Origin: Marinobacter sp. SS21
GTDB lineage: Bacteria; Pseudomonadota; Gammaproteobacteria; Pseudomonadales; Oleiphilaceae
NCBI RefSeq assembly: GCF_028369065.1
Contig: NZ_JAQNDA010000005.1
Span: 227,308-291,307 of the forward strand
DNA: 64,000 nucleotides
Direction: 5' to 3'
Below are positions 1 through 64,000 of the stretch, in pieces. Both the position numbers and the translations under genes were made by a program. Below the pieces are notes generated by a model that saw nothing but the letters and a program-made list of their open reading frames with translations, ran no database searches and was not told the DNA's origin. Positions within the stretch are counted from its first letter, which is position 1; every line of letters starts with the position of its first letter.

Positions 1-956
1 CCATTCGCCAGTACCCCGGTGGTGCCTCCAACCTGACCTACCAGGTGGACTACGGCGAGCGTTCCTACGTGCTACGCCGTCCGCCCTTTGGCACCATCGC
101 CAAATCCGCCCACGACATGCTGCGGGAAGCCCGGGTGATGAAGGCGTTGCGGCCGGTATATCCGTACGTGCCGGACATTGTCTCGATCTGCGACGATCAC
201 GAGGTTCTGGGCTGCGATTTTTACGTCATGGAGCGGTTCAGGGGCATTATCCTGCGGCAGGACTTCCCGGCCGACCTAACCCTCAACGAAGCGGATACCC
301 GCAAGCTGTGCCTGAGTGTCATCGACAAGCTGGTGGAACTGCACCAGGTGGATGCCAAAGCCGCTGGCCTGGACAAACTGGGCAAGGGCGAGGGCTATGT
401 CCAGCGTCAGATCGGTGGCTGGAGCAGCCGTTTCCGCAAGGCCCGTACCGAGGACGTCGGCGACTTTGAGGAGGTGATGGCCTGGCTCGAGCAAAAGATG
501 CCGGCGGATGTGGCCCAGTGCGTCATCCACAACGACTACCGTTTCGATAATGTGGTGCTGAATCCTGATAACCCGTTTGAGGTGGTGGGTGTGCTGGACT
601 GGGAGATGGCCACCATCGGCGATCCGTTGATGGATCTGGGCAACAGTCTGGCCTATTGGATTCAGGCGGACGACGATCCGGAAATGCAGATACTGCGCCG
701 CCAGCCCACCCACCGTCCGGGCATGTTGTCCCGCAAAGAGGTGGTGGATTATTACCTGGAGCGTTCCGGGCTGCAGGTCACCAATTTTGATTTCTACGAG
801 GTGTACGGGCTGTTCCGACTGGCGGTCATCATCCAGCAAATTTATTACCGCTTCTATCACGGCCAGACCAGGGACCAGCGTTTCGCGGGGTTTGGTGAGG
901 CAGCGAATTACCTTGAGCAGCGCTGCCAACACCTGATCCGGGGCAGCGCTTTGTAA
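1..956 (+). CDS. Phosphotransferase family protein (APH/ACAD10-like kinase fold), 5' end outside window
   Basis: The frame is already open at the left edge (codons in the frame of base 3), so the N-terminus is missing. The first visible residues, IRQYPGGASNLTYQVDYG, look like the nucleotide-binding loop that opens this family. Counting from the GTG at 45, the APH-type catalytic loop HNDYRFDN lies at about residues 162-169 and the metal-binding DWE at 185-187. The family is related to the kinase domain of eukaryotic ACAD10/11, which act on 4-hydroxyacyl-CoAs; bacterial members often sit with fatty-acid degradation genes. It overlaps the next gene by one base (TAATG), suggesting translational coupling. 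The substrate is not shown by the sequence. Confidence 0.9.
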   Translation, partial: IRQYPGGASNLTYQVDYGERSYVLRRPPFGTIAKSAHDMLREARVMKALRPVYPYVPDIVSICDDHEVLGCDFYVMERFRGIILRQDFPADLTLNEADTRKLCLSVIDKLVELHQVDAKAAGLDKLGKGEGYVQRQIGGWSSRFRKARTEDVGDFEEVMAWLEQKMPADVAQCVIHNDYRFDNVVLNPDNPFEVVGVLDWEMATIGDPLMDLGNSLAYWIQADDDPEMQILRRQPTHRPGMLSRKEVVDYYLERSGLQVTNFDFYEVYGLFRLAVIIQQIYYRFYHGQTRDQRFAGFGEAANYLEQRCQHLIRGSAL

Positions 957-1645
957 TGGCCACCATCTATCTAATCCGTCATGGCCAGGCCAGCTTCGGC
1001 AAGGACAATTACGACCAGCTGTCCGAGACCGGCTGGCGGCAGGGGCGGGTGCTGGGTCGCTGGCTGGCCGGCAAGATCAGTCCCCAGGTGGTGTTGGGCG
1101 GTTCGTTGGAGCGCCACCGGGAAACGGCTGAAGCCATTGCTAGCGGTTATGGCGGCGACCTCCCAGACATGCAGATCCTGGCCGGACTCAATGAATTCGA
1201 CCACCGCTCGGTCATTGAGGCCTTCCGGCCGGCCTGGGCGGATCGGGCGGTGATGGCGCGGGACCTGTCGGCATTTCCCAAGCCCGCAAAGGCGTTTCAG
1301 GAGGCCTTTGTACAGGCCGTGCAGCGTTGGGCGTCCGGGTTTCATGATCAGGATTACTGCGAGAACTGGCCGGCGTTCCGGCAGCGGGTGCTGGCGGCCC
1401 TGGATCAGCTGATCGAATTCGGCGATGGCGCCGATGTACTGGTGACCACCTCTGGCGGCCCGATCTCGGTCATTGTCCAGGAGTTGCTGGGCCTGACGGA
1501 CGAGAAGGCCCTGCGGCTGAACGAAGTCATCGCCAACACCAGCGTCACCCGGGTGCTGTATTCCGGGGCTCGGCGCAGCCTTTCCGTGTTCAACAATTAC
1601 AGTCACCTGGAAGCGGAAGACCCCGCCCTGGTGACGTTTCGATAA
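956..1645 (+). CDS. Histidine phosphatase family protein (phosphoglycerate mutase fold)
   Basis: 229 residues. The phosphohistidine motif RHG is at residues 8-10 (LIRHGQASFG), at the usual N-terminal place for this superfamily. The second conserved histidine normally lies in a late HGG motif; here the matching stretch reads TTSGGPIS, with serine in its place, so catalysis may be altered or lost. It starts inside the stop region of the kinase-like gene and ends 11 bp before an SDR gene, so the three form one operon. Such trios are seen near acyl-CoA metabolism genes, but the substrate is unknown. Fold assignment is secure; enzymatic activity is not. Confidence 0.88.
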   Translation: MATIYLIRHGQASFGKDNYDQLSETGWRQGRVLGRWLAGKISPQVVLGGSLERHRETAEAIASGYGGDLPDMQILAGLNEFDHRSVIEAFRPAWADRAVMARDLSAFPKPAKAFQEAFVQAVQRWASGFHDQDYCENWPAFRQRVLAALDQLIEFGDGADVLVTTSGGPISVIVQELLGLTDEKALRLNEVIANTSVTRVLYSGARRSLSVFNNYSHLEAEDPALVTFR

Positions 1646-1656
1646 GAGGCAACTCT

Positions 1657-2424
1657 ATGCGTAACAACCTGTTCGATCTTGAAGGCAAGGTGGCCCTGGT
1701 CACCGGTGCCAGTCGTGGTATCGGTGAAAGCATCGCCCGCACTCTGGCCGCTCACGGTGCCCACGTCATTGTCAGCAGCCGCAAGCTTGAGGGCTGTGAG
1801 GCGGTTGCTGCCAGCATCCGGGAAGCCGGTGGCAGCGCCGAGGCGATTGCCTGTCATATTGGTGACATGGAGCAGATCGAAGGGCTGTGGGGGCAGGTTC
1901 AGGAGCGCCATGGCAAGGTCGATATCCTGGTCAACAATGCCGCCGCCAACCCCTATTTCGGGCCGGTGGAGGACACTGACCTGAGCGCCTTCCAGAAAAC
2001 GGTGGACGTGAACATCCGCGGTTATTTCTTTATGTGCGCCCGCGCCGCACAGATGATGAAGCGCCAGGACGGCGGCGCGATCGTCAATGTGGCCTCCGTG
2101 AACGGCGTTAATCCTGGCCATTACCAGGGCATCTACTCCGTCACCAAGGCGGCGGTGATTTCCATGACCAAATCGTTTGCGATGGAACTGGGGCAGCAAA
2201 ATATCCGCGTCAACGCCCTGTTGCCGGGGCTGACGGACACCAAGTTTGCCAGCGCCCTGACCACCAACGACGCCATCAAACAGAAGGCCATGGCCCATAT
2301 CCCCATGAAGCGGGTCGCCGACCCGGACGAGATGGCGGGAACGGTGCTGTATCTGGTGTCTGGTGCCAGCAGTTATACCACCGGCGCCTGTATCAACGCC
2401 GACGGCGGTTATCTGACGGTCTAG
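1657..2424 (+). CDS. SDR family oxidoreductase
   Basis: 255 residues, the usual length for a classical short-chain dehydrogenase/reductase. The cofactor motif TGASRGIG is at residues 16-23, NNAA follows the fourth strand, the catalytic serine is about S147 and the Y160-x-x-x-K164 pair is intact (YSVTK). The C-terminal GGYLTV is typical. A clear ribosome site (AAGAGG) precedes the ATG. It is the last gene of the operon with the kinase-like and histidine-phosphatase-fold genes and is followed by a strong terminator. It probably oxidises or reduces a hydroxyl/keto group of a lipid-like substrate, but this is inference from context. Confidence 0.92.
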   Translation: MRNNLFDLEGKVALVTGASRGIGESIARTLAAHGAHVIVSSRKLEGCEAVAASIREAGGSAEAIACHIGDMEQIEGLWGQVQERHGKVDILVNNAAANPYFGPVEDTDLSAFQKTVDVNIRGYFFMCARAAQMMKRQDGGAIVNVASVNGVNPGHYQGIYSVTKAAVISMTKSFAMELGQQNIRVNALLPGLTDTKFASALTTNDAIKQKAMAHIPMKRVADPDEMAGTVLYLVSGASSYTTGACINADGGYLTV

Positions 2425-2462
2425 CCGTTGGGGGCTAGGGGGAAGGAGAAATAGGAAAAGCA

Positions 2463-2503
2463 AAAATAAGGGGGACGGATCTGAAATCCGTCCCCCTTAT
2501 TTT
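2463..2503. terminator. Bidirectional rho-independent terminator
   Basis: A perfect 18-bp inverted repeat (left arm AAAATAAGGGGGACGGAT, 2463-2480; loop CTGAA; right arm 2486-2503) with an A tract on one side and a T tract on the other. It sits between the convergent SDR and dacB genes and can stop transcription from both. The GGGGACGGAT core resembles dispersed terminator/REP-like repeats of proteobacteria; that resemblance is from memory only. Confidence 0.9.
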
Positions 2504-2516
2504 GATTGCGGTTCGC

Positions 2517-4070
2517 CTATTCGGTCGCTTCCGCCACCTCGGCCTTGGACAGGGTGGTTCCTACCGGTGGCCGGTAATGCAGGGAGTACAGAGCCCGGTC
2601 CAGTATGGCCTGGCCATTCCATGCCGGGTCGTCATTGATCATGCCGACCACCACCCAGGTGTTGTTGGCTTCATCCCGGCTAAAGCCGGCAATGGAGCGG
2701 ACGTTTTCCAGGTAGCCGGTCTTGATCCGGCCCTGACCTTCCATGCCGGTGTTGCGCAGTCGCCGTGCCATGGTGCCGTCCATGGCGATCAGCGGCAGAG
2801 ATGCCATCAGATCGGCAGAAAACGGACTGTTCCAGGCGCTCAAAAGAATCTGGGCGCCCTGGCGGGCGGTGATGCGGCCGTGGCGACTGAGGCCCGCGCC
2901 ATTGTCGATCACCATGCCGGCGGTGTTGATGCCCTTGCTTTCCAACCAGTTATACACGGCGCGAATGCCCGCTGCCCGGTCATCGTCGTCACCTTCTTCC
3001 CGGTTTTCGGCGCCAATGGTCAGCAACAGCTGACGGGCCATGACATTGCTGCTCCATTTGTTGATGTCGCGGATGGTGGTCACCAGATCCGGCGAGGTCA
3101 TGGTCAGGATCAGCCGGGCCTCCTCGGGGGTGACGGCCATGCGGTCTTCGCCCTGCAGGGCAATGCCGAGTTCGGACAACAACGAACGAATGAGGGCGGC
3201 ACTGTATTGCTCCTGGGGCAATAGCGATAGGTAAGCCATGGTGCGACAGCCCTGAGGTAACTGGCCCGTGACGCGCACGGTCACCCGCTGGTCGTCGATA
3301 ATCGGCTTCCAGCTGAAGCGCCGGCGGGACGGGCAGGGCGCTTCGGCCGCAGCGGTTACCCGGTTATCAATCACCACGTTGTCCAGGGCCGGCGAACTCC
3401 AGGCCTGGGTGCCTCGCTCATCGGCTCGCACCTGGAAGTGCACCAGGTTCAGGTTGCTTAAATAGGCCGAGGGTGCCACCAGAAATGGTGCATGAGGGTT
3501 ATCGCCGTTGTCCTCAAAGGCGGGCAGCCCGCCGGAAAGCTGGAACACGCTGCCATCGAGCACCAGATCACCGGTAATGGTGTCGATCCCCATGCCGCGC
3601 AGCTCCCTTAGGGTGCTCCATAGTCGCTCGATGGTGAGCTTGGGATCGCCGCCGAACTCGACGAAGAGATTTCCCTTCAGGGTGCCCCCGGACAGGGTGC
3701 CATCGGTATAGAAACGGGTGTCCCAGCTGTAGGTTGGTCCCAGCAATTCCAGGGCGGCGTAAGTGGTGACCACTTTCATGATGGAGCCGGGGCTCATCTG
3801 CTGGTCAGCGTTGATGTATTGCTCGATGCCCGGGCCATTGAGCGGAATGGCCGCCAGGCTGAATGCCTCCTGACCGCTGAGGGAACGGTCGGCGTAGTCG
3901 CGCATCTGGTTGCTCCAGGTACGTTCCATCGCCGGTTCCGCTGCCAGGGCGTTAGCCGTAGCGGCAGCCAGGCCTAGGGAAATCAGTGGAGCGAGGCTCC
4001 AGCGCTTGCTCCATTGATCGGATCTGGAGGCACCAGATGGGCCTGTCCTTGGAAAAAAACTGCGCAACAT
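2517..4070 (-). CDS. dacB: D-alanyl-D-alanine carboxypeptidase/endopeptidase (PBP4 type)
   Basis: 517 residues, close to the usual size of class C penicillin-binding protein 4. The three active-site motifs of the serine peptidase are all visible: S96-I-M-K99 (SxxK), S340-S-N342 (SxN) and K450-T-G452 (KTG), with the long insertion between the first two that marks the PBP4 family. A basic N-terminus followed by a hydrophobic stretch ending in ANALAAEP is a likely signal peptide, so the enzyme trims or cleaves peptidoglycan cross-links in the periplasm. The predicted start has only a weak ribosome site, and a structured element lies just upstream (4089-4144). Confidence 0.93.
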   Translation of the reverse strand: MLRSFFPRTGPSGASRSDQWSKRWSLAPLISLGLAAATANALAAEPAMERTWSNQMRDYADRSLSGQEAFSLAAIPLNGPGIEQYINADQQMSPGSIMKVVTTYAALELLGPTYSWDTRFYTDGTLSGGTLKGNLFVEFGGDPKLTIERLWSTLRELRGMGIDTITGDLVLDGSVFQLSGGLPAFEDNGDNPHAPFLVAPSAYLSNLNLVHFQVRADERGTQAWSSPALDNVVIDNRVTAAAEAPCPSRRRFSWKPIIDDQRVTVRVTGQLPQGCRTMAYLSLLPQEQYSAALIRSLLSELGIALQGEDRMAVTPEEARLILTMTSPDLVTTIRDINKWSSNVMARQLLLTIGAENREEGDDDDRAAGIRAVYNWLESKGINTAGMVIDNGAGLSRHGRITARQGAQILLSAWNSPFSADLMASLPLIAMDGTMARRLRNTGMEGQGRIKTGYLENVRSIAGFSRDEANNTWVVVGMINDDPAWNGQAILDRALYSLHYRPPVGTTLSKAEVAEATE

Positions 4071-4088
4071 GGTGTCAGTTCCGAGCTT

Positions 4089-4144
4089 GGGAGCCTGAAC
4101 AACTCCGAATGCCAGGAAGGGTCCGGAGTGATTCAGAGGCTCCC
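4089..4144. promoter_or_regulatory. Stem-loop element upstream of dacB
   Basis: GGGAGCC and TGAA (4089-4099) pair with TTCA and GGCTCCC (4132-4144, with a two-base bulge), and inside this ACTCCG (4102-4107) pairs with CGGAGT (4124-4129) around a 16-nt loop. The outer right arm is a copy of the dispersed TTCAGAGGCTCC motif. It lies 19-74 bp before the dacB start codon, so it could be in the 5' leader of that mRNA. Role unknown. Confidence 0.45.
4132..4144 (+). repeat. Dispersed intergenic motif, copy 1 (TTCAGAGGCTCCC)
   Basis: Exact copy of a 12-mer found four times in this window, always between genes. This copy is the right arm of the stem-loop upstream of dacB. Confidence 0.55.
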
Positions 4145-4480
4145 TTGGTAAATGGAGTTCGCTATTGATTTTTACAGTAGCCCATCTTCGCCTTTTATAC
4201 TATGCAGAAAAGTTCTACATGACGTTAAAAAATGCCCCCAGGATCATTGTTTCTATGAGACTTTTGTTTCGCTTTGTAATGGCCTCTTTGGATTCAGTAA
4301 GTTAGCGCTGGTCTCTGTCGATGGGGCGGGGCAGCCGGTGGGTGTGATGGTTCTGACGTGACGCTCCGATGGGCCCCGAAGGCCAATGGCGAGTCCCGGT
4401 CCACAAGGATAATGGTCGCTGTGTGAAATCAATCGCCCATGGTCTAATGGGTACAACGCAGAGATGGAAGGACAGAATCG
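4145..4480. other. Intergenic region between dacB and the GST-like gene
   Basis: About 340 bp between divergent genes. It is more AT-rich around 4152-4270. A sequence TTTACA followed 19 bp later by TATACT (about 4174-4204) is a possible weak promoter on the plus strand. A short open frame of 69 codons (4152-4361) has no ribosome site and no recognisable features, so it is not called as a gene. Confidence 0.4.
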
Positions 4481-5251
4481 ATGTCGAATGCCGTGATTCA
4501 CAACCTCAATATTCTTGGCTCGGTGGCCACTTCCTCCTTGACCGCTTGGCGTGGCTGTCTGGTGGTCAAGTCCGTGCCCCAGCCGGAAAAACCGTTGATC
4601 CTCTACGATATGGAGGCTTGTCCGTACTGTCGTCGGGTGCGGGAAGCACTCTCTGCCTTACAGCTGGATGTGGAAATCCGTCCTTGTCCGAAAGGCGGCA
4701 AAAGCTTTCGTCAGGATGCGGAAGCCCTGGGCGGCAAGCAGCAATTTCCGATGCTGGTGGACGAAAACACCGGCAAAGCCCTGTATGAGTCCACCGATAT
4801 TGTGACTTACCTGTTCCAGCAATACGCCAATCGCGGGGTGCCGGGCTTGTACCGTAGCCGGGTGTACCAGCCCTTGTTGAGTTCGCTGGCCTCTGCCGCC
4901 AGTGGCCTGCGGGGCCTGCGGGCGAAGTCGGCCCGTCGGCCGGAGCAGCCGCTGCACTTGTGGAGTTTTGAAGGCAGTCCCTTCTCACGGCTGGTGCGTG
5001 AGCGCCTGTGCGAGTACGAAATCCCCTACACCCTGCATAACATCGGCAAGGAGCACTGGACCGAGGTGGGACCGGCACGGCAGCGTCTCAAGCCAGGGCC
5101 TTACGAGCCCAAGGCCGGTGGCAAGCGCGACGAGTTCTTCCAGAAGCACCAGCGGGTGCAGGTGCCCTACCTGGAAGACCCGAACACCGGTGAGGGGCTG
5201 TTTGAATCCGCCGCTATCCTGCAGTACCTGGATCGTACCTACGGCGCCTGA
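4481..5251 (+). CDS. Glutathione S-transferase N-terminal domain protein with two thioredoxin-fold domains
   Basis: 256 residues. Two GST-N/glutaredoxin-like domains lie in tandem: the first carries C47-P-Y-C50 in LYDMEACPYCRRVREAL followed by the cis-proline region FPMLVD and an ESTDIV motif; the second begins at about residue 157 with LWSFEGSPFSRLVRE, has serines in place of the cysteines, and again ends in VPYLEDP and ESAAILQYL. No all-alpha GST C-terminal domain is seen. AAGGA lies 8 bases before the ATG. The protein may be a glutathione-dependent thiol enzyme, with the second domain as a binding partner; the substrate is unknown. Confidence 0.85.
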   Translation: MSNAVIHNLNILGSVATSSLTAWRGCLVVKSVPQPEKPLILYDMEACPYCRRVREALSALQLDVEIRPCPKGGKSFRQDAEALGGKQQFPMLVDENTGKALYESTDIVTYLFQQYANRGVPGLYRSRVYQPLLSSLASAASGLRGLRAKSARRPEQPLHLWSFEGSPFSRLVRERLCEYEIPYTLHNIGKEHWTEVGPARQRLKPGPYEPKAGGKRDEFFQKHQRVQVPYLEDPNTGEGLFESAAILQYLDRTYGA

Positions 5252-5257
5252 AGCCGC

Positions 5258-6067
5258 TCAATCCCAGGGTGGGGCGAAGTCCGGATTGGCAATCCTTTCG
5301 CCCCGGTCCAGCCGGTCGATGGAGATCAACTCTTCCGGTGTCAGCACGATCTGCAGGGCGTCCAGATTGGCCTTGAGGTGCTCGGGCCGAGTGGACGATG
5401 GAATGGGCACGATCCCCCGGGATGCCACCCAGGCGATGGCCACTTCCGCTGCGGTCACTCCGTGCTGGCGGGCAATGCCCTGCAGGCATTCGTCCTCCAT
5501 CACCCGGCCGACAGCCAGGGGCATGTAGCCGGTCACAGTGATGCCGAGGGTTTGGGCGTGGTCCACGACCTTGCGATTGGCCAGGAACGGATGAACTTCA
5601 ATCTGGTTGGTGAAGATCGGAGTTTCACCGAGGATATCCCGGGCCAGGTCCATCTGGGCGATGGTGAAGTTGGACACGCCTATGTGTGTGGTCAGGCCAT
5701 CGCGCTGAGCGTCCTGCAGGGCGGTGAGGTAGTCGGCCATGGGCACGTCATCGTTGGGTGACGGCCAATGCACCAGTGCCAGGTCGACGTGGTCGGTTTT
5801 CAGCCGTTGAAGGCTTTGCTTGAGACTGTGCATCAGCTTCGAGCGGTGCAGGTTATCGTGCCAGATCTTGGTGGTAATAAAGATCTCGCGACGGGGAATG
5901 CCGCTGGACGTGATGCCATCGCCGACTTCCGCTTCGTTCTGGTACATCTGGGCGGTATCGATGTGTCGATAGCCGAGGGAAAGCGCTATCTTGACCGCGT
6001 CCCTGGCGATATCGCCGGTCAGCCGAAAGGTCCCTATCCCAATGGGCGGAAGTGCGTCGAATGCCAT
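5258..6067 (-). CDS. dkgB: Aldo/keto reductase (2,5-diketo-D-gluconate reductase type)
   Basis: 269 residues. The aldo/keto reductase tetrad is complete: D37 and Y42 (HIDTAQMYQNE), K67 (TTKIW) and H100 (LVHWP). The short length and sequence are closest to DkgB, an NADPH-dependent reductase of diketogluconate and small carbonyl compounds such as methylglyoxal. It converges on the GST-like gene with 6 bp between stop codons. The symbol is by resemblance; the true substrate may be another aldehyde. Confidence 0.85.
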   Translation of the reverse strand: MAFDALPPIGIGTFRLTGDIARDAVKIALSLGYRHIDTAQMYQNEAEVGDGITSSGIPRREIFITTKIWHDNLHRSKLMHSLKQSLQRLKTDHVDLALVHWPSPNDDVPMADYLTALQDAQRDGLTTHIGVSNFTIAQMDLARDILGETPIFTNQIEVHPFLANRKVVDHAQTLGITVTGYMPLAVGRVMEDECLQGIARQHGVTAAEVAIAWVASRGIVPIPSSTRPEHLKANLDALQIVLTPEELISIDRLDRGERIANPDFAPPWD

Positions 6068-6219
6068 AGTGACCTCCAGAGAAATCGCAACGGTTGTTCT
6101 ATACGGTGGTACTTCTGCGGTAGTTCTTCAAGTATCCAGCGGGTATCATTTTCGCTCGCTTTGGCGGCTGGCACGCAGCCCGCTGACCCCGCCCACATAC
6201 CTGACTGATGAGGACGAAT

Positions 6220-6633
6220 ATGCTGACCGGCCACTGCCTTTGCGGCACCGTCAAATTTGAGTACCAGGGGCCGCTCGGGCCGATCTCTCTGTGTCATTGT
6301 AGCCAGTGCCGCCGCGCCCAGGGCAATGCCTTTTCTGCCAGTGCACCGGTGCAGAAAGTCCATTTCCAGGTCACCTCGGGTGAAGAACAGATCCGCGAAT
6401 TTGAATCACGGCCGGGCAAATACCGGGCCTTCTGCGTTAATTGCGGCAGCCCGCTGTACAGCCGGGTGGATGCCATCCCCGGTATCCTGCGCCTGCGAGT
6501 GGGGGTGATCGATGGCCCTCTGGGCAAGGGGCCGGCCGCCCACATCTACGTCGGCTCCAAGTCCGACTGGTTCCCGATCACCGACGACATTCCCCAGTAC
6601 GACAAAACCGAAAGGACCAACGATCCTCACTGA
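6220..6633 (+). CDS. GFA family zinc-binding protein (DUF636)
   Basis: 137 residues from the ATG at 6220, chosen because AGGA lies 5 bases before it; an ATG at 6208 in the same frame has no ribosome site. The zinc-binding cysteines of the glutathione-dependent formaldehyde-activating family are present: GHCLCG near the start, CHCSQCRR about residues 26-33, and FCVNCGSPLY near residue 70. Most members have no proven reaction; the name comes from Gfa of Paracoccus. It overlaps the convergent sugar dehydrogenase gene by 7 bp at the 3' end. A second, distinct GFA gene is at 15567. Confidence 0.88.
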   Translation: MLTGHCLCGTVKFEYQGPLGPISLCHCSQCRRAQGNAFSASAPVQKVHFQVTSGEEQIREFESRPGKYRAFCVNCGSPLYSRVDAIPGILRLRVGVIDGPLGKGPAAHIYVGSKSDWFPITDDIPQYDKTERTNDPH

Positions 6634-7748
6634 GGCAATAGCCTCAGGACCTCACCGTCCCGCTCGTCGGTCAGCAGCCAGAGCACGCCATCCGGCCCCA
6701 TGCGGACATCGCGGATGCGTTTGCCGAACTCGCGCAGCAGGTCCTCCTCTTCCACCACCTGGCCATCGTGAATTTTCAGGCGTACCAGCTTCTGCAGCTT
6801 GAGCGCGCCGACGAACAGGTCGCCCTGCCAGTCGGGCACCTCAGTGCCGGTGTAAAAGGCCATGCCGGAAGGCGCAATGGATGGATCCCAGTAATGCAGG
6901 GGCTGGGCCATGCCAGGCATGGCGGTCTGGTCGGTGATGGGTAGGCCCGAGTAGCCGATACCATAGGTAATGACCGGCCAGCCGTAGTTGGTGCCCGCCG
7001 TAAGGACGTTGATTTCGTCACCGCCACGGGGCCCATGCTCATGGGACCAGATCTCGCCGGTTTCCGGATGACGGGTCAGGCCCTGGATATTGCGGTTGCC
7101 GTAGGTGAAGAGCGTGGGTCGGAACTGCGGGCGTTGAAGAAACGGATTGCCCGGGGCCGGGTCGCCGTCAATGGTCAGGCGGTGGACGCCGCCGGCGTCG
7201 TCATTGGTAGCCTGGGCCCTGGGCCGGTCGCCACGGTCTCCCACCGCAACGTAGAGGTAGCCGTCGGCATCGAACACCATACGGCCGCCAAAATGACGGC
7301 TGGTGCCGGAACGGGGCAGGGCCTCGAAGATAACCCGCACATCCTCCAGTCGGTCGCCGGTGAACCGGGCGCGGCTGACCCGGGTAGTCTTACCCTGGTC
7401 GTTCCCGTGAGCATAGCTGAGGAACAGCAAACGGTTATCGGCAAAATCCGGATGCAGTACCACCTCCAGCAAACCGCCCTGGCCGGCGACCGTCGCTGTT
7501 GGGACGCCTGCGACGGGCACTGGCTCCAGCTGGCCGGCGCGAATCAACCGGAGACGGCCCTCCCGCTCCGTTACCAGCAGCGAGCCATCCGGCAGAAAGG
7601 CCAGGCTCCAGGGGTGTTGCAGGCCGCCGGCGACGGTTTCCAGCCGGAAACTGGTCCGCTCGGAATGGTAGACCTCCGGCGCGGCGCCGCAGGCCAGAGT
7701 CAGGCTGAGCGCGGCGCCTGCGATGGCGGCTTTGACAGTGCGCAACAT
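6627..7748 (-). CDS. PQQ-dependent sugar dehydrogenase (glucose/sorbosone dehydrogenase family), exported
   Basis: 373 residues from the ATG at 7748, which has a strong GGAGG ribosome site 6 bases upstream; an in-frame codon 27 residues earlier lacks one. The N-terminus is a signal peptide (LRTVKAAIAGAALSLTLACG) with a lipobox-like cysteine at 20, although threonine at -3 is unusual. Hallmarks of the six-bladed propeller family are clear: HPWSLAFLPDGSLLVTEREG early and EHGPRGGDEINV in the middle. Homologues (YliI/Asd) are periplasmic or outer-membrane quinoproteins oxidising aldose sugars. No PQQ synthesis gene is in the window. Confidence 0.9.
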   Translation of the reverse strand: MLRTVKAAIAGAALSLTLACGAAPEVYHSERTSFRLETVAGGLQHPWSLAFLPDGSLLVTEREGRLRLIRAGQLEPVPVAGVPTATVAGQGGLLEVVLHPDFADNRLLFLSYAHGNDQGKTTRVSRARFTGDRLEDVRVIFEALPRSGTSRHFGGRMVFDADGYLYVAVGDRGDRPRAQATNDDAGGVHRLTIDGDPAPGNPFLQRPQFRPTLFTYGNRNIQGLTRHPETGEIWSHEHGPRGGDEINVLTAGTNYGWPVITYGIGYSGLPITDQTAMPGMAQPLHYWDPSIAPSGMAFYTGTEVPDWQGDLFVGALKLQKLVRLKIHDGQVVEEEDLLREFGKRIRDVRMGPDGVLWLLTDERDGEVLRLLPQ

Positions 7749-7862
7749 GGTGAGCCTCCGCTCATGGACGGAATGGGCCAGCTCCACTCCGGCAGGCATG
7801 TTTGAGACAAGCCGGCGTGTTTGAGACAAGATAGCACCCTCGGGGGGACACTCCCAGTCGGT

Positions 7863-9671
7863 TCAGGCGAATTCCGCTTCCTCGGCCTGACCGGTCTGCA
7901 CCCGCCATTGGGCAGCGTACAGGCCGTTATCCCGCAGTAAACTTTGGTGGCTGCCGATCTCCGCCAGCTTGCCCTGATCAATTACCGCAATGGTGTCGGC
8001 ATCCACCACGGTGGACAGGCGGTGGGCAATCACGATGACGGTCCGGTTGTGGCGAATGTGCCGCAGCGAGCGCTGGATCGCCGCTTCGGTCTCATTGTCC
8101 ACGGCGCTGGTGGCCTCATCGAGAATCAGTATGGCTGGATCCTTCAACAGCGCGCGGGCCAGGGACAGTCGCTGGCGTTGACCACCTGAGAGGCGCACGC
8201 CCCGTTCGCCCACGGGTGTATCCAGACCTTCCGGTAGTTGCTCGATGAACGCCCAGGCTTCGGCAGTTCTGGCGGCCTCGATGATGTCATGATCTGACGC
8301 GCCCGGCAGACCATAGGCAATGTTTTCCCGAACGGTGCCCTCGAACAGGTAGACATCCTGGCTCACCAGGCCAATGGCCTCCCGCAACGATCGCAAACTG
8401 GTCTGATCGATGGGCACTCCGTCCACGGTAATGCTGCCGCCCTGGGGCTCATAGAATCGCATCAACAGCTTGATCAGGGTGGACTTGCCCGAGCCGGTGG
8501 CGCCCACCAGCGCCAGGGTTTGGCCCGCTGGCAGCGACAGCGAGATATCCGAAAGGCCGGCGCCGCTGCCGGGGTAGCGGAAGGCCACACCGCTGAACAC
8601 CACGTCACCACGTACCGGCGCCGGCAACGGCTGGCCCGCCGTGTCGGTTACCCGGATCGGTTCTTCCAGCAGATCCAGGATACGGCGGGTGCTGGCCATG
8701 GCCCGCTCAAACAGGTCAATCACCGTCGCCAGCCCGGTCAACGGCCACAGTAGGCGCTGGGTCAGGAATACCAGCACGCCGTAGGCCCCGACATTGAGAT
8801 CCCCCGCCAGGGCCAACATGCCGCCCACGGTAAAGGTGGCCAGGAAGCCCGCTAAAATCGCCATTCGAATGACCGGTATAAAGGCAGAGCTGACCCGGAT
8901 GGCCTTGCGATTGGCCTCAACATAGGCCTCGCTGCTGACCCGCAGGCGCTCCGCTTCACGCTGCTCGGCGGTAAAGCTCTTGATGGTGGCGATGCCCGCC
9001 AGGTTGTTGGACAGTCGGCTCGACAGGTCGCCCACCTTGGCACGGACATCCGCGTAGAGTGGCCCGGCCTTGCGCTGGAAAAAGAACGCCCCCCAGACGA
9101 TGACCGGAATCGGGGTGAACGCCAGCAGCGCCACCAGTGGCGAGAGGATGAAGAACACCGCACCCACCGCCAGGATCGTGACCGCGACCTGGATCATCGC
9201 ATTGGCGCCGCCGTCGAGGAATCGTTCGAGCTGGTTGACGTCATCGTTCATGGTGGCCACCAGCTGGCCGGAACTGCGGCTCTCGAAGAACCCCATATCC
9301 AGTTGCTGGGCATGTTCGTAGGCGTCCTGGCGCAGGTCCGACTGCAGACGCTGGGCGAGAGTGCGCCACAGTATCTGGAACAGGTACTCGAACAGCGATT
9401 CACCGGCCCAGATAAAGAACGTCAGGATGCCCAGCAGGACGATCTGATCCTGGGCTGATTCGAACCCGAGCGAGGCAACGAAGCTGGTCTCCTGGTTGAC
9501 CACCACATCAATGGCGATGCCGATCAGGATTTCCGGTGCGATGTCGAACAGCTTGTTGATGATGGAGCAGGTGGTGGCGGCGAGAATCTGGCGGCGGTAA
9601 CCGCGGGCGTAGCGCAGCAGGCGGGCGAGGGCCGCAAAGCTGCTGCCTGCTGAAGGGTGGGGGTGCGACAT
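7863..9671 (-). CDS. ABC transporter, fused permease/ATP-binding protein (exporter)
   Basis: 602 residues from the ATG at 9671, fixed by AGGAGG five bases upstream; the open frame continues further but only as a shadow of the next gene. A six-helix exporter membrane domain fills residues 30-330. The nucleotide-binding domain shows Walker A GATGSGKST (about 388-396), signature LSGGQ (about 492-496), Walker B ILILDEATS (about 513-521) and a switch histidine (IAHRL). The half-transporter works as a dimer. Substrate is not evident; the sequence is closest to the broad lipid/drug exporter group that includes MsbA. Confidence 0.92.
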   Translation of the reverse strand: MSHPHPSAGSSFAALARLLRYARGYRRQILAATTCSIINKLFDIAPEILIGIAIDVVVNQETSFVASLGFESAQDQIVLLGILTFFIWAGESLFEYLFQILWRTLAQRLQSDLRQDAYEHAQQLDMGFFESRSSGQLVATMNDDVNQLERFLDGGANAMIQVAVTILAVGAVFFILSPLVALLAFTPIPVIVWGAFFFQRKAGPLYADVRAKVGDLSSRLSNNLAGIATIKSFTAEQREAERLRVSSEAYVEANRKAIRVSSAFIPVIRMAILAGFLATFTVGGMLALAGDLNVGAYGVLVFLTQRLLWPLTGLATVIDLFERAMASTRRILDLLEEPIRVTDTAGQPLPAPVRGDVVFSGVAFRYPGSGAGLSDISLSLPAGQTLALVGATGSGKSTLIKLLMRFYEPQGGSITVDGVPIDQTSLRSLREAIGLVSQDVYLFEGTVRENIAYGLPGASDHDIIEAARTAEAWAFIEQLPEGLDTPVGERGVRLSGGQRQRLSLARALLKDPAILILDEATSAVDNETEAAIQRSLRHIRHNRTVIVIAHRLSTVVDADTIAVIDQGKLAEIGSHQSLLRDNGLYAAQWRVQTGQAEEAEFA

Positions 9672-9750
9672 GTTGGCCTCCTGCGGCAAAACGCAAGAGT
9701 AACCAATTTGTTTGCCGGTTAAAATAGAATCATTTGCAACTGCATGGGTG

Positions 9751-10203
9751 TTAGTGCCTGGCGTTCTTCTGTAGCCAGCGGTCCAGTTGGTCGGCAAATT
9801 CCTTGCGGTCGGTCTGGGAGAACGCGGACGGCCCGCCGGTGACCTGGCCGGCGCTGCGCAGCTCCTCCATGAAGTTACGCATGGCCAGTCGCTGGCGGAT
9901 ATTTTCCCGGGTGAACGCCTGGCCGCGGGGGTTGAAGACGTCGGCGCCCTTGTCGATGGCCTCCGCGGCCAGCGGGATGTCCTGGGTGATGACCAGGTCA
10001 CCGGTGCTGAGCTGGTCCACGATTTCCTGGTCGGCGACGTCAAATCCCTGGCTGACCTGGCGGGTGCGGATAAAGGGGCTGTTGGGCACCCGGATGGCCT
10101 GGTTGGCCACAAAGGTGGTCTGGATTTTCCAGCGGTCGGCGGCGCGGCAGAGAATTTCCTTGATGGCCACCGGACAGGCGTCGGCATCGACCCAGATTGC
10201 CAT
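9751..10203 (-). CDS. YaiI/YqxD family protein (DUF188)
   Basis: 150 residues beginning [18 protein letters not shown], the signature opening of the YaiI/YqxD family, with ITQDIPLA and DVFNPRGQ further on. The fold is PIN-like, with conserved acidic residues (D6, D8) that could bind a metal, so a nuclease role has been suggested for relatives, but none is established. It is a single gene between the ABC transporter and the divergent dehydrogenase operon. A copy of the dispersed 12-mer lies 23 bp before its start. Confidence 0.92.
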
Positions 10204-10225
10204 GATGGACGGTCCTTACAGGTTG

Positions 10226-10238
10226 TTCAGAGGCTCCC
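10226..10238 (+). repeat. Dispersed intergenic motif, copy 2 (TTCAGAGGCTCCC)
   Basis: Exact 12-mer plus one base, followed by TAGCA, as in the copies near 32377 and 57144 (T-rich then AGC). Lies between the divergent yaiI-like gene and pdhA. Confidence 0.55.
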
Positions 10239-10429
10239 TAGCATACCCGGTCAGGGCGGTGGCCGGAAGGAATTCGGGTTGATTATCCCCAGGCCGGCGA
10301 CTAAACCTTAAAGTAGTTTCTGACCAACAGTACTTCCCCGATTCCCCGCGTGATCCGCGGATCGCATCGCGAACCAATCTGCCACAAGCGGATTCACCCA
10401 GCGGTGCCCGTTGTAGATGGGAGGCTCGA

Positions 10430-11512
10430 ATGAAAGACCGTTACGATTTCCACGTCGACCGCGTCCGCTACCTGGACGACCATGGCGTTCCCCTGGATAC
10501 CTTGCCCGACCTGGCGAACCACCATGATCGCCTGCTGGCGGCCTACGCCAACATGGTGCTGACCCGCACCTTCGACAACAAGGTCATCGCCCTGCAACGG
10601 ACCGGCCAGTGCGGCACCTACCCGTCGGTGCTGGGGCATGAGGTGATTGGCACGGTGATCGGCCAGTGCATGGCCAAGTCCGACGTGCTGGTGCCGTACT
10701 ACCGCGACCAGGCGGCGCAGATCCAGCGTGGTGTCACCCTGACCGAGTTGCTGCTGTACTGGGGCGGTGACGAACGGGGCAGTGCCTGGGCGCACTGCCC
10801 GCAGGATCTGCCCATTGCCGTACCCATAGCCACCCAGTGCTGCCACGCAGTGGGGGTGGCGTCGGCCATGCGCATACGCGAGCAGCATCGCGCCGTGGTC
10901 TGCTGTCTGGGCGATGGCGCCTCCTCCAAGGGTGACTTCCTGGAGAGCGTGAACCTGGCCGGCGCCTGGCACCTGCCGGTGGTGTTTGTGGCCAGCAACA
11001 ACCAATGGGCCATTTCCACCCCCCGCAGCCTGCAGAGCGGCGCCGAGACCATTGCCCAGAAGGCCATCAGTGGCGGTTTGCCGGGACATGTGGTGGATGG
11101 CAACGACTACTTTGCCCTGACCGAGGTGCTGACCCAGGCGCTGGAGCGTGCCCGGGCCGGTAAGGGCGGGGCGGTGATCGAGGCGGAGACCTACCGTCTG
11201 GGGGATCACACCACCGCTGACGACGCCACCCGTTATCGCAGTGCCGAAGAACTGAAACGGGCCTGGGAGCGGGAAGGGGTGAAACGGATGCAGAACTACC
11301 TGCACCAGGCTGGCCTGTGGAACGCCGAGAAAGAGCAGAAGCTGCAGAGTGAGTGCAAGGGCTTTGTCGAGACCGCGGTGAAAGCCTACCTGGCCTCGGA
11401 ACCGGAACCGCCCACCGCCATGATGGACTTCCTGTTCGAGACCCTGCCGGCAGCCTTGCAGGGGCAGCGGGAGCGGTTAGCCGAGAAGTATCGGCAGGGA
11501 GGTGTGTCATGA
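10430..11512 (+). CDS. pdhA: 2-oxoacid (pyruvate/branched-chain) dehydrogenase E1 component, alpha subunit
   Basis: 360 residues. The thiamine diphosphate motif begins GDG at residues 161-163 and ends NN at 190-191, spacing normal for alpha subunits of heterotetrameric E1. A GGGAGG ribosome site precedes the ATG. With the next two genes it makes the E1-E2 core of a 2-oxoacid dehydrogenase that decarboxylates the acid and loads the acyl group on lipoate. Sequence resembles both acetyl-transferring and branched-chain types, so pyruvate is the most likely but not the only possible substrate. No E3 (lpd) gene is nearby, so lipoamide dehydrogenase must come from elsewhere. Confidence 0.88.
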   Translation: MKDRYDFHVDRVRYLDDHGVPLDTLPDLANHHDRLLAAYANMVLTRTFDNKVIALQRTGQCGTYPSVLGHEVIGTVIGQCMAKSDVLVPYYRDQAAQIQRGVTLTELLLYWGGDERGSAWAHCPQDLPIAVPIATQCCHAVGVASAMRIREQHRAVVCCLGDGASSKGDFLESVNLAGAWHLPVVFVASNNQWAISTPRSLQSGAETIAQKAISGGLPGHVVDGNDYFALTEVLTQALERARAGKGGAVIEAETYRLGDHTTADDATRYRSAEELKRAWEREGVKRMQNYLHQAGLWNAEKEQKLQSECKGFVETAVKAYLASEPEPPTAMMDFLFETLPAALQGQRERLAEKYRQGGVS

Positions 11513-12486
11513 GCGATGTTACCCTGGTGGAAGCGGTCAACATGGCGTTGGCCTGGGAAATGGCCCATGACGAGGACGTAGTGGTGCTCGGTGAGGACGT
11601 AGCGACCAACGGCGGCGTGTTCCGGGCCACCGTGGGACTCAAGGATCGCTTTGGCTATAAGCGGGTGATGGACACCCCGCTGGCGGAGAACCTCATCGCC
11701 GGGACCGCCGTCGGTATGGCGGTGCAGGGGCTGAAGCCGGTGGCGGAGTTCCAGTTCATGGGCTTCATCTATGCCGGCATGGACCAGATCATCTGCCACG
11801 CCGCCCGCATGCGTAACCGCACCCGGGGCCGGCTGCATTGCCCGCTGGTCTACCGGGCGCCGTTCGGCGGCGGGATTCACGCCCCCGAGCACCATTCCGA
11901 GAGCACCGAGGCACTGTTCGCCCATATTCCCGGCCTGCGGGTGGTGATCCCCAGTTCGCCCCAGCGCGCCTATGGCCTGCTGTTGGCGTCCATCCGCGAC
12001 CCGGACCCGGTGATATTCCTGGAACCCAAGCGCATCTATCGCGCGGTCACCCAGGCCGTGGACGATAACGGCGAGGCACTGCCACTGGATACCTGCTTCA
12101 CGCTGCGGGAGGGCGACGACGTCACCCTGATCAGCTGGGGCGCGTCCATCATGGAGACCCTGGAGGCGGCGGTCCGGCTGGCCGAGCAAGGGGTGTCCGC
12201 CGAGGTGATTGACGTCGCCTCCATCAGCCCTCTGGACCGGGAAACCCTGTTGTGTTCGGTGGCCAAGACCGGGCGGGCGGTCATTGTCCATGAGGCCTGT
12301 CGCAACGGCGGGGTCGGTGCGGAAATTGCGGCCTCCCTGGCCGAGGCGGCGTTCCTCGACCTGCAGGCACCGATTGTTCGGGTGACCGGCTACGACACGG
12401 TGATGCCGTACTACCGCAACGAGCAAGCCTACCTGCCCCAGGTGGCCGACATTCTCCACGCCGTCGAACAGGTGATTGCGCTATGA
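11509..12486 (+). CDS. pdhB: 2-oxoacid dehydrogenase E1 component, beta subunit
   Basis: 325 residues from the ATG at 11509, which overlaps the pdhA stop as ATGA and is preceded by AGGGAGG. The open frame extends upstream but only over pdhA. Typical beta-subunit features are VVVLGEDVATNGGVFRAT, a conserved EFQFMGF segment and PHHSEST-like EHHSESTEALFAHIPGL. It forms the alpha2-beta2 E1 with PdhA and contributes the glutamate that activates thiamine diphosphate (in GVFRATVGL...AENLI region). The start overlap and the next ATGA overlap suggest strict translational coupling. Confidence 0.9.
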   Translation: MSDVTLVEAVNMALAWEMAHDEDVVVLGEDVATNGGVFRATVGLKDRFGYKRVMDTPLAENLIAGTAVGMAVQGLKPVAEFQFMGFIYAGMDQIICHAARMRNRTRGRLHCPLVYRAPFGGGIHAPEHHSESTEALFAHIPGLRVVIPSSPQRAYGLLLASIRDPDPVIFLEPKRIYRAVTQAVDDNGEALPLDTCFTLREGDDVTLISWGASIMETLEAAVRLAEQGVSAEVIDVASISPLDRETLLCSVAKTGRAVIVHEACRNGGVGAEIAASLAEAAFLDLQAPIVRVTGYDTVMPYYRNEQAYLPQVADILHAVEQVIAL

Positions 12487-13592
12487 AGTACTTCAAACTG
12501 CCCGATTTGGGAGAGGGCCTGCCGGAAGCGGAGATCGTGGAATGGCACGTCAAGGTGGGCGACCGGGTCGACGAGGATCAGGTGCTGGTGTCGGTGGAGA
12601 CCGCCAAGGCCATCGTGGAGGTGCCGTCGCCGCAGGCCGGTGTGGTGGCTCAGCTGTTTGGGGAACCGGGTGACATCATTCACACCGGCGAGCCCCTGCT
12701 GGGGTTTGAGGGCGAGGGCGACGACAGCGGCACGGTGGTCGGTAAACTGAAGCGGGCCGAGGCCGAGAGCCGTCAGGACCAGTTCATCATCGGCGCCGCC
12801 CAGTCCAGCCGGCAGGCTCGCCACCAGCGGGCAACGCCCGGCGTGCGGGCGCTGGCGGAACGACTGGGGGTCAGCCTGGAGTCCATCAAAGGCAGTGGCC
12901 CCGGCGGCCTGATCACCAACGACGACGTGCACCAGCAGGCCAGTCACCAAAAGGCCCTGGGCGACGCGGAGGCGCTGCGCGGTCCCCGCCGCACCATGGC
13001 CAAGACCATGTCACTGTCCCATGCCCAGGTGGTGCCGGTGTCGATCTTTGAAGATGTGGACATCGGCGACTGGGCGGCGGGCACCGACATCACCATGCGC
13101 CTGGTTCAAGCCATCGCCCAGGGGTGTGAGGCGGTGCCGGTGCTCAATGCCTGGTTCGATGGCGACAATCTGAGTCGTCGCCTGCTGGCGGAAGTCCACG
13201 TCGGCATCGCCGTCGATACCCCGGAAGGGTTGTTCGTGCCGGTGCTGCGGGACGTCAATCACCGTGACCAGGCGGATCTGCGCCAGGGACTTGAAAACCT
13301 GCGGGAAGCGGTGGCGTCCCGAAAAATCCCGCCGCGGGAAATGCAGGGCGCCACCATTACCCTGTCCAACTTCGGCACCATGGCCGGCCAATACGCCAAC
13401 CCCATCGTCACCCCGCCTCAGGTGGCGATCGTGGGCGCCGGTCGGATACGGGAGAAAGTTGTGCCCTATAAAGGCAAACCGGCGGTGCGACGGGTGCTTC
13501 CGCTGTCGTTGACGTTCGACCACCGGGCCGCAACGGGCGGCGAGGCTGCGCGTTTCATGGCGTCGCTATTGGAGGCTCTGGGCCAGCCCTGA
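12483..13592 (+). CDS. pdhC: Dihydrolipoamide acyltransferase E2 component
   Basis: 369 residues with one lipoyl domain (lipoylated lysine K42 in VETAKAIVEV), a peripheral subunit-binding domain (about 117-150, ATPGVRALAERLGVSLESIK) and the catalytic acyltransferase core. In the core the active-site HRxxDG motif reads H347-R-A-A-T351-G-G: histidine is kept but the aspartate is threonine. The same change appears in relatives as I remember them, so it may be a subfamily trait rather than a defect. It overlaps pdhB by ATGA and ends the operon. Confidence 0.9.
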   Translation: MKYFKLPDLGEGLPEAEIVEWHVKVGDRVDEDQVLVSVETAKAIVEVPSPQAGVVAQLFGEPGDIIHTGEPLLGFEGEGDDSGTVVGKLKRAEAESRQDQFIIGAAQSSRQARHQRATPGVRALAERLGVSLESIKGSGPGGLITNDDVHQQASHQKALGDAEALRGPRRTMAKTMSLSHAQVVPVSIFEDVDIGDWAAGTDITMRLVQAIAQGCEAVPVLNAWFDGDNLSRRLLAEVHVGIAVDTPEGLFVPVLRDVNHRDQADLRQGLENLREAVASRKIPPREMQGATITLSNFGTMAGQYANPIVTPPQVAIVGAGRIREKVVPYKGKPAVRRVLPLSLTFDHRAATGGEAARFMASLLEALGQP

Positions 13593-13697
13593 CGCTTGCG
13601 ATCGGGCGCCACTCACGACACTATAGTGCGGACTTTGCCATGACGGTGCCGGCTTGCCTCGCCGGTGCCGCCGTTCAATGACTCGAAGTGAGAGACC

Positions 13698-14279
13698 ATG
13701 AGACGCCTGATCCCCCTGTTACTGAGTGTGACCGCTTTGCTGTTGCCGTTGTCCGGCAGTGCCCATGAATACGCCTTCGGCCAACTGTCGATTGCGCACC
13801 CCTGGGCCCGGCCAACACCGCCCGGAGTGATGATCGGGGCCGGTTATATGACGATCCATAACGGTGGCGACCAAACGGTCACGCTGGTCTCGGTCCAGAG
13901 CCCCAGGGCGGCTCGGGTGACGCTGCACCAGAGCCGGATGGACAATGGCCTGATGCGCATGGAAGCCCTGGAACGTGGCTTGACCGTGCCGGCCGGCGGA
14001 CGGATAGAACTCAAGCCCCACGGCTACCACCTGATGCTCGAACAGCTGCGGAGCCCGCTGCGGGAAGGGGAGCGGCTTCCGCTGACCCTGACGTTTGAGG
14101 GCGGCCTGGAAGTCAGTGTGGAGCTGGCGGTGGAGCCGCTGGATGGCGCGGCTGAGCCGATGGCACCCGTTATGGACAAAGACGGCATGGGTAATGAAGA
14201 CAAGGACAATGAAGACAAGGGCACTGGCAATAGGGATCATGGCGAAATGAACCATGGCCAGATGCACCACAATCATTAG
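13698..14279 (+). CDS. Copper chaperone PCu(A)C family protein with Met/His/Asp-rich tail
   Basis: 193 residues. A signal peptide (MRRLIPLLLSVTALLLPLSG) ends near SAHEYAF, so the protein is periplasmic. The Cu(I)-binding pattern of the family is present: histidine and methionines in TLHQSRMDNGLMRM and HGYHLM about 40 residues later. The last 35 residues, MDKDGMGNEDKDNEDKG and an ending rich in H and M (HGEMNHGQMHHNH), form an extra low-complexity metal-binding tail. These proteins deliver copper to the CuA site of cytochrome c oxidase. No oxidase gene is adjacent. Confidence 0.9.
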   Translation: MRRLIPLLLSVTALLLPLSGSAHEYAFGQLSIAHPWARPTPPGVMIGAGYMTIHNGGDQTVTLVSVQSPRAARVTLHQSRMDNGLMRMEALERGLTVPAGGRIELKPHGYHLMLEQLRSPLREGERLPLTLTFEGGLEVSVELAVEPLDGAAEPMAPVMDKDGMGNEDKDNEDKGTGNRDHGEMNHGQMHHNH

Positions 14280-14305
14280 CCGGCCAGGACGACCGGTGTA
14301 GCCCC

Positions 14306-14971
14306 ATGGCGCGCGAGCCGGCGGCCCTGACCGCCCCCGCCTGTACCGTTTGCCACCATTCTACGCTGCGGCACTTCCTGACCGTTCGGGACGTGCCCTA
14401 CTGGCGCTGCCCAGTCTGCGAGGCGACGTTGATGGACCCGGGCTGCTGGCTGGATTCGGTCAGCGAAAAGCAGATCTACGACCTCCACGACAACAACCCG
14501 GCCGATCCCGGCTACCGGCGTTTTCTTGCCAAGCTCATCGACCCGCTGACCCAGCAGCTGACGCCAGCTGCTTCCGGCCTGGAGTTCGGCTGCGGCCCCG
14601 GTCCGGCGTTGGCCACCATGCTGTCCGAGCGGGGGTTCGCCATGACGTTGTACGATCCTTACTACCACCCGCAGCCCGCTACGCTGGACCGGACCTACGA
14701 TTTCATCACCTGCACTGAAGTGGCCGAGCATCTGCACGATCCCTGGACAACGTTTGGCCTGCTTGACGGTCTGCTGAAACCGGGCGGCTGGTTGGGGATC
14801 ATGACCTGTTTCCAGACCGACGACGACCGGTTTGCCAACTGGCATTACCGCCGCGATCCCACCCATGTGGTGTTCTACCGGGAGTCGACGCTGGCCCATA
14901 TCGGCCGGCGTTTCGGCTGGCGCCTGCAGGTGCCGGTCAAGGACGTAGCCTTGTTTCAGAAGCCGCTGTAG
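14306..14971 (+). CDS. Class I SAM-dependent methyltransferase with N-terminal zinc-ribbon cysteines
   Basis: 221 residues. Four cysteines in CTVCHHS and CPVCEA (residues 11-37) form a likely zinc ribbon. The SAM-binding glycine loop LEFGCGPGPALATML is at about residues 92-106, and TCTEVAEHLHDP is the post-motif typical of family 23/11-type methyltransferases. The substrate is not shown. It follows the copper chaperone by 27 bp on the same strand. Confidence 0.85.
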   Translation: MAREPAALTAPACTVCHHSTLRHFLTVRDVPYWRCPVCEATLMDPGCWLDSVSEKQIYDLHDNNPADPGYRRFLAKLIDPLTQQLTPAASGLEFGCGPGPALATMLSERGFAMTLYDPYYHPQPATLDRTYDFITCTEVAEHLHDPWTTFGLLDGLLKPGGWLGIMTCFQTDDDRFANWHYRRDPTHVVFYRESTLAHIGRRFGWRLQVPVKDVALFQKPL

Positions 14972-15008
14972 TCGATGTGGAAACCGCTAAGGTCGATCCG
15001 GAAACCAC

Positions 15009-15014
15009 TATAAT
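15009..15014 (+). promoter_or_regulatory. Possible -10 box (TATAAT)
   Basis: A perfect TATAAT just after the methyltransferase gene, 55-60 bp before the short coupled frame at 15069. No good -35 box is seen 16-18 bp upstream, so support is limited. Confidence 0.3.
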
Positions 15015-15068
15015 AGTTGTTCCCCGATGGGCCCTATCGGCCGACCGATCATCAAGGAGGATCACCGC

Positions 15069-15158
15069 ATGCCGCCGAACTTTCTGGCGCTCCAGTCCGT
15101 TGGACCTGCCTCATCGGGGGTGCGAGGCGCCGTGCCCGGGGGGCGGGACGATGAGTGA
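15069..15158 (+). CDS. Possible 29-codon leader/coupling peptide before the TfoX-like gene
   Basis: The best ribosome site of this region, AAGGAGG (15054-15060), lies 8 bases before this ATG and not before the TfoX-like start. The frame encodes 29 residues beginning MPPNFLALQSVGPASS and its stop lies 5 bases past the ATG of the downstream gene, which itself has only a weak site. This arrangement fits translational coupling, in which ribosomes ending here restart on the next gene. No homology is recognised; it could also be the old 5' end of the gene after a frameshift. Confidence 0.4.
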   Translation: MPPNFLALQSVGPASSGVRGAVPGGRDDE

Positions 15159-15486
15159 GTACACCGATTACCTGCAGGAAGTGTTCGTTCAATTCGGTCC
15201 GGTCCAGGCTCGGCGCATGTTTGGCGGCCATGGCATCTTCCACGACGGCCTGATGTTTGCGCTGGTCAGCGACGAGACCCTGTACCTGAAGGCCGACGAC
15301 CAATGCCGGGAGGCTTTCATCGAGGCAGGACTGCCCCCTTTCGAGTACGAGAAGCAGGGGAAGCGGATGACGATGTCCTATTACCAGGCACCGGAGGAGG
15401 TGCTGGAGGATCCGGATGCCGCTGCCGAGTGGGCACGGCGGTCTTTCGGGGCGGCCCTGAGGACGCGGTCGGGGCGTAAAAAATAG
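15151..15486 (+). CDS. TfoX/Sxy N-terminal domain protein
   Basis: 111 residues, one TfoX_N domain: SEYTDYLQEVFVQFGPVQARRMFGGHGIF, then LMFALVSDETLYLKADD and a YYQAPEEVLEDP stretch. Full Sxy proteins carry a second helical domain and activate competence genes with CRP; this short form has only the N-terminal domain and its role is unknown. The ATG at 15151 matches the family start, although the frame stays open upstream to 14977. Downstream lies a GFA gene. Confidence 0.88.
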   Translation: MSEYTDYLQEVFVQFGPVQARRMFGGHGIFHDGLMFALVSDETLYLKADDQCREAFIEAGLPPFEYEKQGKRMTMSYYQAPEEVLEDPDAAAEWARRSFGAALRTRSGRKK

Positions 15487-15566
15487 TCTTACGGCGAGGC
15501 TGGTCTCGACTATGCTATCAGGGCACTCGCTTGGAACGCATCGAGACATAAATCAGGGAGAACGAA

Positions 15567-15992
15567 ATGGCCGATACATTTTCTGAAACCGTCAACTGCC
15601 TGTGTGGCGCCGTCAGCATCCACGCTGCCGCAGTCAGCTCGAAGGCAGACGTCTGCCACTGCGCCATGTGCCGGAAATGGGGCGGAGGCCCCTTGCTGGC
15701 GCTGGATGCCGGTACCGAGGTTTCCATCGAGGGCAGCCAGCACGTCAGCGTCTTTGACTCGTCAGAGTGGGCCCAGCGGGGCTTCTGCAACCGGTGCGGC
15801 ACCCATCTGTTCTATCGCCTCAAGGCCAACGGCCAGTATGTGCTGCCCGCCGGCCTGTTCACCGAAAACCAGGACCGGCTGGCGCTCACCCACCAGGTCT
15901 TCATCGACCACAAACCGGCGTTCTATGAGTTCGCCAACCGGACCGAAAACCTGACCGGCGCGGAGCTGTTTGCCAAGTTTGCTCCGCAGTAG
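15567..15992 (+). CDS. GFA family zinc-binding protein (DUF636)
   Basis: 141 residues with the family cysteine sets NCLCGAV (residues 10-16), CHCAMCRKWGGG (about 29-40) and FCNRCGTHLFYR (about 72-83). The last part, LTGAELFAKFA, is the usual C-terminus of the subgroup. GGGAGA precedes the ATG. It differs from the GFA protein at 6220 over most of its length, so the two are not a recent duplication. Enzymatic role not established. Confidence 0.88.
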   Translation: MADTFSETVNCLCGAVSIHAAAVSSKADVCHCAMCRKWGGGPLLALDAGTEVSIEGSQHVSVFDSSEWAQRGFCNRCGTHLFYRLKANGQYVLPAGLFTENQDRLALTHQVFIDHKPAFYEFANRTENLTGAELFAKFAPQ

Positions 15993-16008
15993 GGCGAGCG
16001 TTAACCAC

Positions 16009-16959
16009 TCAGGCCGAGGCGATGGCCATTGCCACCGTTGCCGGCGCACCGAGCAGGGCCTGGGACAGCACCTTGGTGCGGCGGCCCGGGTCCATCATGT
16101 TGTAGCCGAAGGCGGTCAGGTCGGCGGCGTTGGGCTCCACCCGGATTACCCGTTTGCCGGCGTCGCGCAACAGCTGCTCTTCCCGATCCACGATCGCGGT
16201 CATGTACCGGCGTACCTGGCGTTCCACCAGTTTCAGCGGCGATAGCGGTCGATCGGGCTGGCGGCTGGCCATGGGCGCCAGAATGATCACCTCCTCCACC
16301 GGCTGATGCACCAGCAGATCGGCCGAGGTGGGGGAGGCCACGCCGCCGTCAAAGTAGCGCCGGCCACCGATGGTGACGGGGGGGCACCAGGCCGGTACGC
16401 CGTAAGAGGCGCAGACGGCATCGTTCAAGGCCGCCGTGGGCGCATGTTGCTTGCCAAAGGCCACTCGCTGGCCACTCGCCGTGTCCACCGTCATGATCCA
16501 GGTCGCCGGATGCGGCGCCCATTCCCCCGCAGGGACCACACTGTCTATCAGCTGGCGGAAGGGAGCCATGTTGAATTGGCCGGCTGGAAGCACACCGCTG
16601 ATGGCCGTCAAGGCGGATACCTGCGCCTTAAGCCCGCGCAGCAACAGGCTGGGGCTGGTCAGGCTGGCTGCCGGCAGCGGGGGCAGGGCGCCCCCGCTGT
16701 CACTGTCATGATTCCATTGGCAGGCCTTGGCGGTGCCGTGCTGGCAGTCGAGCAACGTTGAGGCCGGCACCCCGGCACCCAGCAGCGCCGCCAGTACCGC
16801 GCCTGCCGACGTGCCCACCAGGATGTCGGCGGTTCGCGCGTCCCAGTTCAGCTGCTGCTCCAGCTGCGAGAGCATGGCAATGGTCCAGGCAGCGCCTGCA
16901 ACACCGCCACAACCGAGGACCAGCGCCCGACGGGGCGTATTGCCCTTTGCCGCCGTCAT
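16009..16959 (-). CDS. Patatin-like phospholipase family protein
   Basis: 316 residues. The oxyanion glycine run GCGGVAG (16-22) and nucleophile elbow G49-T-S51-A-G are followed by the catalytic aspartate in YFDGGVASPTSADLL, so the Ser-Asp dyad of patatin lipases is complete. No signal peptide. It overlaps the upstream monooxygenase gene by ATGA (16956-16959) and is the last gene of a TetR-SDR-monooxygenase-patatin operon. An esterase next to a Baeyer-Villiger monooxygenase could hydrolyse the ester formed; that is inference from gene order. Confidence 0.9.
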   Translation of the reverse strand: MTAAKGNTPRRALVLGCGGVAGAAWTIAMLSQLEQQLNWDARTADILVGTSAGAVLAALLGAGVPASTLLDCQHGTAKACQWNHDSDSGGALPPLPAASLTSPSLLLRGLKAQVSALTAISGVLPAGQFNMAPFRQLIDSVVPAGEWAPHPATWIMTVDTASGQRVAFGKQHAPTAALNDAVCASYGVPAWCPPVTIGGRRYFDGGVASPTSADLLVHQPVEEVIILAPMASRQPDRPLSPLKLVERQVRRYMTAIVDREEQLLRDAGKRVIRVEPNAADLTAFGYNMMDPGRRTKVLSQALLGAPATVAMAIASA

Positions 16960-18452
16960 GACCGACCTCCAAACACCGGCGTAGTGGCCGGTGTGAGTGT
17001 GTAGTTAGCGGCATCAAACGATTTGAGCAGGCGCTGCATCTTCAGCGTGCTCCAGGGAAATCCGATACTGTTGAAGCCGTTCTTGTCGAGGTAATAGCTG
17101 GAACAGCCGCCGGTGTTCCATACCGTGCCTTGCAGGTCTTTCTGGACCTTGCGATTGTAGCTCCGCTGGGCATCGGCTTTGACTTCGATTCGTTCCAGCT
17201 GGCGCTCGCGCATGGTACGTAGGGTGCTGATGATGTAGTTGAGCTGGGCTTCGATCACAATGAACGCCGAGTTGTGACCAATACCCAGGTTGGGCCCCAG
17301 CACCATAAAGGCATTGGGCAGGCCATTGATGGTGGTGCCCCGGTAGGCCTGCATGCCATCGGCCCACATCTGGCCCAGGGACTGGCCGGCGTCGTTGAAA
17401 ATGTGCTCGGCGATAGGCGGCTCGGTGACATGGAAACCGGTTCCCAGGATGATGGTGTCCACCTCCCGTTCGCTGCCATCCTGACCGACCACGGTGTTGC
17501 CTCGAACTTCCTTCAGCCCGGTGGCGAAGACCTCGACATTGGGCTGGCTCAGCGCCGGGTAATAGTTGTTGCTCATCAGAACCCGCTTGCAGCCCAGGGT
17601 GTAATCCGGGGTCAGCCGGGCTCGCAGCTCCGGGTCCTTGACTGCCCAACGCAGGTGCGCCAGCCCCACCTTCTCCAACTGTTCCAGCAGGCGGGGGTTG
17701 CGGAAGCCGATGCCGAAGGTCTCAAAGCCGCTGTACAAAATCGAGCGCCAGGCCTGTAGCGTCATGGGCAGTTCGAAGAAACGTCGCTCGATGTCCGGAA
17801 TGGCGTGGTCCGGCTTGGGCAGCACCCATTGAGGTGTGCGCTGGAAGATCGCAAGCTTGGCCACCTTGGGCTGGATTTCAGGAATGAACTGAATGGCGGA
17901 GGCGCCGGTTCCGATGACCGCCACCCGTTCGCCGCTGAGGTCGTGGTCGTGATCCCAGCGGGAGGAATGGAATACCTTGCCGTTAAAGTCCCGCAGGCCC
18001 GGGATATCCGGGACAATGGGCTCGTGCAGGTAGCCCGAACAGGCCACGACCGTGCGGGCAAAGTAGATCTGGTTTGCAGTCTGGACTTCCCAAAGCCCCT
18101 TGGCTTCACGCCACTGGGCCCGTTCCACGGCCTGGTTGAAGCGGATGTAATCGCCGATGCCATAGCGTTCGCCCACCTCCCGCACGTACTCCAGAATTTC
18201 CGCCTGGCCGGCGAAGGCGCGGCTCCAGTCGGGTTTCTGGGCGAAGGAATAAGAATACAGGGCCGAGGGCACATCACAGGCACAGCCCGGGTAGGTGTTG
18301 TCGCGCCAGGTGCCGCCCAGGTCGCCGGCTTTCTCCAGAATCACAAAATTGTCGATCCCAGCCTCTTTCAGGCGAATGCCCAGTCCGATACCGGAAATGC
18401 CAGCACCGACCGCCAATACGTCGTAGATCGCGGGTGTGATTTGTTGGGTCAT
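16956..18452 (-). CDS. Flavin-containing Baeyer-Villiger-type monooxygenase
   Basis: 498 residues. The FAD-binding GAGISG is at 16-21, the NADPH-binding GTGASA near 182, and between them the Baeyer-Villiger fingerprint F156-N-G-K-V-F-H162-S-S-R-W166-D167 is exact. Such enzymes insert an oxygen next to a ketone to give an ester or lactone. Gene order with an SDR (alcohol to ketone) and a lipase fits stepwise breakdown of an alcohol or ketone. The layout also recalls the mycobacterial mymA operon (monooxygenase, SDR, lipase). Substrate unknown. Confidence 0.9.
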   Translation of the reverse strand: MTQQITPAIYDVLAVGAGISGIGLGIRLKEAGIDNFVILEKAGDLGGTWRDNTYPGCACDVPSALYSYSFAQKPDWSRAFAGQAEILEYVREVGERYGIGDYIRFNQAVERAQWREAKGLWEVQTANQIYFARTVVACSGYLHEPIVPDIPGLRDFNGKVFHSSRWDHDHDLSGERVAVIGTGASAIQFIPEIQPKVAKLAIFQRTPQWVLPKPDHAIPDIERRFFELPMTLQAWRSILYSGFETFGIGFRNPRLLEQLEKVGLAHLRWAVKDPELRARLTPDYTLGCKRVLMSNNYYPALSQPNVEVFATGLKEVRGNTVVGQDGSEREVDTIILGTGFHVTEPPIAEHIFNDAGQSLGQMWADGMQAYRGTTINGLPNAFMVLGPNLGIGHNSAFIVIEAQLNYIISTLRTMRERQLERIEVKADAQRSYNRKVQKDLQGTVWNTGGCSSYYLDKNGFNSIGFPWSTLKMQRLLKSFDAANYTLTPATTPVFGGRS

Positions 18453-18466
18453 CGGTAGTTGTCTCT

Positions 18467-19240
18467 TTATTGGTTGGGTTCCGGGCTGAAGAAGTCCATG
18501 GCCCGGTAGGTGAGGTCAAGGTTCGCCACCTGCTTGGCCACGCTGTAGATATCCGGATAGATCACTCGGGTGCCGCCCTTGCTGAAGGTGCGATAGATGC
18601 GTTTGGCCAGTTCTTCCGGATTACCGGTCGGTATGAAGCGGGATACCGGGCCCCGTTTCACCTGACTGCGCGCATGGCTCTCCAGGCCGGAGAAGATGGG
18701 GCCCGGGTAGACCGTGATGACATTGACGTTGTGCATTTTCAGATCGAGCCGAGCGATTTCCGAGGCCATGCCAAATCCGGCCTTGGCGCCGCCGTAGTAA
18801 CTGCAGCCGCGGATGGGGACCCGGCCCGCCATGCTGGCAATGTTGATCACGCAGCCGTGGCGGTTGTCGATCATCTTGGGCAGGGCCAGGTCCATCAGAC
18901 GCATCGGGGCGATAAAGTTGATGTCCAGCAGCCGTTTGCCGCGCTCCCAGCCGGTACCGGTGATGCTCATGATGTCCATGATGCCGGCACAGTTGACCAG
19001 CACATCCACTGTGCCGTGGCGATCTTCCAGGGCTTGCCACCAGTTTGGCAGGGCCTCGACATCGGTCAGATCGCAGACTTCCAGGTGGGCATTCAACGCG
19101 GCTGCCTTGTCTTCCAAAGCCTTGGCGTTCAGGTCAACCAGGGTCAGGGTCGCGGTTGGGTGCTGTTGGCGGAACAGTGACGCCAGTTGGCTGCCAATGG
19201 CGCCACCGGCGCCGGTGATCAGGATGTGTTGAGGTTTCAT
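18467..19240 (-). CDS. SDR family oxidoreductase
   Basis: 257 residues from the ATG at 19240, which overlaps the stop of the TetR gene as ATGA; the longer frame upstream lies over that gene. Cofactor motif TGAGGAIG near residue 8, NCAGIM, catalytic serine in INIASMAGRVP and YYGGAK (Y and K four apart) are intact. The sequence is like SadH-type dehydrogenases found next to flavin monooxygenases. It probably oxidises an alcohol to the ketone used by the monooxygenase 15 bp downstream. Confidence 0.9.
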   Translation of the reverse strand: MKPQHILITGAGGAIGSQLASLFRQQHPTATLTLVDLNAKALEDKAAALNAHLEVCDLTDVEALPNWWQALEDRHGTVDVLVNCAGIMDIMSITGTGWERGKRLLDINFIAPMRLMDLALPKMIDNRHGCVINIASMAGRVPIRGCSYYGGAKAGFGMASEIARLDLKMHNVNVITVYPGPIFSGLESHARSQVKRGPVSRFIPTGNPEELAKRIYRTFSKGGTRVIYPDIYSVAKQVANLDLTYRAMDFFSPEPNQ

Positions 19241-19866
19241 TCTTGTGTCTTCCCTTCTATGGGCTTGGCAATGGTTTTCCAACAGGCGTCACGGGCTTGG
19301 CGGAGGTCGTCATCGGAAAGGCTGAGGTAACCCAGCCGCTCGGCCTTGAACAGGCCAACCAGGGACCCCCAGAACAGGGCTATGGCAACTTCGGGACGCA
19401 GGTGATCGCTCAGCAATCCATTCTGCTGGCCCAGCTCGATGATCTGGCGGATTGGGAGCAGTAACATGTATTCACTGTTGCGACTGGTGTCGTTCAGATA
19501 ACTGTGGTGGTCCTGCATCTCCAGGAAACGGAAGGCGTCGGGCTTTTGCCGGGCGAAGGTGCAGAGGCGGTGCCAGACCTCATCGAAAATGGACCGGTCC
19601 AGCTTAAGCAAGGGCAGCCCGGTCAGTAGATGCTGGCTCAGGTCGTCTTTGGTGGCCTGGAACAGAGCGTTCACCAGCGCTTCTTTACTGTCAAAGTAAC
19701 GGTACAGACTGCCCACGCTGACCCCGGCTTCCCGGGCGATGGGGGGCACGGGGGTGCCGTGCACGCCCTCGGCGGCAAATACCTTGAGCGCCGCATCCAG
19801 GATACGCTGGCGCTTGTCTGAGTTGCCGTTGCCTGAGGTGGATGATGCAGCGGCTCGGACGCTCAT
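19237..19866 (-). CDS. TetR/AcrR family transcriptional regulator
   Basis: 209 residues. The N-terminal helix-turn-helix is clear (ILDAALKVFAAEGVHGTPVP, then AREAGVSVGSLYRYFDSKEAL). The ligand-binding C-terminal domain is not informative. It is the first gene of its operon and lies just downstream of an 18-bp palindrome (19898-19915), so it most likely represses itself and the SDR, monooxygenase and patatin genes until a substrate or product binds. AGAGGAGA precedes the start. Confidence 0.93.
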   Translation of the reverse strand: MSVRAAASSTSGNGNSDKRQRILDAALKVFAAEGVHGTPVPPIAREAGVSVGSLYRYFDSKEALVNALFQATKDDLSQHLLTGLPLLKLDRSIFDEVWHRLCTFARQKPDAFRFLEMQDHHSYLNDTSRNSEYMLLLPIRQIIELGQQNGLLSDHLRPEVAIALFWGSLVGLFKAERLGYLSLSDDDLRQARDACWKTIAKPIEGKTQE

Positions 19867-19897
19867 CGGCGGCAGTCTCCTCTCTTGGAATTGGGTA

Positions 19898-19915
19898 TGA
19901 ATGAACGTTCATTCA
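19898..19915. promoter_or_regulatory. Palindromic operator, probably for the TetR-family repressor
   Basis: A perfect 18-bp palindrome, TGAATGAACGTTCATTCA, centred about 40 bp upstream of the TetR start codon and 114 bp before the divergent DUF2784 gene. TetR-type operators commonly have this GAATGAAC/GTTCATTC form. It could control both directions. Confidence 0.75.
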
Positions 19916-20028
19916 GTCCCATTCTGTTCCTGACGGGGATGGTTGAAAATGTCCTTTTGGGCCGAATGATGCCGCCCCGGTACTGGCATCCGGCCCAGCA
20001 TGTGCAAAGCTTGAAGGGGGAGGGCGCC

Positions 20029-20436
20029 ATGAGTGACATGCAAATTTACCAATGGCTGGCCGATGGCGTGCTGTTCCTGCACGTTGCGGTTGTGGCGTTC
20101 GTGGTGCTGGGGCTGGTGTCGATCCTGATCGGCGGCGTGCGCGGCTGGCGCTGGGTACGGAATCGCTGGTTTCGCTTTGGTCACCTGGGCGCCATTCTAG
20201 TGGTGGTGGCCCAGGCCTGGCTGGGGGTGATTTGTCCGCTGACCACCTTGGAAATGTGGTTGCGCGAGCAGGCGGGCGGTGACGGCGTTTATGCCGGGAG
20301 TTTTATCGAGCACTGGCTGCAGGCACTGCTGTACTACGAGGCCCCGGCCTGGGTGTTTGTGTTGGTCTATACGGTGTTTGCCGGTGTGGTGGGCCTGGCC
20401 TGGTGGCATTTCCCGCCATGGGGGAGACGGCGCTGA
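20029..20436 (+). CDS. DUF2784 family membrane protein
   Basis: 135 residues from the ATG at 20029, preceded by GGGGGAGGG; a longer frame from 19885 has no ribosome site and covers the operator. Three or four membrane helices are visible (about 9-33, 48-66, 100-128), with the family pattern FGHLGAILVVVAQAWLGVICPLT and an EMWLREQ segment. Function of DUF2784 is unknown. It is divergent from the TetR operon and may share its operator. Confidence 0.85.
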   Translation: MSDMQIYQWLADGVLFLHVAVVAFVVLGLVSILIGGVRGWRWVRNRWFRFGHLGAILVVVAQAWLGVICPLTTLEMWLREQAGGDGVYAGSFIEHWLQALLYYEAPAWVFVLVYTVFAGVVGLAWWHFPPWGRRR

Positions 20437-20490
20437 ATGAGTTGGCGGCATTGCACTAAGCTGAAGCAAGCAGCAACACACATCAGACGT

Positions 20491-20554
20491 GGCGGCACAA
20501 ACCAGCGGCGACAACAGACCGAAACGGCGACAACCTCTATAAAGCGGCGGCAAC
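20491..20554 (+). repeat. Short iterated GGCGRCAAC repeats
   Basis: Four copies of a 9-10-base word (GGCGGCACAA at 20491, GGCGACAAC at 20507 and 20526, GGCGGCAAC at 20546), spaced 16, 19 and 20 bp, i.e. near two helical turns, in the promoter region of the patatin gene at 20590. Confidence 0.4.
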
Positions 20555-20589
20555 GGCTCCGCTCAACGGTCTAGCCAAAGTGAGGTGGC

Positions 20590-21714
20590 ATGCAGGAAGT
20601 AGGCGTTGTGCTCACGGGCGGCGGCGCCCGAGCCGCATACCAGGTAGGGGTGCTGCGGGCGATCTCCGATATGTTTCCGACCTGGTCCCACCCGTTCAGG
20701 GTGATTGTCGGTACTTCGGCGGGAGCGATCAATGCCCTGGCGCTGGCGGGTGGCGGCGATATCTTTCGGCATAACGTGTCGCGACTGGAGCGGCTGTGGG
20801 CAGAGTTGGCGTCCGAACACGTCTATCGGAGTAATTCCTACGCGATCCTTCGCAACATGACCGGTGTCGCTCGCCGGCTGCTCGCCGGGGGCGGGGGGCG
20901 TGGCCCTTTGTCAATGTTGGACAACAGCCCGCTGCACGAGTTGCTGGACCGTGAGGTCGATTTTGCGGCGGTTCGACAAGCCATTCTCAAGGGTGATCTC
21001 TCGGCGGTCGGGGTCAACGTCTGTGGCTACGCCACCGGGCAGAACGTGTGTTTCTTTGACGGTCACGAACGCTTGCAAAGCTGGAGCGTCGGGCAGCGGG
21101 CCGGCTCCAGAACGGAGCTGAAACTGGCGCATGTGATGGCGTCGTCGGCCATTCCTACCGTGTTCCCACCGGTGTTGATCAATCGCGAGTATTTCGGTGA
21201 TGGCGTTACCCGGCAAATGGCGCACATCAGCCCCGCGCTGCGGCTGGGGGCGGAACGGGTCTTGGTGGTGGGGGTGAGCGCCAACAGCATGTGTCCATCC
21301 AGTCGACCGGATAAACAGGAGGTACCGGCGTTTTCCCAGATCATTGCCCACGTCTTCAACGGCATGTTTCTGGATACCCTGGACTACGACATTGATCGGC
21401 TGCGGCTACTCAACCAGCTGGTCGATCTGATACCGCCTGAGGCCCTGGCGGCATCGGGGCTCGATCTGAAGCCGATCCGGTTGCTGGAGATCTCGCCGAG
21501 CGAACGGGTCGACGAAATCGCGGCCCAGTTCATGGACGGCATGCCCTTGGTGTTGCGCAATCTGGTAGGAGGGGGCAGCGGCAATTCCATGACTGGCGGC
21601 AGCCTGGCCAGCTACCTGTTGTTCGATCGACGGTTCTCCTCGGCGCTGATCGAACTGGGCTACAAGGATGCCCAGAGTCATGCCAGGCAGATTGACCGGT
21701 TCTTCAATGCTTGA
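20590..21714 (+). CDS. Patatin-like phospholipase family protein
   Basis: 374 residues. Oxyanion loop GGGARAAYQVG (10-20), nucleophile elbow G41-T-S43-A-G, and the aspartate in FGDGVTRQMAHISPAL give the Ser-Asp dyad; the usual DGG is DGV here. Length and sequence differ clearly from the patatin at 16009. No signal peptide is seen. A single gene with its own upstream region of short GGCGRCAAC repeats. Likely a cytoplasmic lipid acyl hydrolase; substrate unknown. Confidence 0.9.
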   Translation: MQEVGVVLTGGGARAAYQVGVLRAISDMFPTWSHPFRVIVGTSAGAINALALAGGGDIFRHNVSRLERLWAELASEHVYRSNSYAILRNMTGVARRLLAGGGGRGPLSMLDNSPLHELLDREVDFAAVRQAILKGDLSAVGVNVCGYATGQNVCFFDGHERLQSWSVGQRAGSRTELKLAHVMASSAIPTVFPPVLINREYFGDGVTRQMAHISPALRLGAERVLVVGVSANSMCPSSRPDKQEVPAFSQIIAHVFNGMFLDTLDYDIDRLRLLNQLVDLIPPEALAASGLDLKPIRLLEISPSERVDEIAAQFMDGMPLVLRNLVGGGSGNSMTGGSLASYLLFDRRFSSALIELGYKDAQSHARQIDRFFNA

Positions 21715-21904
21715 GACGACTTTCTCGTAGATCGCGTGATTAACAATACATTACCAACAAAATTGTGACAGTTATCCAGATTTTTTCGTAGGCTAGTGTC
21801 CGATGGCAGGGCTGTGACCTGACATCATCCAGCTAGGAAAAGACTATCGGCAGCCCCAGGATTCCACGAATCGTCACCGGGGCGCTGTCAATGAGGGAAC
21901 ATGA

Positions 21905-23113
21905 ATGAATCTGGTCTATAAGAATGAAAAACCGTTGTTTGCAATCGCTGTCGTCCTGTCCGGCCTGTTTTGGTTGGGGCTGCTCATCGCCACGTTTGGT
22001 GTGCTTCTGATTTACCTGCTGCTGGGGTATCTGTTTTTCCTCTTTGCCCATTCGGCGTTTATCTCCCACCTCAAAGGCTCTGGGGTTCGCATCAGCGAGG
22101 ATCAGTATCCAGACCTACACGCCAAGTTGGTGGAAGGTTGCCGCAAGGTGGGGCTCAAGGACATACCCGATGCCTATCTGCTCCGGGCTGATTTCTTCAA
22201 TGCCCTGGCGACCAAGTTCCGGGGGCGCCATTTTGTCGTGCTGTTCACCGATGTGGTGGATGCCCTGGAGGACCAACCAGGAGCCATCGATTTCTATATC
22301 GGCCATGAACTGGGGCATATCCATCGAAAGCACCTGACCTGGCGCACGTTCCTGGCGCCCGCCTCCCTGTTGCCGGTGCTGGGTTCGGCACTGCGCCGGG
22401 CCGAGGAATACACCTGTGATCGCTACGGCGTGGCCTGCTGCCAGTCCGAAAATGACATCAAGGCCGCCATTGCCGCCATTGCTGCCGGGGATACTCGCTG
22501 GAAGACCCTGAACGTGACGGCCTACCTTCGCCAGGCGGAAGCATCCAACGGCTTTTGGATGTCGTTCAACGAACTGACCGCGGACTATCCCTGGCTGACC
22601 AAACGGATGGCCGAAGCGGTGGCGCTGAGCCAGGGCAAGGCGATCCGGCATCCCCGTCGTCATGGCTTTGCCTGGTTCCTGTCGCTGTTCGTGCCTCGGG
22701 TGGGTGCTGGGGGCGGCGCCTTGTCCATCCTGATTACCGTGGCGATGATCGGCATCCTCGCGGCGGTCGCTGTGCCGGCCTATCAGGACTATGTCGAACG
22801 CGCCCGGTACGCCTCTGCCTATGCCGAAGCCCAGCAAATCCAGGTTGCCGTAGACGAATACCTTCAGAGCCATGAGCAGTGGCCGTCGACCTTGCAGGAT
22901 CTGGGCTTTGCCGAAAGCACGGTGGTCAATGTCGGCAGTCATTACGACGTTGCGCTGCTTGGCGGCGGAGCCATTGGCGCCAACATGGGCGAAGATGCCT
23001 ACGGCGAGCCCCGCTATCTGGTTATCGAGGCCAAGATGACCAAGTCCGGCATGAACTGGGTCTGTTACGGCCAGAATGTGGTGGAAAAGCACCTGCCCGC
23101 TGCCTGTCGCTAG
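21905..23113 (+). CDS. M48 family metallopeptidase fused to a C-terminal type IV pilin-like domain
   Basis: 402 residues. Two membrane helices at about 10-55 are followed by an M48 peptidase domain with H134-E-L-G-H138 and the third zinc ligand in RRAEEYTCD near 166. From about residue 272 the chain becomes a type IV pilin: ALSILITVAMIGILAAVAVP, then AYQDYVERARYASAYAEAQQ, and a C-terminus WVCYGQNVVEKHLPAACR with the paired cysteines of pilin disulfide loops. The prepilin cleavage site and Glu5 are absent. The start at 21905 is supported by GAGGGA upstream. The fusion suggests a peptidase held at, or acting on, a pilus or secretion apparatus; that is inference. Confidence 0.88.
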   Translation: MNLVYKNEKPLFAIAVVLSGLFWLGLLIATFGVLLIYLLLGYLFFLFAHSAFISHLKGSGVRISEDQYPDLHAKLVEGCRKVGLKDIPDAYLLRADFFNALATKFRGRHFVVLFTDVVDALEDQPGAIDFYIGHELGHIHRKHLTWRTFLAPASLLPVLGSALRRAEEYTCDRYGVACCQSENDIKAAIAAIAAGDTRWKTLNVTAYLRQAEASNGFWMSFNELTADYPWLTKRMAEAVALSQGKAIRHPRRHGFAWFLSLFVPRVGAGGGALSILITVAMIGILAAVAVPAYQDYVERARYASAYAEAQQIQVAVDEYLQSHEQWPSTLQDLGFAESTVVNVGSHYDVALLGGGAIGANMGEDAYGEPRYLVIEAKMTKSGMNWVCYGQNVVEKHLPAACR

Positions 23114-23134
23114 GCCAGCAGGATTGCTTGTTCG

Positions 23135-23163
23135 AGCACCGGGCCATCCCGAGGTCCGGTGCT
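23135..23163 (+). terminator. Hairpin after the M48-pilin gene
   Basis: Perfect 8-bp stem AGCACCGG / CCGGTGCT with a 13-nt loop, 22 bp after the stop codon. No T tract follows, so it may be a weak or rho-assisted terminator. Confidence 0.4.
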
Positions 23164-23287
23164 TGCCTCTCGGTTGTCTTCGACACGGGGCTGACCTCGG
23201 CGAAATACGCAGTACCCCGGTTTGCTGTTATTATTCGCACCATCTCAACTCGTTACCCAACTGGCTATTACTTCCGGAACGTTCGTC

Positions 23288-23632
23288 ATGTCCAAGCTCC
23301 CTCCCTGTCCTCAATGCGGCTCTGAATACACTTACCAAGACGGCGCCCTGCTGATCTGTCCGGAGTGCGCCCACGAATGGTCGGCTCACGACTCCGCCGC
23401 CTCTGCCACGGAAGGAGGCAAGGTGGTGCGGGATGCCAACGGCAATGAGCTGGAGGATGGCGATACCGTGACGGTGATCAAGGATCTCAAGGTCAAGGGG
23501 TCCTCAGCTGTGGTAAAGGTTGGCACCAAGGTCAAGAGCATCCGTCTGGTGGATGGCGATCACGACATCGACTGCAAGATCGATGGCATCGGCGCGATGA
23601 AATTGAAGTCGATGTTCGTCAAGAAGGCCTGA
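23288..23632 (+). CDS. yjdM: Zinc ribbon domain-containing protein YjdM (PhnA family)
   Basis: 114 residues from the ATG at 23288, matching the start of E. coli YjdM (formerly PhnA). Zinc ribbon [20 protein letters not shown] (residues 6-25, with a fourth Cys just after) and the C-terminal domain [20 protein letters not shown] ... [12 protein letters not shown] are nearly diagnostic. Despite the old name it is not part of phosphonate breakdown; its role is unclear. The upstream frame to 23222 is unlikely to be translated. Confidence 0.92.
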
Positions 23633-23648
23633 GTCTCACGCTCAGGCC
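23626..23648. terminator. Hairpin between convergent yjdM and glutamine amidotransferase genes
   Basis: Perfect 8-bp stem GGCCTGAG / CTCAGGCC around a 7-nt loop, overlapping the yjdM stop codon. No T tract on either side; position between convergent genes is the main support. Confidence 0.4.
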
Positions 23649-23667
23649 AAGATTCCAGCGGCAGAGG

Positions 23668-24384
23668 TCAGGCCTGTCGCAGAACCAGTTGCGAGAAACG
23701 TCTTAGCAGGGAGCCGGCTGCCGGAGTGTCGGTGACGGCAGCGATCAGGGCGTCCGGATCGAGGCCTTCCTCCCGCAGCGACGGGGCTTGCACCTCCAGG
23801 TAGGCACGCATGACCGGGGCGCTGAACTCCGGATGGAATTGCACGCCCCAGGCGTTTGCCCCGACCCGGAAGGCCTGGTGCGGCTCGAACTCCGACGAGG
23901 CCAGCACGGTGGCACCGGCCGGCAAGGCGAGGACCGATTGCAGGTGGGTGAGCTGGGCCGGGAAGCGTTGCGGCAGCTTGCCCAACAGTCGGTCCTGGCG
24001 CCCCTGCTCATTGACGGTCACGGTAAAGGTGCCGGACTCCCGGCCTTCGGGGTGATTGCCGACGCGTCCACCCAAGGCGTGGGCGAGCAGTTGATGGCCA
24101 TAGCAGACGCCGAGCACCGGCACCTGTTGCTTCACCGCCTGTGCCAGCCATTGGGCGGTGCGTTCACTCCAGGCGGCGCAATCGGACACCATGGCAGGCG
24201 AGCCGGTGATCACAATGCCGTCCCAGTCCTGTCCCTGCCCGTCAGGCAGCTGCCGTTCCACATCGACGATGGACAGCGCCAGCTCTGGCGACAGCCCCGC
24301 CACAAACCAGTCCTCGAAATCACCAAAGCTGCTGGCGATGGCAGGGTAGGTGCTGCCGGTTTTCAATATTACGACACGACTCAT
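23668..24384 (-). CDS. Class I glutamine amidotransferase (GMP synthase-like domain protein)
   Basis: 238 residues. Nucleophile C94 in LGVCYGHQLLAHALGG and the HxE pair in VQFHPEFSAPVM complete the class I glutaminase triad. It stands alone without a synthetase domain, like the stand-alone YfeJ-type proteins, whose ammonia acceptor is unknown. Ends in a convergent arrangement with yjdM. Confidence 0.9.
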   Translation of the reverse strand: MSRVVILKTGSTYPAIASSFGDFEDWFVAGLSPELALSIVDVERQLPDGQGQDWDGIVITGSPAMVSDCAAWSERTAQWLAQAVKQQVPVLGVCYGHQLLAHALGGRVGNHPEGRESGTFTVTVNEQGRQDRLLGKLPQRFPAQLTHLQSVLALPAGATVLASSEFEPHQAFRVGANAWGVQFHPEFSAPVMRAYLEVQAPSLREEGLDPDALIAAVTDTPAAGSLLRRFSQLVLRQA

Positions 24385-24451
24385 AGGGCGTCCTTCAGAC
24401 TGGTGCTCAGCCCGGATGGTGGCCTAAAAAGACAGGGTCGGCAAGGGCCGC

Positions 24452-25027
24452 CTAGAAGGCGACCGGTTCCACCCCGATCAGCCAGTAGTGCCCGCCGGTG
24501 ATGAATGCGCCGTAGATGGCCAGGCCCAGGACCACGGCGATCAGATCGTTGAAGCCCGAGGCGGGCAACGCCGGAACAGCCCTGGGCTGGCGCCGCTTGA
24601 GCGAGATGCGGTCGGCCACCGCCCAGGCCAGGAAGCCGCCAAACAGCAGCACATCGTGCGCCATGCCGTTGGCCAGCAAGTGGGCCAGCGCCCACAGCTT
24701 AACCGCCACCAGCATGGGGTGTTTCAGTTTGAGTTTGATCCGTCCCGGCAGGTAGGCGGCCAGAAACAACGGAAACACCGGCAACAGCAGCACCATGGCC
24801 ACGTGGCTCAGCCAGCTGGGCGGCGCATAGATCAGTACCGGTGCCTGGCGGGCCAGACCGTAGCCCCAGACGATGGCGAGCAGCCCTGCCAGCGCGATCA
24901 GTGAATAGAGCCCCTTGTACGGCCATTCGCCGAGGCGTGCCACCAGGCGGTCCCGAAAGGGTTCATTGACGATGGACAGTGAATGGACCCCCAGAAACAG
25001 GATGAGTCCCAATACGAGTACGGTCAT
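24452..25027 (-). CDS. NnrU family membrane protein
   Basis: 191 residues with five or so membrane helices (TVLVLGLILFLGVHSLSIV at the N-terminus, a central run LSHVAMVLLLPVFPLFLAAY and two more). Residues such as GVHS, KHPMLVAVKLWALAHLLANG and LFGGFLAWAV are the NnrU/NnrUfam core. NnrU was named in nitric-oxide metabolism of Rhodobacter and the family is distantly like isoprenylcysteine methyltransferases. No denitrification genes are near, so its role here is open. Confidence 0.88.
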   Translation of the reverse strand: MTVLVLGLILFLGVHSLSIVNEPFRDRLVARLGEWPYKGLYSLIALAGLLAIVWGYGLARQAPVLIYAPPSWLSHVAMVLLLPVFPLFLAAYLPGRIKLKLKHPMLVAVKLWALAHLLANGMAHDVLLFGGFLAWAVADRISLKRRQPRAVPALPASGFNDLIAVVLGLAIYGAFITGGHYWLIGVEPVAF

Positions 25028-25227
25028 GACGGCATTCCCTTAGTGAGTCAAAAAAGCGTTAGCCAAGCAAGAGCCAGTCGAGCGAGAGCCAAACGAACCT
25101 CAAGCGAGAGTAGAAATATCCGATTTTCAGGAGCTTAGTCGAGAATTGACGAACTGGGAAGGCGAAAGCAGGGGCATCGCCATCGACGGGAGCCGATCCG
25201 TGCCCCCGGCGATGGCCTGGCAGGGGG

Positions 25228-25944
25228 TTACAGCTCGGCGTTGTGGTAAACGTTCTGAACGTCGTCCAGGTCGTTGAGCATGTCGAGGAACTTCTCGAAC
25301 ATCTCCACGTCGTCGCCTTCCACCGGTGTGGTCGTCTGGGGAATGAACTGGATATCGTCCACCTCGAACTCGATGCCCTCAAACGCCTCGGCGAGCGCCT
25401 GCTTGGCCTTGGCGTACTCGGTGTTGGGCGCAAATACGGTGATCAGGCCGTCTTCGTTCTCGATGTCGGAGACGTCCACGTCGGCCATCATCAGGGCTTC
25501 CAGCGCGGCATCTTCATCATCGCCCTTGAAGGCAAGGATCGCGCAGTGGTCAAACATGTGGCTGACGCTGCCCTGGGTGCCGATCTTGCACTTGGTCTTG
25601 GTGAAGCACAGGCGCACGTCACCAAAGGTCCGGTTCGGGTTATCGGTGAGGCAGTCGACAATGACCATGCAGTTGCCCGGGCCAAAGCCTTCGTAGCGGG
25701 CCGGGTTGAAATCCTCGCCGGCGCCGCCCTTGGCTTTATCGATGGCCTTATCGATGACGTGGGCAGGTACCTGGTCTTTCTTGGCGCGGTCGATCAAGCC
25801 TCGCAGCGTGAGGTTGCCGTCCGGGTCGATGCCACTTTGCTTGGCACACATGTAGATTTCACGACCGTACTTGCTGTACACCTTGGTCTTCGCTGCGGCC
25901 GTCTTGGCCATGGACTCTTTGCGGTTCTGATAGGCTCTGCCCAT
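25228..25944 (-). CDS. yeeN: YebC/PmpR family DNA-binding regulator (YeeN type)
   Basis: 238 residues. [52 protein letters not shown] and VYHNAEL at the C-terminus follow the YebC fold; the first block and the ending are closer to E. coli YeeN than to YebC. Relatives bind DNA and more recently some have been tied to translation through proline stretches. Starts [15 protein letters not shown] with GAGG upstream. It stands alone. Confidence 0.9.
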
Positions 25945-26116
25945 TGCGCTGCCTCACTGGTTCCAAAAATCGGATGGCTCAACCCCGGGCCGCCGGCGGG
26001 AGTTCCGGTGGCGGCCCGGCAGGAAAACGAGGAATTTTACTGGACTATCGAAATGGGGGACAGGGCTAATTGAAGCGGTGGCCGTTTCGGCCGTGTCATG
26101 CCAGGCCTGCGCGCAG

Positions 26117-26776
26117 CTATCGCTGGCTGGCTCCCTGGCGACCGCCCGCCAGCATGCCGTCGTTCCACAGCCGGTTGGTCATCACGTTGCTGAAGTCGTC
26201 GACGCCTTGCTGAAGGCTGCTGGGGTTGATGGTCTTGGATCGAGCCCGCCACACCACGTGTCCGGTATCGACATCAAACAGTGAGGTTTGCACGAACACC
26301 TCCCGCTGCGAGGTGAAGTAGCCAGGTGTGACCACGGTGTCGTAGTGATAACCCACATAAGGCCCGAAGCGTGGCTCCACGGTAGGGATCGCCACCTGGC
26401 TGGCCTGGGGCGCGACATACTCCTCGCGCACCTCGTCACGAAGCAGGGAGGCGACCAGCACGCTGTCGGCACGGGTCTTCAGCACCACCTGCAGTGCCTG
26501 CTGGCGCAGTTCTTCCACTCCCAAAACTTCCAGGTCGCCGGTGATGTACTGGCTGGCGACCACGGTTTCGGTGCCGGTCTTGCCGATGCGGTTGGCCAGA
26601 GACTGCTCCACCGTCCGCCGTACCTGTTGATCACCGCTGATCACCAGTACCAGGACCTTGCGGTAATGCGCCTGGCTGTCCCGGTCGAGCGAGACCGAGA
26701 CCAGTTCGGTCTGGCTGCTGGCGCAGGCGGACAGGATCAAGGTCAGGGTAAGGGCGGTTGTGAGTCTGACGCTCAT
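26117..26776 (-). CDS. Lipoprotein of unknown function in RND efflux operon
   Basis: 219 residues with a lipoprotein signal (LTLILSAC, cysteine at 18). The mature part shows VLVLVISGDQQVRRTVEQ, YVGYHYDTVVTPGYF and VFVQTSLFDVDTGHVVWRA, the pattern of small outer-membrane-associated lipoproteins (DUF4136-like) rather than an OprM channel. It is 23 bp after the RND pump gene and probably co-transcribed, so it may assist the pump or report on envelope stress. No close function is known. Confidence 0.85.
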   Translation of the reverse strand: MSVRLTTALTLTLILSACASSQTELVSVSLDRDSQAHYRKVLVLVISGDQQVRRTVEQSLANRIGKTGTETVVASQYITGDLEVLGVEELRQQALQVVLKTRADSVLVASLLRDEVREEYVAPQASQVAIPTVEPRFGPYVGYHYDTVVTPGYFTSQREVFVQTSLFDVDTGHVVWRARSKTINPSSLQQGVDDFSNVMTNRLWNDGMLAGGRQGASQR

Positions 26777-26799
26777 GGCGAGCTCTCCTTTTCAGTGGG

Positions 26800-29700
26800 T
26801 CAGTCCGTGTCATTGCGGAAATTGAAAATGGTGGCGTAGAGCACCGGGACCACCACCAGTGTGAGAATGGTTGCGAAGCCAAGGCCGAACATGATGGTGA
26901 CCGCCATGGCGACGAAGAAGGCGTCGCCCAGCAACGGGATCATGCCCAAAATGGTGGTCAGTGCCGCCATGGCGACGGGCACCAGCCGGCTCACTCCGGA
27001 TTCCACGACCGCCGGTACCGGGGCCTTGCCCTGGGCGAGTTCCACGTTGATTTGATCCACCAGCACAATCGCGTTCTTGATCAACATCCCCGCCAGACTC
27101 ATGAAGCCGAGCAGCGCCATGAAGCCAAACGGCTGGCTGAAGGTCAGCAGGCCAATGGTGACGCCGACGATGGCCAAGGGCACCACCAGCCAGATTACCA
27201 GGGTCTTGCGGAGGGAGTTGAACAGCAACAGCACAATGAACACCATCAGGCCGAAGAATACCGGAACGGACGCCGCTATGGAGGCCGAGCCCTTGACCGA
27301 ATCCTCGTTTTCGCCGCCCCAGGCAAAGTAGTAGCCGGGCATGCCGGCGATGGGTAGCCGGTCGCGGTAACGAATCGGCAGGGTATCGGCGGTGTGTTCG
27401 ATGTCGGCGGAGGCGGGCTGGCCGAGGTAGCTGTGGAGGTCCACGTCGAGGGCCCGTTCCACGTCGGCCTTGATGTCGCGGAGTAGCTCCGATGACAGGC
27501 CGGTGCGGGGATCGAAGTGGAGTCGGAGCATGGTGACCCGGTCCTGGCGCCAGAGATGGCCGTTCTCGAACTCAACGTCGAAGCGGGATACAGCTTGGCC
27601 CAGGGGAACCATGCGCTGGGCGGTGGGGCTCCAGATGGAGGCCTGGTCCAGATTGTGGAGGCCGAGCCGCTCGGACTCCGGAGCGCGGGTGATGATCGGC
27701 AGCCGTTCGTCCTGTTCGCGGTAGGTGCCGGCACGCACCCCGTCCACCGCGAATGCCATCGCCTGGGCAATATCGGCACGGGTCAGGCCGAGCTTCTGGG
27801 CCTGGGTATCGGCGACGATGGGGGCGATGACTTTGATCTTCTGGCCCCATTCATCACGCAAGCCCTTGATGTTGGGGTGGCTGGCAAGGACGCTGCGGGC
27901 GTTGTCGGCGAATCGTCGCAACACGTTGGGATCGGGCCCGGAGATGCGCAGCTGGATCTTGCCACCGGTGGCGGGGCCGAGCACGAACTGGCGGGTGTTA
28001 ACAATGACACCCGGCTGAAGGGATTCCAGGTCCTGCTGCACCTTGCGGGTGATCTCCGGCAGGACCCTGTAATCGTCCACGTCCACCAATAGGCGTGCGA
28101 AGTTGGCTGCGGGTTGCTCTGGCGTGTAGGTGAGCAGGAAGCGTGGCGAGCCTCCGCCGATCTGGGTGGTGACGTGGGTGACGTGATCGTACCGGGCCAG
28201 TTCCTGCTCAAACGCTTGCACACCGTGGCGGGTTGTCGAGATGTCGCTGTCCTCCGGATACCACAGATCGACATAGAACTGGGGGCGGGTGGAATCGGGG
28301 AAAAAGCTCTGTTTCACCCAACCAAACCCCGCGCCAGCGCAAAGGAAGACCGCAAGGGTAACCCCAAGGCTGATCCAGCGAAAACGAATGGCGCCTTCCA
28401 GCAAATGGCGGTAGGTCGGGAATATGCCGGTAGCGTAGGCCTCTTGGCCGCCGGCGTTGGCCGCAGGTTGCAGGAACTGATGGCACAGCAACGGGGTGAT
28501 GGTGACGGCGGTGAACCAGCTCATGGTCAGCGAAATCAGAATCACCGAAAACAGGGAGCGGGTGTATTCCCCGGTGGAATCCTGGGAGGTGCCGATGGCG
28601 GCAAAGGCGGTGATGGCGATGGCGGTGGCGCCGAGCAGGGGCACGGCGGTCTGCCGGACCACCTCACGGGAGGCGGTCACGGTGTCGTCACCTTGCTGTA
28701 ACCGCATGCGGATGCCATCCGTCACTACAATGGCGTTGTCCACCAGCATCCCCAGCGCGATGATCAACGCGCCCAACGAAATTCGCTCCAGGGTGATGTC
28801 AAAGACGGCCATGAAGATGAAGGTGCCCATGATGGTGATCAGCAACACCGCGCCGATGATCAGGCCGCTGCGTAGCCCCATGAACACCAGTAGCACCAGG
28901 ATAACGATGGCGATGGCCTGCAGCAGGCTGACGGTAAAGCCACGGATGGCTTCGGTGACGGCGTCGGACTGCATGGACACCACGTTCAGCGTCATGCCGA
29001 GGGGAATCTGGGGGCGCAACTCATCGAGCTTGGCGTAAAGGCCCGCGCCCATGGTCACCACATTGCCTCCGCTGCGGGTGGCAATGGCCAGGCCGATGGC
29101 GGCTTGGCCGTCAAATCGCAGCAGGTTAGTGGGAGGGGCCTTCAGCTCGCGGCGAATGGTGGCGACGTCGCCCAGCACAATTTGCTGGCTGGCGTCGCTG
29201 GCGCTGGTGATCAGCAGGGTTGAGAACTGCTGGACCGAATCCAGCTCGCCGGACACCTTCACCGCCAGCCGGGCGTCGCCGGCGCGGGCGTAACCGGCGT
29301 AGGCGACGGTGTTCTTGTCGCCGAGGGCGCTATAGATGTCGTGGGGCGCGATGCCGAGGGCCGACATCTTCTCCCGCCGCAGTTCCACATAGATGACTTC
29401 TTCCGGTGCGCCATACAGGACGATACTTTTAACATCTTCGACCAGGAGCAGTTCCCGTTTGAGGAACTTGGCGAACTCATAGACTTCCTGGGCGTTGTAG
29501 CCTTCCCCGGTGATGCCCAGGTACACCCCGTAAACGTCACCAAAGTCGTCCACCACCGCCGACGGTCCAGCCCCCGGCGGCAGCTCGCCCTGGACATCGC
29601 TGATCTTGCGGCGCAGTTCGTCCCAGACCTGGGGCAGGGTGGATTGGTCGTATTGATCGAGCACCTTGACCGAGACAATCGAGCGATCCCGGTAGGAGTG

Positions 29701-29946
29701 GGACTCCACATAGAACAGCTGGCCCATTTTTTGGACCGCCTGCTCGATCAGGTCACTGACCTCCTCCGCCACCTCGGCCGCGGTGGCACCAGGGTAGGGA
29801 GTGATGACCTTGGCCTCCTTGATGGTGAATTCCGGGTCTTCCAGCCGGCTGAGACTGGTAAAGGAGAGATAACCCACCAGCACCAGCAAAATGGCGACGG
29901 TCCAGGTAATGACACTGTTCCGGATGCTCCATTCCGCGATGTTCAT
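26800..29946 (-). CDS. Efflux RND transporter permease subunit
   Basis: 1048 residues, full length for an RND inner-membrane pump. First helix at 10-30 after MNIAEWSIRNSVITWTV; docking-domain repeats; the helix-4 proton relay GMLVDNAIVVTDGI around residue 405; a second helix bundle in the C-terminal half (GFMALLGFMSLAGMLIKNAI). The N-terminus is of the HAE1 group of short-tailed, drug or organic-compound pumps rather than metal pumps. It follows the adaptor gene by 5 bp. Confidence 0.95.
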   Translation of the reverse strand: MNIAEWSIRNSVITWTVAILLVLVGYLSFTSLSRLEDPEFTIKEAKVITPYPGATAAEVAEEVSDLIEQAVQKMGQLFYVESHSYRDRSIVSVKVLDQYDQSTLPQVWDELRRKISDVQGELPPGAGPSAVVDDFGDVYGVYLGITGEGYNAQEVYEFAKFLKRELLLVEDVKSIVLYGAPEEVIYVELRREKMSALGIAPHDIYSALGDKNTVAYAGYARAGDARLAVKVSGELDSVQQFSTLLITSASDASQQIVLGDVATIRRELKAPPTNLLRFDGQAAIGLAIATRSGGNVVTMGAGLYAKLDELRPQIPLGMTLNVVSMQSDAVTEAIRGFTVSLLQAIAIVILVLLVFMGLRSGLIIGAVLLITIMGTFIFMAVFDITLERISLGALIIALGMLVDNAIVVTDGIRMRLQQGDDTVTASREVVRQTAVPLLGATAIAITAFAAIGTSQDSTGEYTRSLFSVILISLTMSWFTAVTITPLLCHQFLQPAANAGGQEAYATGIFPTYRHLLEGAIRFRWISLGVTLAVFLCAGAGFGWVKQSFFPDSTRPQFYVDLWYPEDSDISTTRHGVQAFEQELARYDHVTHVTTQIGGGSPRFLLTYTPEQPAANFARLLVDVDDYRVLPEITRKVQQDLESLQPGVIVNTRQFVLGPATGGKIQLRISGPDPNVLRRFADNARSVLASHPNIKGLRDEWGQKIKVIAPIVADTQAQKLGLTRADIAQAMAFAVDGVRAGTYREQDERLPIITRAPESERLGLHNLDQASIWSPTAQRMVPLGQAVSRFDVEFENGHLWRQDRVTMLRLHFDPRTGLSSELLRDIKADVERALDVDLHSYLGQPASADIEHTADTLPIRYRDRLPIAGMPGYYFAWGGENEDSVKGSASIAASVPVFFGLMVFIVLLLFNSLRKTLVIWLVVPLAIVGVTIGLLTFSQPFGFMALLGFMSLAGMLIKNAIVLVDQINVELAQGKAPVPAVVESGVSRLVPVAMAALTTILGMIPLLGDAFFVAMAVTIMFGLGFATILTLVVVPVLYATIFNFRNDTD

Positions 29947-29951
29947 GAGGG

Positions 29952-31022
29952 TCAGAACTCCACTTTGGTGATGGGTTTCACCTGCATGTTGTCCCGCAGT
30001 TCACCGACTCCGGCGGTGACGACGGTGTCGCCGGGCGCCAGGCCGGAGCGCACTTCGATACGGTCGTTGCCGACCAGTTCCCCGGTCACCACCGGGCGTT
30101 GGCTGACCCGGTCGTCTTCGCCGACCACCCAGACGCTGGCTTTATCCTCCGGGCCCGCAACCAGGGCAGAGAGCGGAATGGACAGGGGGGCGTCGGTATC
30201 GACGGTGGGCAGCGATCGTTCGGCATGAACCAGCGCGGTCATTCCCGGAAGCAGGTTATGGCCCCGGGTGTTCTCGATGGCGAGCACATACTCAAAGGTT
30301 TGGGTGTCGGGGCTGGCCTCGGTGGCGAACTCCTTGACCCGCAGCGGAAAGGTCACGCCGGGGATGCCGTCAAAGCGACCGGACAGCACCAGTCCCGTGG
30401 TGTCTTTCCCCCGGACCACCAGGCTTTCCGGGACATTGACCACCACTTCCAGTTCCCGGTTGTTTTGCAGGCTGAGCACCGGCTCCTTGGCCTGCACCTC
30501 CTCAAAGTTCTGGACAAAGGTGCGGGCCACCACGCCGTCGAAGGGGGCTACCAGCCGGGTATCGTTCAACGCCTTTTGCGCCTTCTGCAGATTGGACTGG
30601 GCGATGTTGTAGTTGGCCTGGATCGTGTCGAAGTCTGCCTGGGAGACGTAATTCCGTTCGATCAACTCCCGGGCCCGATTGAAGTTGGCTTCGGTGCGGG
30701 TGAGTTCCGCCTGCGCCGCGGCCAGATTGCTGCGATAGTCGGAATCGTCCAACAGCCCCAACTGGTCGCCTGCCTGTACCTGTTGTCCCTCTGTGACCGG
30801 CAGTTCCACCAGCCTGCCCGGAACCTGGAAGGCCATGGTGACCCTTTGGGTTGCCCGCACGGTGCCCGGGAAATCACGCTGCCGCAGATCGTTTCCGCTG
30901 CCGATGGTGATGACTTTCACCGGCTGGGTCACCGGAGGCTGCGGGGCGGGTTCCTGATCGCCGCAGCCCGCCATGAAGACCAGCAGGGTGCCCCAGAGAA
31001 CTAACCGTAGCTTCTTGTTCAT
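29952..31022 (-). CDS. Efflux RND transporter periplasmic adaptor subunit
   Basis: 356 residues. Lipoprotein signal with lipobox FMAGC (cysteine about 20), then the split barrel-sandwich hybrid (VPGRLVELPVTEGQQVQAGD early and RLVAPFDGVVARTFVQNFEE later) around an alpha-hairpin of about 60 residues, and a beta-barrel domain. It bridges the pump (next gene, 5 bp away) to an outer-membrane channel not encoded here. First gene of the three-gene operon. Confidence 0.94.
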   Translation of the reverse strand: MNKKLRLVLWGTLLVFMAGCGDQEPAPQPPVTQPVKVITIGSGNDLRQRDFPGTVRATQRVTMAFQVPGRLVELPVTEGQQVQAGDQLGLLDDSDYRSNLAAAQAELTRTEANFNRARELIERNYVSQADFDTIQANYNIAQSNLQKAQKALNDTRLVAPFDGVVARTFVQNFEEVQAKEPVLSLQNNRELEVVVNVPESLVVRGKDTTGLVLSGRFDGIPGVTFPLRVKEFATEASPDTQTFEYVLAIENTRGHNLLPGMTALVHAERSLPTVDTDAPLSIPLSALVAGPEDKASVWVVGEDDRVSQRPVVTGELVGNDRIEVRSGLAPGDTVVTAGVGELRDNMQVKPITKVEF

Positions 31023-31224
31023 GCGGATAAATCCCTATCGGTGAGGGAGCGGGGGATATCACCATAGTAGAAACGGATTGGGGATAAGGAAAGGCGACTG
31101 GGCAACATAGCCGGCGTCAGCCGGATGGCTCAGGGAAGGTGACGGGCAGGCGAGCTGAGGAAACCGGGAATGCCGTCAATGGGAGGGCGGTATTCGGGCG
31201 GAAAGCGGTTATGCAGACAGTAAC

Positions 31225-31244
31225 CGGGGCGGAGAACCGCCCCG
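31225..31244. terminator. Short GC hairpin
   Basis: Perfect 8-bp stem CGGGGCGG / CCGCCCCG with an AGAA tetraloop, 10 bp after the stop of the minus-strand gene at 31255. No T tract. Could end that transcript. Confidence 0.35.
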
Positions 31245-31254
31245 TATCGATGCA

Positions 31255-31563
31255 TCATGCTGCTTGGGGTCTAGGTACACCTCGTGTCAGCAGCTGTGTT
31301 TCGATGTCCGCGACCAGTGCGTCGGCGCTTACCGCGTAACCCTTGGCGGATGGCTCGAAGGTCAGCGTCGGTACAAACTGGTAGGTGATGCCATCACGCT
31401 GCCAGGTGACCACCGGCGCCCGGTGGTGGTGGCCGTTGGGATCTTTCTGCTGCTGGGCTTCGTACTCGTTTTGCCAGCCGATGTGCAGATCGACAACGTT
31501 GCAGGCCTTCTCAATAGCAAGTTCCTGCGTCAGGCCAATGATGCGGTTTGAACTGATGCTCAT
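31255..31563 (-). CDS. Hypothetical protein
   Basis: 102 residues from the ATG at 31563, chosen for AAGGAGG six bases upstream. No family is recognised. It starts SISSNRIIGLTQELAIEKA, carries a QQQKDPNGHHHRAP stretch in the middle and is neither membrane nor exported by prediction. A degenerate copy of the dispersed 12-mer (31592-31603) lies just upstream. Confidence 0.75.
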   Translation of the reverse strand: MSISSNRIIGLTQELAIEKACNVVDLHIGWQNEYEAQQQKDPNGHHHRAPVVTWQRDGITYQFVPTLTFEPSAKGYAVSADALVADIETQLLTRGVPRPQAA

Positions 31564-31591
31564 GGTGAGCCTCCTTTTCATCTGTAATTAA

Positions 31592-31603
31592 GGAACCTCC
31601 GAA
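31592..31603 (-). repeat. Dispersed intergenic motif, degenerate copy (TTCGGAGGTTCC)
   Basis: Two mismatches to TTCAGAGGCTCC; followed, like other copies, by TTAA. It is 29-40 bp upstream of the 102-residue hypothetical gene and in the same orientation. Confidence 0.35.
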
Positions 31604-31688
31604 GGGCGAAATCACCATTCATCCATTCCCAAACGAGACCCCTTTGGTCGTTTAAAATTACGGGTCGTCCTGACCTCATTTGTCATTG

Positions 31689-31708
31689 TTGTGCACGAAT
31701 GTACACAA
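31689..31708. promoter_or_regulatory. Near-perfect palindrome, possible operator
   Basis: TTGTGCAC-GAAT-GTACACAA: 8-bp arms with one mismatch. Lies between two minus-strand genes. No known regulator site is matched with confidence. Confidence 0.35.
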
Positions 31709-31881
31709 GATCAAGTGGCTTTGGGTAGGGCTTTGGCTTGCGATGACCCTTAATGACAATGTGGTTTGTACCTATGTCGTCAAGGCGTACGGGCGGTGGC
31801 GAGTGGGCTAAAACGGGGGAGGGGCTGGGGAAAGGGCGGCCTGGGCTGCACCGGATGGAGCTGCCCAGGCGCCGGAGTGGC

Positions 31882-32304
31882 TCAGGCGAAGCGGGGTACG
31901 CGTTTGATGCCTTTGCGAATACCTTGCTCCAGTGCCGTCTGGATCAGTTTGCCGGTGAACGGGATGATGTCATCAAAGGTGATGGTGTAGTTGACCCGGG
32001 TCTGGCCATCGGGAGTGTCTTCGAAGCGGATGCGGCCGATGTGGTTCTTCAGCGGGCTAAAGCTGGTGATGCTGTACTCAATCAGCGAGTCCGGCTCGAA
32101 GCCGACGACGGTTTCTTCCAAACCGATGGGGCCGATGCCGATCTTGCGAACCGATCCCAGGCCGTTGGGGTCTGCCTGGTCACTGTCCTTGATGCGCTTG
32201 GCGGGGGCGCCGAGCAGCTTGCCGAAGCGTTCATGCTCGGCGAACAGGGCGAATACCTTCTTTCTTGGCACATCAAAAGTTTCATCAACTTCAATGATAT
32301 ACAT
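31882..32304 (-). CDS. SRPBCC family protein
   Basis: 140 residues. The pattern DETFDVPRKKVFALFAEHERF at the start, then GSVRKIGIGPIGLEETVVGFEP and a final amphipathic helix ending GIRKGIKRVPRF, is the START/Bet v1-like SRPBCC fold, which encloses a hydrophobic ligand pocket. No catalytic residues are predicted. A single gene with its start 73 bp from a copy of the dispersed 12-mer. Confidence 0.88.
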   Translation of the reverse strand: MYIIEVDETFDVPRKKVFALFAEHERFGKLLGAPAKRIKDSDQADPNGLGSVRKIGIGPIGLEETVVGFEPDSLIEYSITSFSPLKNHIGRIRFEDTPDGQTRVNYTITFDDIIPFTGKLIQTALEQGIRKGIKRVPRFA

Positions 32305-32376
32305 AGCGATGTCTCACTCGTCGTGGGTTCGATCTGATCAGCCTAATGGGTTCATCATGATTTAGGAAGTGCTAAT

Positions 32377-32388
32377 GGAGCCTCTGAA
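32377..32388 (-). repeat. Dispersed intergenic motif, copy 3 (TTCAGAGGCTCC)
   Basis: Exact 12-mer on the minus strand, followed by ATTAGCA, upstream of the SRPBCC gene in the same orientation. Confidence 0.55.
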
Positions 32389-32445
32389 TTGCGGATCATC
32401 AGGGGTAACGTCTTGAGTCGCTGAAATTGCGGCTGCCCCCGGCTT

Positions 32446-32576
32446 TGTCCACAGAAACTGTGGATAACTTTGTTAGCAACCCTAGGACGGTTTTCCCCAG
32501 CCCGCACGGGACAGGCGTTGCCGACTTCTGGCGTTTAATTGAACGGTGGTTCATCGCTTTGGATTTAATTTGATCA
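32446..32576. repeat. Duplicated non-coding module, copy A (DnaA-box dyad plus TGAAC dyad)
   Basis: Starts with TTGTCCACAG-AAA-CTGTGGATAA, where TGTGGATAA is a perfect DnaA box in reverse and TTGTCCACA a one-mismatch box facing it. About 75 bp later comes the dyad TGAAC-N4-GTTCA (32540-32553) and the copy ends in TGATCA. The same order recurs exactly 330 bp downstream with about 63 percent identity and no gap. Confidence 0.6.
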
Positions 32577-32775
32577 GGCTGGTGGAAATTTGGGCGGATG
32601 CCCTGGAACGCTTGTGCTGTCGGCCCTTGGAGTCTGGAGGCGGTTGGGGCACGGCCCGGACCTGTGCGCGCAAGTGCTACCGGGATCAAGGGGGGATTCG
32701 TTGCGGCGACGGTGTCCTGTCGACGCCGCCTGGCTTGGTGTGTTTTCCCTGGCTGCGACCGACGTTGCTGGCGGT
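32577..32775. other. Spacer between the two modules
   Basis: About 200 bp of GC-rich non-coding DNA. Short open frames of 60-98 codons cross it but none has a ribosome site or a recognisable product. Confidence 0.4.
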
Positions 32776-32906
32776 TGTCCACAGATTCAGTGGATAACTA
32801 TGTGAGCAACTCGAGGACAAGGCGCCTAATGGCCCGTCCCATAAGGGCTGGCGGACTCTGGTGCGTTATTGAACTGATGTTCACACCTTTGTAGCAAATA
32901 TGATCA
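32776..32906. repeat. Duplicated non-coding module, copy B
   Basis: Same layout as copy A at an offset of 330 bp: TTGTCCACAG, then GTGGATAAC (one mismatch to the DnaA box), GAGCAAC, the dyad TGAAC-tgat-GTTCA (32870-32883) and TGATCA. The ends are conserved much better than the middle, as expected for protein sites rather than a coding repeat. Confidence 0.6.
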
Positions 32907-32960
32907 AAGTGCGCGCCTTGCCCCGGACCCACCGAATGGTCCGAGGCACCTCAACGGCCA

Positions 32961-33836
32961 TCAATGGCGATTGGTATGCCGGTAGTTCTTCGGAGATTGC
33001 CCCATCACCTTTTTGAACAACCGTGAGAAGTAATAGGCGTCGTCGTAGCCCAGGCGGGCGCTGATCGCAGCAAAGCTCAGCCCGGTGGTGTCCAGCAGCT
33101 GACAGGCCCGTTCCACTTTCAGGTGGATAAAATGCTGGATAGGGGGCGATCCGGTCTGGGCCCGGTAACGGGTGGCGAAGTGGGCGGGCGACAGTCCGGC
33201 CAGTTCCGCCAGCTGGTCCAGGGTAATACGTTCCTCCAGGTGCTCACGCATGAAGTTGTGGATGATTTCCAGCTCCGGTTGCTGGGCGCTGGTGCGGTCG
33301 TCGATCGTCAGCGGAATTGCGGTCAGCAGCTGCCGCAGCCGGTTGGCGGCGTGTACCAGGCCTTTTTGCCGGAAGCCGGTCTGTCTGACCGACAGCAAGC
33401 CGTTGAAATCCACCAATACCCGCGGTTGTTGGCCCAGGTGCAGCAGGTGAGTGTCGGCATCGAAGCCCATGTATTGCTGGAACTCATCGGCCAGTGGCCC
33501 GGCATAGTGCACCCAGTGGATGGTCCAGGGGTTGTCCGGATCGGCGGTATAGCGATGGGCGGCGCCGGCGGGGAGCAGGATCAGATCGCCCGCTTCCGCC
33601 GTGTAGGGCGTGTCCTCGACGTTGAGGAAGGCGCGGCCATCCGTGCAGTAGATCAAAAGATGGTCGCGGTGATGCTCCCGGTGCATGTGATGCCCCTTCG
33701 CACTGCGGTAGTGGCCGAACGCCAGCGGATAAAGATCGCGGGTCAAGGGATGCTCGGAAAGTGCCTGGATGGCCGGGGCGGGCAACACGTATCTGACACT
33801 GTCCCTGGGTACGGGCCATTGCGAGGTTTGGGTCAT
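32961..33836 (-). CDS. mmsR: AraC family regulator, probable activator of the mms operon
   Basis: 291 residues. An N-terminal cupin-like effector domain ([31 protein letters not shown]) is followed by two C-terminal helix-turn-helix motifs ([20 protein letters not shown] and [20 protein letters not shown]) and the closing [13 protein letters not shown]. It is divergent from mmsA with 157 bp between starts, the same arrangement as mmsR-mmsAB in Pseudomonas aeruginosa, so it most likely activates valine degradation genes. The symbol rests on that position. Confidence 0.88.
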
Positions 33837-33993
33837 AGTGCTCTTTTTTGGGTGGCAGTCTAAAGATAATCCATCACGCGCGAAATTTAGTCAATCATGG
33901 CCAGACCTATCCTCTGCTAGCATCAAACCATGCTTCAACGATTGGCCCCGCTCTCGGGGTGCTTGCCTACAACAACAAACACAGGATACTGCC
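33837..33993. promoter_or_regulatory. Divergent mmsR-mmsA control region
   Basis: 157 bp between the AraC gene and mmsA. It must hold both promoters and the AraC sites; no single box is strong enough to call. Confidence 0.5.
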
Positions 33994-35484
33994 ATGAAGA
34001 ATGTACCCCTCTACATTGCCGGTGAGTTTGTCCAGAGTCAGAGCGACCAGTGGATCGATGTCACCAATCCGGCCACCAACGAGGTCATTGCCAAGGTCCC
34101 CTGCGCCACCGCCGATGAAATGCAACAGGCCATACTCAGCGCTGCCGAGGCCTTCAAGACCTGGAAGGAAACCCCAGTGTCCGAGCGGGCACGGGTGATG
34201 TTGCGTTATCAGGCCCTGCTCAAAGAGCACCACGACGAAATTGCCGAGATCCTGTCCCAGGAAACCGGCAAAACCTTTGAAGACGCCAAGGGGGATGTCT
34301 GGCGGGGTATTGAAGTGGTGGAGCACGCCGCCAACATCCCATCGCTGATGATGGGCGAGACCGTCGAAAACGTGGCCCGGGAAGTGGATACCTACTCCTA
34401 TATCCAGCCGCTGGGTGTCTGTGCCGGCATCACGCCATTCAACTTCCCGGCGATGATTCCGCTGTGGATGTTCCCGATGGCGATTGCCTGCGGTAATACC
34501 TTCATCCTCAAGCCGTCCGAGCAGGACCCGCTGACGCCGACCCGGCTGGTGGAGCTGTTTGAACAGGCCGGTGCACCCAAGGGCGTACTGCAAGTAGTGC
34601 ATGGCGCCAAAGAGCAAGTGGACGTGTTGCTGACCGATCCGGTCATTAAGGCGGTCTCCTTTGTCGGTTCGGTACCCGTTGGCCGCTACATATACGAAAC
34701 CGGTACCCGCAACATGAAACGGGTGCAGAGCTTTGCCGGTGCCAAGAACCACATGGTGATCATGCCGGATGCCGATAAGCAGCAGGTCATCAACGCCCTG
34801 GTTGGTGCCTCCGTCGGCGCCGCCGGTCAGCGCTGCATGGCAATCTCCGTGGCGGTGTTCGTCGGCTCATCCCAGGAATGGATTCCGGAGCTCAAGGAGG
34901 CGCTGGCCAAAGTGCGTCCGGGCGCCTGGAACGACAAGGCTGCCGCCTATGGGCCGCTGATCAGTGCGCAGGCGAAAGATCGGGTGGAATCCCTCATCGC
35001 CAGTGGTGAAGCCCAGGGTGCGAAGCTGCTGTTGGATGGCCGTGGCTGCACCGTGGAAGGTCTGTCGGATGGCAACTGGGTCGGGCCTACCCTGTTTGCC
35101 GGGGTGAAACCGGGCATGGACGTATACGACCAGGAGATTTTCGGGCCGGTGTTGTCCTGCGTGGAAGTGGACAGCCTCGGCGATGCCATCGAGCTGGTCA
35201 ACAACAGCCCCTATGGCAACGGGACCTCGATCTTTACCAACTGCGGTGGCAGCGCACGCCGTTACCAGCATGAAATCGATGTGGGCCAGGTGGGCGTGAA
35301 CATTCCCATCCCGGTGCCCCTGCCGTTCTTCTCCTTCACCGGCTGGAAGGGCTCGTTCTACGGCGATCAGCACGCTTATGGCAAGCAGGCGGTCCGGTTC
35401 TACACCGAGACCAAGACCATCACCGCCCGCTGGTTCCACAGCGAGATGGAGGTGGACGCCAACTTCTCCATCCACCTGCGCTGA
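33994..35484 (+). CDS. mmsA: CoA-acylating methylmalonate-semialdehyde dehydrogenase
   Basis: 496 residues from the ATG at 33994 (AGGA upstream); the frame is open further left but over the control region. Family features: [18 protein letters not shown], the NAD motif [12 protein letters not shown] and catalytic C281 in GQRCMAISV, the Cys context specific to MmsA rather than other aldehyde dehydrogenases. It converts methylmalonate semialdehyde to propionyl-CoA, the last step of valine breakdown, and leads a seven-gene run. Confidence 0.95.
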
Positions 35485-35507
35485 TCCAGACGGGAGAGGG
35501 TAGTTGC

Positions 35508-36674
35508 ATGGACTTTAACCTCAATGAGGATCAGCTGGCGTTCCGCGAAGCGGCCCGGGCCTTTGCCGAGCACGAAATGGCGCCCCACGCCGCCCGCTGG
35601 GATGACGAGCATATCTTCCCGGTCGAGGTGATCCGTGCCGCTGGCGAGATGGGCTTCTGCGGGATTTACACCCCGCAGGAGCAGGGCGGCATGGGCCTGT
35701 CCCGGCTGGATACCTCGGTGATTGTGGAAGAGCTGGCGGCGGCGTGTCCGTCCACCGCTGCCTACATCACCATTCACAACATGGCCACCTGGATGGTGGC
35801 CTGCTTTGCCAGCGGCCAGGTACGGGACGATTTTGCCCCGCGCATGGCCAGAGGCGAATGGCTGGGCTCCTACTGCCTGACCGAACCCGGCGCCGGTTCC
35901 GACGCCGGCAACCTGCGTACCCGTGCGGTGCGCGAGGGTGACCACTACGTACTGAATGGCAGCAAGGTGTTCATATCCGGCGCCGGCAGCACCCAGGTGC
36001 TGGTGGTGATGGCCCGCACCGGCGCAGCCGACAGCGGAGCCAAAGGCATCACCGCGTTCGTGGTGCCGGCGGACAGCGGCGGCATCCATTACGGCAAGAA
36101 TGAAGAAAAGATGGGCTGGCGTTCGCAGCCTACGCGCCAGATCACCTTTGAGGATGTCCGGGTACCGGTTGCCAACCGCCTGGGCGAGGAAGGCGAAGGC
36201 TTCAAGATCGCCATGAAGGGGCTGGACGGGGGACGGCTGAACATCGCCACCTGTTCCCTGGGTGGTGCTCAGGCGGCGCTGCTGCGTTCGCGGAACTACC
36301 TCCACGAGCGCTCCCAGTTCGGCAAGCCGCTGGCGGAATTTCAGGCCCTGCAGTTCCGGCTCGCCGACATGGCCACTCACCTGGTGGCGGCACGACAGAT
36401 GGTGCGGCTCGGCGCCTTCAAACTCGATCAGGGCGACCCCGAGGCCACCCTTCACTGCGCCATGGCCAAGCGGTTCGCCACCGATGCCTGCTTCGACGTC
36501 TGTAACGAGGCGCTGCAGCTCCATGGTGGCTATGGTTACATTCGTGAATATCCGTTGGAGCGCTATGTGCGCGACTTGCGGGTTCACCAGATCTTGGAAG
36601 GCACCAACGAAATCATGCGGCTGATTGTGGCCCGGCGGCTACTGCAACCGGGGGTGGCGGAAGCCATCCAGTAA
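35508..36674 (+). CDS. Acyl-CoA dehydrogenase, probably isobutyryl-CoA dehydrogenase
   Basis: 388 residues. CLTEPGAGSDAGNLRTRA and the flavin/substrate contacts are normal, the ACAD signature LHGGYGYIREYPLERYVRD is intact, and E364 in EGTNEIMRL is the catalytic base at the position used by short-chain and isobutyryl enzymes. Its place between mmsA and the hydratase/hydrolase genes assigns it to isobutyryl-CoA to methacrylyl-CoA in the valine pathway (ACAD8-like). Confidence 0.93.
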   Translation: MDFNLNEDQLAFREAARAFAEHEMAPHAARWDDEHIFPVEVIRAAGEMGFCGIYTPQEQGGMGLSRLDTSVIVEELAAACPSTAAYITIHNMATWMVACFASGQVRDDFAPRMARGEWLGSYCLTEPGAGSDAGNLRTRAVREGDHYVLNGSKVFISGAGSTQVLVVMARTGAADSGAKGITAFVVPADSGGIHYGKNEEKMGWRSQPTRQITFEDVRVPVANRLGEEGEGFKIAMKGLDGGRLNIATCSLGGAQAALLRSRNYLHERSQFGKPLAEFQALQFRLADMATHLVAARQMVRLGAFKLDQGDPEATLHCAMAKRFATDACFDVCNEALQLHGGYGYIREYPLERYVRDLRVHQILEGTNEIMRLIVARRLLQPGVAEAIQ

Positions 36675-36717
36675 TCAGCGAAACCGAACGGCGAAGAACG
36701 ACAGAAGGAATGAAAAC

Positions 36718-37497
36718 ATGAGCGCAACCATTCAACTGGAAGAGCGCGGTCACGTTGCCATTATCACCATCAGCAACCCGCCGGCGAACACCTGGACCCA
36801 GGAATCGCTGGCGGACCTGGGGGACACGGTCCAGCGCCTCAACCGTGACAAGGACATTTTTGCCCTGGTCATCACCGGGGAGGGCGAGAAGTTCTTCTCG
36901 GCGGGCGCAGATTTGAACGCCTTTGCCGAGGGCGATGTTGGCCAGGCGACGGTCATGGCCAAGGCCTTTGGCGACGCCTTCGAGGCCCTGAGCAGTTTCC
37001 GTGGGGTGTCCATCGCGGCCATCAATGGCTACGCCATGGGCGGTGGCCTGGAATGTGCCCTGGCCTGTGATATCCGGGTGGCCGAAGCACAGGCCCAACT
37101 GGCGCTACCGGAGGCCCGGGTTGGCCTGTTGCCCTGCGCCGGCGGCACCCAGAACCTGCCGTGGCTGGTGGGCGAAGGCTGGGCCAAGCGGATGATCCTG
37201 TGCGGCGAGCGGGTGAGCGCCGAGCGGGCCCTGCAGATCGGATTGGTGGAAGAGGTGGTGGCCAAGGGCGAAGCCTTTGCCAAGGCGCTGGAGCTGGCCG
37301 AGCAGGCCTGCCAGCAGAGCCCGTCGTCCATTGCCCGCTGCAAGTCCCTGGTGATGAGCGCCCGTGATGGCCGCAGTCATCGGGATGGCTGGCGTATGGA
37401 GCGGGAATTGTTTGTCGAGCTGTTCTCCACCGAGGACCAGCGTGAAGGGGTGAACGCGTTCTTGCAGAAACGTAGCCCGCAGTGGAAAAACCGTTAA
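36718..37497 (+). CDS. Enoyl-CoA hydratase
   Basis: 259 residues from the ATG at 36718 (AGAAGGA upstream; the frame also runs back into the previous gene). The crotonase oxyanion loops SAGADL and GYAMGGGLECALACD and both catalytic glutamates (in GGGLECA and LPEARVG) are present, so it is a true hydratase. In context it hydrates methacrylyl-CoA to 3-hydroxyisobutyryl-CoA. Confidence 0.93.
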   Translation: MSATIQLEERGHVAIITISNPPANTWTQESLADLGDTVQRLNRDKDIFALVITGEGEKFFSAGADLNAFAEGDVGQATVMAKAFGDAFEALSSFRGVSIAAINGYAMGGGLECALACDIRVAEAQAQLALPEARVGLLPCAGGTQNLPWLVGEGWAKRMILCGERVSAERALQIGLVEEVVAKGEAFAKALELAEQACQQSPSSIARCKSLVMSARDGRSHRDGWRMERELFVELFSTEDQREGVNAFLQKRSPQWKNR

Positions 37498-37527
37498 CGG
37501 TCGTGGAAAACCTGAGTGGAACGCACT

Positions 37528-38607
37528 ATGAATAACGACGCCATCGTATTTGAAGAGTGGCCAGTCAACGGCGGTCGGCTTGCCGTCGCCCGCCTGAACG
37601 CCCCCAAATCCCTCAACGCCTTGTCGTTGGATATGATTCGGCTGCTGGCGCCGAAGCTGACCGAGTGGCAGCGGGATGAGGAGATCCTCGCGGTGTGGCT
37701 CGAAGCCGAAGGCGACAAGGCCTTCTGTGCCGGTGGTGACATTGTCGCGCTGTACCGCGATATGGTGGAGCCGCAACCTGCCGGTCAGGGCGCGGGCATC
37801 GGAGCATCGTTCTTCACCGAGGAGTACGAGCTGGACCAGCTCATTCACCGGTTCGGCAAACCGGTCGTCTGCTGGGGCCATGGCATCGTCATGGGCGGCG
37901 GCATAGGCATTATGGCCGGGGCCAGCCACCGGGTGGTGACCGAGCGCTCCATGCTGGCGATGCCGGAAGTAAACATCGGGCTGTACCCGGATGTCGGCGC
38001 GGGCTGGTTCCTTAACCGCATGCCGGGGCGGGCCGGGCTGTTCCTCGGGCTGACCGGAGCCCGCATCAACGGCGCCGACGCGTTGTTCCTGGGGCTGGCG
38101 GACCGGTTTATCCGTCACGATCTCAAGGTGGAGGTGGTCAATCGGCTCAAGGCCGCGGATTGGCGCACTGATGCGGCCAGCGTGGTGGTCAGCCAGGCGC
38201 TGCGCCATTTTGAAGCGGCCTCCGCAGAGTTAAAACCGGCGTCGCCGGTGCGGGCTCATCTGGACCTGATCAACCAGTTGACCGATGGCGACAGCCTGGC
38301 GCAGATCGTCGAGCAGTTGCGCAATGCCGCTGAGGGCGACGACTGGTTGCGCAAGGCAGTGCGAGCGCTGGACGGTGCCTCGCCAACGTCCCAGACCGTG
38401 TTTTTCCGCCACCTGCAACTGGCCCGTCACATGAGCCTGTCCGAAGTCTTTGCGTTGGAGCTGGGGCTGTCGCTGAAATGCCTGCAAAAAGGCGAGTTCG
38501 CTGAAGGGGTGCGGGCGCTGCTGATCGATAAGGACCAGCAACCCCGCTGGCGGTATCCGGCACTCAATGACATCGATCCGGGCTGGATCGAAGACTTTTT
38601 CCGCTAA
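37528..38607 (+). CDS. 3-hydroxyisobutyryl-CoA hydrolase (enoyl-CoA hydratase/isomerase family)
   Basis: 359 residues from the ATG at 37528; a GTG twelve bases earlier is less likely. The longer length, CAGGDIVALYRD, HGIVMGGGIGIMAGAS and the catalytic pair in MPEVNIGLYPDVGAGWFL (Glu and Asp) mark HIBCH rather than a hydratase. It frees 3-hydroxyisobutyrate from CoA for the next gene, MmsB. Same order as in Pseudomonas mms clusters. Confidence 0.92.
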   Translation: MNNDAIVFEEWPVNGGRLAVARLNAPKSLNALSLDMIRLLAPKLTEWQRDEEILAVWLEAEGDKAFCAGGDIVALYRDMVEPQPAGQGAGIGASFFTEEYELDQLIHRFGKPVVCWGHGIVMGGGIGIMAGASHRVVTERSMLAMPEVNIGLYPDVGAGWFLNRMPGRAGLFLGLTGARINGADALFLGLADRFIRHDLKVEVVNRLKAADWRTDAASVVVSQALRHFEAASAELKPASPVRAHLDLINQLTDGDSLAQIVEQLRNAAEGDDWLRKAVRALDGASPTSQTVFFRHLQLARHMSLSEVFALELGLSLKCLQKGEFAEGVRALLIDKDQQPRWRYPALNDIDPGWIEDFFR

Positions 38608-38657
38608 GCGGGACGCGTTGTCCATTACAACCGAGACAAGAACAAGGAGAAAGGCGT

Positions 38658-39551
38658 ATGGCGAAGATAGCGTTTGTTGGATTGGGAAATATGGGTGGCC
38701 CCATGGCCGCCAATTTGGTCAAGGCGGGCCATGAGGTGGTGGTATTTGATCTTGCCAAGGCCGCTTTGGAACATGCGGTGGAGGCTGGCGCGGTAGCCGC
38801 CGGCTCGGCTGGGGAAGCCGCTGCGGGGGCGGAGTGCGTGATCACCATGCTGCCAGCGGGCCAGCATGTGGAGTCGGTGTATCTGGGGGCGGATGGCTTG
38901 CTGGCGCAGTTGGCCACGGATACTCTGGTGATTGACTCCTCCACCATTGCACCGGATACGGTCCAAAAAGTAGCGAAGGTTGCTTCCGAACAGGGCATCG
39001 CCTTTCTGGACGCACCCGTGTCCGGCGGCGTGGGCGGCGCCCAGGCCGGTACCCTGACGTTTATCTGCGGTGGCGACGCTGCCACGTTTGAGCGTGCCAA
39101 GCCGATTCTGGCGAACATGGGCAAGAACATCTTCCATGCGGGCGGCCACGGTGCCGGCCAGGTGGCTAAGATCTGCAACAACCTGTTGCTGGCCATCCTG
39201 ATGTCGGGGACTTGCGAGGCGTTGGCGCTGGGGGTGAAGAATGGATTGGATCCAGCCGTGCTGTCCGAGATCATGAAACAGAGCTCCGGCGGTAACTGGG
39301 CCCTCAACGTCTACAATCCCTGGCCGGGGGTGATGGAGGGGGTACCTGCATCGCGGGGCTATGAGGGCGGGTTCCAGGTCAACCTGATGAATAAGGATCT
39401 GGGGTTGGCCTATGACAACGCGGTCAAGAACCAGGCGCCGATTCCCATGGGGGCGCTGGCTCGCAATCTGTTCTCCCTGCACGGGCTGAAGGGCAACGGC
39501 ACACTGGACTTCTCCAGCATCCAGCGCCTGTTCCTGGAAGGGGAGCAATAA
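38658..39551 (+). CDS. mmsB: 3-hydroxyisobutyrate dehydrogenase
   Basis: 297 residues. N-terminal Rossmann motif GLGNMGGPMAANL, substrate-binding DAPVSGGVGGAQAGTLTF, and catalytic K171 in GAGQVAKICNNLLLA are the hydroxyisobutyrate dehydrogenase set. It oxidises 3-hydroxyisobutyrate to methylmalonate semialdehyde, the substrate of MmsA, closing the pathway encoded by these five genes. Confidence 0.95.
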   Translation: MAKIAFVGLGNMGGPMAANLVKAGHEVVVFDLAKAALEHAVEAGAVAAGSAGEAAAGAECVITMLPAGQHVESVYLGADGLLAQLATDTLVIDSSTIAPDTVQKVAKVASEQGIAFLDAPVSGGVGGAQAGTLTFICGGDAATFERAKPILANMGKNIFHAGGHGAGQVAKICNNLLLAILMSGTCEALALGVKNGLDPAVLSEIMKQSSGGNWALNVYNPWPGVMEGVPASRGYEGGFQVNLMNKDLGLAYDNAVKNQAPIPMGALARNLFSLHGLKGNGTLDFSSIQRLFLEGEQ

Positions 39552-39560
39552 CGCGCAATC

Positions 39561-39575
39561 GGTCAATTATTGACC
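39561..39575. promoter_or_regulatory. Palindrome GGTCAAT-T-ATTGACC
   Basis: A perfect 7-bp dyad with one central base, just after mmsB and 57 bp before the MDR gene. Operator-like; regulator unknown. Confidence 0.4.
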
Positions 39576-39592
39576 TATCCTGATCGGGATGC

Positions 39593-39615
39593 TCTGGCTT
39601 GTCAGGCAAGCCAGA
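39593..39615 (+). terminator. Hairpin after mmsB
   Basis: Perfect 9-bp stem TCTGGCTTG / CAAGCCAGA with a TCAGG loop, ending 8 bases before the ribosome site of the MDR gene. No T tract, so it may separate mmsB from the next gene or act in the leader. Confidence 0.4.
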
Positions 39616-39631
39616 CCTGGATCAGGAGAGG

Positions 39632-40744
39632 ATGATGTTTCCTAGCGTTATGAAGGCGGTCCAGCTCATCGGTCACGGCGGGCTGGACCAGCTCATCTAC
39701 CGTGAGGATGTCCCGGTGCCATCCCCAGGCGTTGGCGAGGTGCTGATTGAGGTCAGTGCCTGCGGTATGAACAATACCGATGTCTGGGTACGAGAGGGCG
39801 CCTATGGCAGTGAGACCGATCCCAGCTCGATCTCCACCTGGCGGCGCGGACGCTCCACCCTGGCGTTTCCCCGCATCCAGGGCGCAGACACCGTGGGGGT
39901 GGTTGCGGCGGTAGGCGAAGGCGTACCGGCCGGCCGCATCGGCGAGCGGGTCATCGTTGATTTCAGTCTCTACCACCGTCCCGAAGGTGACGACAGCCTG
40001 GCGGACATCGATTACATCGGCCATGGCCGCGACGGCGGCTATGCCGAGTTCACCACCGTGCCGGCCGAAAATGCCTACCCCATCGACAGCGACCTCGACG
40101 ACGCCGAGTTAGCTACCTTTTGCTGCGCCTATCTCACCGGCGAGCATATGCTCGACCGGGCCCGCCTGGCGGCTGGCGAGCGGGTACTGGTGACCGGCGC
40201 TTCCGGTGGCGTGGGTTCTGCCATTATCCAGCTGGCCCGGGCCCGGGGCGCAATTCCCTACGCGGTGACGGTACCGGAAAAAGCCGAGGCGCTGACCGCC
40301 TTGGGTGCCGAAGGCGTCACTTTCAGGGGCAGCGGCGACCTGGTGGAGAAAGTGGACGCCATGACCGGCGGAAAACCCATCGATGTGGTGGCGGATCTGG
40401 TGGCCGGGCGTCTGTTCAACGACTTGCTGCGCATCCTCAAAATGGAAGGCCGCTACACCACCGCCGGCGCCATTGGCGGTCCCGTGGTGCAGCTGGACTT
40501 GCGGACCATGTACCTCAAGCAGCTGGCGCTGCACGGCTCATCCCAGGGTACCCGCACGGCCTTCCGCCGGGTGTTGGGCTACATCGAGCAGGGCCGGATC
40601 AAACCGTTGCTGGAGCGCACGTTTAAGCTTTCGGATTTTCACCGGGCCCAGACGGCGTTCATGGCCAAACATTACGTTGGCAAGCTGGTGGTGGTGCCGG
40701 ATTGCAAATGGGATGAGATAGGTGCGCGCCATGCGGTGGACTAG
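39632..40744 (+). CDS. MDR family (zinc-independent alcohol dehydrogenase-like) oxidoreductase
   Basis: 370 residues; AGGAGAGG lies just before the ATG pair at 39632/39635. The NADP-binding GASGGVGSAIIQLARARGA is clear. The catalytic zinc ligands are not: ACGMNNTD stands where ACGxCxTD would be and PRIQGADTVG in place of PxxxGHExxG, so it belongs with quinone-oxidoreductase-like members. It follows the valine genes after a palindrome and a hairpin, and overlaps the next gene's start, so it may be a separate two-gene unit. Confidence 0.87.
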   Translation: MMFPSVMKAVQLIGHGGLDQLIYREDVPVPSPGVGEVLIEVSACGMNNTDVWVREGAYGSETDPSSISTWRRGRSTLAFPRIQGADTVGVVAAVGEGVPAGRIGERVIVDFSLYHRPEGDDSLADIDYIGHGRDGGYAEFTTVPAENAYPIDSDLDDAELATFCCAYLTGEHMLDRARLAAGERVLVTGASGGVGSAIIQLARARGAIPYAVTVPEKAEALTALGAEGVTFRGSGDLVEKVDAMTGGKPIDVVADLVAGRLFNDLLRILKMEGRYTTAGAIGGPVVQLDLRTMYLKQLALHGSSQGTRTAFRRVLGYIEQGRIKPLLERTFKLSDFHRAQTAFMAKHYVGKLVVVPDCKWDEIGARHAVD

Positions 40745-41792
40745 TCAGCGAGTCCCCCAGGGGCGCCGGATGCGCTCCATCCAATTGGTGGATATGCAGG
40801 CCGGTGGCGATGTCAGCCGCATAGTCCTGGACGGGGTGGGCCCACTTCCCGGCGGCAGCGTTCTGGAGCAGATGCGTTATATCCAGGCCTATGCCGATGG
40901 CTTTCGGCGCTGGCTGCTGAATGAGCCCTATGGCGACCCATTCATGTCCATTGACCTGATCGTACCGCCCGCCGATCCCCGAGCCGATGCGGGCTACATC
41001 ATCATGGAAGCCATGGGATACCCACTGTATTCGGGTTCCAACACCCTCTGTACCGCCACTGCCGTTCTGGAGCAGGGCCTGGTGCCGATGGAAGACGGCG
41101 TGCAGCAGCTGGTGCTGGAATCTCCCGGCGGGCTGGCCTATATCACCGCGCGCAATCGCAACGGCCGGGTAGAGTCTGTCACCACTCGCAGCGAGCCAGC
41201 ATTCGTCGCCGAGCGACACCTCAAGGCCTCGGTGCCGGGGTATGGTACGGTGCCGTTTACCCTGGCCTGGAGTGGCGCCTATTTTGCGTTGTTGGACGCC
41301 CCGGGACTGGGCTTCGAGCTGAATGCGCACGACACGCCAGAACTGGCCAGGTTTGGTTTGGCCTTCGTGGAAGCGGCTCGTCCGGTGGTGACCCAGGATC
41401 ACCCCAGCCTGGGCCGGGTGGGCCCGCTGCCGTTTGCTCATTTCATGGGACCGTTGGACGTCACCGACACCGGTTTTCGATCCACGTCCGCCACCTACGT
41501 TCATCCCGGCGTGATCTGCCGCAGCCCTACCGGCACTGGGATGTCGGCGCGACTGGCGCTGATGTACGACTGCGGTCAGATCAGCGATGGCGAGACCCTG
41601 GAGGCCGTCTCGCCCAGGGGTAGCTCCTTCCTCGCAACGGTTCTGGGTGAGGCCCAGGTCGCGGGTTTTAAAGCAGTGAACAGCGAAATCACCGGCCGGG
41701 CCTGGCCACTGGCGCTGTCCCGCATTGTGCTCGACCTGGACGACCCGCTGGTGGACTGTTCCGATCTGGAGCCAATCCTGTTGCCGAGCTGA
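40731..41792 (+). CDS. Proline racemase family protein, trans-3-hydroxy-L-proline dehydratase type
   Basis: 353 residues from the ATG at 40731 (an in-frame ATG at 40770 also fits the family start). The active-site pair is not Cys/Cys as in racemases: the first site reads YSGSNTLC (serine) and the second RSPTGTGMSAR (threonine), the Ser/Thr pair of trans-3-hydroxy-L-proline dehydratases. The reaction would give pyrroline-2-carboxylate. It overlaps the MDR gene, but no other hydroxyproline gene is nearby, so the substrate is uncertain. Confidence 0.85.
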   Translation: MRWTSQRVPQGRRMRSIQLVDMQAGGDVSRIVLDGVGPLPGGSVLEQMRYIQAYADGFRRWLLNEPYGDPFMSIDLIVPPADPRADAGYIIMEAMGYPLYSGSNTLCTATAVLEQGLVPMEDGVQQLVLESPGGLAYITARNRNGRVESVTTRSEPAFVAERHLKASVPGYGTVPFTLAWSGAYFALLDAPGLGFELNAHDTPELARFGLAFVEAARPVVTQDHPSLGRVGPLPFAHFMGPLDVTDTGFRSTSATYVHPGVICRSPTGTGMSARLALMYDCGQISDGETLEAVSPRGSSFLATVLGEAQVAGFKAVNSEITGRAWPLALSRIVLDLDDPLVDCSDLEPILLPS

Positions 41793-41820
41793 CCGTTTCC
41801 TGGACCTATTGATCCTGCCC

Positions 41821-41847
41821 GGGAGGCTCCTGGGCCAGGCGCCTCCC
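41821..41847. terminator. Hairpin between convergent proline-racemase-family gene and ilvM
   Basis: Stem GGGAGGC (41821-41827) / GCCTCCC (41841-41847) with a smaller CCTGG-G-CCAGG stem inside the loop. No T tract; its place between convergent genes supports a terminator role. Confidence 0.45.
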
Positions 41848-41856
41848 TCGTCGCCG

Positions 41857-42126
41857 TCAGGCGCTGCGCTGGGTGATCCGCTGCGTCGTGTCTGCCACCA
41901 CCCGCTCCACGTTGTGAAGCTTTTCCAGTTGCTTGCGCAGCATGTCCAGTGATCGGCTGCCGCGCACCGTCAAGGCGATGCGCCAGCCAGTGTCCTGTAG
42001 CGAGGCGTTGACCTCGGTGACCTCGAAGCCCCGAATCCGAACGACCTGACACACCCGCTCCAGCGCGGCGGGCTCGAATGTCATGCGGCACTCAATTTGG
42101 TACTCCCGGGGGGCTGGCTGGCTCAT
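41857..42126 (-). CDS. ilvM: Acetolactate synthase small (regulatory) subunit, IlvM type
   Basis: 89 residues, one ACT domain (FEPAALERVCQVVRIRGFEV ... TVRGSRSLDMLRKQLEKL). The short length and pairing with an IlvG-like large subunit by an ATGA overlap (42123-42126) fit the IlvM family of isozyme II. It should stabilise and modulate the catalytic subunit. Confidence 0.9.
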   Translation of the reverse strand: MSQPAPREYQIECRMTFEPAALERVCQVVRIRGFEVTEVNASLQDTGWRIALTVRGSRSLDMLRKQLEKLHNVERVVADTTQRITQRSA

Positions 42127-43829
42127 GCCGTGATCTCCTTGCTGGTGGTTGGGTGTTGTCGTTGTTGGCTGGCATCCAGCATGTCCCGGTTACTGGCACC
42201 GGGTTTCACGATCGGCCAGACGTTTTCCTCGCGGGCAATGGCGACATGCAGCAGCATCGGGCCGTCGAGGGCGAGGATGGTTTCAATGCCCCGTCGAATC
42301 TGGTCGCTGCGTTCAATGCGCATTGCGGGAATATCGAAGGCCCGGGCCATGGTGACAAAATCCGGATTGTCATTGAGGTCGATCTGACTTTCCCGGTTAC
42401 CGTAGAACAGCTCCTGCTGTTGCCGCACCATGCCCAGGCATTGATTGTCCATGATGATCAACTTCACCGGCAGGTTATAGCGGCGAATGGTGGCCAGTTC
42501 CTGGGCATTCATCATGAACGAGCCGTCGCCACTGACGTTGATCACGGTCTGGCCGGGGCAGGCGAACTGCGCGCCAATGGCGGCGGGCATGCCGAAACCC
42601 ATGGTGCCGAGGCCACCGCTGCTGAGGTGGTGACGGGGATGGTCGAACTGGTAGTGCTGGGCCACCCACATCTGATGCTGGCCGACATCGCAGGCGATGA
42701 TGGCATCATCTGGGGTTATCCGTGACAACTGGCGGATAAAGCCGGGGCCGCTGATGGGCGCCAGCGCCTCCTCGTTATCTGCGGTCTGCAGGCCCTTGAG
42801 CGTGCGTTGTCGGCGACACTGCTCGGTCCAGGCTTGGGTGGCCAGCGGGCGGGCCTGCAAGGCCTCGGTAAAACCGTCCAGCAGGGTGGCGAGGTCTCCG
42901 CCCAAGGCGACATCGGCGGCGCGCAGCTTGCCAAACTCGGCGTGATCGGCATCCAGATGGATCACTCGGGCACCCGGCGCGAAACCAGCCAGGTTGCCGG
43001 TGGCCCGGTCGTCGAGGCGGGCACCGATAACAAACAGCAGATCGCAGGCTTCCACGGCCTCATTGGCGGCACGGGATCCGTGCATTCCAAGCATGCCCAG
43101 GTGATTGGGATCGGCCTTATGATGATTGCCAATCCCCTTCAGCGTCACCACGCCCGGCAGGCCGGAGGCTTCGGCAAGGCGTCGGAAGGCGGATTCGGCG
43201 CCAGCCAGGGAAACACCGCCGCCACTGTAGAGCAGGGGACGTTGGGCGTCATACAGCAGTTCCAGGGCGGCGCTGATGGCCATCGCTTCCGGCGCGACGG
43301 CTTGGTTCGGGGCGGGGGCGGGACGGGTGACCTCGGCAAGCAGCAGGTCTTTGGGAATATCTACCCAGACCGGGCCGGGGCGACCGCTCTGGGCCAGCGT
43401 CATCGCTTCTTCCATCACCGAGGGCAGCTCGTTGGCATCGGTGATCAGATAGCTGTGTTTGACAATTCCCAGCGCCATGCCCAGTACGTCGGTTTCCTGA
43501 AACGCGTCGGTACCAATCAGGCTGGAGGGCACCTGGCCGGTCACCACCAGCATGGGGATCGAATCCCGGTGGGCGTTGGCCACGCCGGTAATCAGGTTGG
43601 TGGCACCAGGGCCGGAAGTGGCGATGCACACACCGAGCCGGCCGCTGGCGCGGGCGTAGCCATCGGCAGCCAGGGCACAGCCCTGCTCATGGCGACACAG
43701 CACATGCTCCACGCCCTCCGCATCCACCAGGGCATCGTACAGCGGCATGATGCAGCCGCCGGGATAGCCGAAAACCGTGTCGATGTGGTGGTTCTGGAAC
43801 GCCTTCAAGATGTGTTGTGCGCCGTTCAT
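42123..43829 (-). CDS. ilvG: Acetolactate synthase large subunit (biosynthetic, IlvG type)
   Basis: 568 residues. FGYPGGCIMPLYDAL opens the chain, E48 in RHEQGCALAADG activates thiamine diphosphate, and the cofactor motif runs GDGSFMMNAQELATI to DNQCLGM. Length and sequence are of the anabolic, FAD-containing type that condenses pyruvate to acetolactate, the first common step to valine and isoleucine. Transcription starts behind a leader peptide and attenuator (43887-44043). Confidence 0.95.
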   Translation of the reverse strand: MNGAQHILKAFQNHHIDTVFGYPGGCIMPLYDALVDAEGVEHVLCRHEQGCALAADGYARASGRLGVCIATSGPGATNLITGVANAHRDSIPMLVVTGQVPSSLIGTDAFQETDVLGMALGIVKHSYLITDANELPSVMEEAMTLAQSGRPGPVWVDIPKDLLLAEVTRPAPAPNQAVAPEAMAISAALELLYDAQRPLLYSGGGVSLAGAESAFRRLAEASGLPGVVTLKGIGNHHKADPNHLGMLGMHGSRAANEAVEACDLLFVIGARLDDRATGNLAGFAPGARVIHLDADHAEFGKLRAADVALGGDLATLLDGFTEALQARPLATQAWTEQCRRQRTLKGLQTADNEEALAPISGPGFIRQLSRITPDDAIIACDVGQHQMWVAQHYQFDHPRHHLSSGGLGTMGFGMPAAIGAQFACPGQTVINVSGDGSFMMNAQELATIRRYNLPVKLIIMDNQCLGMVRQQQELFYGNRESQIDLNDNPDFVTMARAFDIPAMRIERSDQIRRGIETILALDGPMLLHVAIAREENVWPIVKPGASNRDMLDASQQRQHPTTSKEITA

Positions 43830-43886
43830 GATGAATTCCCTGGTTCGTTATGGCCGCAATGACATTGTTGGATGTAAAACTGGGTG

Positions 43887-43926
43887 TAAAAAAAAGCCCC
43901 CGGAATCTTTCGATGCCGGGGGCTCT
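43887..43926 (-). terminator. ilv attenuator terminator
   Basis: Reading the minus strand: AGCCCCCGG (43924-43916), a 12-nt loop, CCGGGGGCT (43903-43895), then eight T. A strong rho-independent terminator 58 bp before the ilvG start. Its 5' arm can instead pair with GGGGGCT inside the leader peptide gene (43977-43983), giving the antiterminator form. Confidence 0.9.
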
Positions 43927-43950
43927 TGGTGTTCGGTTCAGGTGTTGTCG

Positions 43951-44043
43951 CTATTTCACCTGCTCGTCCACGAAAAAGCCCCCGCGTGGTACGACGACCA
44001 CCAGGACCAGTTTCACTAGGACGATCACAGCGTTGAACTTCAT
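43951..44043 (-). CDS. ilvL: ilv operon leader peptide
   Basis: A 30-residue peptide starting MKFNAVIVLVKLVLVVVV and ending VDEQVK; 14 residues are valine, leucine or isoleucine, with four valines in a row. It stops 24 bp before the attenuator hairpin. This is the design of enterobacterial IlvL: ribosome stalling at scarce branched-chain aminoacyl-tRNA would expose the GGGGGCT segment and prevent termination. Too short for ordinary gene finders. Confidence 0.88.
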   Translation of the reverse strand: MKFNAVIVLVKLVLVVVVPRGGFFVDEQVK

Positions 44044-44087
44044 GAAATTACGGGCTTCGCAATTAAAAATGGGACAACAGTGATCAG

Positions 44088-44117
44088 AATCTACCCCAGG
44101 GGCTGATCGGCTTTCAA
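44088..44117 (-). promoter_or_regulatory. Candidate ilvLGM promoter
   Basis: On the minus strand TTGAAA (44117-44112) and TAGATT (44093-44088) lie 18 bp apart, placing a start about 38 bp before the leader peptide. A moderate match only. Confidence 0.4.
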
Positions 44118-44156
44118 GCATTTTTTGAGTTCAATGGATTATTCCCCGTTCGTTGC

Positions 44157-45878
44157 TCAGGCCGGGGGCGCGAGATTGGAGCGCAGTGCCAGCTCCGCCG
44201 CCGGGGGCAGCGGCGGCCGGGTTTTGCGGTCGTGGTTGCGCTCGGCAGCCGGCTTTCGAAGCTCTCGGGCAAGTCTGGAAAACTCGGTCTGGAAGGCCGC
44301 CAGGGTCCACTGGCCGAAGACGGTGTGGCCGCCTTCGTAGTGCTGCAGCTGGTATTCCTCACGGGTGGTGACATAGCCCATGTAGTCGTTGCAATAGGTG
44401 CATAGCAACACCTGTTCAACGCCCGTACCGGCCAGTTCCTGTGCGACGGTTTCCCGCAGCCGTTGGCCGGCCACGGTGGTGAACTCGCCCGGGCAGCACA
44501 CCAGGGCCAGTTGGCCGAGCGTGACGATCTGCAGGGGCAGTACCGTCGGCACCAGCGCGCTCTGCTCGATGGCACCGGCACGGGCCTGCCGTTTCAGTTC
44601 CGCCACCACCGGGTCGGCGAAGTCTGGCAGTTTCAGTCGCTGCAGCGGCATGCCCAGAATCTGCTTGCGACCGCCTTCGAGCAGGATGTCCTTTGGCCCC
44701 TGAGCCTGGTAGAGCCGCTGGTAATAGGCTCGCTCTGCGGTAGTGGCGCTTGCGCCCTGAAGGCGTTGTTTACGCAGTCGACGTGCCAGCCAACGGGCGC
44801 CCCTGGCCAGAACCGCCGGCATGCCGGGGCCATCAATGGGGGTGCCGGCAAAGAAGGAAACACCGTGACAGGGCTCGCTGGTGCACGCCATCTGCTCGCC
44901 ATCGGCGAAGCGGGCATCGGCCTGTCGATTGGTAAAGTCGACGTAACTCAACAGGGATTGGATGCCGCTGCCATTGATCCCGCGGTGCTGGCGGTGAAGC
45001 GCCTGGAAGGCAAGGTCGCTCTGGTAGCTGCCATTTTGGCGGGCGTAAGTGTATTCGGCCTCGCCACGCAGGCGTCGACGCCGGCGGGCGGCGCCTGGGC
45101 CGTGATAATGAGGCGACACATCCCCCGCCGTGCCCTGGGCGAAGATCGCCACCGGCTGGTGGGCACCGTCCCGCCGCAGTCGGGCCTCGGCCTCGGCAGC
45201 GGCGTAGCCCTTGTTGTCACCGTCGTAGCGGTGCCGGCGGTTGCCGACGCAGGTGGCATGAACGCCGAACAGTGACAGCAGTGCCTCGGTGCGGCCCTGA
45301 CGCCGCAACGCGATGACCGGCATGGTGCGATCCAGCGCCAGGTGGCTGTTTCGGGCGTTGCGCTGGGTGACTTCCGGGTTCTGGTTGTAGGCTTCCACGG
45401 AACGATTCCAGGCCACCGGCGTCTGCGGGGAGAAGGACGCTTCGGCCACGCTGATGTCGGTTGCCTGTGCAGTTTGCCAAGCCTCGGTCACGGCGGCCGT
45501 GGTGGCGTTCACGATGGCGTCCACATGGGCCGGGACGAAACCAGGGGTGACCAGATTGTAGAGCGCCTCATGGCTGCAGCCGCCGGGCCCGGAGTGGGTG
45601 TGGGTGCAGGTGAGCACCAGCTGTTGCTCGCAGAATCGCGCCCCCAGCAGGTCGGTCAGGCGGGCACAGATCCCGCTGCGCATGGCGTGGGTCACGTAAC
45701 CCAGGTCCAGGCAGCAGAAAATCAGCGTCTGTCCCCGTTGATCCTCCAGATACAAGGCGCGGCAGTACAGCGGCAACTGTACGCCGGTGGCGCGATGGTG
45801 CCACTGGCCATAACCGTGCATGGCATAGCCCTGCGGGGTGAGCTGGATCTGCTGTTTGCTCCAACCGGCGGTGTACAT
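44157..45878 (-). CDS. Neutral/alkaline ceramidase family protein
   Basis: 573 residues from the ATG at 45878 (AGGAC upstream). The neutral ceramidase N-terminal domain is clear: zinc-site THTHSGPGG, the nucleophile region QGTAGDVSPHYHGP (Ser in GDVS), and NDYMGYVTTREEYQLQHYEGGHTVFG-like segments near the C-terminus. Known bacterial ceramidases are secreted, but no signal peptide is visible here, and the usual C-terminal immunoglobulin-like domain appears absent. It may act on another amide lipid inside the cell. Confidence 0.85.
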   Translation of the reverse strand: MYTAGWSKQQIQLTPQGYAMHGYGQWHHRATGVQLPLYCRALYLEDQRGQTLIFCCLDLGYVTHAMRSGICARLTDLLGARFCEQQLVLTCTHTHSGPGGCSHEALYNLVTPGFVPAHVDAIVNATTAAVTEAWQTAQATDISVAEASFSPQTPVAWNRSVEAYNQNPEVTQRNARNSHLALDRTMPVIALRRQGRTEALLSLFGVHATCVGNRRHRYDGDNKGYAAAEAEARLRRDGAHQPVAIFAQGTAGDVSPHYHGPGAARRRRRLRGEAEYTYARQNGSYQSDLAFQALHRQHRGINGSGIQSLLSYVDFTNRQADARFADGEQMACTSEPCHGVSFFAGTPIDGPGMPAVLARGARWLARRLRKQRLQGASATTAERAYYQRLYQAQGPKDILLEGGRKQILGMPLQRLKLPDFADPVVAELKRQARAGAIEQSALVPTVLPLQIVTLGQLALVCCPGEFTTVAGQRLRETVAQELAGTGVEQVLLCTYCNDYMGYVTTREEYQLQHYEGGHTVFGQWTLAAFQTEFSRLARELRKPAAERNHDRKTRPPLPPAAELALRSNLAPPA

Positions 45879-46111
45879 GGGCGGGGGTCCTGCGCAGGTG
45901 TTGTTCCAAGGGTTGTCCGGAAGAGTAAAGTATACGTGATACACTGTCACTAATCGTGATGAATTAGGCCCCCTGGGACTGTCAGCAAGTAGAACTGTCA
46001 GCAACTGGGACTGCCAGCGGGTGGGCTGTCTATATGTGGGGCGGGGGGATTAGCCGGCGAGGCGTGTCTTGGCTGCGGACCCGCCGGCAAGGATCGTTGT
46101 GGCGACCGTGG

Positions 46112-47737
46112 TCAGTGGTGGAAACGGCCGGCGATGGCCTCCGCCTCTGTCGCCATGCCTTCCAGTTGCGGCACAGTTTGCAGGTTTTCGGTGGCGGCCT
46201 GTTTCATGGTCTCGGAGATCTCCGCAATTTCCGTGATATTGCGGTTGATGTCCTCGCTGACGCTGGTTTGTTCCTCCGCCGCCGTGGCCACCTGGGTGGT
46301 GGCGTCGCTGACGCTGGTCATGCTGCCATTGATGCGGACCAGGGTCTCTCGCACCGTCGACACTGCCTCGGTGGTTTCCTGGGTGACGATCTCGCTGGCC
46401 TGCATGTACTCCGTGGCATCCCGGGAGCCGGAGGCGATGGCGTCGATGATGCGATCGATCTCCACCGTTGCGTCCTGGGTTTTGGCCGCCAGGGTTCGAA
46501 CTTCGTCGGCCACCACGGCGAAGCCCCGGCCGGCCTCGCCCGCCCGCGCCGCCTCGATAGCCGCATTGAGGGCCAGCAGGTTGGTCTGATCGGCGATTTC
46601 CCGGATCACCTTCATCACGTCGCTGACCCGACGGCCATCGTCGGCCAGTTGGTTGACGGTTTCCGCCGAGGTCCGAATCTGCGCCGCCAGCCGGTTCATG
46701 CTTTCCATCGCGCGATGGATTTCCTGGTCCGCCTGCCCGGTCTGCTGGGAGGTCTCCTGCACCTGGGTGGCGACCGACGCTGCATGTTGCGCTACATCCT
46801 GGGCCGTGGCGGACATTTCATTCATGGCGGTCGCCACCTGATCGATGCGCAGGTGAGCTTCGCTGGATTGTGACGACACCTTGTCGGCGTTCCCGGCGAT
46901 GATGTCGCGGGTGTGGTTCAGTTGCTCCGCGGTGCTGGTCATTTGGCGGCCGGTGGTGGCGAGGAAGTCGTGCAGCCGCCGTGCCGCCTCGGCGAGCCGG
47001 CCCAGTTCGTCCTCACGCTGCAGACTGACGCGCTCGGACAGGTCGCCGTCGCTCAGTTTTTGCAGCTGTGCGGTGATGACCTGGGTGGGCTTGATAACCG
47101 CACGCATCAACACCACAAGACAGGCCACCGTCCCCAACACAATCGCCAGCAACAGGAGGGAGCCGACTCGCCAGGTGTTGGCAGAGACCTCATTGCTGAT
47201 GCTCTGGGCGTCTGCCAGGGCCTGGGCGCGAATTAACGCGGTGGCGTCTCCAAGCAGTTGGGCGGGCTCCCGGTCGATGCCGGCGACGGCCCGGTCACCG
47301 GCCGACGGGTCCATGCCGGCATCCACAAACGCCTGGTAGCCTTGACGATAGGCATCGCCCATCCGCCGATGGGCTTGCTGGAAGTCAGACAGAAGTTGGG
47401 TAACCTTCGCCTGGTCCAGGTTGCCAAGCAGCTGCTCCAGGCGGGACTGGATCTCGGATTCCTGCTCCTGGAATCGGTCCCAATACTTTGCCCGCTGGTC
47501 CGGGTCTGTGCCGCGGATCAGGGTGTTCTTCCATTCCTGTACCTGGGTCTTGAAGCTGATCAGGATGTCCTGGGCTTCCAGGGCACTCACCATATCCTTG
47601 CCTGCGAGGTGGTCATATTCATCCTTGGCCTGCAGCGAATACGCAAGGTAGAACGCCGCAACGACCGCCACGGCCAGGTTGGCCGCGAGCACGATGGTCA
47701 GTACCCGATTGAGAATGCTGCGTGAATACCATTGCAT
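46112..47737 (-). CDS. Methyl-accepting chemotaxis protein
   Basis: 541 residues. Membrane helix 11-33, a periplasmic sensor of about 155 residues, second helix near 190-215, HAMP ([19 protein letters not shown]) and a long coiled signalling domain whose hairpin tip [20 protein letters not shown] is intact. The sensor domain resembles a four-helix bundle; its ligand is unknown. No CheA/CheW genes are near, as usual for scattered chemoreceptors. Confidence 0.94.
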
Positions 47738-47882
47738 GGGAGCGCTCCGATCGGGTTTGGTTGATGCAAAAAGTCGAACAGTCTAGCTGAAGACAGCGTT
47801 CGATCTGTGCCTTAATTGTGACGCTTGTTTGATATTTGTTACCAGCAACAGGCGTACGAAAGTAATGGACATTTTCCCTTTT

Positions 47883-47901
47883 AAATGAAAATCATTATCA
47901 G
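47883..47901 (+). promoter_or_regulatory. Fur box
   Basis: TTAAATGAAAATCATTATC matches 15 of 19 positions of the classical Fur box, with the right half perfect. It lies 44 bp before the ATG of the 35-residue gene at 47945 and about 145 bp from the divergent chemoreceptor start. Confidence 0.75.
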
Positions 47902-47944
47902 TTACTATTTGAGTGGTGTAGGGATCGACTCGTCGGAGGGAGCT

Positions 47945-48052
47945 ATGACAACCGAAGCGGAAGTGCACGAAGGACTCAAGCTGGCGGCGGTAGGCCTGGG
48001 CCTGGCCACCTTTGTTGCCGGCGTGCTGGTGTTAGTGAGCGCTATTGGCTGA
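47945..48052 (+). CDS. Small single-helix membrane protein, probably iron-regulated
   Basis: 35 residues beginning MTTEAEVHEGLKLAAVGLG and continuing as one hydrophobic helix (ATFVAGVLVLVSAIG). GGAGGGAG lies a few bases before the ATG, and a Fur box sits at 47883-47901. The combination of strong ribosome site, regulator site and transmembrane helix supports a real small gene that standard annotation would skip. No homologue is recognised; function unknown. Confidence 0.7.
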   Translation: MTTEAEVHEGLKLAAVGLGLATFVAGVLVLVSAIG

Positions 48053-48128
48053 GCGCGATCGGCTGACATAGTCGTTCCTTGCGGTAGCTGCGGCAGGTGC
48101 CTTCTCCAGCGCGCGTCCTGCGGGGGCG

Positions 48129-48140
48129 TTCAGAGGCTCC
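48129..48140 (+). repeat. Dispersed intergenic motif, copy 4 (TTCAGAGGCTCC)
   Basis: Exact 12-mer, 56 bp upstream of truC and in the same orientation. Confidence 0.55.
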
Positions 48141-48195
48141 GTCAAAATAAGGGAGAGACAGGAACAGTTGGGAACGGGTTGGAAAACCGCTTAGA

Positions 48196-48987
48196 ATGCG
48201 CGGAACCCCAGAGCTACCGTATCCGATGACTGCCTCGCTTACCCCACGCAATCCTTTGACACTGCTGTACCAGGACGATGCCCTGCTGGTGGTCCACAAA
48301 CCGGCGGGACTGCTGGTACACCGCAGCCCCATCGACCGGCATGAAACCGAGTTTGCCCTGCAGTATGCCCGGGCGCTGAACGGCGGGCGTCACGTGTACC
48401 CGGTTCATCGCCTGGATCGGCCCACATCCGGGGTGCTGGTGTTTGCCCGCCACCCAGACATCGCACGGTTGCTGGGGCAGAAAATGATGGCGGGGGAGAT
48501 TGAGAAGACCTATCTGGCGGTGGTGCGGGGTTGGCCCCAGGCCAGTGGCGAGATCGATCACCCCCTCAGGGATGAGCCAGAGGACCGTCGACTTCGGCAC
48601 CGTGAGCAGACAGTCCGGGAGGCTCGGACGCTCTACCGGACCCTGGCCACCACCGAACTGGCGGTGGCGATTGAAACCTATCCCACCAGCCGTTACGCAT
48701 TGGTTGAGCTGATGCCTCAGACTGGCCGCAAGCACCAGCTTCGCCGCCACATGAAACACATCAGCCACCCCATCATTGGGGATGCCAACCATGGCCGCGG
48801 CCGGCACAACCGTTACTTTGCCCAGCGGTTTGGGCAGGGAAGGCTGCTGCTGGCTGCTGTGAGCATGGCTTTTCGTCATCCCGTCAGCGGGCAGCGGATC
48901 ACCCTGGAGGCGCCGCCGGAGGCCAGCTTCCTGCAGGCGATGGACATCTTTCCCGAGGTGCCGTCACTGCCGTGGGGCGGCCAATAG
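48196..48987 (+). CDS. truC: tRNA pseudouridine(65) synthase TruC
   Basis: 263 residues (an in-frame ATG at 48226 is an alternative start). RluA-family catalytic D74 in HRLDRPTSGVLV; the blocks YPTSRYALVELMPQTGRKHQ and RRHMKHISHPIIGDANHG match E. coli TruC closely, and there is no S4 domain. It isomerises U65 in the T-loop region of certain tRNAs. It converges on the GGDEF/EAL gene across a short tandem repeat. Confidence 0.92.
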   Translation: MRGTPELPYPMTASLTPRNPLTLLYQDDALLVVHKPAGLLVHRSPIDRHETEFALQYARALNGGRHVYPVHRLDRPTSGVLVFARHPDIARLLGQKMMAGEIEKTYLAVVRGWPQASGEIDHPLRDEPEDRRLRHREQTVREARTLYRTLATTELAVAIETYPTSRYALVELMPQTGRKHQLRRHMKHISHPIIGDANHGRGRHNRYFAQRFGQGRLLLAAVSMAFRHPVSGQRITLEAPPEASFLQAMDIFPEVPSLPWGGQ

Positions 48988-49011
48988 GCAAAAGGTCTCC
49001 CTGGTACTGCA

Positions 49012-49077
49012 GCCTGGAAAACTGTGCCTGGAGACCATGCCTGAAAACCATGCCTGAAAACCATGCCTGGATACCTC
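49012..49077. repeat. 13-bp tandem repeat, five copies
   Basis: Units begin at 49012, 49026, 49039, 49052 and 49065 with the form GCCTGRAAACCAT (units 3 and 4 identical). It fills the gap between convergent truC and the GGDEF/EAL gene. Likely a small variable-number repeat. Confidence 0.75.
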
Positions 49078-49084
49078 AGCCCGG

Positions 49085-51016
49085 CTACGTCCGGATCGCC
49101 GTGGCGTGGTTGAGGATAAAGCGCTCCAGGAATGCCTCAAACGGCAGGGGCTTGCTGTAGCGATATCCCTGCAGGAATTCGCAGTGCTGAGCTCGCAGCC
49201 ATTGCTCGTGGGCCAGTGTTTCCACCCCTTCCGCCACCACCGACAGTCCCAGTCCCCGGGCCAGGCCGAGGATTGACAGCGTGATGGCGCAATCATCCTC
49301 GTCGTCGGGAATGTCCATGATGAACGAACGGTCAATCTTGATCTTGGAAAACGGCAGGCTCTTGAGGCGGGCCAGTGAGGAATAACCGGTGCCGAAATCG
49401 TCGATGGCCAGTTCGGAGCCGGCGGCGACAATCCGGTTGAGGGTGGTGCGCAGGGTCTTGGAATCGCCCTGTATGGCGTCTTCGGTCACCTCGAAATGCA
49501 GCACGCTCGGACATACCCCAAATTCCTGACAGATTGAGGCAATGTCATCCGGCAACTTCGGGTTCAATACCTGCTCTGAGGCAAGGTTAACCGAGATGAC
49601 GGGCAATTTTGCCTGTCGGGCGCGAGCTTGCTGTAGGTGCCGGCAAACCAGTCGCAGCACGCAGCTTCCCAGTTCGTACATCAGGCCGGCGCCGCGGGCG
49701 ACCTCCAGAAACTCAATGGGCGTTAACAGGCCCCGGTCGGGATGTTCCCACCGTACCAGTGCCTCAGCACTGACCGGTGCCTCAGCGCCGACTAAAGCCT
49801 CAGCGCCGACCAAAGCCTCAGCGCTGGCGGGAGTGCGGACATCGCTGCTGTAAATGGGCTGGTAGTGCACTTCCAGGGCTTCGTTGAGGATGGCCTGGCG
49901 GAGCTCCCGCTCCATGGCGAATCGTGAGCGGGCGGTGGTCTGAATGGAACTGTCGAATCGGCAGGTCTGCCCCAGGCCCCGCTGCTTGGCGTGATACATG
50001 GCGGCTTCGGCACTGCGCAGCAGGGACTCGGCGTCGTGGCCGTCGTCGGGATACTCGCAGATGCCCAGGCTGGCGCTCAAACTCAGATGTTGACCATGGA
50101 TCTTGAGCGGGGGCTCTATTTCCTGGCGAATGCGGTTGACGAGCTCGTCCAGGGCGTCCAGCAGTGGCCCATGGTCTACAATCAGCGCAAACTCATCGCC
50201 GCCGATGCGGGCCAGCAGGTCCTTGCCCGGTAGTTTGAGATCGCTCAGCCGGCGCCCCACCTCGGCGATGACCGCATCCCCAACCTGGGGCCCCAGACCG
50301 TCGTTGATCGTCTTCAGCCGATCCAGATCAAGCCACAACAACGCAAACCGGCCCGTTTTTCTGCGCCGGATCTTGCTGATCAGATACCCCATGCGGTCCC
50401 GCAGGCTGTTCAGGTTGGCCAGGCCGGTGAGGGTATCGAAACGGGTGACATACTCCAGTTTGCGCTTGGAGTCGAGCCAGGCTTCCTGGGTGTTGATCAG
50501 GCTAATGGTGTCTGCCACCGCCACCACGAACGACAGTTCGGGCAGGGTCCAGTGGTGGAGTGCCAGGCTTTCAATGCAGATCACACCACTGGGGCGGGCG
50601 CCGTCGAAAATTGGCGCGTCCAGCATGGACTGGATGCCTAAAGGAATCAGGTAGTTGGCGGTAAAGCTTTGAGTGGCGGAGTGGGTCTGGGCATGGCTGG
50701 CATCGATTAACCTGGCCTTTTCCAGCTGCTGGAAATACCGGGGATGGTCGCTCCGATACAGCACCGGGGGCTCGGCGGTATCCGGGGCGGGCGCGTCGGC
50801 TGGCCGCCGATTGCGGTCAAACAGGTGCTCGCGGTTTAGCCGGTCATGACCGTGGCTCAGTTGCCAGACGCTGACACGGTCCATGCCCAGCGCCTTCGCG
50901 CATAATTCCGTCAGCGCCGCCAGCTTTTGCTCGCGGTGATCGTTGATGAATTCCGCGCTGTGGCTGAGTTGCATCAGCTGTTCGTGAAAGCGGGTAAAGA
51001 GCCGGCTGTCTGACAT
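49085..51016 (-). CDS. GAF-GGDEF-EAL bifunctional cyclic-di-GMP protein
   Basis: 643 residues. A GAF sensor domain (about 20-180) is followed by a GGDEF domain with intact IGGDEFAL and an EAL domain with DDFGTGYSSL, VNLASEQ and AEGVETLAHEQW, so both cyclase and phosphodiesterase may be active. The EAL signature itself is embedded in a tandem duplication: the unit AEALV occurs several times in a row before the true AEALVRWEHP (49758-49820), an insertion not seen in ordinary EAL proteins. No membrane helices. Confidence 0.93.
   Translation of the reverse strand: MSDSRLFTRFHEQLMQLSHSAEFINDHREQKLAALTELCAKALGMDRVSVWQLSHGHDRLNREHLFDRNRRPADAPAPDTAEPPVLYRSDHPRYFQQLEKARLIDASHAQTHSATQSFTANYLIPLGIQSMLDAPIFDGARPSGVICIESLALHHWTLPELSFVVAVADTISLINTQEAWLDSKRKLEYVTRFDTLTGLANLNSLRDRMGYLISKIRRRKTGRFALLWLDLDRLKTINDGLGPQVGDAVIAEVGRRLSDLKLPGKDLLARIGGDEFALIVDHGPLLDALDELVNRIRQEIEPPLKIHGQHLSLSASLGICEYPDDGHDAESLLRSAEAAMYHAKQRGLGQTCRFDSSIQTTARSRFAMERELRQAILNEALEVHYQPIYSSDVRTPASAEALVGAEALVGAEAPVSAEALVRWEHPDRGLLTPIEFLEVARGAGLMYELGSCVLRLVCRHLQQARARQAKLPVISVNLASEQVLNPKLPDDIASICQEFGVCPSVLHFEVTEDAIQGDSKTLRTTLNRIVAAGSELAIDDFGTGYSSLARLKSLPFSKIKIDRSFIMDIPDDEDDCAITLSILGLARGLGLSVVAEGVETLAHEQWLRAQHCEFLQGYRYSKPLPFEAFLERFILNHATAIRT
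49758..49820 (-). repeat. 18-bp in-frame tandem repeat inside the EAL domain
   Basis: Four units of about 18 bp encode (S/G)AEALV-like hexapeptides, the last being the real EAL motif. The others push the active-site glutamate away from the preceding strand by about 18 residues. Confidence 0.75.
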
Positions 51017-51090
51017 GGTGGGCGATCACCGCTCCAGGTTAACGGTTAGTCGGGGCTCACCGCCGTAGCCCAAGCACCGGGCCATTATCA

Positions 51091-51103
51091 GGGAGACTCT
51101 GAA
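51091..51103 (-). repeat. Dispersed intergenic motif, copy with one mismatch (TTCAGAGTCTCCC)
   Basis: One mismatch to TTCAGAGGCTCCC. Together with the facing copy at 51106-51117 it makes an inverted repeat separated by two bases, 75 bp upstream of the GGDEF/EAL gene. Confidence 0.45.
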
Positions 51104-51105
51104 CA

Positions 51106-51117
51106 TTCATAGGCTCC
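51106..51117 (+). repeat. Dispersed intergenic motif, facing copy (TTCATAGGCTCC)
   Basis: One mismatch to TTCAGAGGCTCC; opposite orientation to the neighbour at 51091, giving the only palindromic arrangement of the motif in the window. Followed by TTA as in other copies. Confidence 0.45.
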
Positions 51118-51134
51118 TTAATAATGGCAACGGG

Positions 51135-52565
51135 TCATGGGGCTGTCCAATCTGCGAGCGTGGGGAAGGGGGCTGCCTGTTCAAGTGCGTAGGCCAGCTC
51201 CAGCAGGACTCGGTCCTGGCCGGGGCGGGCCATGAGCTGCACCGCCACTGGCAGGCCGTCTTCGGTTTTGCTCATGGGCAGGGCGATGGCGGGTGCTCCG
51301 GTGGCGTTTGCCAGGGGCGTGAATCCCACGTAGTGGGTCAGCCGTTCAAACAGGGTGTCGAACGGCAGCCGCGGGCTCAGGTGACCGAGTGGCGGGGTGG
51401 TATGGCCGACCACTGGCATCAGTACGGCGTCGTAGCCGGCCATGCCGGCTTCAAAATCCTGGCCGGAACGGCGCAGGCGCCATAGCGCTCCGGGCAGGCG
51501 GTGGGCCTGTTTGCGAAACATGCGGCTGAGGCCGTCCGTCAGTCCATCCGCCTTGTGGCGATCGAAGCCGCCCGCCAGCAACCAGCGGCCGGAGTGTTTC
51601 ATCAGTGCCGCCAGCATGCCCCAGTACAGGGCGAAATCCTCCGCAAACTGGGCATCAATCGGGACCGGCATCGGCGAGACATCGTGGCCAAGCTCCTGCA
51701 GCAGTCTGCCGGTGGCCTCCACGGCGGTGCGGGTATCCGCATCGGTGTGGTAACCATTGATCGAGTCCGTCACCAGGCCGATGCGCAGTGCTTGTGTGCC
51801 AGGCCCGCTGACCCGGCCCAGCATCGGCAGCTTGCGATTGTGGTAGTAGGCCTCGGCCTCGGCGTAGAAATTGGCGGTATCCCGCACCGTCCGGGTCACG
51901 ACCCCCTCACCGATGATGTTCACCGGCAGTGCCCGGGCAGCGGGGTTGTCCACCAGGCGCCCCCGGCTTGGTTTCAGCCCCACCAGACCACAGCAGGCGG
52001 CGGGTATGCGGATGGAGCCGCCGCCGTCATTGGCGTGGGCGATGGGTACTACGCCGGCGGCCACCAGTGCCGCGGCGCCACCGGAGGAGGCACCCGCGGA
52101 GTGGCCGGTATGCCACGGATTACGGGTGGGCTCGGCGTGGGCAGGTTCGGTACTGGCATTGAAACCGAACTCCGGCAGCGCACTCTTGCCGAGGCAGACG
52201 AAGCCCTGGGCCAGGTATTGGCGGGCGAAGGGGCTGTCCTGGCGGCTGATGGGGGCGGTCACGGCGGCGCTGCCATGACCGGTGCGGTAGCCACGGACAT
52301 CGGTGTTGTCCTTGACGTAAGTAGGCACGCCGGCAAAACAGCCGGAATTGGCGGTGCGCTGCACCGGCGGCACCTCGTCGTCTCCATGCCCAACCACGCC
52401 GTTGAGCTGGGGCGCAATCCGGGCGGCCCTGGCCTGGGCTGCCGAGAGCACCTCCTCGGCGCTGAGTTTTCCGGTTCGGATCAACTGGGCGAGGGCGGTG
52501 GCATCGTGATCCGCGAGAGCGTCATCACCGAAGGCGTGCAAGGGGGTAGGGCGTTGCTGGGGCAT
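51135..52565 (-). CDS. Amidase
   Basis: 476 residues. The amidase signature is complete: lysine in YVKDNTDVRGY, the Gly/Ser-rich block GASSGGAAALVAAGVVPIA and the nucleophile in NDGGGSIRIPAACCGLVGL. No signal peptide. These Ser-Ser-Lys hydrolases cut many amides (including GatA-like and aryl-acyl types), so the substrate cannot be told. It is 33 bp downstream of the djlA gene on the same strand. Confidence 0.92.
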   Translation of the reverse strand: MPQQRPTPLHAFGDDALADHDATALAQLIRTGKLSAEEVLSAAQARAARIAPQLNGVVGHGDDEVPPVQRTANSGCFAGVPTYVKDNTDVRGYRTGHGSAAVTAPISRQDSPFARQYLAQGFVCLGKSALPEFGFNASTEPAHAEPTRNPWHTGHSAGASSGGAAALVAAGVVPIAHANDGGGSIRIPAACCGLVGLKPSRGRLVDNPAARALPVNIIGEGVVTRTVRDTANFYAEAEAYYHNRKLPMLGRVSGPGTQALRIGLVTDSINGYHTDADTRTAVEATGRLLQELGHDVSPMPVPIDAQFAEDFALYWGMLAALMKHSGRWLLAGGFDRHKADGLTDGLSRMFRKQAHRLPGALWRLRRSGQDFEAGMAGYDAVLMPVVGHTTPPLGHLSPRLPFDTLFERLTHYVGFTPLANATGAPAIALPMSKTEDGLPVAVQLMARPGQDRVLLELAYALEQAAPFPTLADWTAP

Positions 52566-52597
52566 CAGGGAGTCCGAATCACGTCACAGACGGTGGG

Positions 52598-53368
52598 TTA
52601 GTTGCCGTTACGGCGGGCGTTGCTAATGATGTCGTAGGCGTGGCTGATCTCCCGGGTCTTCTCTTCCGCCATGTCCCGCATACTCTCCGGCAAGCCGCGT
52701 CCGGCCAGTTTGTCAGGGTGGTTTTCACTCATCAGCTTGCGATAGGCGCGTTTCAGCTCCTGATCGCTGGCGCTGGCGGGAACCCCCAGCACCTGGTAGG
52801 CGTCCGCCAGCTGTTGGCTGGCACTGGTGCCGGCGGTGTCGGCATGGGCGCCACGCAGCATGGCCTTCAGCTGGTCCACCTGGGAATCCGGTAGCCCCAA
52901 CTTGCGGGCGATCCGCACCAGCATGGCGTGCTCCTGCGGATGCACCTGGCCGTCGGCGGCCACGGCGGAAACCTGTAGCTGTAAAAACAGTTGCAGCAGC
53001 ATGGCCTGGCCCCGGCTGACACGGAGGAAGCGGTCGAGTTCGGCGTCGAGGTCGAAGTCTGGCGACTTGCCCCGGCTGAAAGCCGCCTTGGCGGTTTCGC
53101 GCTGGCGGTCGGACAGCCGGAAACGGTCAAAGAACTGCTCCGCCACCTGGATTTCGTCTTGGGTGACCACGCCATCGGCCTTGCACAGCGCGCCCATCAC
53201 CGCGAACATCGGCTCGATAAAGGCGGACTGGAGATCGGCCAGACGGCTTCTCAGCCGGTTCTTCAGGTAGCTCGCCAGCAGCACACCGGCGACCGCACCC
53301 ATGAGAAAGCCTGGAAACCGGCCGAACTGGTAGCCAATCAGGCCGCCGATGATGATGGGAAACAACAT
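52598..53368 (-). CDS. djlA: Co-chaperone DjlA
   Basis: 256 residues. An N-terminal membrane segment (MLFPIIIGGLIGYQFGRFPG onwards), a TerB-like helical domain (about 50-165) and a C-terminal J domain with the NHPDKL loop. This is the DjlA layout: a membrane-anchored partner that stimulates DnaK ATPase. Precedes the amidase gene on the same strand. Confidence 0.92.
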   Translation of the reverse strand: MLFPIIIGGLIGYQFGRFPGFLMGAVAGVLLASYLKNRLRSRLADLQSAFIEPMFAVMGALCKADGVVTQDEIQVAEQFFDRFRLSDRQRETAKAAFSRGKSPDFDLDAELDRFLRVSRGQAMLLQLFLQLQVSAVAADGQVHPQEHAMLVRIARKLGLPDSQVDQLKAMLRGAHADTAGTSASQQLADAYQVLGVPASASDQELKRAYRKLMSENHPDKLAGRGLPESMRDMAEEKTREISHAYDIISNARRNGN

Positions 53369-53451
53369 GGTGCTATCCTTACCGGTTAATGCATAGCGGC
53401 AGAGTATACGGTTTTTTGTCGAGGAAACAGGTGAGAACAGGGGAGTTCGTT

Positions 53452-53919
53452 ATGATTCGCTTTGGAATTGGGGCCAAATTCGTCACCGTCGCGTTGGCCT
53501 GGGCGTGTCTGGCATCGGCCAGTGCTGGCGTCTACAAATGGACCGATGCCGACGGACGCGTGCATTTCGGCGATCGGCCGCCGACGTCGGTGGAGGCGGA
53601 GCCGGTGGCGGTGGTTCCGCCCACGTCATTGGGTAGCGGGGGAGCGGGGTCCGGCGCCAGTGAACGCTTACGCTCCATGGCGGATCGTCTCGAACAGGAG
53701 CGGCTGGCCCGCGAACAAAGCCTCGCGGAGCAGAGCCGGATCGAGATGCAAGCCCAGCAGAGTTGCCAGAAACTGGCGGCCCGGCTTCGTCATATGGATT
53801 CGATATCGACGTTTTATCGGCTTAATGCGCAAGGCGAACGGGAATTTCTCAGCGATGCCGAGGGGGATGCCCTTCGTGAGCGGATGCGTAAACGCTACAG
53901 CGATCAATGCGGCGCCTGA
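53452..53919 (+). CDS. DUF4124 domain-containing protein, exported
   Basis: 155 residues from the ATG at 53452 (GGGGAG upstream). Signal peptide ending near SASAG, then the DUF4124 core GVYKWTDADGRVHFGDRPP, a glycine/serine-rich linker and a charged helix with two cysteines (QQSCQKLAARL, SDQCGA) at the C-terminus. Function of the domain is unknown; it may bind cell wall or partner proteins in the periplasm. Confidence 0.88.
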   Translation: MIRFGIGAKFVTVALAWACLASASAGVYKWTDADGRVHFGDRPPTSVEAEPVAVVPPTSLGSGGAGSGASERLRSMADRLEQERLAREQSLAEQSRIEMQAQQSCQKLAARLRHMDSISTFYRLNAQGEREFLSDAEGDALRERMRKRYSDQCGA

Positions 53920-54051
53920 GCAAACTGCACGGGCGGTTGCCACCGGGCGCCGACGCTCAGGTGTGAGCGGGACTGGGGGCGCTGAGCTACTGGCGGTACA
54001 ATGGCTTAACGTTGTTCGGTAGATGCGTGTAGAGGCATGTAGAGGCATGAG

Positions 54052-54720
54052 GTGAATCCGTACGATAGCCGTACCGGGGATCTGTTTGACCAGGCCGTGA
54101 CCCAGCGCCAGATCCAGCCGCTGGTGGCGGGGGCGGTGGTGCTGCGCCAGTTCGCCACAGACCAGGCCGCCGAATTGGTCAGCGGCATTGACCGCGTCCA
54201 GTCGCAGGCGCCGTTCCGCCAGATGGAAACGCCCGGTGGCTTCACCATGTCCGCCGCCATGACCAACTGCGGCCCGCTGGGCTGGGTCAGCGACCGCACC
54301 GGTTACCGCTACCAGCCTACCGATCCACAGTCCGGCCAGCCCTGGCCACCGATGCCTGAGCCGTTTCGCCAGCTTGCCAACGCCGCTGCCAGTACGGCGG
54401 GCTTCGACGGCTTTGAGCCGGATGCCTGTCTGATCAACCGCTATCTGCCGGGGGCGAAGATGTCGTTGCACCAGGATAGGAATGAGCGGGATTTCGACCA
54501 GCCCATCGTGTCGGTATCCCTGGGATTACCGGTGCTGTTCCAGTTTGGTGGCCTCAGGCGAAACGACAGGCCCCAGCGAATACTGCTGGAACACGGCGAT
54601 GTCGTGGTCTGGGGCGGTCCCGCCCGTTTACGCTACCACGGAGTATTGGCGCTGAAGCCGGGCCACCACCCGCTGACCGGCGGCTGTCGCTACAATCTCA
54701 CCCTGCGCCGGGCGGTCTGA
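54052..54720 (+). CDS. alkB: DNA oxidative demethylase AlkB
   Basis: 222 residues with a GTG start (GAGG upstream). The iron and 2-oxoglutarate site is complete: HQDRNE (His and Asp), LRYHGV (second His) and RYNLTLRR (arginine for oxoglutarate). Length and blocks FRQMETPGGFTMSAAMTNCG match E. coli AlkB, which removes 1-methyladenine and 3-methylcytosine from DNA and RNA. No ada gene is near. Confidence 0.93.
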   Translation: MNPYDSRTGDLFDQAVTQRQIQPLVAGAVVLRQFATDQAAELVSGIDRVQSQAPFRQMETPGGFTMSAAMTNCGPLGWVSDRTGYRYQPTDPQSGQPWPPMPEPFRQLANAAASTAGFDGFEPDACLINRYLPGAKMSLHQDRNERDFDQPIVSVSLGLPVLFQFGGLRRNDRPQRILLEHGDVVVWGGPARLRYHGVLALKPGHHPLTGGCRYNLTLRRAV

Positions 54721-54741
54721 GGCGACCGCCCGGCCTGCGCT

Positions 54742-55590
54742 TCAGTCATGGCCGTAGATCACCATTGAGGTGTTGTTCAGCTGCAGGTCGTTGATGGTGA
54801 CGGCGCCGATGGACGGGCCACTGCCCAGGGTGATGATTGGCATGTCGATATCGGCCTCGAACTTGGTGATATCGATGGCCAGCCCATCAACCTGCCCTGG
54901 GACCTGCCGGTGGTAGATGTCCAAATCCAACTCGGCACCAATGTCCGGTAGGCCGATGCTGCCCCATTGCCCTAGCGATTCGAAATAGCTCATCCCGGCG
55001 ACCTTCATGTCCTGAATGCCAATGCCGAGAAATCCGATCTCAGTGTCCAGGTCATCGATGCCGAAGGTGCTCTCAATGAGCAGGTGACTGGTTTCGTTGT
55101 CTACCTTCATGCGCAGGTCCAGCGCCAGGCCGGTCATGTCCAGGTAGTTGAGCAGCCGGGTGCCGTCGCCGCCGGTGGATTTCTGCAGCACCCATTCGTC
55201 GGTGCTCAGGCGAAAGTCGATCGCCTGGCCAAAGCCCGGCTCGGGTTTGGCGAACAGCACCAGATCACCGTCCGCCAGTACGTCGATGTTCAGTTGCAGG
55301 TGGTCGAGGCGGTCGCCAGAATGGGTGGCTGCGCCCCAGTTGGAACCGAAATATTCGGTTTTGTTGGCGCCGCCCAGGCGAATGTTGCGGATCGCCAGGC
55401 TGCCTTCGTCCTGGTAACGCAGCTCACCGATGCTCAGCCTCGCGCTGAGGTCGATGGAAATGCCGGATTGCCCAGTTACGCTGGCCAACGAGTCATCCGT
55501 CATTGGCTTGAACTGGGCGTGGGTGATCATCGGCAACAGCAGGGCCGGTGACAGTAGCAGTGGGTAGATCCTTTTCTTCAGGCCGTTCAT
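54742..55590 (-). CDS. DUF6160/FilA-like exported protein
   Basis: 282 residues. Signal peptide, then FKPMTDDSLASVTGQSGISI, an opening shared by FilA-type proteins of Acinetobacter pilus systems and DUF6160 proteins. The rest is beta-rich with repeated phrases such as ISIDLSARLSIGELRYQDEG and IGLPDIGAELDLDIYHRQVP. No filament genes are nearby. The call is by the N-terminal motif; function unknown. Confidence 0.75.
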   Translation of the reverse strand: MNGLKKRIYPLLLSPALLLPMITHAQFKPMTDDSLASVTGQSGISIDLSARLSIGELRYQDEGSLAIRNIRLGGANKTEYFGSNWGAATHSGDRLDHLQLNIDVLADGDLVLFAKPEPGFGQAIDFRLSTDEWVLQKSTGGDGTRLLNYLDMTGLALDLRMKVDNETSHLLIESTFGIDDLDTEIGFLGIGIQDMKVAGMSYFESLGQWGSIGLPDIGAELDLDIYHRQVPGQVDGLAIDITKFEADIDMPIITLGSGPSIGAVTINDLQLNNTSMVIYGHD

Positions 55591-55628
55591 GTGACATCCC
55601 TTCTCTGTTTTACTCTATTTTTCTCGTT

Positions 55629-55641
55629 TTTTTGAGGCTCC
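55629..55641 (+). repeat. Dispersed motif, weak copy (TTTGAGGCTCCCC)
   Basis: Shares GAGGCTCCC with the 12-mer but differs at the left end. It lies 39 bp upstream of the FilA-like gene and may be chance. Confidence 0.25.
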
Positions 55642-55810
55642 CCGACTGCGTTTGTTATTGAATAAATCCGTGGATCTGGTTAGCCACCGTCCATGCTATT
55701 AATTTCCTGTAAGGTAAAAGATGAAGTGATTCACGGTTCGTCTGTCGATGCAGAGTGCATGTCGTGAAAATGCGGACGGGTTATCGTAATTTTCGATGGT
55801 CAGTAGGTAC

Positions 55811-57091
55811 TTACTGCAGGGCGATGACCGCCAGGCCGGCAATCATCGACAGCACCATGGGGCCTGCAACCCGAAACCCCAGGGCCTTGGTGCCGATGGA
55901 GGTGGCCAGCCCGGTTTTGACCAGGTTGTTCACCGCCGCCGCGATGATGATGCCGAGAATTGCGGTCGGGGCGCTGATGGAGGTGTGCGACAGCCGGGTG
56001 AGGGACAGCGTAATGGCATCCACATCGGCGATGGCCGATGTCGCCGACAGCACGTAGATACCGGTGTTGCCGAACCATTCCTTCAGCATTTCGCCGACAA
56101 ACAGGATGGCGGTCAGCAACACGCCGAAGGCGAGGGCGGTCTTCAGATCGAGGGGATTCATGCTCAGCTGAGGTTGCTCCACGGCCAAAGAATCCTGATT
56201 TGAGCGCCAGATGGCGAAGGCCGGAACGTACAGCGCCACCGTCATCGCCACCACCGGCCACACCAGCGTTGGCAGCAGCTCGCGATTGATCAGCAGGCAG
56301 TACACCAGAATGCGGGGAAACATGGTGCCGCAGGCGATCAGGATGCCGGAGGCAAACTGCGGACTCAGCTCCGGTGTCTGCCGTGACTGGCGGGCAAAGT
56401 GCAGCGTCAGCGCGGTGGACGAGCTCAGACCGGCAAACAGGCTGGTGAACAAAATGCCCTTGGCGGCCCCGGCCATGCGGATGGCGAAATAGCCGACAAA
56501 GGAGACCGAGGCGATCAGCACCACCATCCACCAGATCTCGTAGGGATTGAGAATGCCGCCTGGACCCATGCGGGTGTTGGGTAGCAGCGGTAACATCACC
56601 ACGGTAATCAGCAGCAGCTTAAGGCCGGCATCCAGCTCGTTGGCCTGCAGCTTGCTGATCAGGCTGTGAATCTCGGCCTTGTTGTCCAGCAAAATGGCGG
56701 TGCCCACAGCCGCAGCCGCGGCGGGCACCGGGTCCACTGCGACCGCGATGGCGCCGAAACAGAAGGTCAGCAGCAGGCCGATGATACCGGTAATACTGAA
56801 GTTACGGGTCTCCTGCAGGCGATGGTGAAAGGCAATCAGCGTGGCCCCCAGCAGGCACAGCAGAATCATCGGGAAGGCCCAGGGTGTCAGCGCATCGGCC
56901 AGTAGGGCGGCAATGCCCCCCAGCAGCCCCACCAGGGCGTAAGTGCGAATCCCCGCAATACGCTCGCCGGATTTTCGCTCCCTCGCCTTCCAGCCTCGCT
57001 GCAGACCAATCAACGCGCCCAGCAGCAGGGCAATGGCGAGGTGGAAGGTGGTCTGGTTGTTGGTGAGAAACTGGTTGGCAACGTCGTCCAT
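55811..57091 (-). CDS. MgtC/SapB family membrane protein with DUF4010 domain
   Basis: 426 residues from the ATG at 57091 (AGGA upstream, though 11 bases away); an ATG at 57121 has no workable site. An N-terminal MgtC domain (HLAIALLLGALIGLQRGW ... YALVGLLGGIAAL) is followed by a long DUF4010 domain with eight or more membrane helices (FVGYFAIRMAGAAKGILFTS, LGIIIAAAVNNLVKTGLA). The family is widespread; transport or osmotic roles are guessed. Confidence 0.88.
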   Translation of the reverse strand: MDDVANQFLTNNQTTFHLAIALLLGALIGLQRGWKARERKSGERIAGIRTYALVGLLGGIAALLADALTPWAFPMILLCLLGATLIAFHHRLQETRNFSITGIIGLLLTFCFGAIAVAVDPVPAAAAAVGTAILLDNKAEIHSLISKLQANELDAGLKLLLITVVMLPLLPNTRMGPGGILNPYEIWWMVVLIASVSFVGYFAIRMAGAAKGILFTSLFAGLSSSTALTLHFARQSRQTPELSPQFASGILIACGTMFPRILVYCLLINRELLPTLVWPVVAMTVALYVPAFAIWRSNQDSLAVEQPQLSMNPLDLKTALAFGVLLTAILFVGEMLKEWFGNTGIYVLSATSAIADVDAITLSLTRLSHTSISAPTAILGIIIAAAVNNLVKTGLATSIGTKALGFRVAGPMVLSMIAGLAVIALQ

Positions 57092-57433
57092 ACCGGGGTG
57101 GTTCCTACCGTTGGGGTCCATACCTTGCTGGATTTAGGCGTTTTTCAAAGACTCCTTAAGGATAGCCTACCCGTGGACCCTGCAGGGTGGCCGGTGAATG
57201 CTGTGCCTGCCAACTTCGCCCTGACGATTGGGAAACCTTCAGCGTCAGAAGGGGATGAGCGCCGCTGGTGGCGCGTTATGGGGCCGGAAATGGCCGAATC
57301 GCTGGCTTTATCTACAATAAGCTAAGGAGCTTCTGATTAAGAAGCCTCTGATTAACTCCGGAGCTCCTCAGGCTTTTGGAGCCATATCCAATCAAGAAAT
57401 CTGACTGAATGGTCGCGGGACCGGGATGCCAAG
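57092..57433. other. Intergenic region with short repeats and a hairpin
   Basis: 342 bp between divergent genes. It holds a degenerate 12-mer at 57144-57155, a GCTTCT-GATTA-AGAAGC hairpin at 57329-57345, and TCTGATTAA twice 15 bp apart (57332, 57347). No gene is credible. Confidence 0.45.
57144..57155 (+). repeat. Dispersed motif, degenerate copy (TTCAAAGACTCC)
   Basis: Two mismatches to TTCAGAGGCTCC, followed by TTAAGGATAGC like the better copies. Confidence 0.35.
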
Positions 57434-58597
57434 ATGAATAATCCCCCCTGGTGGACTGCATTGCCACAGGATTTCAATCAGAACTCCTACGTGACCAGCA
57501 TCGACAAGCATCACACCGTCAAAATCAAGGCCGCCGCTGCCATTGATATCCTCTTGCGTACCGGTCTGGCCTCTATGGTGACGCTGGCCATAACCGCCAA
57601 TCTGACTGCCCGCAAGAAACTCGAACGGGATCTGGAGATGGTGCAGTTCTATAAGGGCTGCGCCGATCGCGCGGATATCAAGGAAGTGTTCCCCCGGCCT
57701 CCTAAAAACGTGGAGGTTGCCCCCCTGCAACCGCGACGGTTCGGCTACAAGCCCAAAGGCGTTGATTTCGAGCTGCTCGGTTTTCAGAGCCCCTATATCG
57801 CGCTGAATCCTGAAATCAGGGAGGATTATGCCCGCCATGACTACAGCCACGAGGTGGTGGCCCAGTACTGGCGGCACCCGGACGGCCCCCGACCGACACT
57901 GATCTTCCTGCACGGTTACTTTGCCGACAGCTTCTGGCTTAACAGCACCATGTTTTCCCTGCGCTGGTTTTACCGCAAAGGCTACGACATCCTGCTTTAC
58001 ACCATGCCGTTCCATGGCTATCGCAGCGACCGCTACGACCTTTTCAGCGGGGTCGGCATCGTTGCTCATGGCCTGTCGCACATGAACGAGGTCTTCCTGC
58101 AGGCGGTGTATGATCTGCGCATCTGGATGGACTATCTGCAACGGCAGGGGGCGCCCGCCATTGGCGTGTCGGGCTTGAGCCTGGGGGGATACGTCAGCGC
58201 GCTGGCGGCATCGGTGGACGCTCGCCTGGCCTTTGCCATTCCCAATGCGCCCGCGGTGATGTTGGTCGATACGGCGTTGCATTTACCGCCCCTGAACTGG
58301 ATCCTCCGCCACCACATGGCCCGCTACGGCATCGACGTGTCGGAGTTTCGCCATGTCACCGCCGTGCACTCTCCGTTGACCTGGCAGCCGGTGATCGCGC
58401 CAGAACGGCTGCTGGTGATCGGCGGGGCCGGAGACCGGTTCACGCTACCGCAGTGTGTCCAGGCCCTGCACGAGCACTGGCCAGGGAGCCAGATACACTG
58501 GTTTCCCGGCAATCATGCCATGCACCTGCACCAGGGCGAGTACCTGCGCCTCATGCGTCGTTTCATGGATCGGTGCTGTCGATCAAAGAGCCGCTGA
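57434..58597 (+). CDS. Alpha/beta hydrolase family protein
   Basis: 387 residues. The nucleophile elbow GLSLGGY is at about residue 246 (catalytic serine), preceded by FLHGYFADSFW with the oxyanion turn and followed by GGAGDRFTLPQ and a late histidine (FPGNHAMHLH). No signal peptide is clear; a hydrophobic stretch near 40 may be a membrane anchor. The sequence is like plant-type UPF0227 or abhydrolase-18 members. Substrate unknown. Confidence 0.87.
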   Translation: MNNPPWWTALPQDFNQNSYVTSIDKHHTVKIKAAAAIDILLRTGLASMVTLAITANLTARKKLERDLEMVQFYKGCADRADIKEVFPRPPKNVEVAPLQPRRFGYKPKGVDFELLGFQSPYIALNPEIREDYARHDYSHEVVAQYWRHPDGPRPTLIFLHGYFADSFWLNSTMFSLRWFYRKGYDILLYTMPFHGYRSDRYDLFSGVGIVAHGLSHMNEVFLQAVYDLRIWMDYLQRQGAPAIGVSGLSLGGYVSALAASVDARLAFAIPNAPAVMLVDTALHLPPLNWILRHHMARYGIDVSEFRHVTAVHSPLTWQPVIAPERLLVIGGAGDRFTLPQCVQALHEHWPGSQIHWFPGNHAMHLHQGEYLRLMRRFMDRCCRSKSR

Positions 58598-58608
58598 ATA
58601 ACTCGTGA

Positions 58609-61600
58609 TCATCTCTGCCTTTCCGGGCTTCCCGAGGCCTCGCCAGTCAGCTGTTGCCGCAGCAATTGAAGCATCCACGCCTGTATCTGCTTTGCCACTT
58701 CTGGCTTGGCCAGGTACTCCATCGACATATCCTTTTGGGTGTCCATGCGCTCGATGACCGCCTCATCCAGCGCTTTCGGGAAGTCGCCGTTCATCACCGC
58801 GGTGTCGGAGTTGTGGCGGATCTGGTCCATGACCGCGGTGTTCTCGCTGAGCTTGGTGGCCAGGCCATGCACGAAGTTGAGGCGGTCGCCTTCGGTGGTT
58901 TCCGATCCGAACAGGTCGTTCAGGGCATCAAGAATCTGCGACAGCAGGTCCTTCTTCGGTTCCTTTGGCTTGGCGGTACCGATACCGGTAATGCCTTTCA
59001 AATACTCGCCCTCGTCCTCTCGCAGTTTCAAATCCTGCGTCCGCTTGTACTTGAGGTTGTAGTGGCTCAGCACCACGGCGGAGAGGTCGATGTCGTCTTC
59101 CTCGATCACTTCCTGGCGCAGCATGGGGTGCAGGTGACGGCAGAAGACGTTCAGCTGCTCCAGTTCCGGGTCTTCGAACGGCACGATCTGGGAGACGAAC
59201 TCGTAGAAGCGGATGTAGCTCTGTACGTCCTTCTTGAACAGGTCGAGGGAGTTGCGGTTCTCCTCGGCTTCTTTCACCGAGCGTTCGGCGTTGGCCTTCT
59301 CGGTGTCGCCGCCAGCGGCTGCAATCGCCTTCATCTGGCTGCGGGCTTCCCGCAGCACCTCCGTGGCGTGGCGGTAGCGCTGGGTAAACCGATCCACCGA
59401 GGGCTTGATGTAGTGGGTGAGGGCCGCCGCGCCGCGTTTCGGGTCAAAGTAGGCATCGGAAAAGGCCGCTACTTCACTCCAGTTGATGATGCTGTTGTCC
59501 CGCAGCTTGTGGAACAGGTCGTAGACCAGGTTGGGGTCGGAGGTCTCGTCGATCTCGGCGGTCTCGTAGTATTTCTGGAACTCCGCCAGCACGTCCGCTG
59601 GGTCATTCACAAAGTCCAGCACGTAGGTGGACTCCTTGCCGGGGTAGATGCGGTTTAGCCGTGACAGGGTCTGGATGCAGTCCACCCCGGTCAGCTTCTT
59701 GTCCACGTACATGGCGCACAGCTTGGGCTGGTCGAAGCCGGTCTGGAACTTGTTGGCCACCAGCATCACCTGGTAGTCGTCGGTGTCGAAGGCCTTGCGC
59801 ATGTCGCGGCCCTTGAGGCCGGGGTTCATGTTCTTTTCGGTAAAGGGCTCGGGGCTGCTGTCCGGGTCGTTCACCTCGCCGGAAAAGGCCACCATGGCCT
59901 GAATCCTGTCGTAGCCCTGATCCTTGACGTACTTGTCGAACGCCAGCTTGTAGCGCACCGCCTCCAGACGGCTGGAGGTCACCACCATGGCCTTGGCTTC
60001 GCTACCGAGCAGGTGGGATACGTTCTCGCGGAAGTGCTCGATGATCACCTGCACCTTCTGGCCAATGTTGTGGGGGTGCAGCCGCACCCACTTGGACAGC
60101 CTGGTCCTGGCCTTCTTGCTGTCCACCTCCTGGTCTGCCTCCTGCTGCTTCATGGCGAGGCGGTAGGCGAGGGCGTAGTTGGTGTAGTTCTTCAGCACGT
60201 CGAGGATAAAGCCTTCCTCGATGGCCTGGCGCATGGAGTAAACGTGGAACGCCTTGGGCGGGTTGTCGTTGCTCAGCGGCATGGTCGGGTCGTCTGGCCG
60301 CCCGAACAGCTCCAGGGTCTTGGCCTTGGGTGTGGCGGTGAAGGCGAAGTAGCTGATCTGATCCGAGCCACCACGGGCCGCCAGGGTGGCGTTTATCACG
60401 TCCTCGGCGGAGAGTTCCTGCTCGTCATCCAGCTCTTCGGACATCAGCACCTCGCGCAGCTTGCGGGCGGTGCTGCCGGTCTGGCTGGAGTGGGCCTCGT
60501 CGGCGATCACCGCAAAGGTGCGGTCCTTCAGTCCGGAGCTTTCCTGGATCGCCTGCAATACATGGGGGAAGGTCTGGATGGTAACGATGATAATCGGTGT
60601 ACCACTGGCCAGCGCTTCCGCCAGTTGCGCCGACTTGCTGCCTTCGCCCTCGTCCCGGTTGATGCGGCTGATCACCCCGGAGGCGTGTTCGAACTGGGAG
60701 ATGGTCTCCTGCAACTGGCTGTCCAGCACGGTACGGTCGGTAATCACGATGACCGAATTGAACACCTTGTCCCCCGCCGCGTCACACAGGCTGGAGGTCT
60801 GATGCGCCAGCCAGGCAATGGAGTTGGACTTGCCGGAGCCGGCGGAATGCTGGATCAGGTACTTCTGGCCGGTGCCTTCCGCCCGTACCGCCCCCAGCAG
60901 TTTCTGCACCACCGCCCACTGGTGGTAGCGGGGGAAAATCATGGTTTCCTTGGTGTGGATACGCCCCAGCTCGTCGAAGCTGTCTTTCTGCTCCAGGTGG
61001 ACGAACCGGTGCAGGATCTTGAGCCAGTTATCCGGCTGGAACACCTCGGTCCACAGGTATTCGGTGGCGTAACCCGGTTCGCCATAAACCAGGGCCGGTT
61101 GGTCATTGCCGGCACCGCCGGCCGAGGTGCCCCGGTTGAAGGGCAGGAAGAAGGTGTCCTTGCCTGCCAGTTTGGTGGTCATGGCCACCTCGAACTGGTT
61201 CACCGCAAAGTGGACGATGGCGCCACGCTTGAACGTCAGCAGCGGTTCGACCTTGCCGTTGGTTTTTGGTTGACGGTCGTAGCGGTACTGTTTCTTGGCG
61301 TTCTCCAGGCTCTGCTTGAAGCAGGATTTCAGCTCCAGCGTCGCCACCGGCAGGCCATTGACGAACAGCGCCAGGTCAATGCGGTTCAGGTTGCCGTCGT
61401 GGGGGCTGTAGATCAGCTCCGGTACCACCCGCAGGCGATTGGCCTGATAGCGTTGGGACAGTTCCGGGTTCAGCTCGTGATCCGGCTTGAAAGTAGCCAC
61501 CTTCAACCGCACCCCGCGATCCTCAATCTGGTTGCGCAGCAGCCACAGGGTGCCCTTGCGGTCCAGGCTGCGCACGGCGGCGTTGAGCAGGTGGGTCTCT

Positions 61601-61797
61601 GGCTCGTTGCCGTAGACCTTGCAGAACTTCTGCCAGGTCTCGGGCTGGGTGGCCTGTACGTAGCCGATCAGGTCTTCCGGGTAGAGGGTCCGTTCCTGGT
61701 CATAATCATTGCTGTGCCCGACTCGCCAGCCCTGCGCTTCCAATGCGGCGATGATGTGGTTCTGGAAAGTCAGCTCCAGGGCCTTGGCGTCAGTCAC
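58609..61797 (-). CDS. hsdR: Type I restriction endonuclease subunit R
   Basis: 1062 residues, GTG start fixed by AAGGAG eight bases upstream. N-terminal PD-(D/E)xK nuclease with ATLELKS near 190, Walker A HSAGSGKS around 316, DEAH box (IADEAHSS) near 430 and the full superfamily 2 helicase core, then a C-terminal helical domain. It translocates and cuts DNA when the S and M subunits find an unmodified site. It converges on the hydrolase gene with 11 bp between. Confidence 0.96.
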   Translation of the reverse strand: MTDAKALELTFQNHIIAALEAQGWRVGHSNDYDQERTLYPEDLIGYVQATQPETWQKFCKVYGNEPETHLLNAAVRSLDRKGTLWLLRNQIEDRGVRLKVATFKPDHELNPELSQRYQANRLRVVPELIYSPHDGNLNRIDLALFVNGLPVATLELKSCFKQSLENAKKQYRYDRQPKTNGKVEPLLTFKRGAIVHFAVNQFEVAMTTKLAGKDTFFLPFNRGTSAGGAGNDQPALVYGEPGYATEYLWTEVFQPDNWLKILHRFVHLEQKDSFDELGRIHTKETMIFPRYHQWAVVQKLLGAVRAEGTGQKYLIQHSAGSGKSNSIAWLAHQTSSLCDAAGDKVFNSVIVITDRTVLDSQLQETISQFEHASGVISRINRDEGEGSKSAQLAEALASGTPIIIVTIQTFPHVLQAIQESSGLKDRTFAVIADEAHSSQTGSTARKLREVLMSEELDDEQELSAEDVINATLAARGGSDQISYFAFTATPKAKTLELFGRPDDPTMPLSNDNPPKAFHVYSMRQAIEEGFILDVLKNYTNYALAYRLAMKQQEADQEVDSKKARTRLSKWVRLHPHNIGQKVQVIIEHFRENVSHLLGSEAKAMVVTSSRLEAVRYKLAFDKYVKDQGYDRIQAMVAFSGEVNDPDSSPEPFTEKNMNPGLKGRDMRKAFDTDDYQVMLVANKFQTGFDQPKLCAMYVDKKLTGVDCIQTLSRLNRIYPGKESTYVLDFVNDPADVLAEFQKYYETAEIDETSDPNLVYDLFHKLRDNSIINWSEVAAFSDAYFDPKRGAAALTHYIKPSVDRFTQRYRHATEVLREARSQMKAIAAAGGDTEKANAERSVKEAEENRNSLDLFKKDVQSYIRFYEFVSQIVPFEDPELEQLNVFCRHLHPMLRQEVIEEDDIDLSAVVLSHYNLKYKRTQDLKLREDEGEYLKGITGIGTAKPKEPKKDLLSQILDALNDLFGSETTEGDRLNFVHGLATKLSENTAVMDQIRHNSDTAVMNGDFPKALDEAVIERMDTQKDMSMEYLAKPEVAKQIQAWMLQLLRQQLTGEASGSPERQR

Positions 61798-61897
61798 TTG
61801 ATCCGCTCCTTGTTATGAACCGTCTTGGCGGGTTCTTTTACTACTGAATATCGTTAGTTAAAGAAATCAGCTTAACTTTAACCAAGAACGAACTTAC

Positions 61898-62182
61898 TTA
61901 GCGCCGGGTTGACAGCTTTTTGTAAACGGCGTCTTTTTCCCGTTTGCCAATGGCCAGCACGTAGATCACGATCTCGTCATCCACCACTTCGTACACCAGG
62001 CGGTAGCCGGCGGTTATCAGTTTGATCTTGTACACCGAGTCGTACCCGCGCAGGCGCGAGGCGGGTACGTGGGGGTTATCCAGTCGTTCCGCCAGCTTCT
62101 TCTTGAACTGTGCCTTTAGGCCGGGGGCCAGTTTCTGCCATTCTTTCAGGGCGGCGGGGACGAACTTGAGCTTATAGGTCAT
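61898..62182 (-). CDS. relE: Type II toxin RelE/ParE family
   Basis: 94 residues, very close to E. coli RelE over its length: ALKEWQKLAPGLKAQFKKK, VYKIKLITAGYRLVYEV and LAIGKREKDAVYKKL keep the basic residues that cut mRNA in the ribosome. Its start overlaps the antitoxin gene by 11 bp. Inserted between hsdR and hsdS, it is part of the restriction locus. Confidence 0.93.
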   Translation of the reverse strand: MTYKLKFVPAALKEWQKLAPGLKAQFKKKLAERLDNPHVPASRLRGYDSVYKIKLITAGYRLVYEVVDDEIVIYVLAIGKREKDAVYKKLSTRR

Positions 62183-62423
62183 CCAGGCTGACTTCGATGG
62201 CGTCGTCCCGTTGCTGGCGACGTTCCTCCACCAGTTGTGCCAGCGCCAGATCGTCCAGTTGCTCCATCATCCACTCGTAGGTCTCCGCCGGCACCAGGTA
62301 GGCGGCGGGCTTGTTGTGGTTGAGGATGGCGATGGCTTCTCCGGCCGAGGCCTTGAGCAGGGCGGAAGGGTTCTTCTTGAGTTCCGAGATGCTGGCCGAG
62401 CAGTTGGCGAGTACCTGTTGCAT
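62172..62423 (-). CDS. Phd/YefM family antitoxin
   Basis: 83 residues from the ATG at 62423 (AAGGTG upstream). SISELKKNPSALLKASAGEA and IAILNHNKPAAYLVPAE are the Phd/YefM DNA-binding fold; the acidic C-terminus (DDAIEVSLDDL) should wrap the RelE toxin. The pair is transcribed antitoxin first and the operon probably represses itself. Confidence 0.93.
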   Translation of the reverse strand: MQQVLANCSASISELKKNPSALLKASAGEAIAILNHNKPAAYLVPAETYEWMMEQLDDLALAQLVEERRQQRDDAIEVSLDDL

Positions 62424-62577
62424 ATCACACCTTAAATGGGGCTGATTTCGGCTCTGAATATAGGTCATATTTGGTCGGGTATCCAGCGCCACGCTCAACC
62501 CGCGAGCGCCAGCAGCTCGTTGGGGCTGCCATCAACCAGGAACCGGCGGATACTGCGTCCTTGCGCCATGGTGGTTC

Positions 62578-63735
62578 CTACACTCGGTATTCGGCGGTGG
62601 GTTCGGCAGCCATAAGCTCGTCTTGCTCCGGTGGCTGGGAATCGGGTGTCCAGTTGCGGACGTCGATTTTGCCGGTGACGGCGGCGGAGATTAGGGCGAT
62701 GCGGCGCTCTTGGAGCAATCTAACCTGGCTTTGGGCTTTCTCCATCGCTAGGTCAAATTTCGTTTTAGCTTGTTTAACGTGGCATTCAATTTCACGCTGT
62801 TCATCCTCTGGAGGCAATGGGACTGGCAAGTTCCCGAACCCTTCTTGATTTACATAGACAAGCGTTGCAGCTGTGCCAACAAGCTCAAAATAGACCTTCG
62901 AGCATGTGATTACATCACGCAGATAAGGGCCCGAAATAGTGTTTGGGATATATGCTTGCAGCTGTTGGTTAATTACTGCATCGATATTTAAAACTGAGGC
63001 CACACCGAAGTTGCCTACACAACTAGCTACCACCGCTCCTTTTTTGAGTATCTTTGAGCCTGCGATTTCAGCAGCAACTTGCGACACATACCTTTTGGTA
63101 GTGTTGATCACATCGCCTTTCATGTCCTCCATCGTCGTCCAGTGAAAACCTTCACCAGACTCATTCAGCTCAGGTTTATTGCGTTGTGGAACAAATATCT
63201 CAGATGCCAGCTTTGCACGCGTCACCTTCCAATGCTCCGGCACCTCCCCCAGCCACTCAACACCAGAGCCCTTCATCGGCGCATTGGGGTTGAGGCCCTT
63301 GGTGACGGCGTGGGAGATCAGCACCTGCCGCTTCTCCTTGAGCAGTTCGATCAGCCGCTGCTGCTTGGCGATCAATTGGTCGATGCGGGCGGTTTCGTGG
63401 TCGAGGAAGGCGGCGATAGTGCGTTGTTCTGTATAGCTGGGGTAGCAGACCTCAAAGCGGGAGAGTTCATCGCCAGAAATTTCTAGAAACGTGCTCCCTC
63501 TTCCTCTGTTATTAAGCTCTGGATTAGCTACTTGAAGGAAATAAGCGAAGAAGTGACTGGATGTCTCATGACGAGGCACTAGCCCTTTACAGCCTTGATT
63601 CGTGCATAGTGGTATGACACTTACTCCCAATGACCCAATGGGTGCACGGACAGAAAGAACGATAGATCCGATTGGTAATAATGTGGTACCACAAGATGCC
63701 AAACCCATCTTGGTGATTTTTCTGGTTGATGAGTC
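62578..63735 (-). pseudogene. hsdS: Type I restriction specificity subunit, 5' end cut by an IS21-family insertion
   Basis: About 385 residues remain. The first target-recognition domain starts abruptly at DSSTRKITKMGL and lacks its upstream part; the central conserved helix (FLDHETARIDQLIAKQQRLI) and the second domain with its C-terminal helix (AKTKFDLAMEKAQSQVRLLQ) are intact. The frame runs into IS DNA, so a chimeric start at 63807 is possible but the protein would lack half of domain 1. Base composition is clearly more AT-rich at 62740-63250 than the surrounding genes, as common in transferred TRDs. Without a working S subunit the R subunit cannot act normally. Confidence 0.85.
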
Positions 63736-63806
63736 TGCGTATTCCGGCGAACGTGAACACCCATTCTGGTTGAACGTGAACACCTCGTTTCTTAACGCAT
63801 CACCCA

Positions 63807-63824
63807 CCGGAGTTTGTACTCCGG
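63807..63824 (-). terminator. Hairpin after istB
   Basis: Perfect 7-bp stem CCGGAGT / ACTCCGG with a four-base loop, 11 bases after the istB stop. Probably ends the transposition transcript. Confidence 0.5.
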
Positions 63825-63834
63825 GTGTTCACGT

Positions 63835-64000
63835 TCAGTCAATTTCCTGAAGTCGTTTTCTCATCGATTCTCCTTTTAGAGCCCAGCGATGGGCGTTGTG
63901 CATGAGCCGATCCAGGATGGCATCCGCCAGGGTGTTATCGCCGATGGCGGCGTACCATTGATCGGTGGGTAGTTGGCTGATGATCATGGTCGAGTGGGTG
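63835..64000 (-). CDS. istB: IS21-family transposition helper IstB, C-terminal fragment
   Basis: Visible part encodes [20 protein letters not shown] and [20 protein letters not shown], then [11 protein letters not shown] and stop. This is the last sixth of the AAA+ helper ATPase. The rest of istB and istA lie to the right of the window. Confidence 0.92.

Follow-up and report, generated by a model that had tools for sequence, protein, structure and literature searches.

A predicted membrane M48 metallopeptidase carrying a pilin module with a replaced prepilin processing motif

In Marinobacter sp. SS21 a single open reading frame encodes both a zinc metallopeptidase of the M48 family and, at its C-terminal end, a type IV pilin domain. 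The gene lies at positions 21905-23113, on the forward strand, of the window, the 64,000-nucleotide stretch of DNA analyzed here; it starts with ATG, has no internal stop codon and specifies 402 amino acids. It comprises the following features:

21905..23113, + strand: whole gene with its stop codon, M48 peptidase-pilin fusion of 402 amino acids (open reading frame, Pfam and homologues)
21926..22081, + strand: predicted N-terminal transmembrane hairpin, helices 8-29 and 33-59 (model secondary structure and charge counts)
22085..22630, + strand: M48 peptidase domain, about residues 61-242, predicted cytosolic
22304..22318, + strand: HELGH zinc-binding motif, residues 134-138 (H134, E135 and H138 invariant in 120/120 homologues)
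22406..22420, + strand: E168-Y-T-C-D172, an ExxxD motif whose E168 is the predicted third zinc ligand (invariant E168 and D172 in 120/120)
22694..22726, + strand: PRxGxGGxxS segment, residues 264-274, where the prepilin cleavage site and Glu5 would be (alignment and anchored counts)
22742..22792, + strand: conserved pilin-type helix, residues 280-296, equal to pilin positions 11-27 (highest conservation in divergent pairs; kept when the head is absent)
22793..23110, + strand: lower part of pilin alpha1 and globular pilin head, residues 297-402, predicted periplasmic
23063..23107, + strand: head cysteine pair C387 and C401, predicted disulfide (invariant in 120/120)

Each half matches its own Pfam family above the cut-off, Peptidase_M48 with 43.9 bits against 20.3 (E = 3e-11, best stretch residues 69-150) and Pilin with 45.1 bits against 22 (E = 2.2e-11, residues 299-402). 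The hydrophobic helix falls within residues 275-296, and the C-terminal WVCYGQNVVEKHLPAACR makes up residues 385-402. A protein search gave 1487 matches at E <= 0.001 among 7999 candidates scored. The 120 homologues listed of these 1487 are 58-100% identical to the query; 119 of them, the window protein counted, cover it in full and one covers 96%. A read error fusing two genes, the frameshift against which the preliminary description of the locus had cautioned, is therefore excluded, and the continuous frame from peptidase to pilin is borne out by the open reading frame, both Pfam matches and the full-length homologues. The same fusion recurs in many proteobacteria. The precomputed Pilin label is missing in five of the 120 listed homologues, yet these align. 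The architecture is already visible to annotation pipelines, and some source annotations give the protein two names, e.g., 'Zn-dependent protease with chaperone function/Tfp pilus assembly major pilin PilA'. No description of an M48-pilin fusion was found in a literature search that covered listings and passages of two papers.

The nearest genes encode TetR, DUF2784, patatin, YjdM/PhnA, glutamine amidotransferase, NnrU and YebC proteins, with the patatin gene upstream across a gap of 190 bases and the YjdM/PhnA gene next downstream. The genome holds nine matches to the PilB model, seven to the PilQ model and 13 to the N-methyl-pilin model, none of them on the window's contig, and the original remark that no pilus genes are nearby holds for these three models. 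When neighbors were compared across loci, none recurred outside related groups and no conserved regulator gene adjoined the fusion. Two distinct sets of shared neighbors occur among the Marinobacter loci (around L012 and around L014) and the surroundings in the window form a third; with three different settings in one genus, the fusion therefore behaves as an accessory gene.

The protease part carries the zinc ligands of the M48 family, an HExxH motif as HELGH and the glutamate of ExxxD as EYTCD (residues 168-172); the role of E168 we take to be carried over from that family. PF01435 is matched at E <= 0.001 by 65/65 aligned members. The catalytic residues are intact across the 120 homologues, and the protein is a putative protease. 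Three further cysteines near the predicted ligand E168 (C171, C178 and C179, window 22415-22441) are also invariant in 120/120 homologues and could possibly have a metal or redox role, though the domain is predicted to be cytosolic. In a structure comparison of the model, the closest folds of the protease are BepA, ZMPSTE24 and Ste24p, all of which are protein-processing or quality-control proteases. Relative to these membrane metallopeptidases and to HtpX, the fusion adds a C-terminal pilin helix and head. Its best NCBIfam score, obtained on the first part of the protein, is 33.4 bits, far under the HtpX equivalog cut-off of 341 bits, and membership in HtpX was rejected. A distant M48-like membrane protein, L121 498-1700 (+) in G277, has RELSH in place of HELGH and a C-terminus that by eye resembles an FHA domain; it may be a protease relative that has lost activity.

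The distribution of charges bears on the orientation of the protein. The mean number of lysines plus arginines over 85 members is 1.92 in residues 1-9, 0.04 in residues 27-34 and 1.89 in residues 54-66, which predicts an N-in topology with a cytosolic M48 domain. Because the prepilin cleavage site and Glu5 are absent, no cleavage is predicted, and the protein should remain in the inner membrane, with the active site probably on the cytosolic side and the pilin head probably in the periplasm. The earlier proposal of a tethered membrane M48 peptidase with a pilin module is supported. For the further suggestion of docking on a pilus, or of trimming one, the protease would have to lie outside the cytosol, and as worded it is therefore unsupported. 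On the predicted topology the finished filament is likely to be out of reach of the M48 domain; more probable clients are prepilins and pilins residing in the membrane, or other proteins that face the cytosol.

Pilin positions were counted from the helix proline P291, taken as position 22, which places G270 at position 1 and S274 at position 5. The counts come from 199 rows, 120 proteins and 79 loci that overlap in species; three failed the anchor pattern and were omitted, and as the pattern spans positions 17-24, only positions 1-16 and 25-27 of the remaining 196 are free of that bias. Glycine occupies position 1 in 178/196 and position 2 in 182/196, while position 5 is serine in 162/196 and glutamate in none. 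Further along the helix, G14 is kept in 191 of the 196, L16 in 189 and Y27 in 185. As a control, 27 pilin segments from 20 of the 21 loci matched through pilins in the class-wide search were scored, giving Gly at -1 in 25, Phe1 in 26 and Glu5 in 26; the sole segment without Phe1 and Glu5 is another pilin fusion. Conservation of Gly-Gly-x-x-Ser across the 196 sequences means that the processing and assembly signals have been swapped for another motif rather than randomly lost. That the cleavage site and Glu5 are missing was thus a correct first observation, and their absence supports the view that the pilin part cannot be processed or assembled normally.

In comparison with the type IV pilins (PilE/PilA, PF00114), the fusion has the pilin profile and a modelled head with the pilin fold; it lacks the leader peptide, cleavage site, Phe1 and Glu5, and its pilin part follows a protease and begins only after about 265 residues. 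Judged from its sequence, it is an M48 peptidase bearing a pilin domain, yet not a pilin subunit. Cleavage of the pilin part by prepilin peptidase, with incorporation into a filament as a minor pilin and release of the protease, would fit the pilin fold of the model, and passages of a study on class III signal peptides describe Glu5 as frequent and not universal (PMC10191384). Phe1 and Thr2, like Glu5, are each found in 0/196 sequences, Gly at -1 in merely 65/196, and the stretch before the helix varies in length, with one alignment column empty in 66/120. We regard such processing as very improbable, filament assembly being the least likely of the readings considered here. In Neisseria, according to parts of another study, Glu5 is essential for efficient assembly and the portion of the helix that melts in the filament is flanked by Gly14 and Pro22 (PMC5059446).

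The helix and the head of the pilin module have different histories. The 76 headed members form 2151 pairs whose M48 domains are less than 65% identical; across these pairs, identity averages 0.70 in the helix (positions 11-27), 0.56 in the M48 domain, 0.46 in the hairpin, 0.40 in positions 1-10 and 0.25 in the head. The head is absent in 9/85 members and the helix is kept in all nine, with mean identities over 34 pairs of 0.61 (helix), 0.54 (M48), 0.45 (hairpin) and 0.32 (positions 1-10). A pattern had called 10/85 rows headless; L091, in which the head is present with an altered end, was reassigned to the headed members by eye, and the 450 bases behind the headless frames were inspected by eye, in the three forward frames, for remnants of a head. 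In L039 the tail could be a head in shortened form. Mapped onto a tree of 85 M48 domains, headlessness requires seven changes, at least five of them forced by well-supported branches. It is stable in Methylobacter, since two headless forms there are sisters with nearly identical short tails. The head of the Parathalassolituus member L034 bears a long acidic insertion ahead of the last cysteines. The window protein does match Pilin, but the full type IV pilin domain is not the constant part of the family: the head is the most variable region and is missing in some members.

These data weigh differently on the possible functions. The protein may be a general membrane quality-control protease, HtpX-like in its work, in which the pilin piece is a borrowed C-terminal anchor unrelated to pili. 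In favor of this are the nearness of the modelled fold to BepA, ZMPSTE24 and Ste24p with their generally known roles, the absence of pilus linkage (PilB, PilQ and N-methyl-pilin models; neighbor comparison), the dispensable head and the occurrence of pilin modules at the C-terminus of unrelated proteins. In 14 Marinobacter loci, moreover, the helix has a pN of 0.121, little below the hairpin (0.146) and above M48 (0.089), against 0.301 in the head; pS is close to saturation (about 0.7). Over such short times the helix is under no special constraint. A bare anchor should drift, however, and a neutral one would not be expected to behave like this helix, which is conserved across divergent members, better than protease and hairpin, and stays pilin-like without the head. 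We consider a role of this kind somewhat unlikely.

The predicted order of membrane helices, cytosol-facing zinc protease, membrane helix and external domain is like that of BlaR1 as described in passages of PMC9834060. A receptor protease of that style, in which the periplasmic head senses a ligand or the state of a filament and the helix signals to the cytosolic protease to cut a regulator, is unlikely. The external domain is a pilin head instead of a beta-lactam sensor and is missing in nine of 85 members that still have the helix; no conserved regulator gene adjoins the fusion in the neighbor comparison; and the predicted N-in orientation differs from the N-out, C-out arrangement given for BlaR1 in the same passages. 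BepA, ZMPSTE24 and Ste24p fit the model equally well or better. The M56 profile is absent among the five Pfam families matched at E <= 1, and membership in BlaR1/peptidase M56 was rejected on that basis.

Foreign modules are also found on true pilins. In modular pilins such as PilB of Streptococcus sanguinis an N-terminal processed pilin module is followed by an extra module, and the parts of that work devoted to them name peptidase modules of the S74 and M26 families (PMC8179133). The M48 fusion likewise joins a pilin module to a foreign one. Unlike the pilins covered there, it has the foreign module first, predicted to face the cytosol, and its pilin part has no processing motif; the reverse order in the Pfam layout led to its rejection as a modular pilin. 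Two other types of C-terminal pilin graft came to light. One (L113 436-2619 (-), G134; L114 903-3080 (+), G093) begins like a lipoprotein and runs for about 600 residues, in which Pfam gives no match, before it ends in a Pilin domain without Phe1 and Glu5. The other (L116 522-1580 (+), G243, with the same gene in L110) has a membrane part that resembles DUF2628 at 20.5 bits, under the cut-off of 23, and then a Pilin domain that again lacks Phe1 and Glu5.

A scan of the genome collection gave 167 relatives, of which 80, mostly from Gamma- and Betaproteobacteria, were kept. A few of the 80 are metagenome bins labelled outside these two classes; L057 and L032, whose bins carry the titles Klebsiella pneumoniae and Helicobacteraceae, fall among other bacteria on the tree and are likely mis-binned contigs. 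Within Marinobacter a full-length match is present in 7/60 other genomes and an apparently broken copy in two (L117 and L118), suggesting that the gene may be dispensable in some relatives. Across a class-wide sample the family was found in 4/323 genomes, a count that may run slightly low as the five best candidates per genome were scored at a limit of E 1e-20. The other 34 genomes of that sample with a match at E <= 1e-20 owe it to pilin-bearing proteins or to one M48 relative with an FHA-like tail. Such rare and patchy spread means that the fusion is therefore no core pilus part.

PilB scores over the cut-off in 15/15 carrier genomes, 13 with intact fusion genes (two headless) and two with broken copies, and PilQ is found in the same 15. 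In 42 further carriers, i.e., 42 of the 80 kept loci, PilB is over the cut-off in 37, against 231/323 in the class sample. All 57 carriers tested thus have PilB over the cut-off (52) or otherwise N-methyl pilins (5). Fisher's test for PilB against the class sample gives p = 0.025 for the 42 and p = 0.0009 for the 57, uncorrected for kinship and species overlap and with the two genomes that hold only broken copies counted as carriers. The five without PilB over the cut-off, Paraglaciecola hydrolytica (L024, an isolate) and the bins L037, L045, L058 and L069, have 9-21 N-methyl pilin matches each, and prepilin peptidase was found in only two of them. It is plausible that the fusion is tied to type IV filament systems, because the helix is the most conserved region between divergent members and PilB or N-methyl pilins occur in all 57 carriers; the data are compatible with dependence on such a system but are no proof of it.

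Our best reading, held tentatively, is a membrane-anchored protease with a predicted cytosolic site whose unprocessed pilin helix would serve as a substrate adaptor and likely recruit pilin-like clients. The protease would be held in the inner membrane by its N-terminal hairpin together with the pilin helix at the C-terminal end. The helix retains residues used for packing and flexing in true pilins (A11, G14, L16, A17, A18, A20, P22, Y24 and Y27) and could pack laterally with pilins or pseudopilins, or with their handling machinery. Once docked, it might bring the M48 site within reach of prepilins (e.g., their leaders), of pilins in surplus or of a partner that faces the cytosol. The head would be a second contact, quick to change and given up by some lineages. 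A more pointed version, somewhat unlikely in our judgment, is a membrane protease dedicated to pilins, an inverted modular pilin that lost its processing and assembly signals in evolution and, with the helix as bait, seizes and destroys pilins or pseudopilins ahead of their entry into a filament. To our knowledge, the disposal of inner-membrane pilins that are surplus or have not been processed is poorly understood in bacteria, and a literature search by title found no dedicated pilin protease.

A family that keeps the pilin helix without the features needed for polymerization is a natural test of what the helix does before assembly. G14 and P22, thought to permit unfolding of the helix upon incorporation (passages of PMC5059446), persist here even though incorporation of the protein is predicted never to occur. 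If pilin-dedicated proteolysis is true, the other C-terminal grafts without Glu5, lipoprotein-pilin and DUF2628-like-pilin, would point to pilin look-alikes as a general plug into type IV filament machines. Should docking hold, the fusion would offer a handle on pilus biogenesis; otherwise it would be a case of pilin modules reused as ordinary membrane domains.
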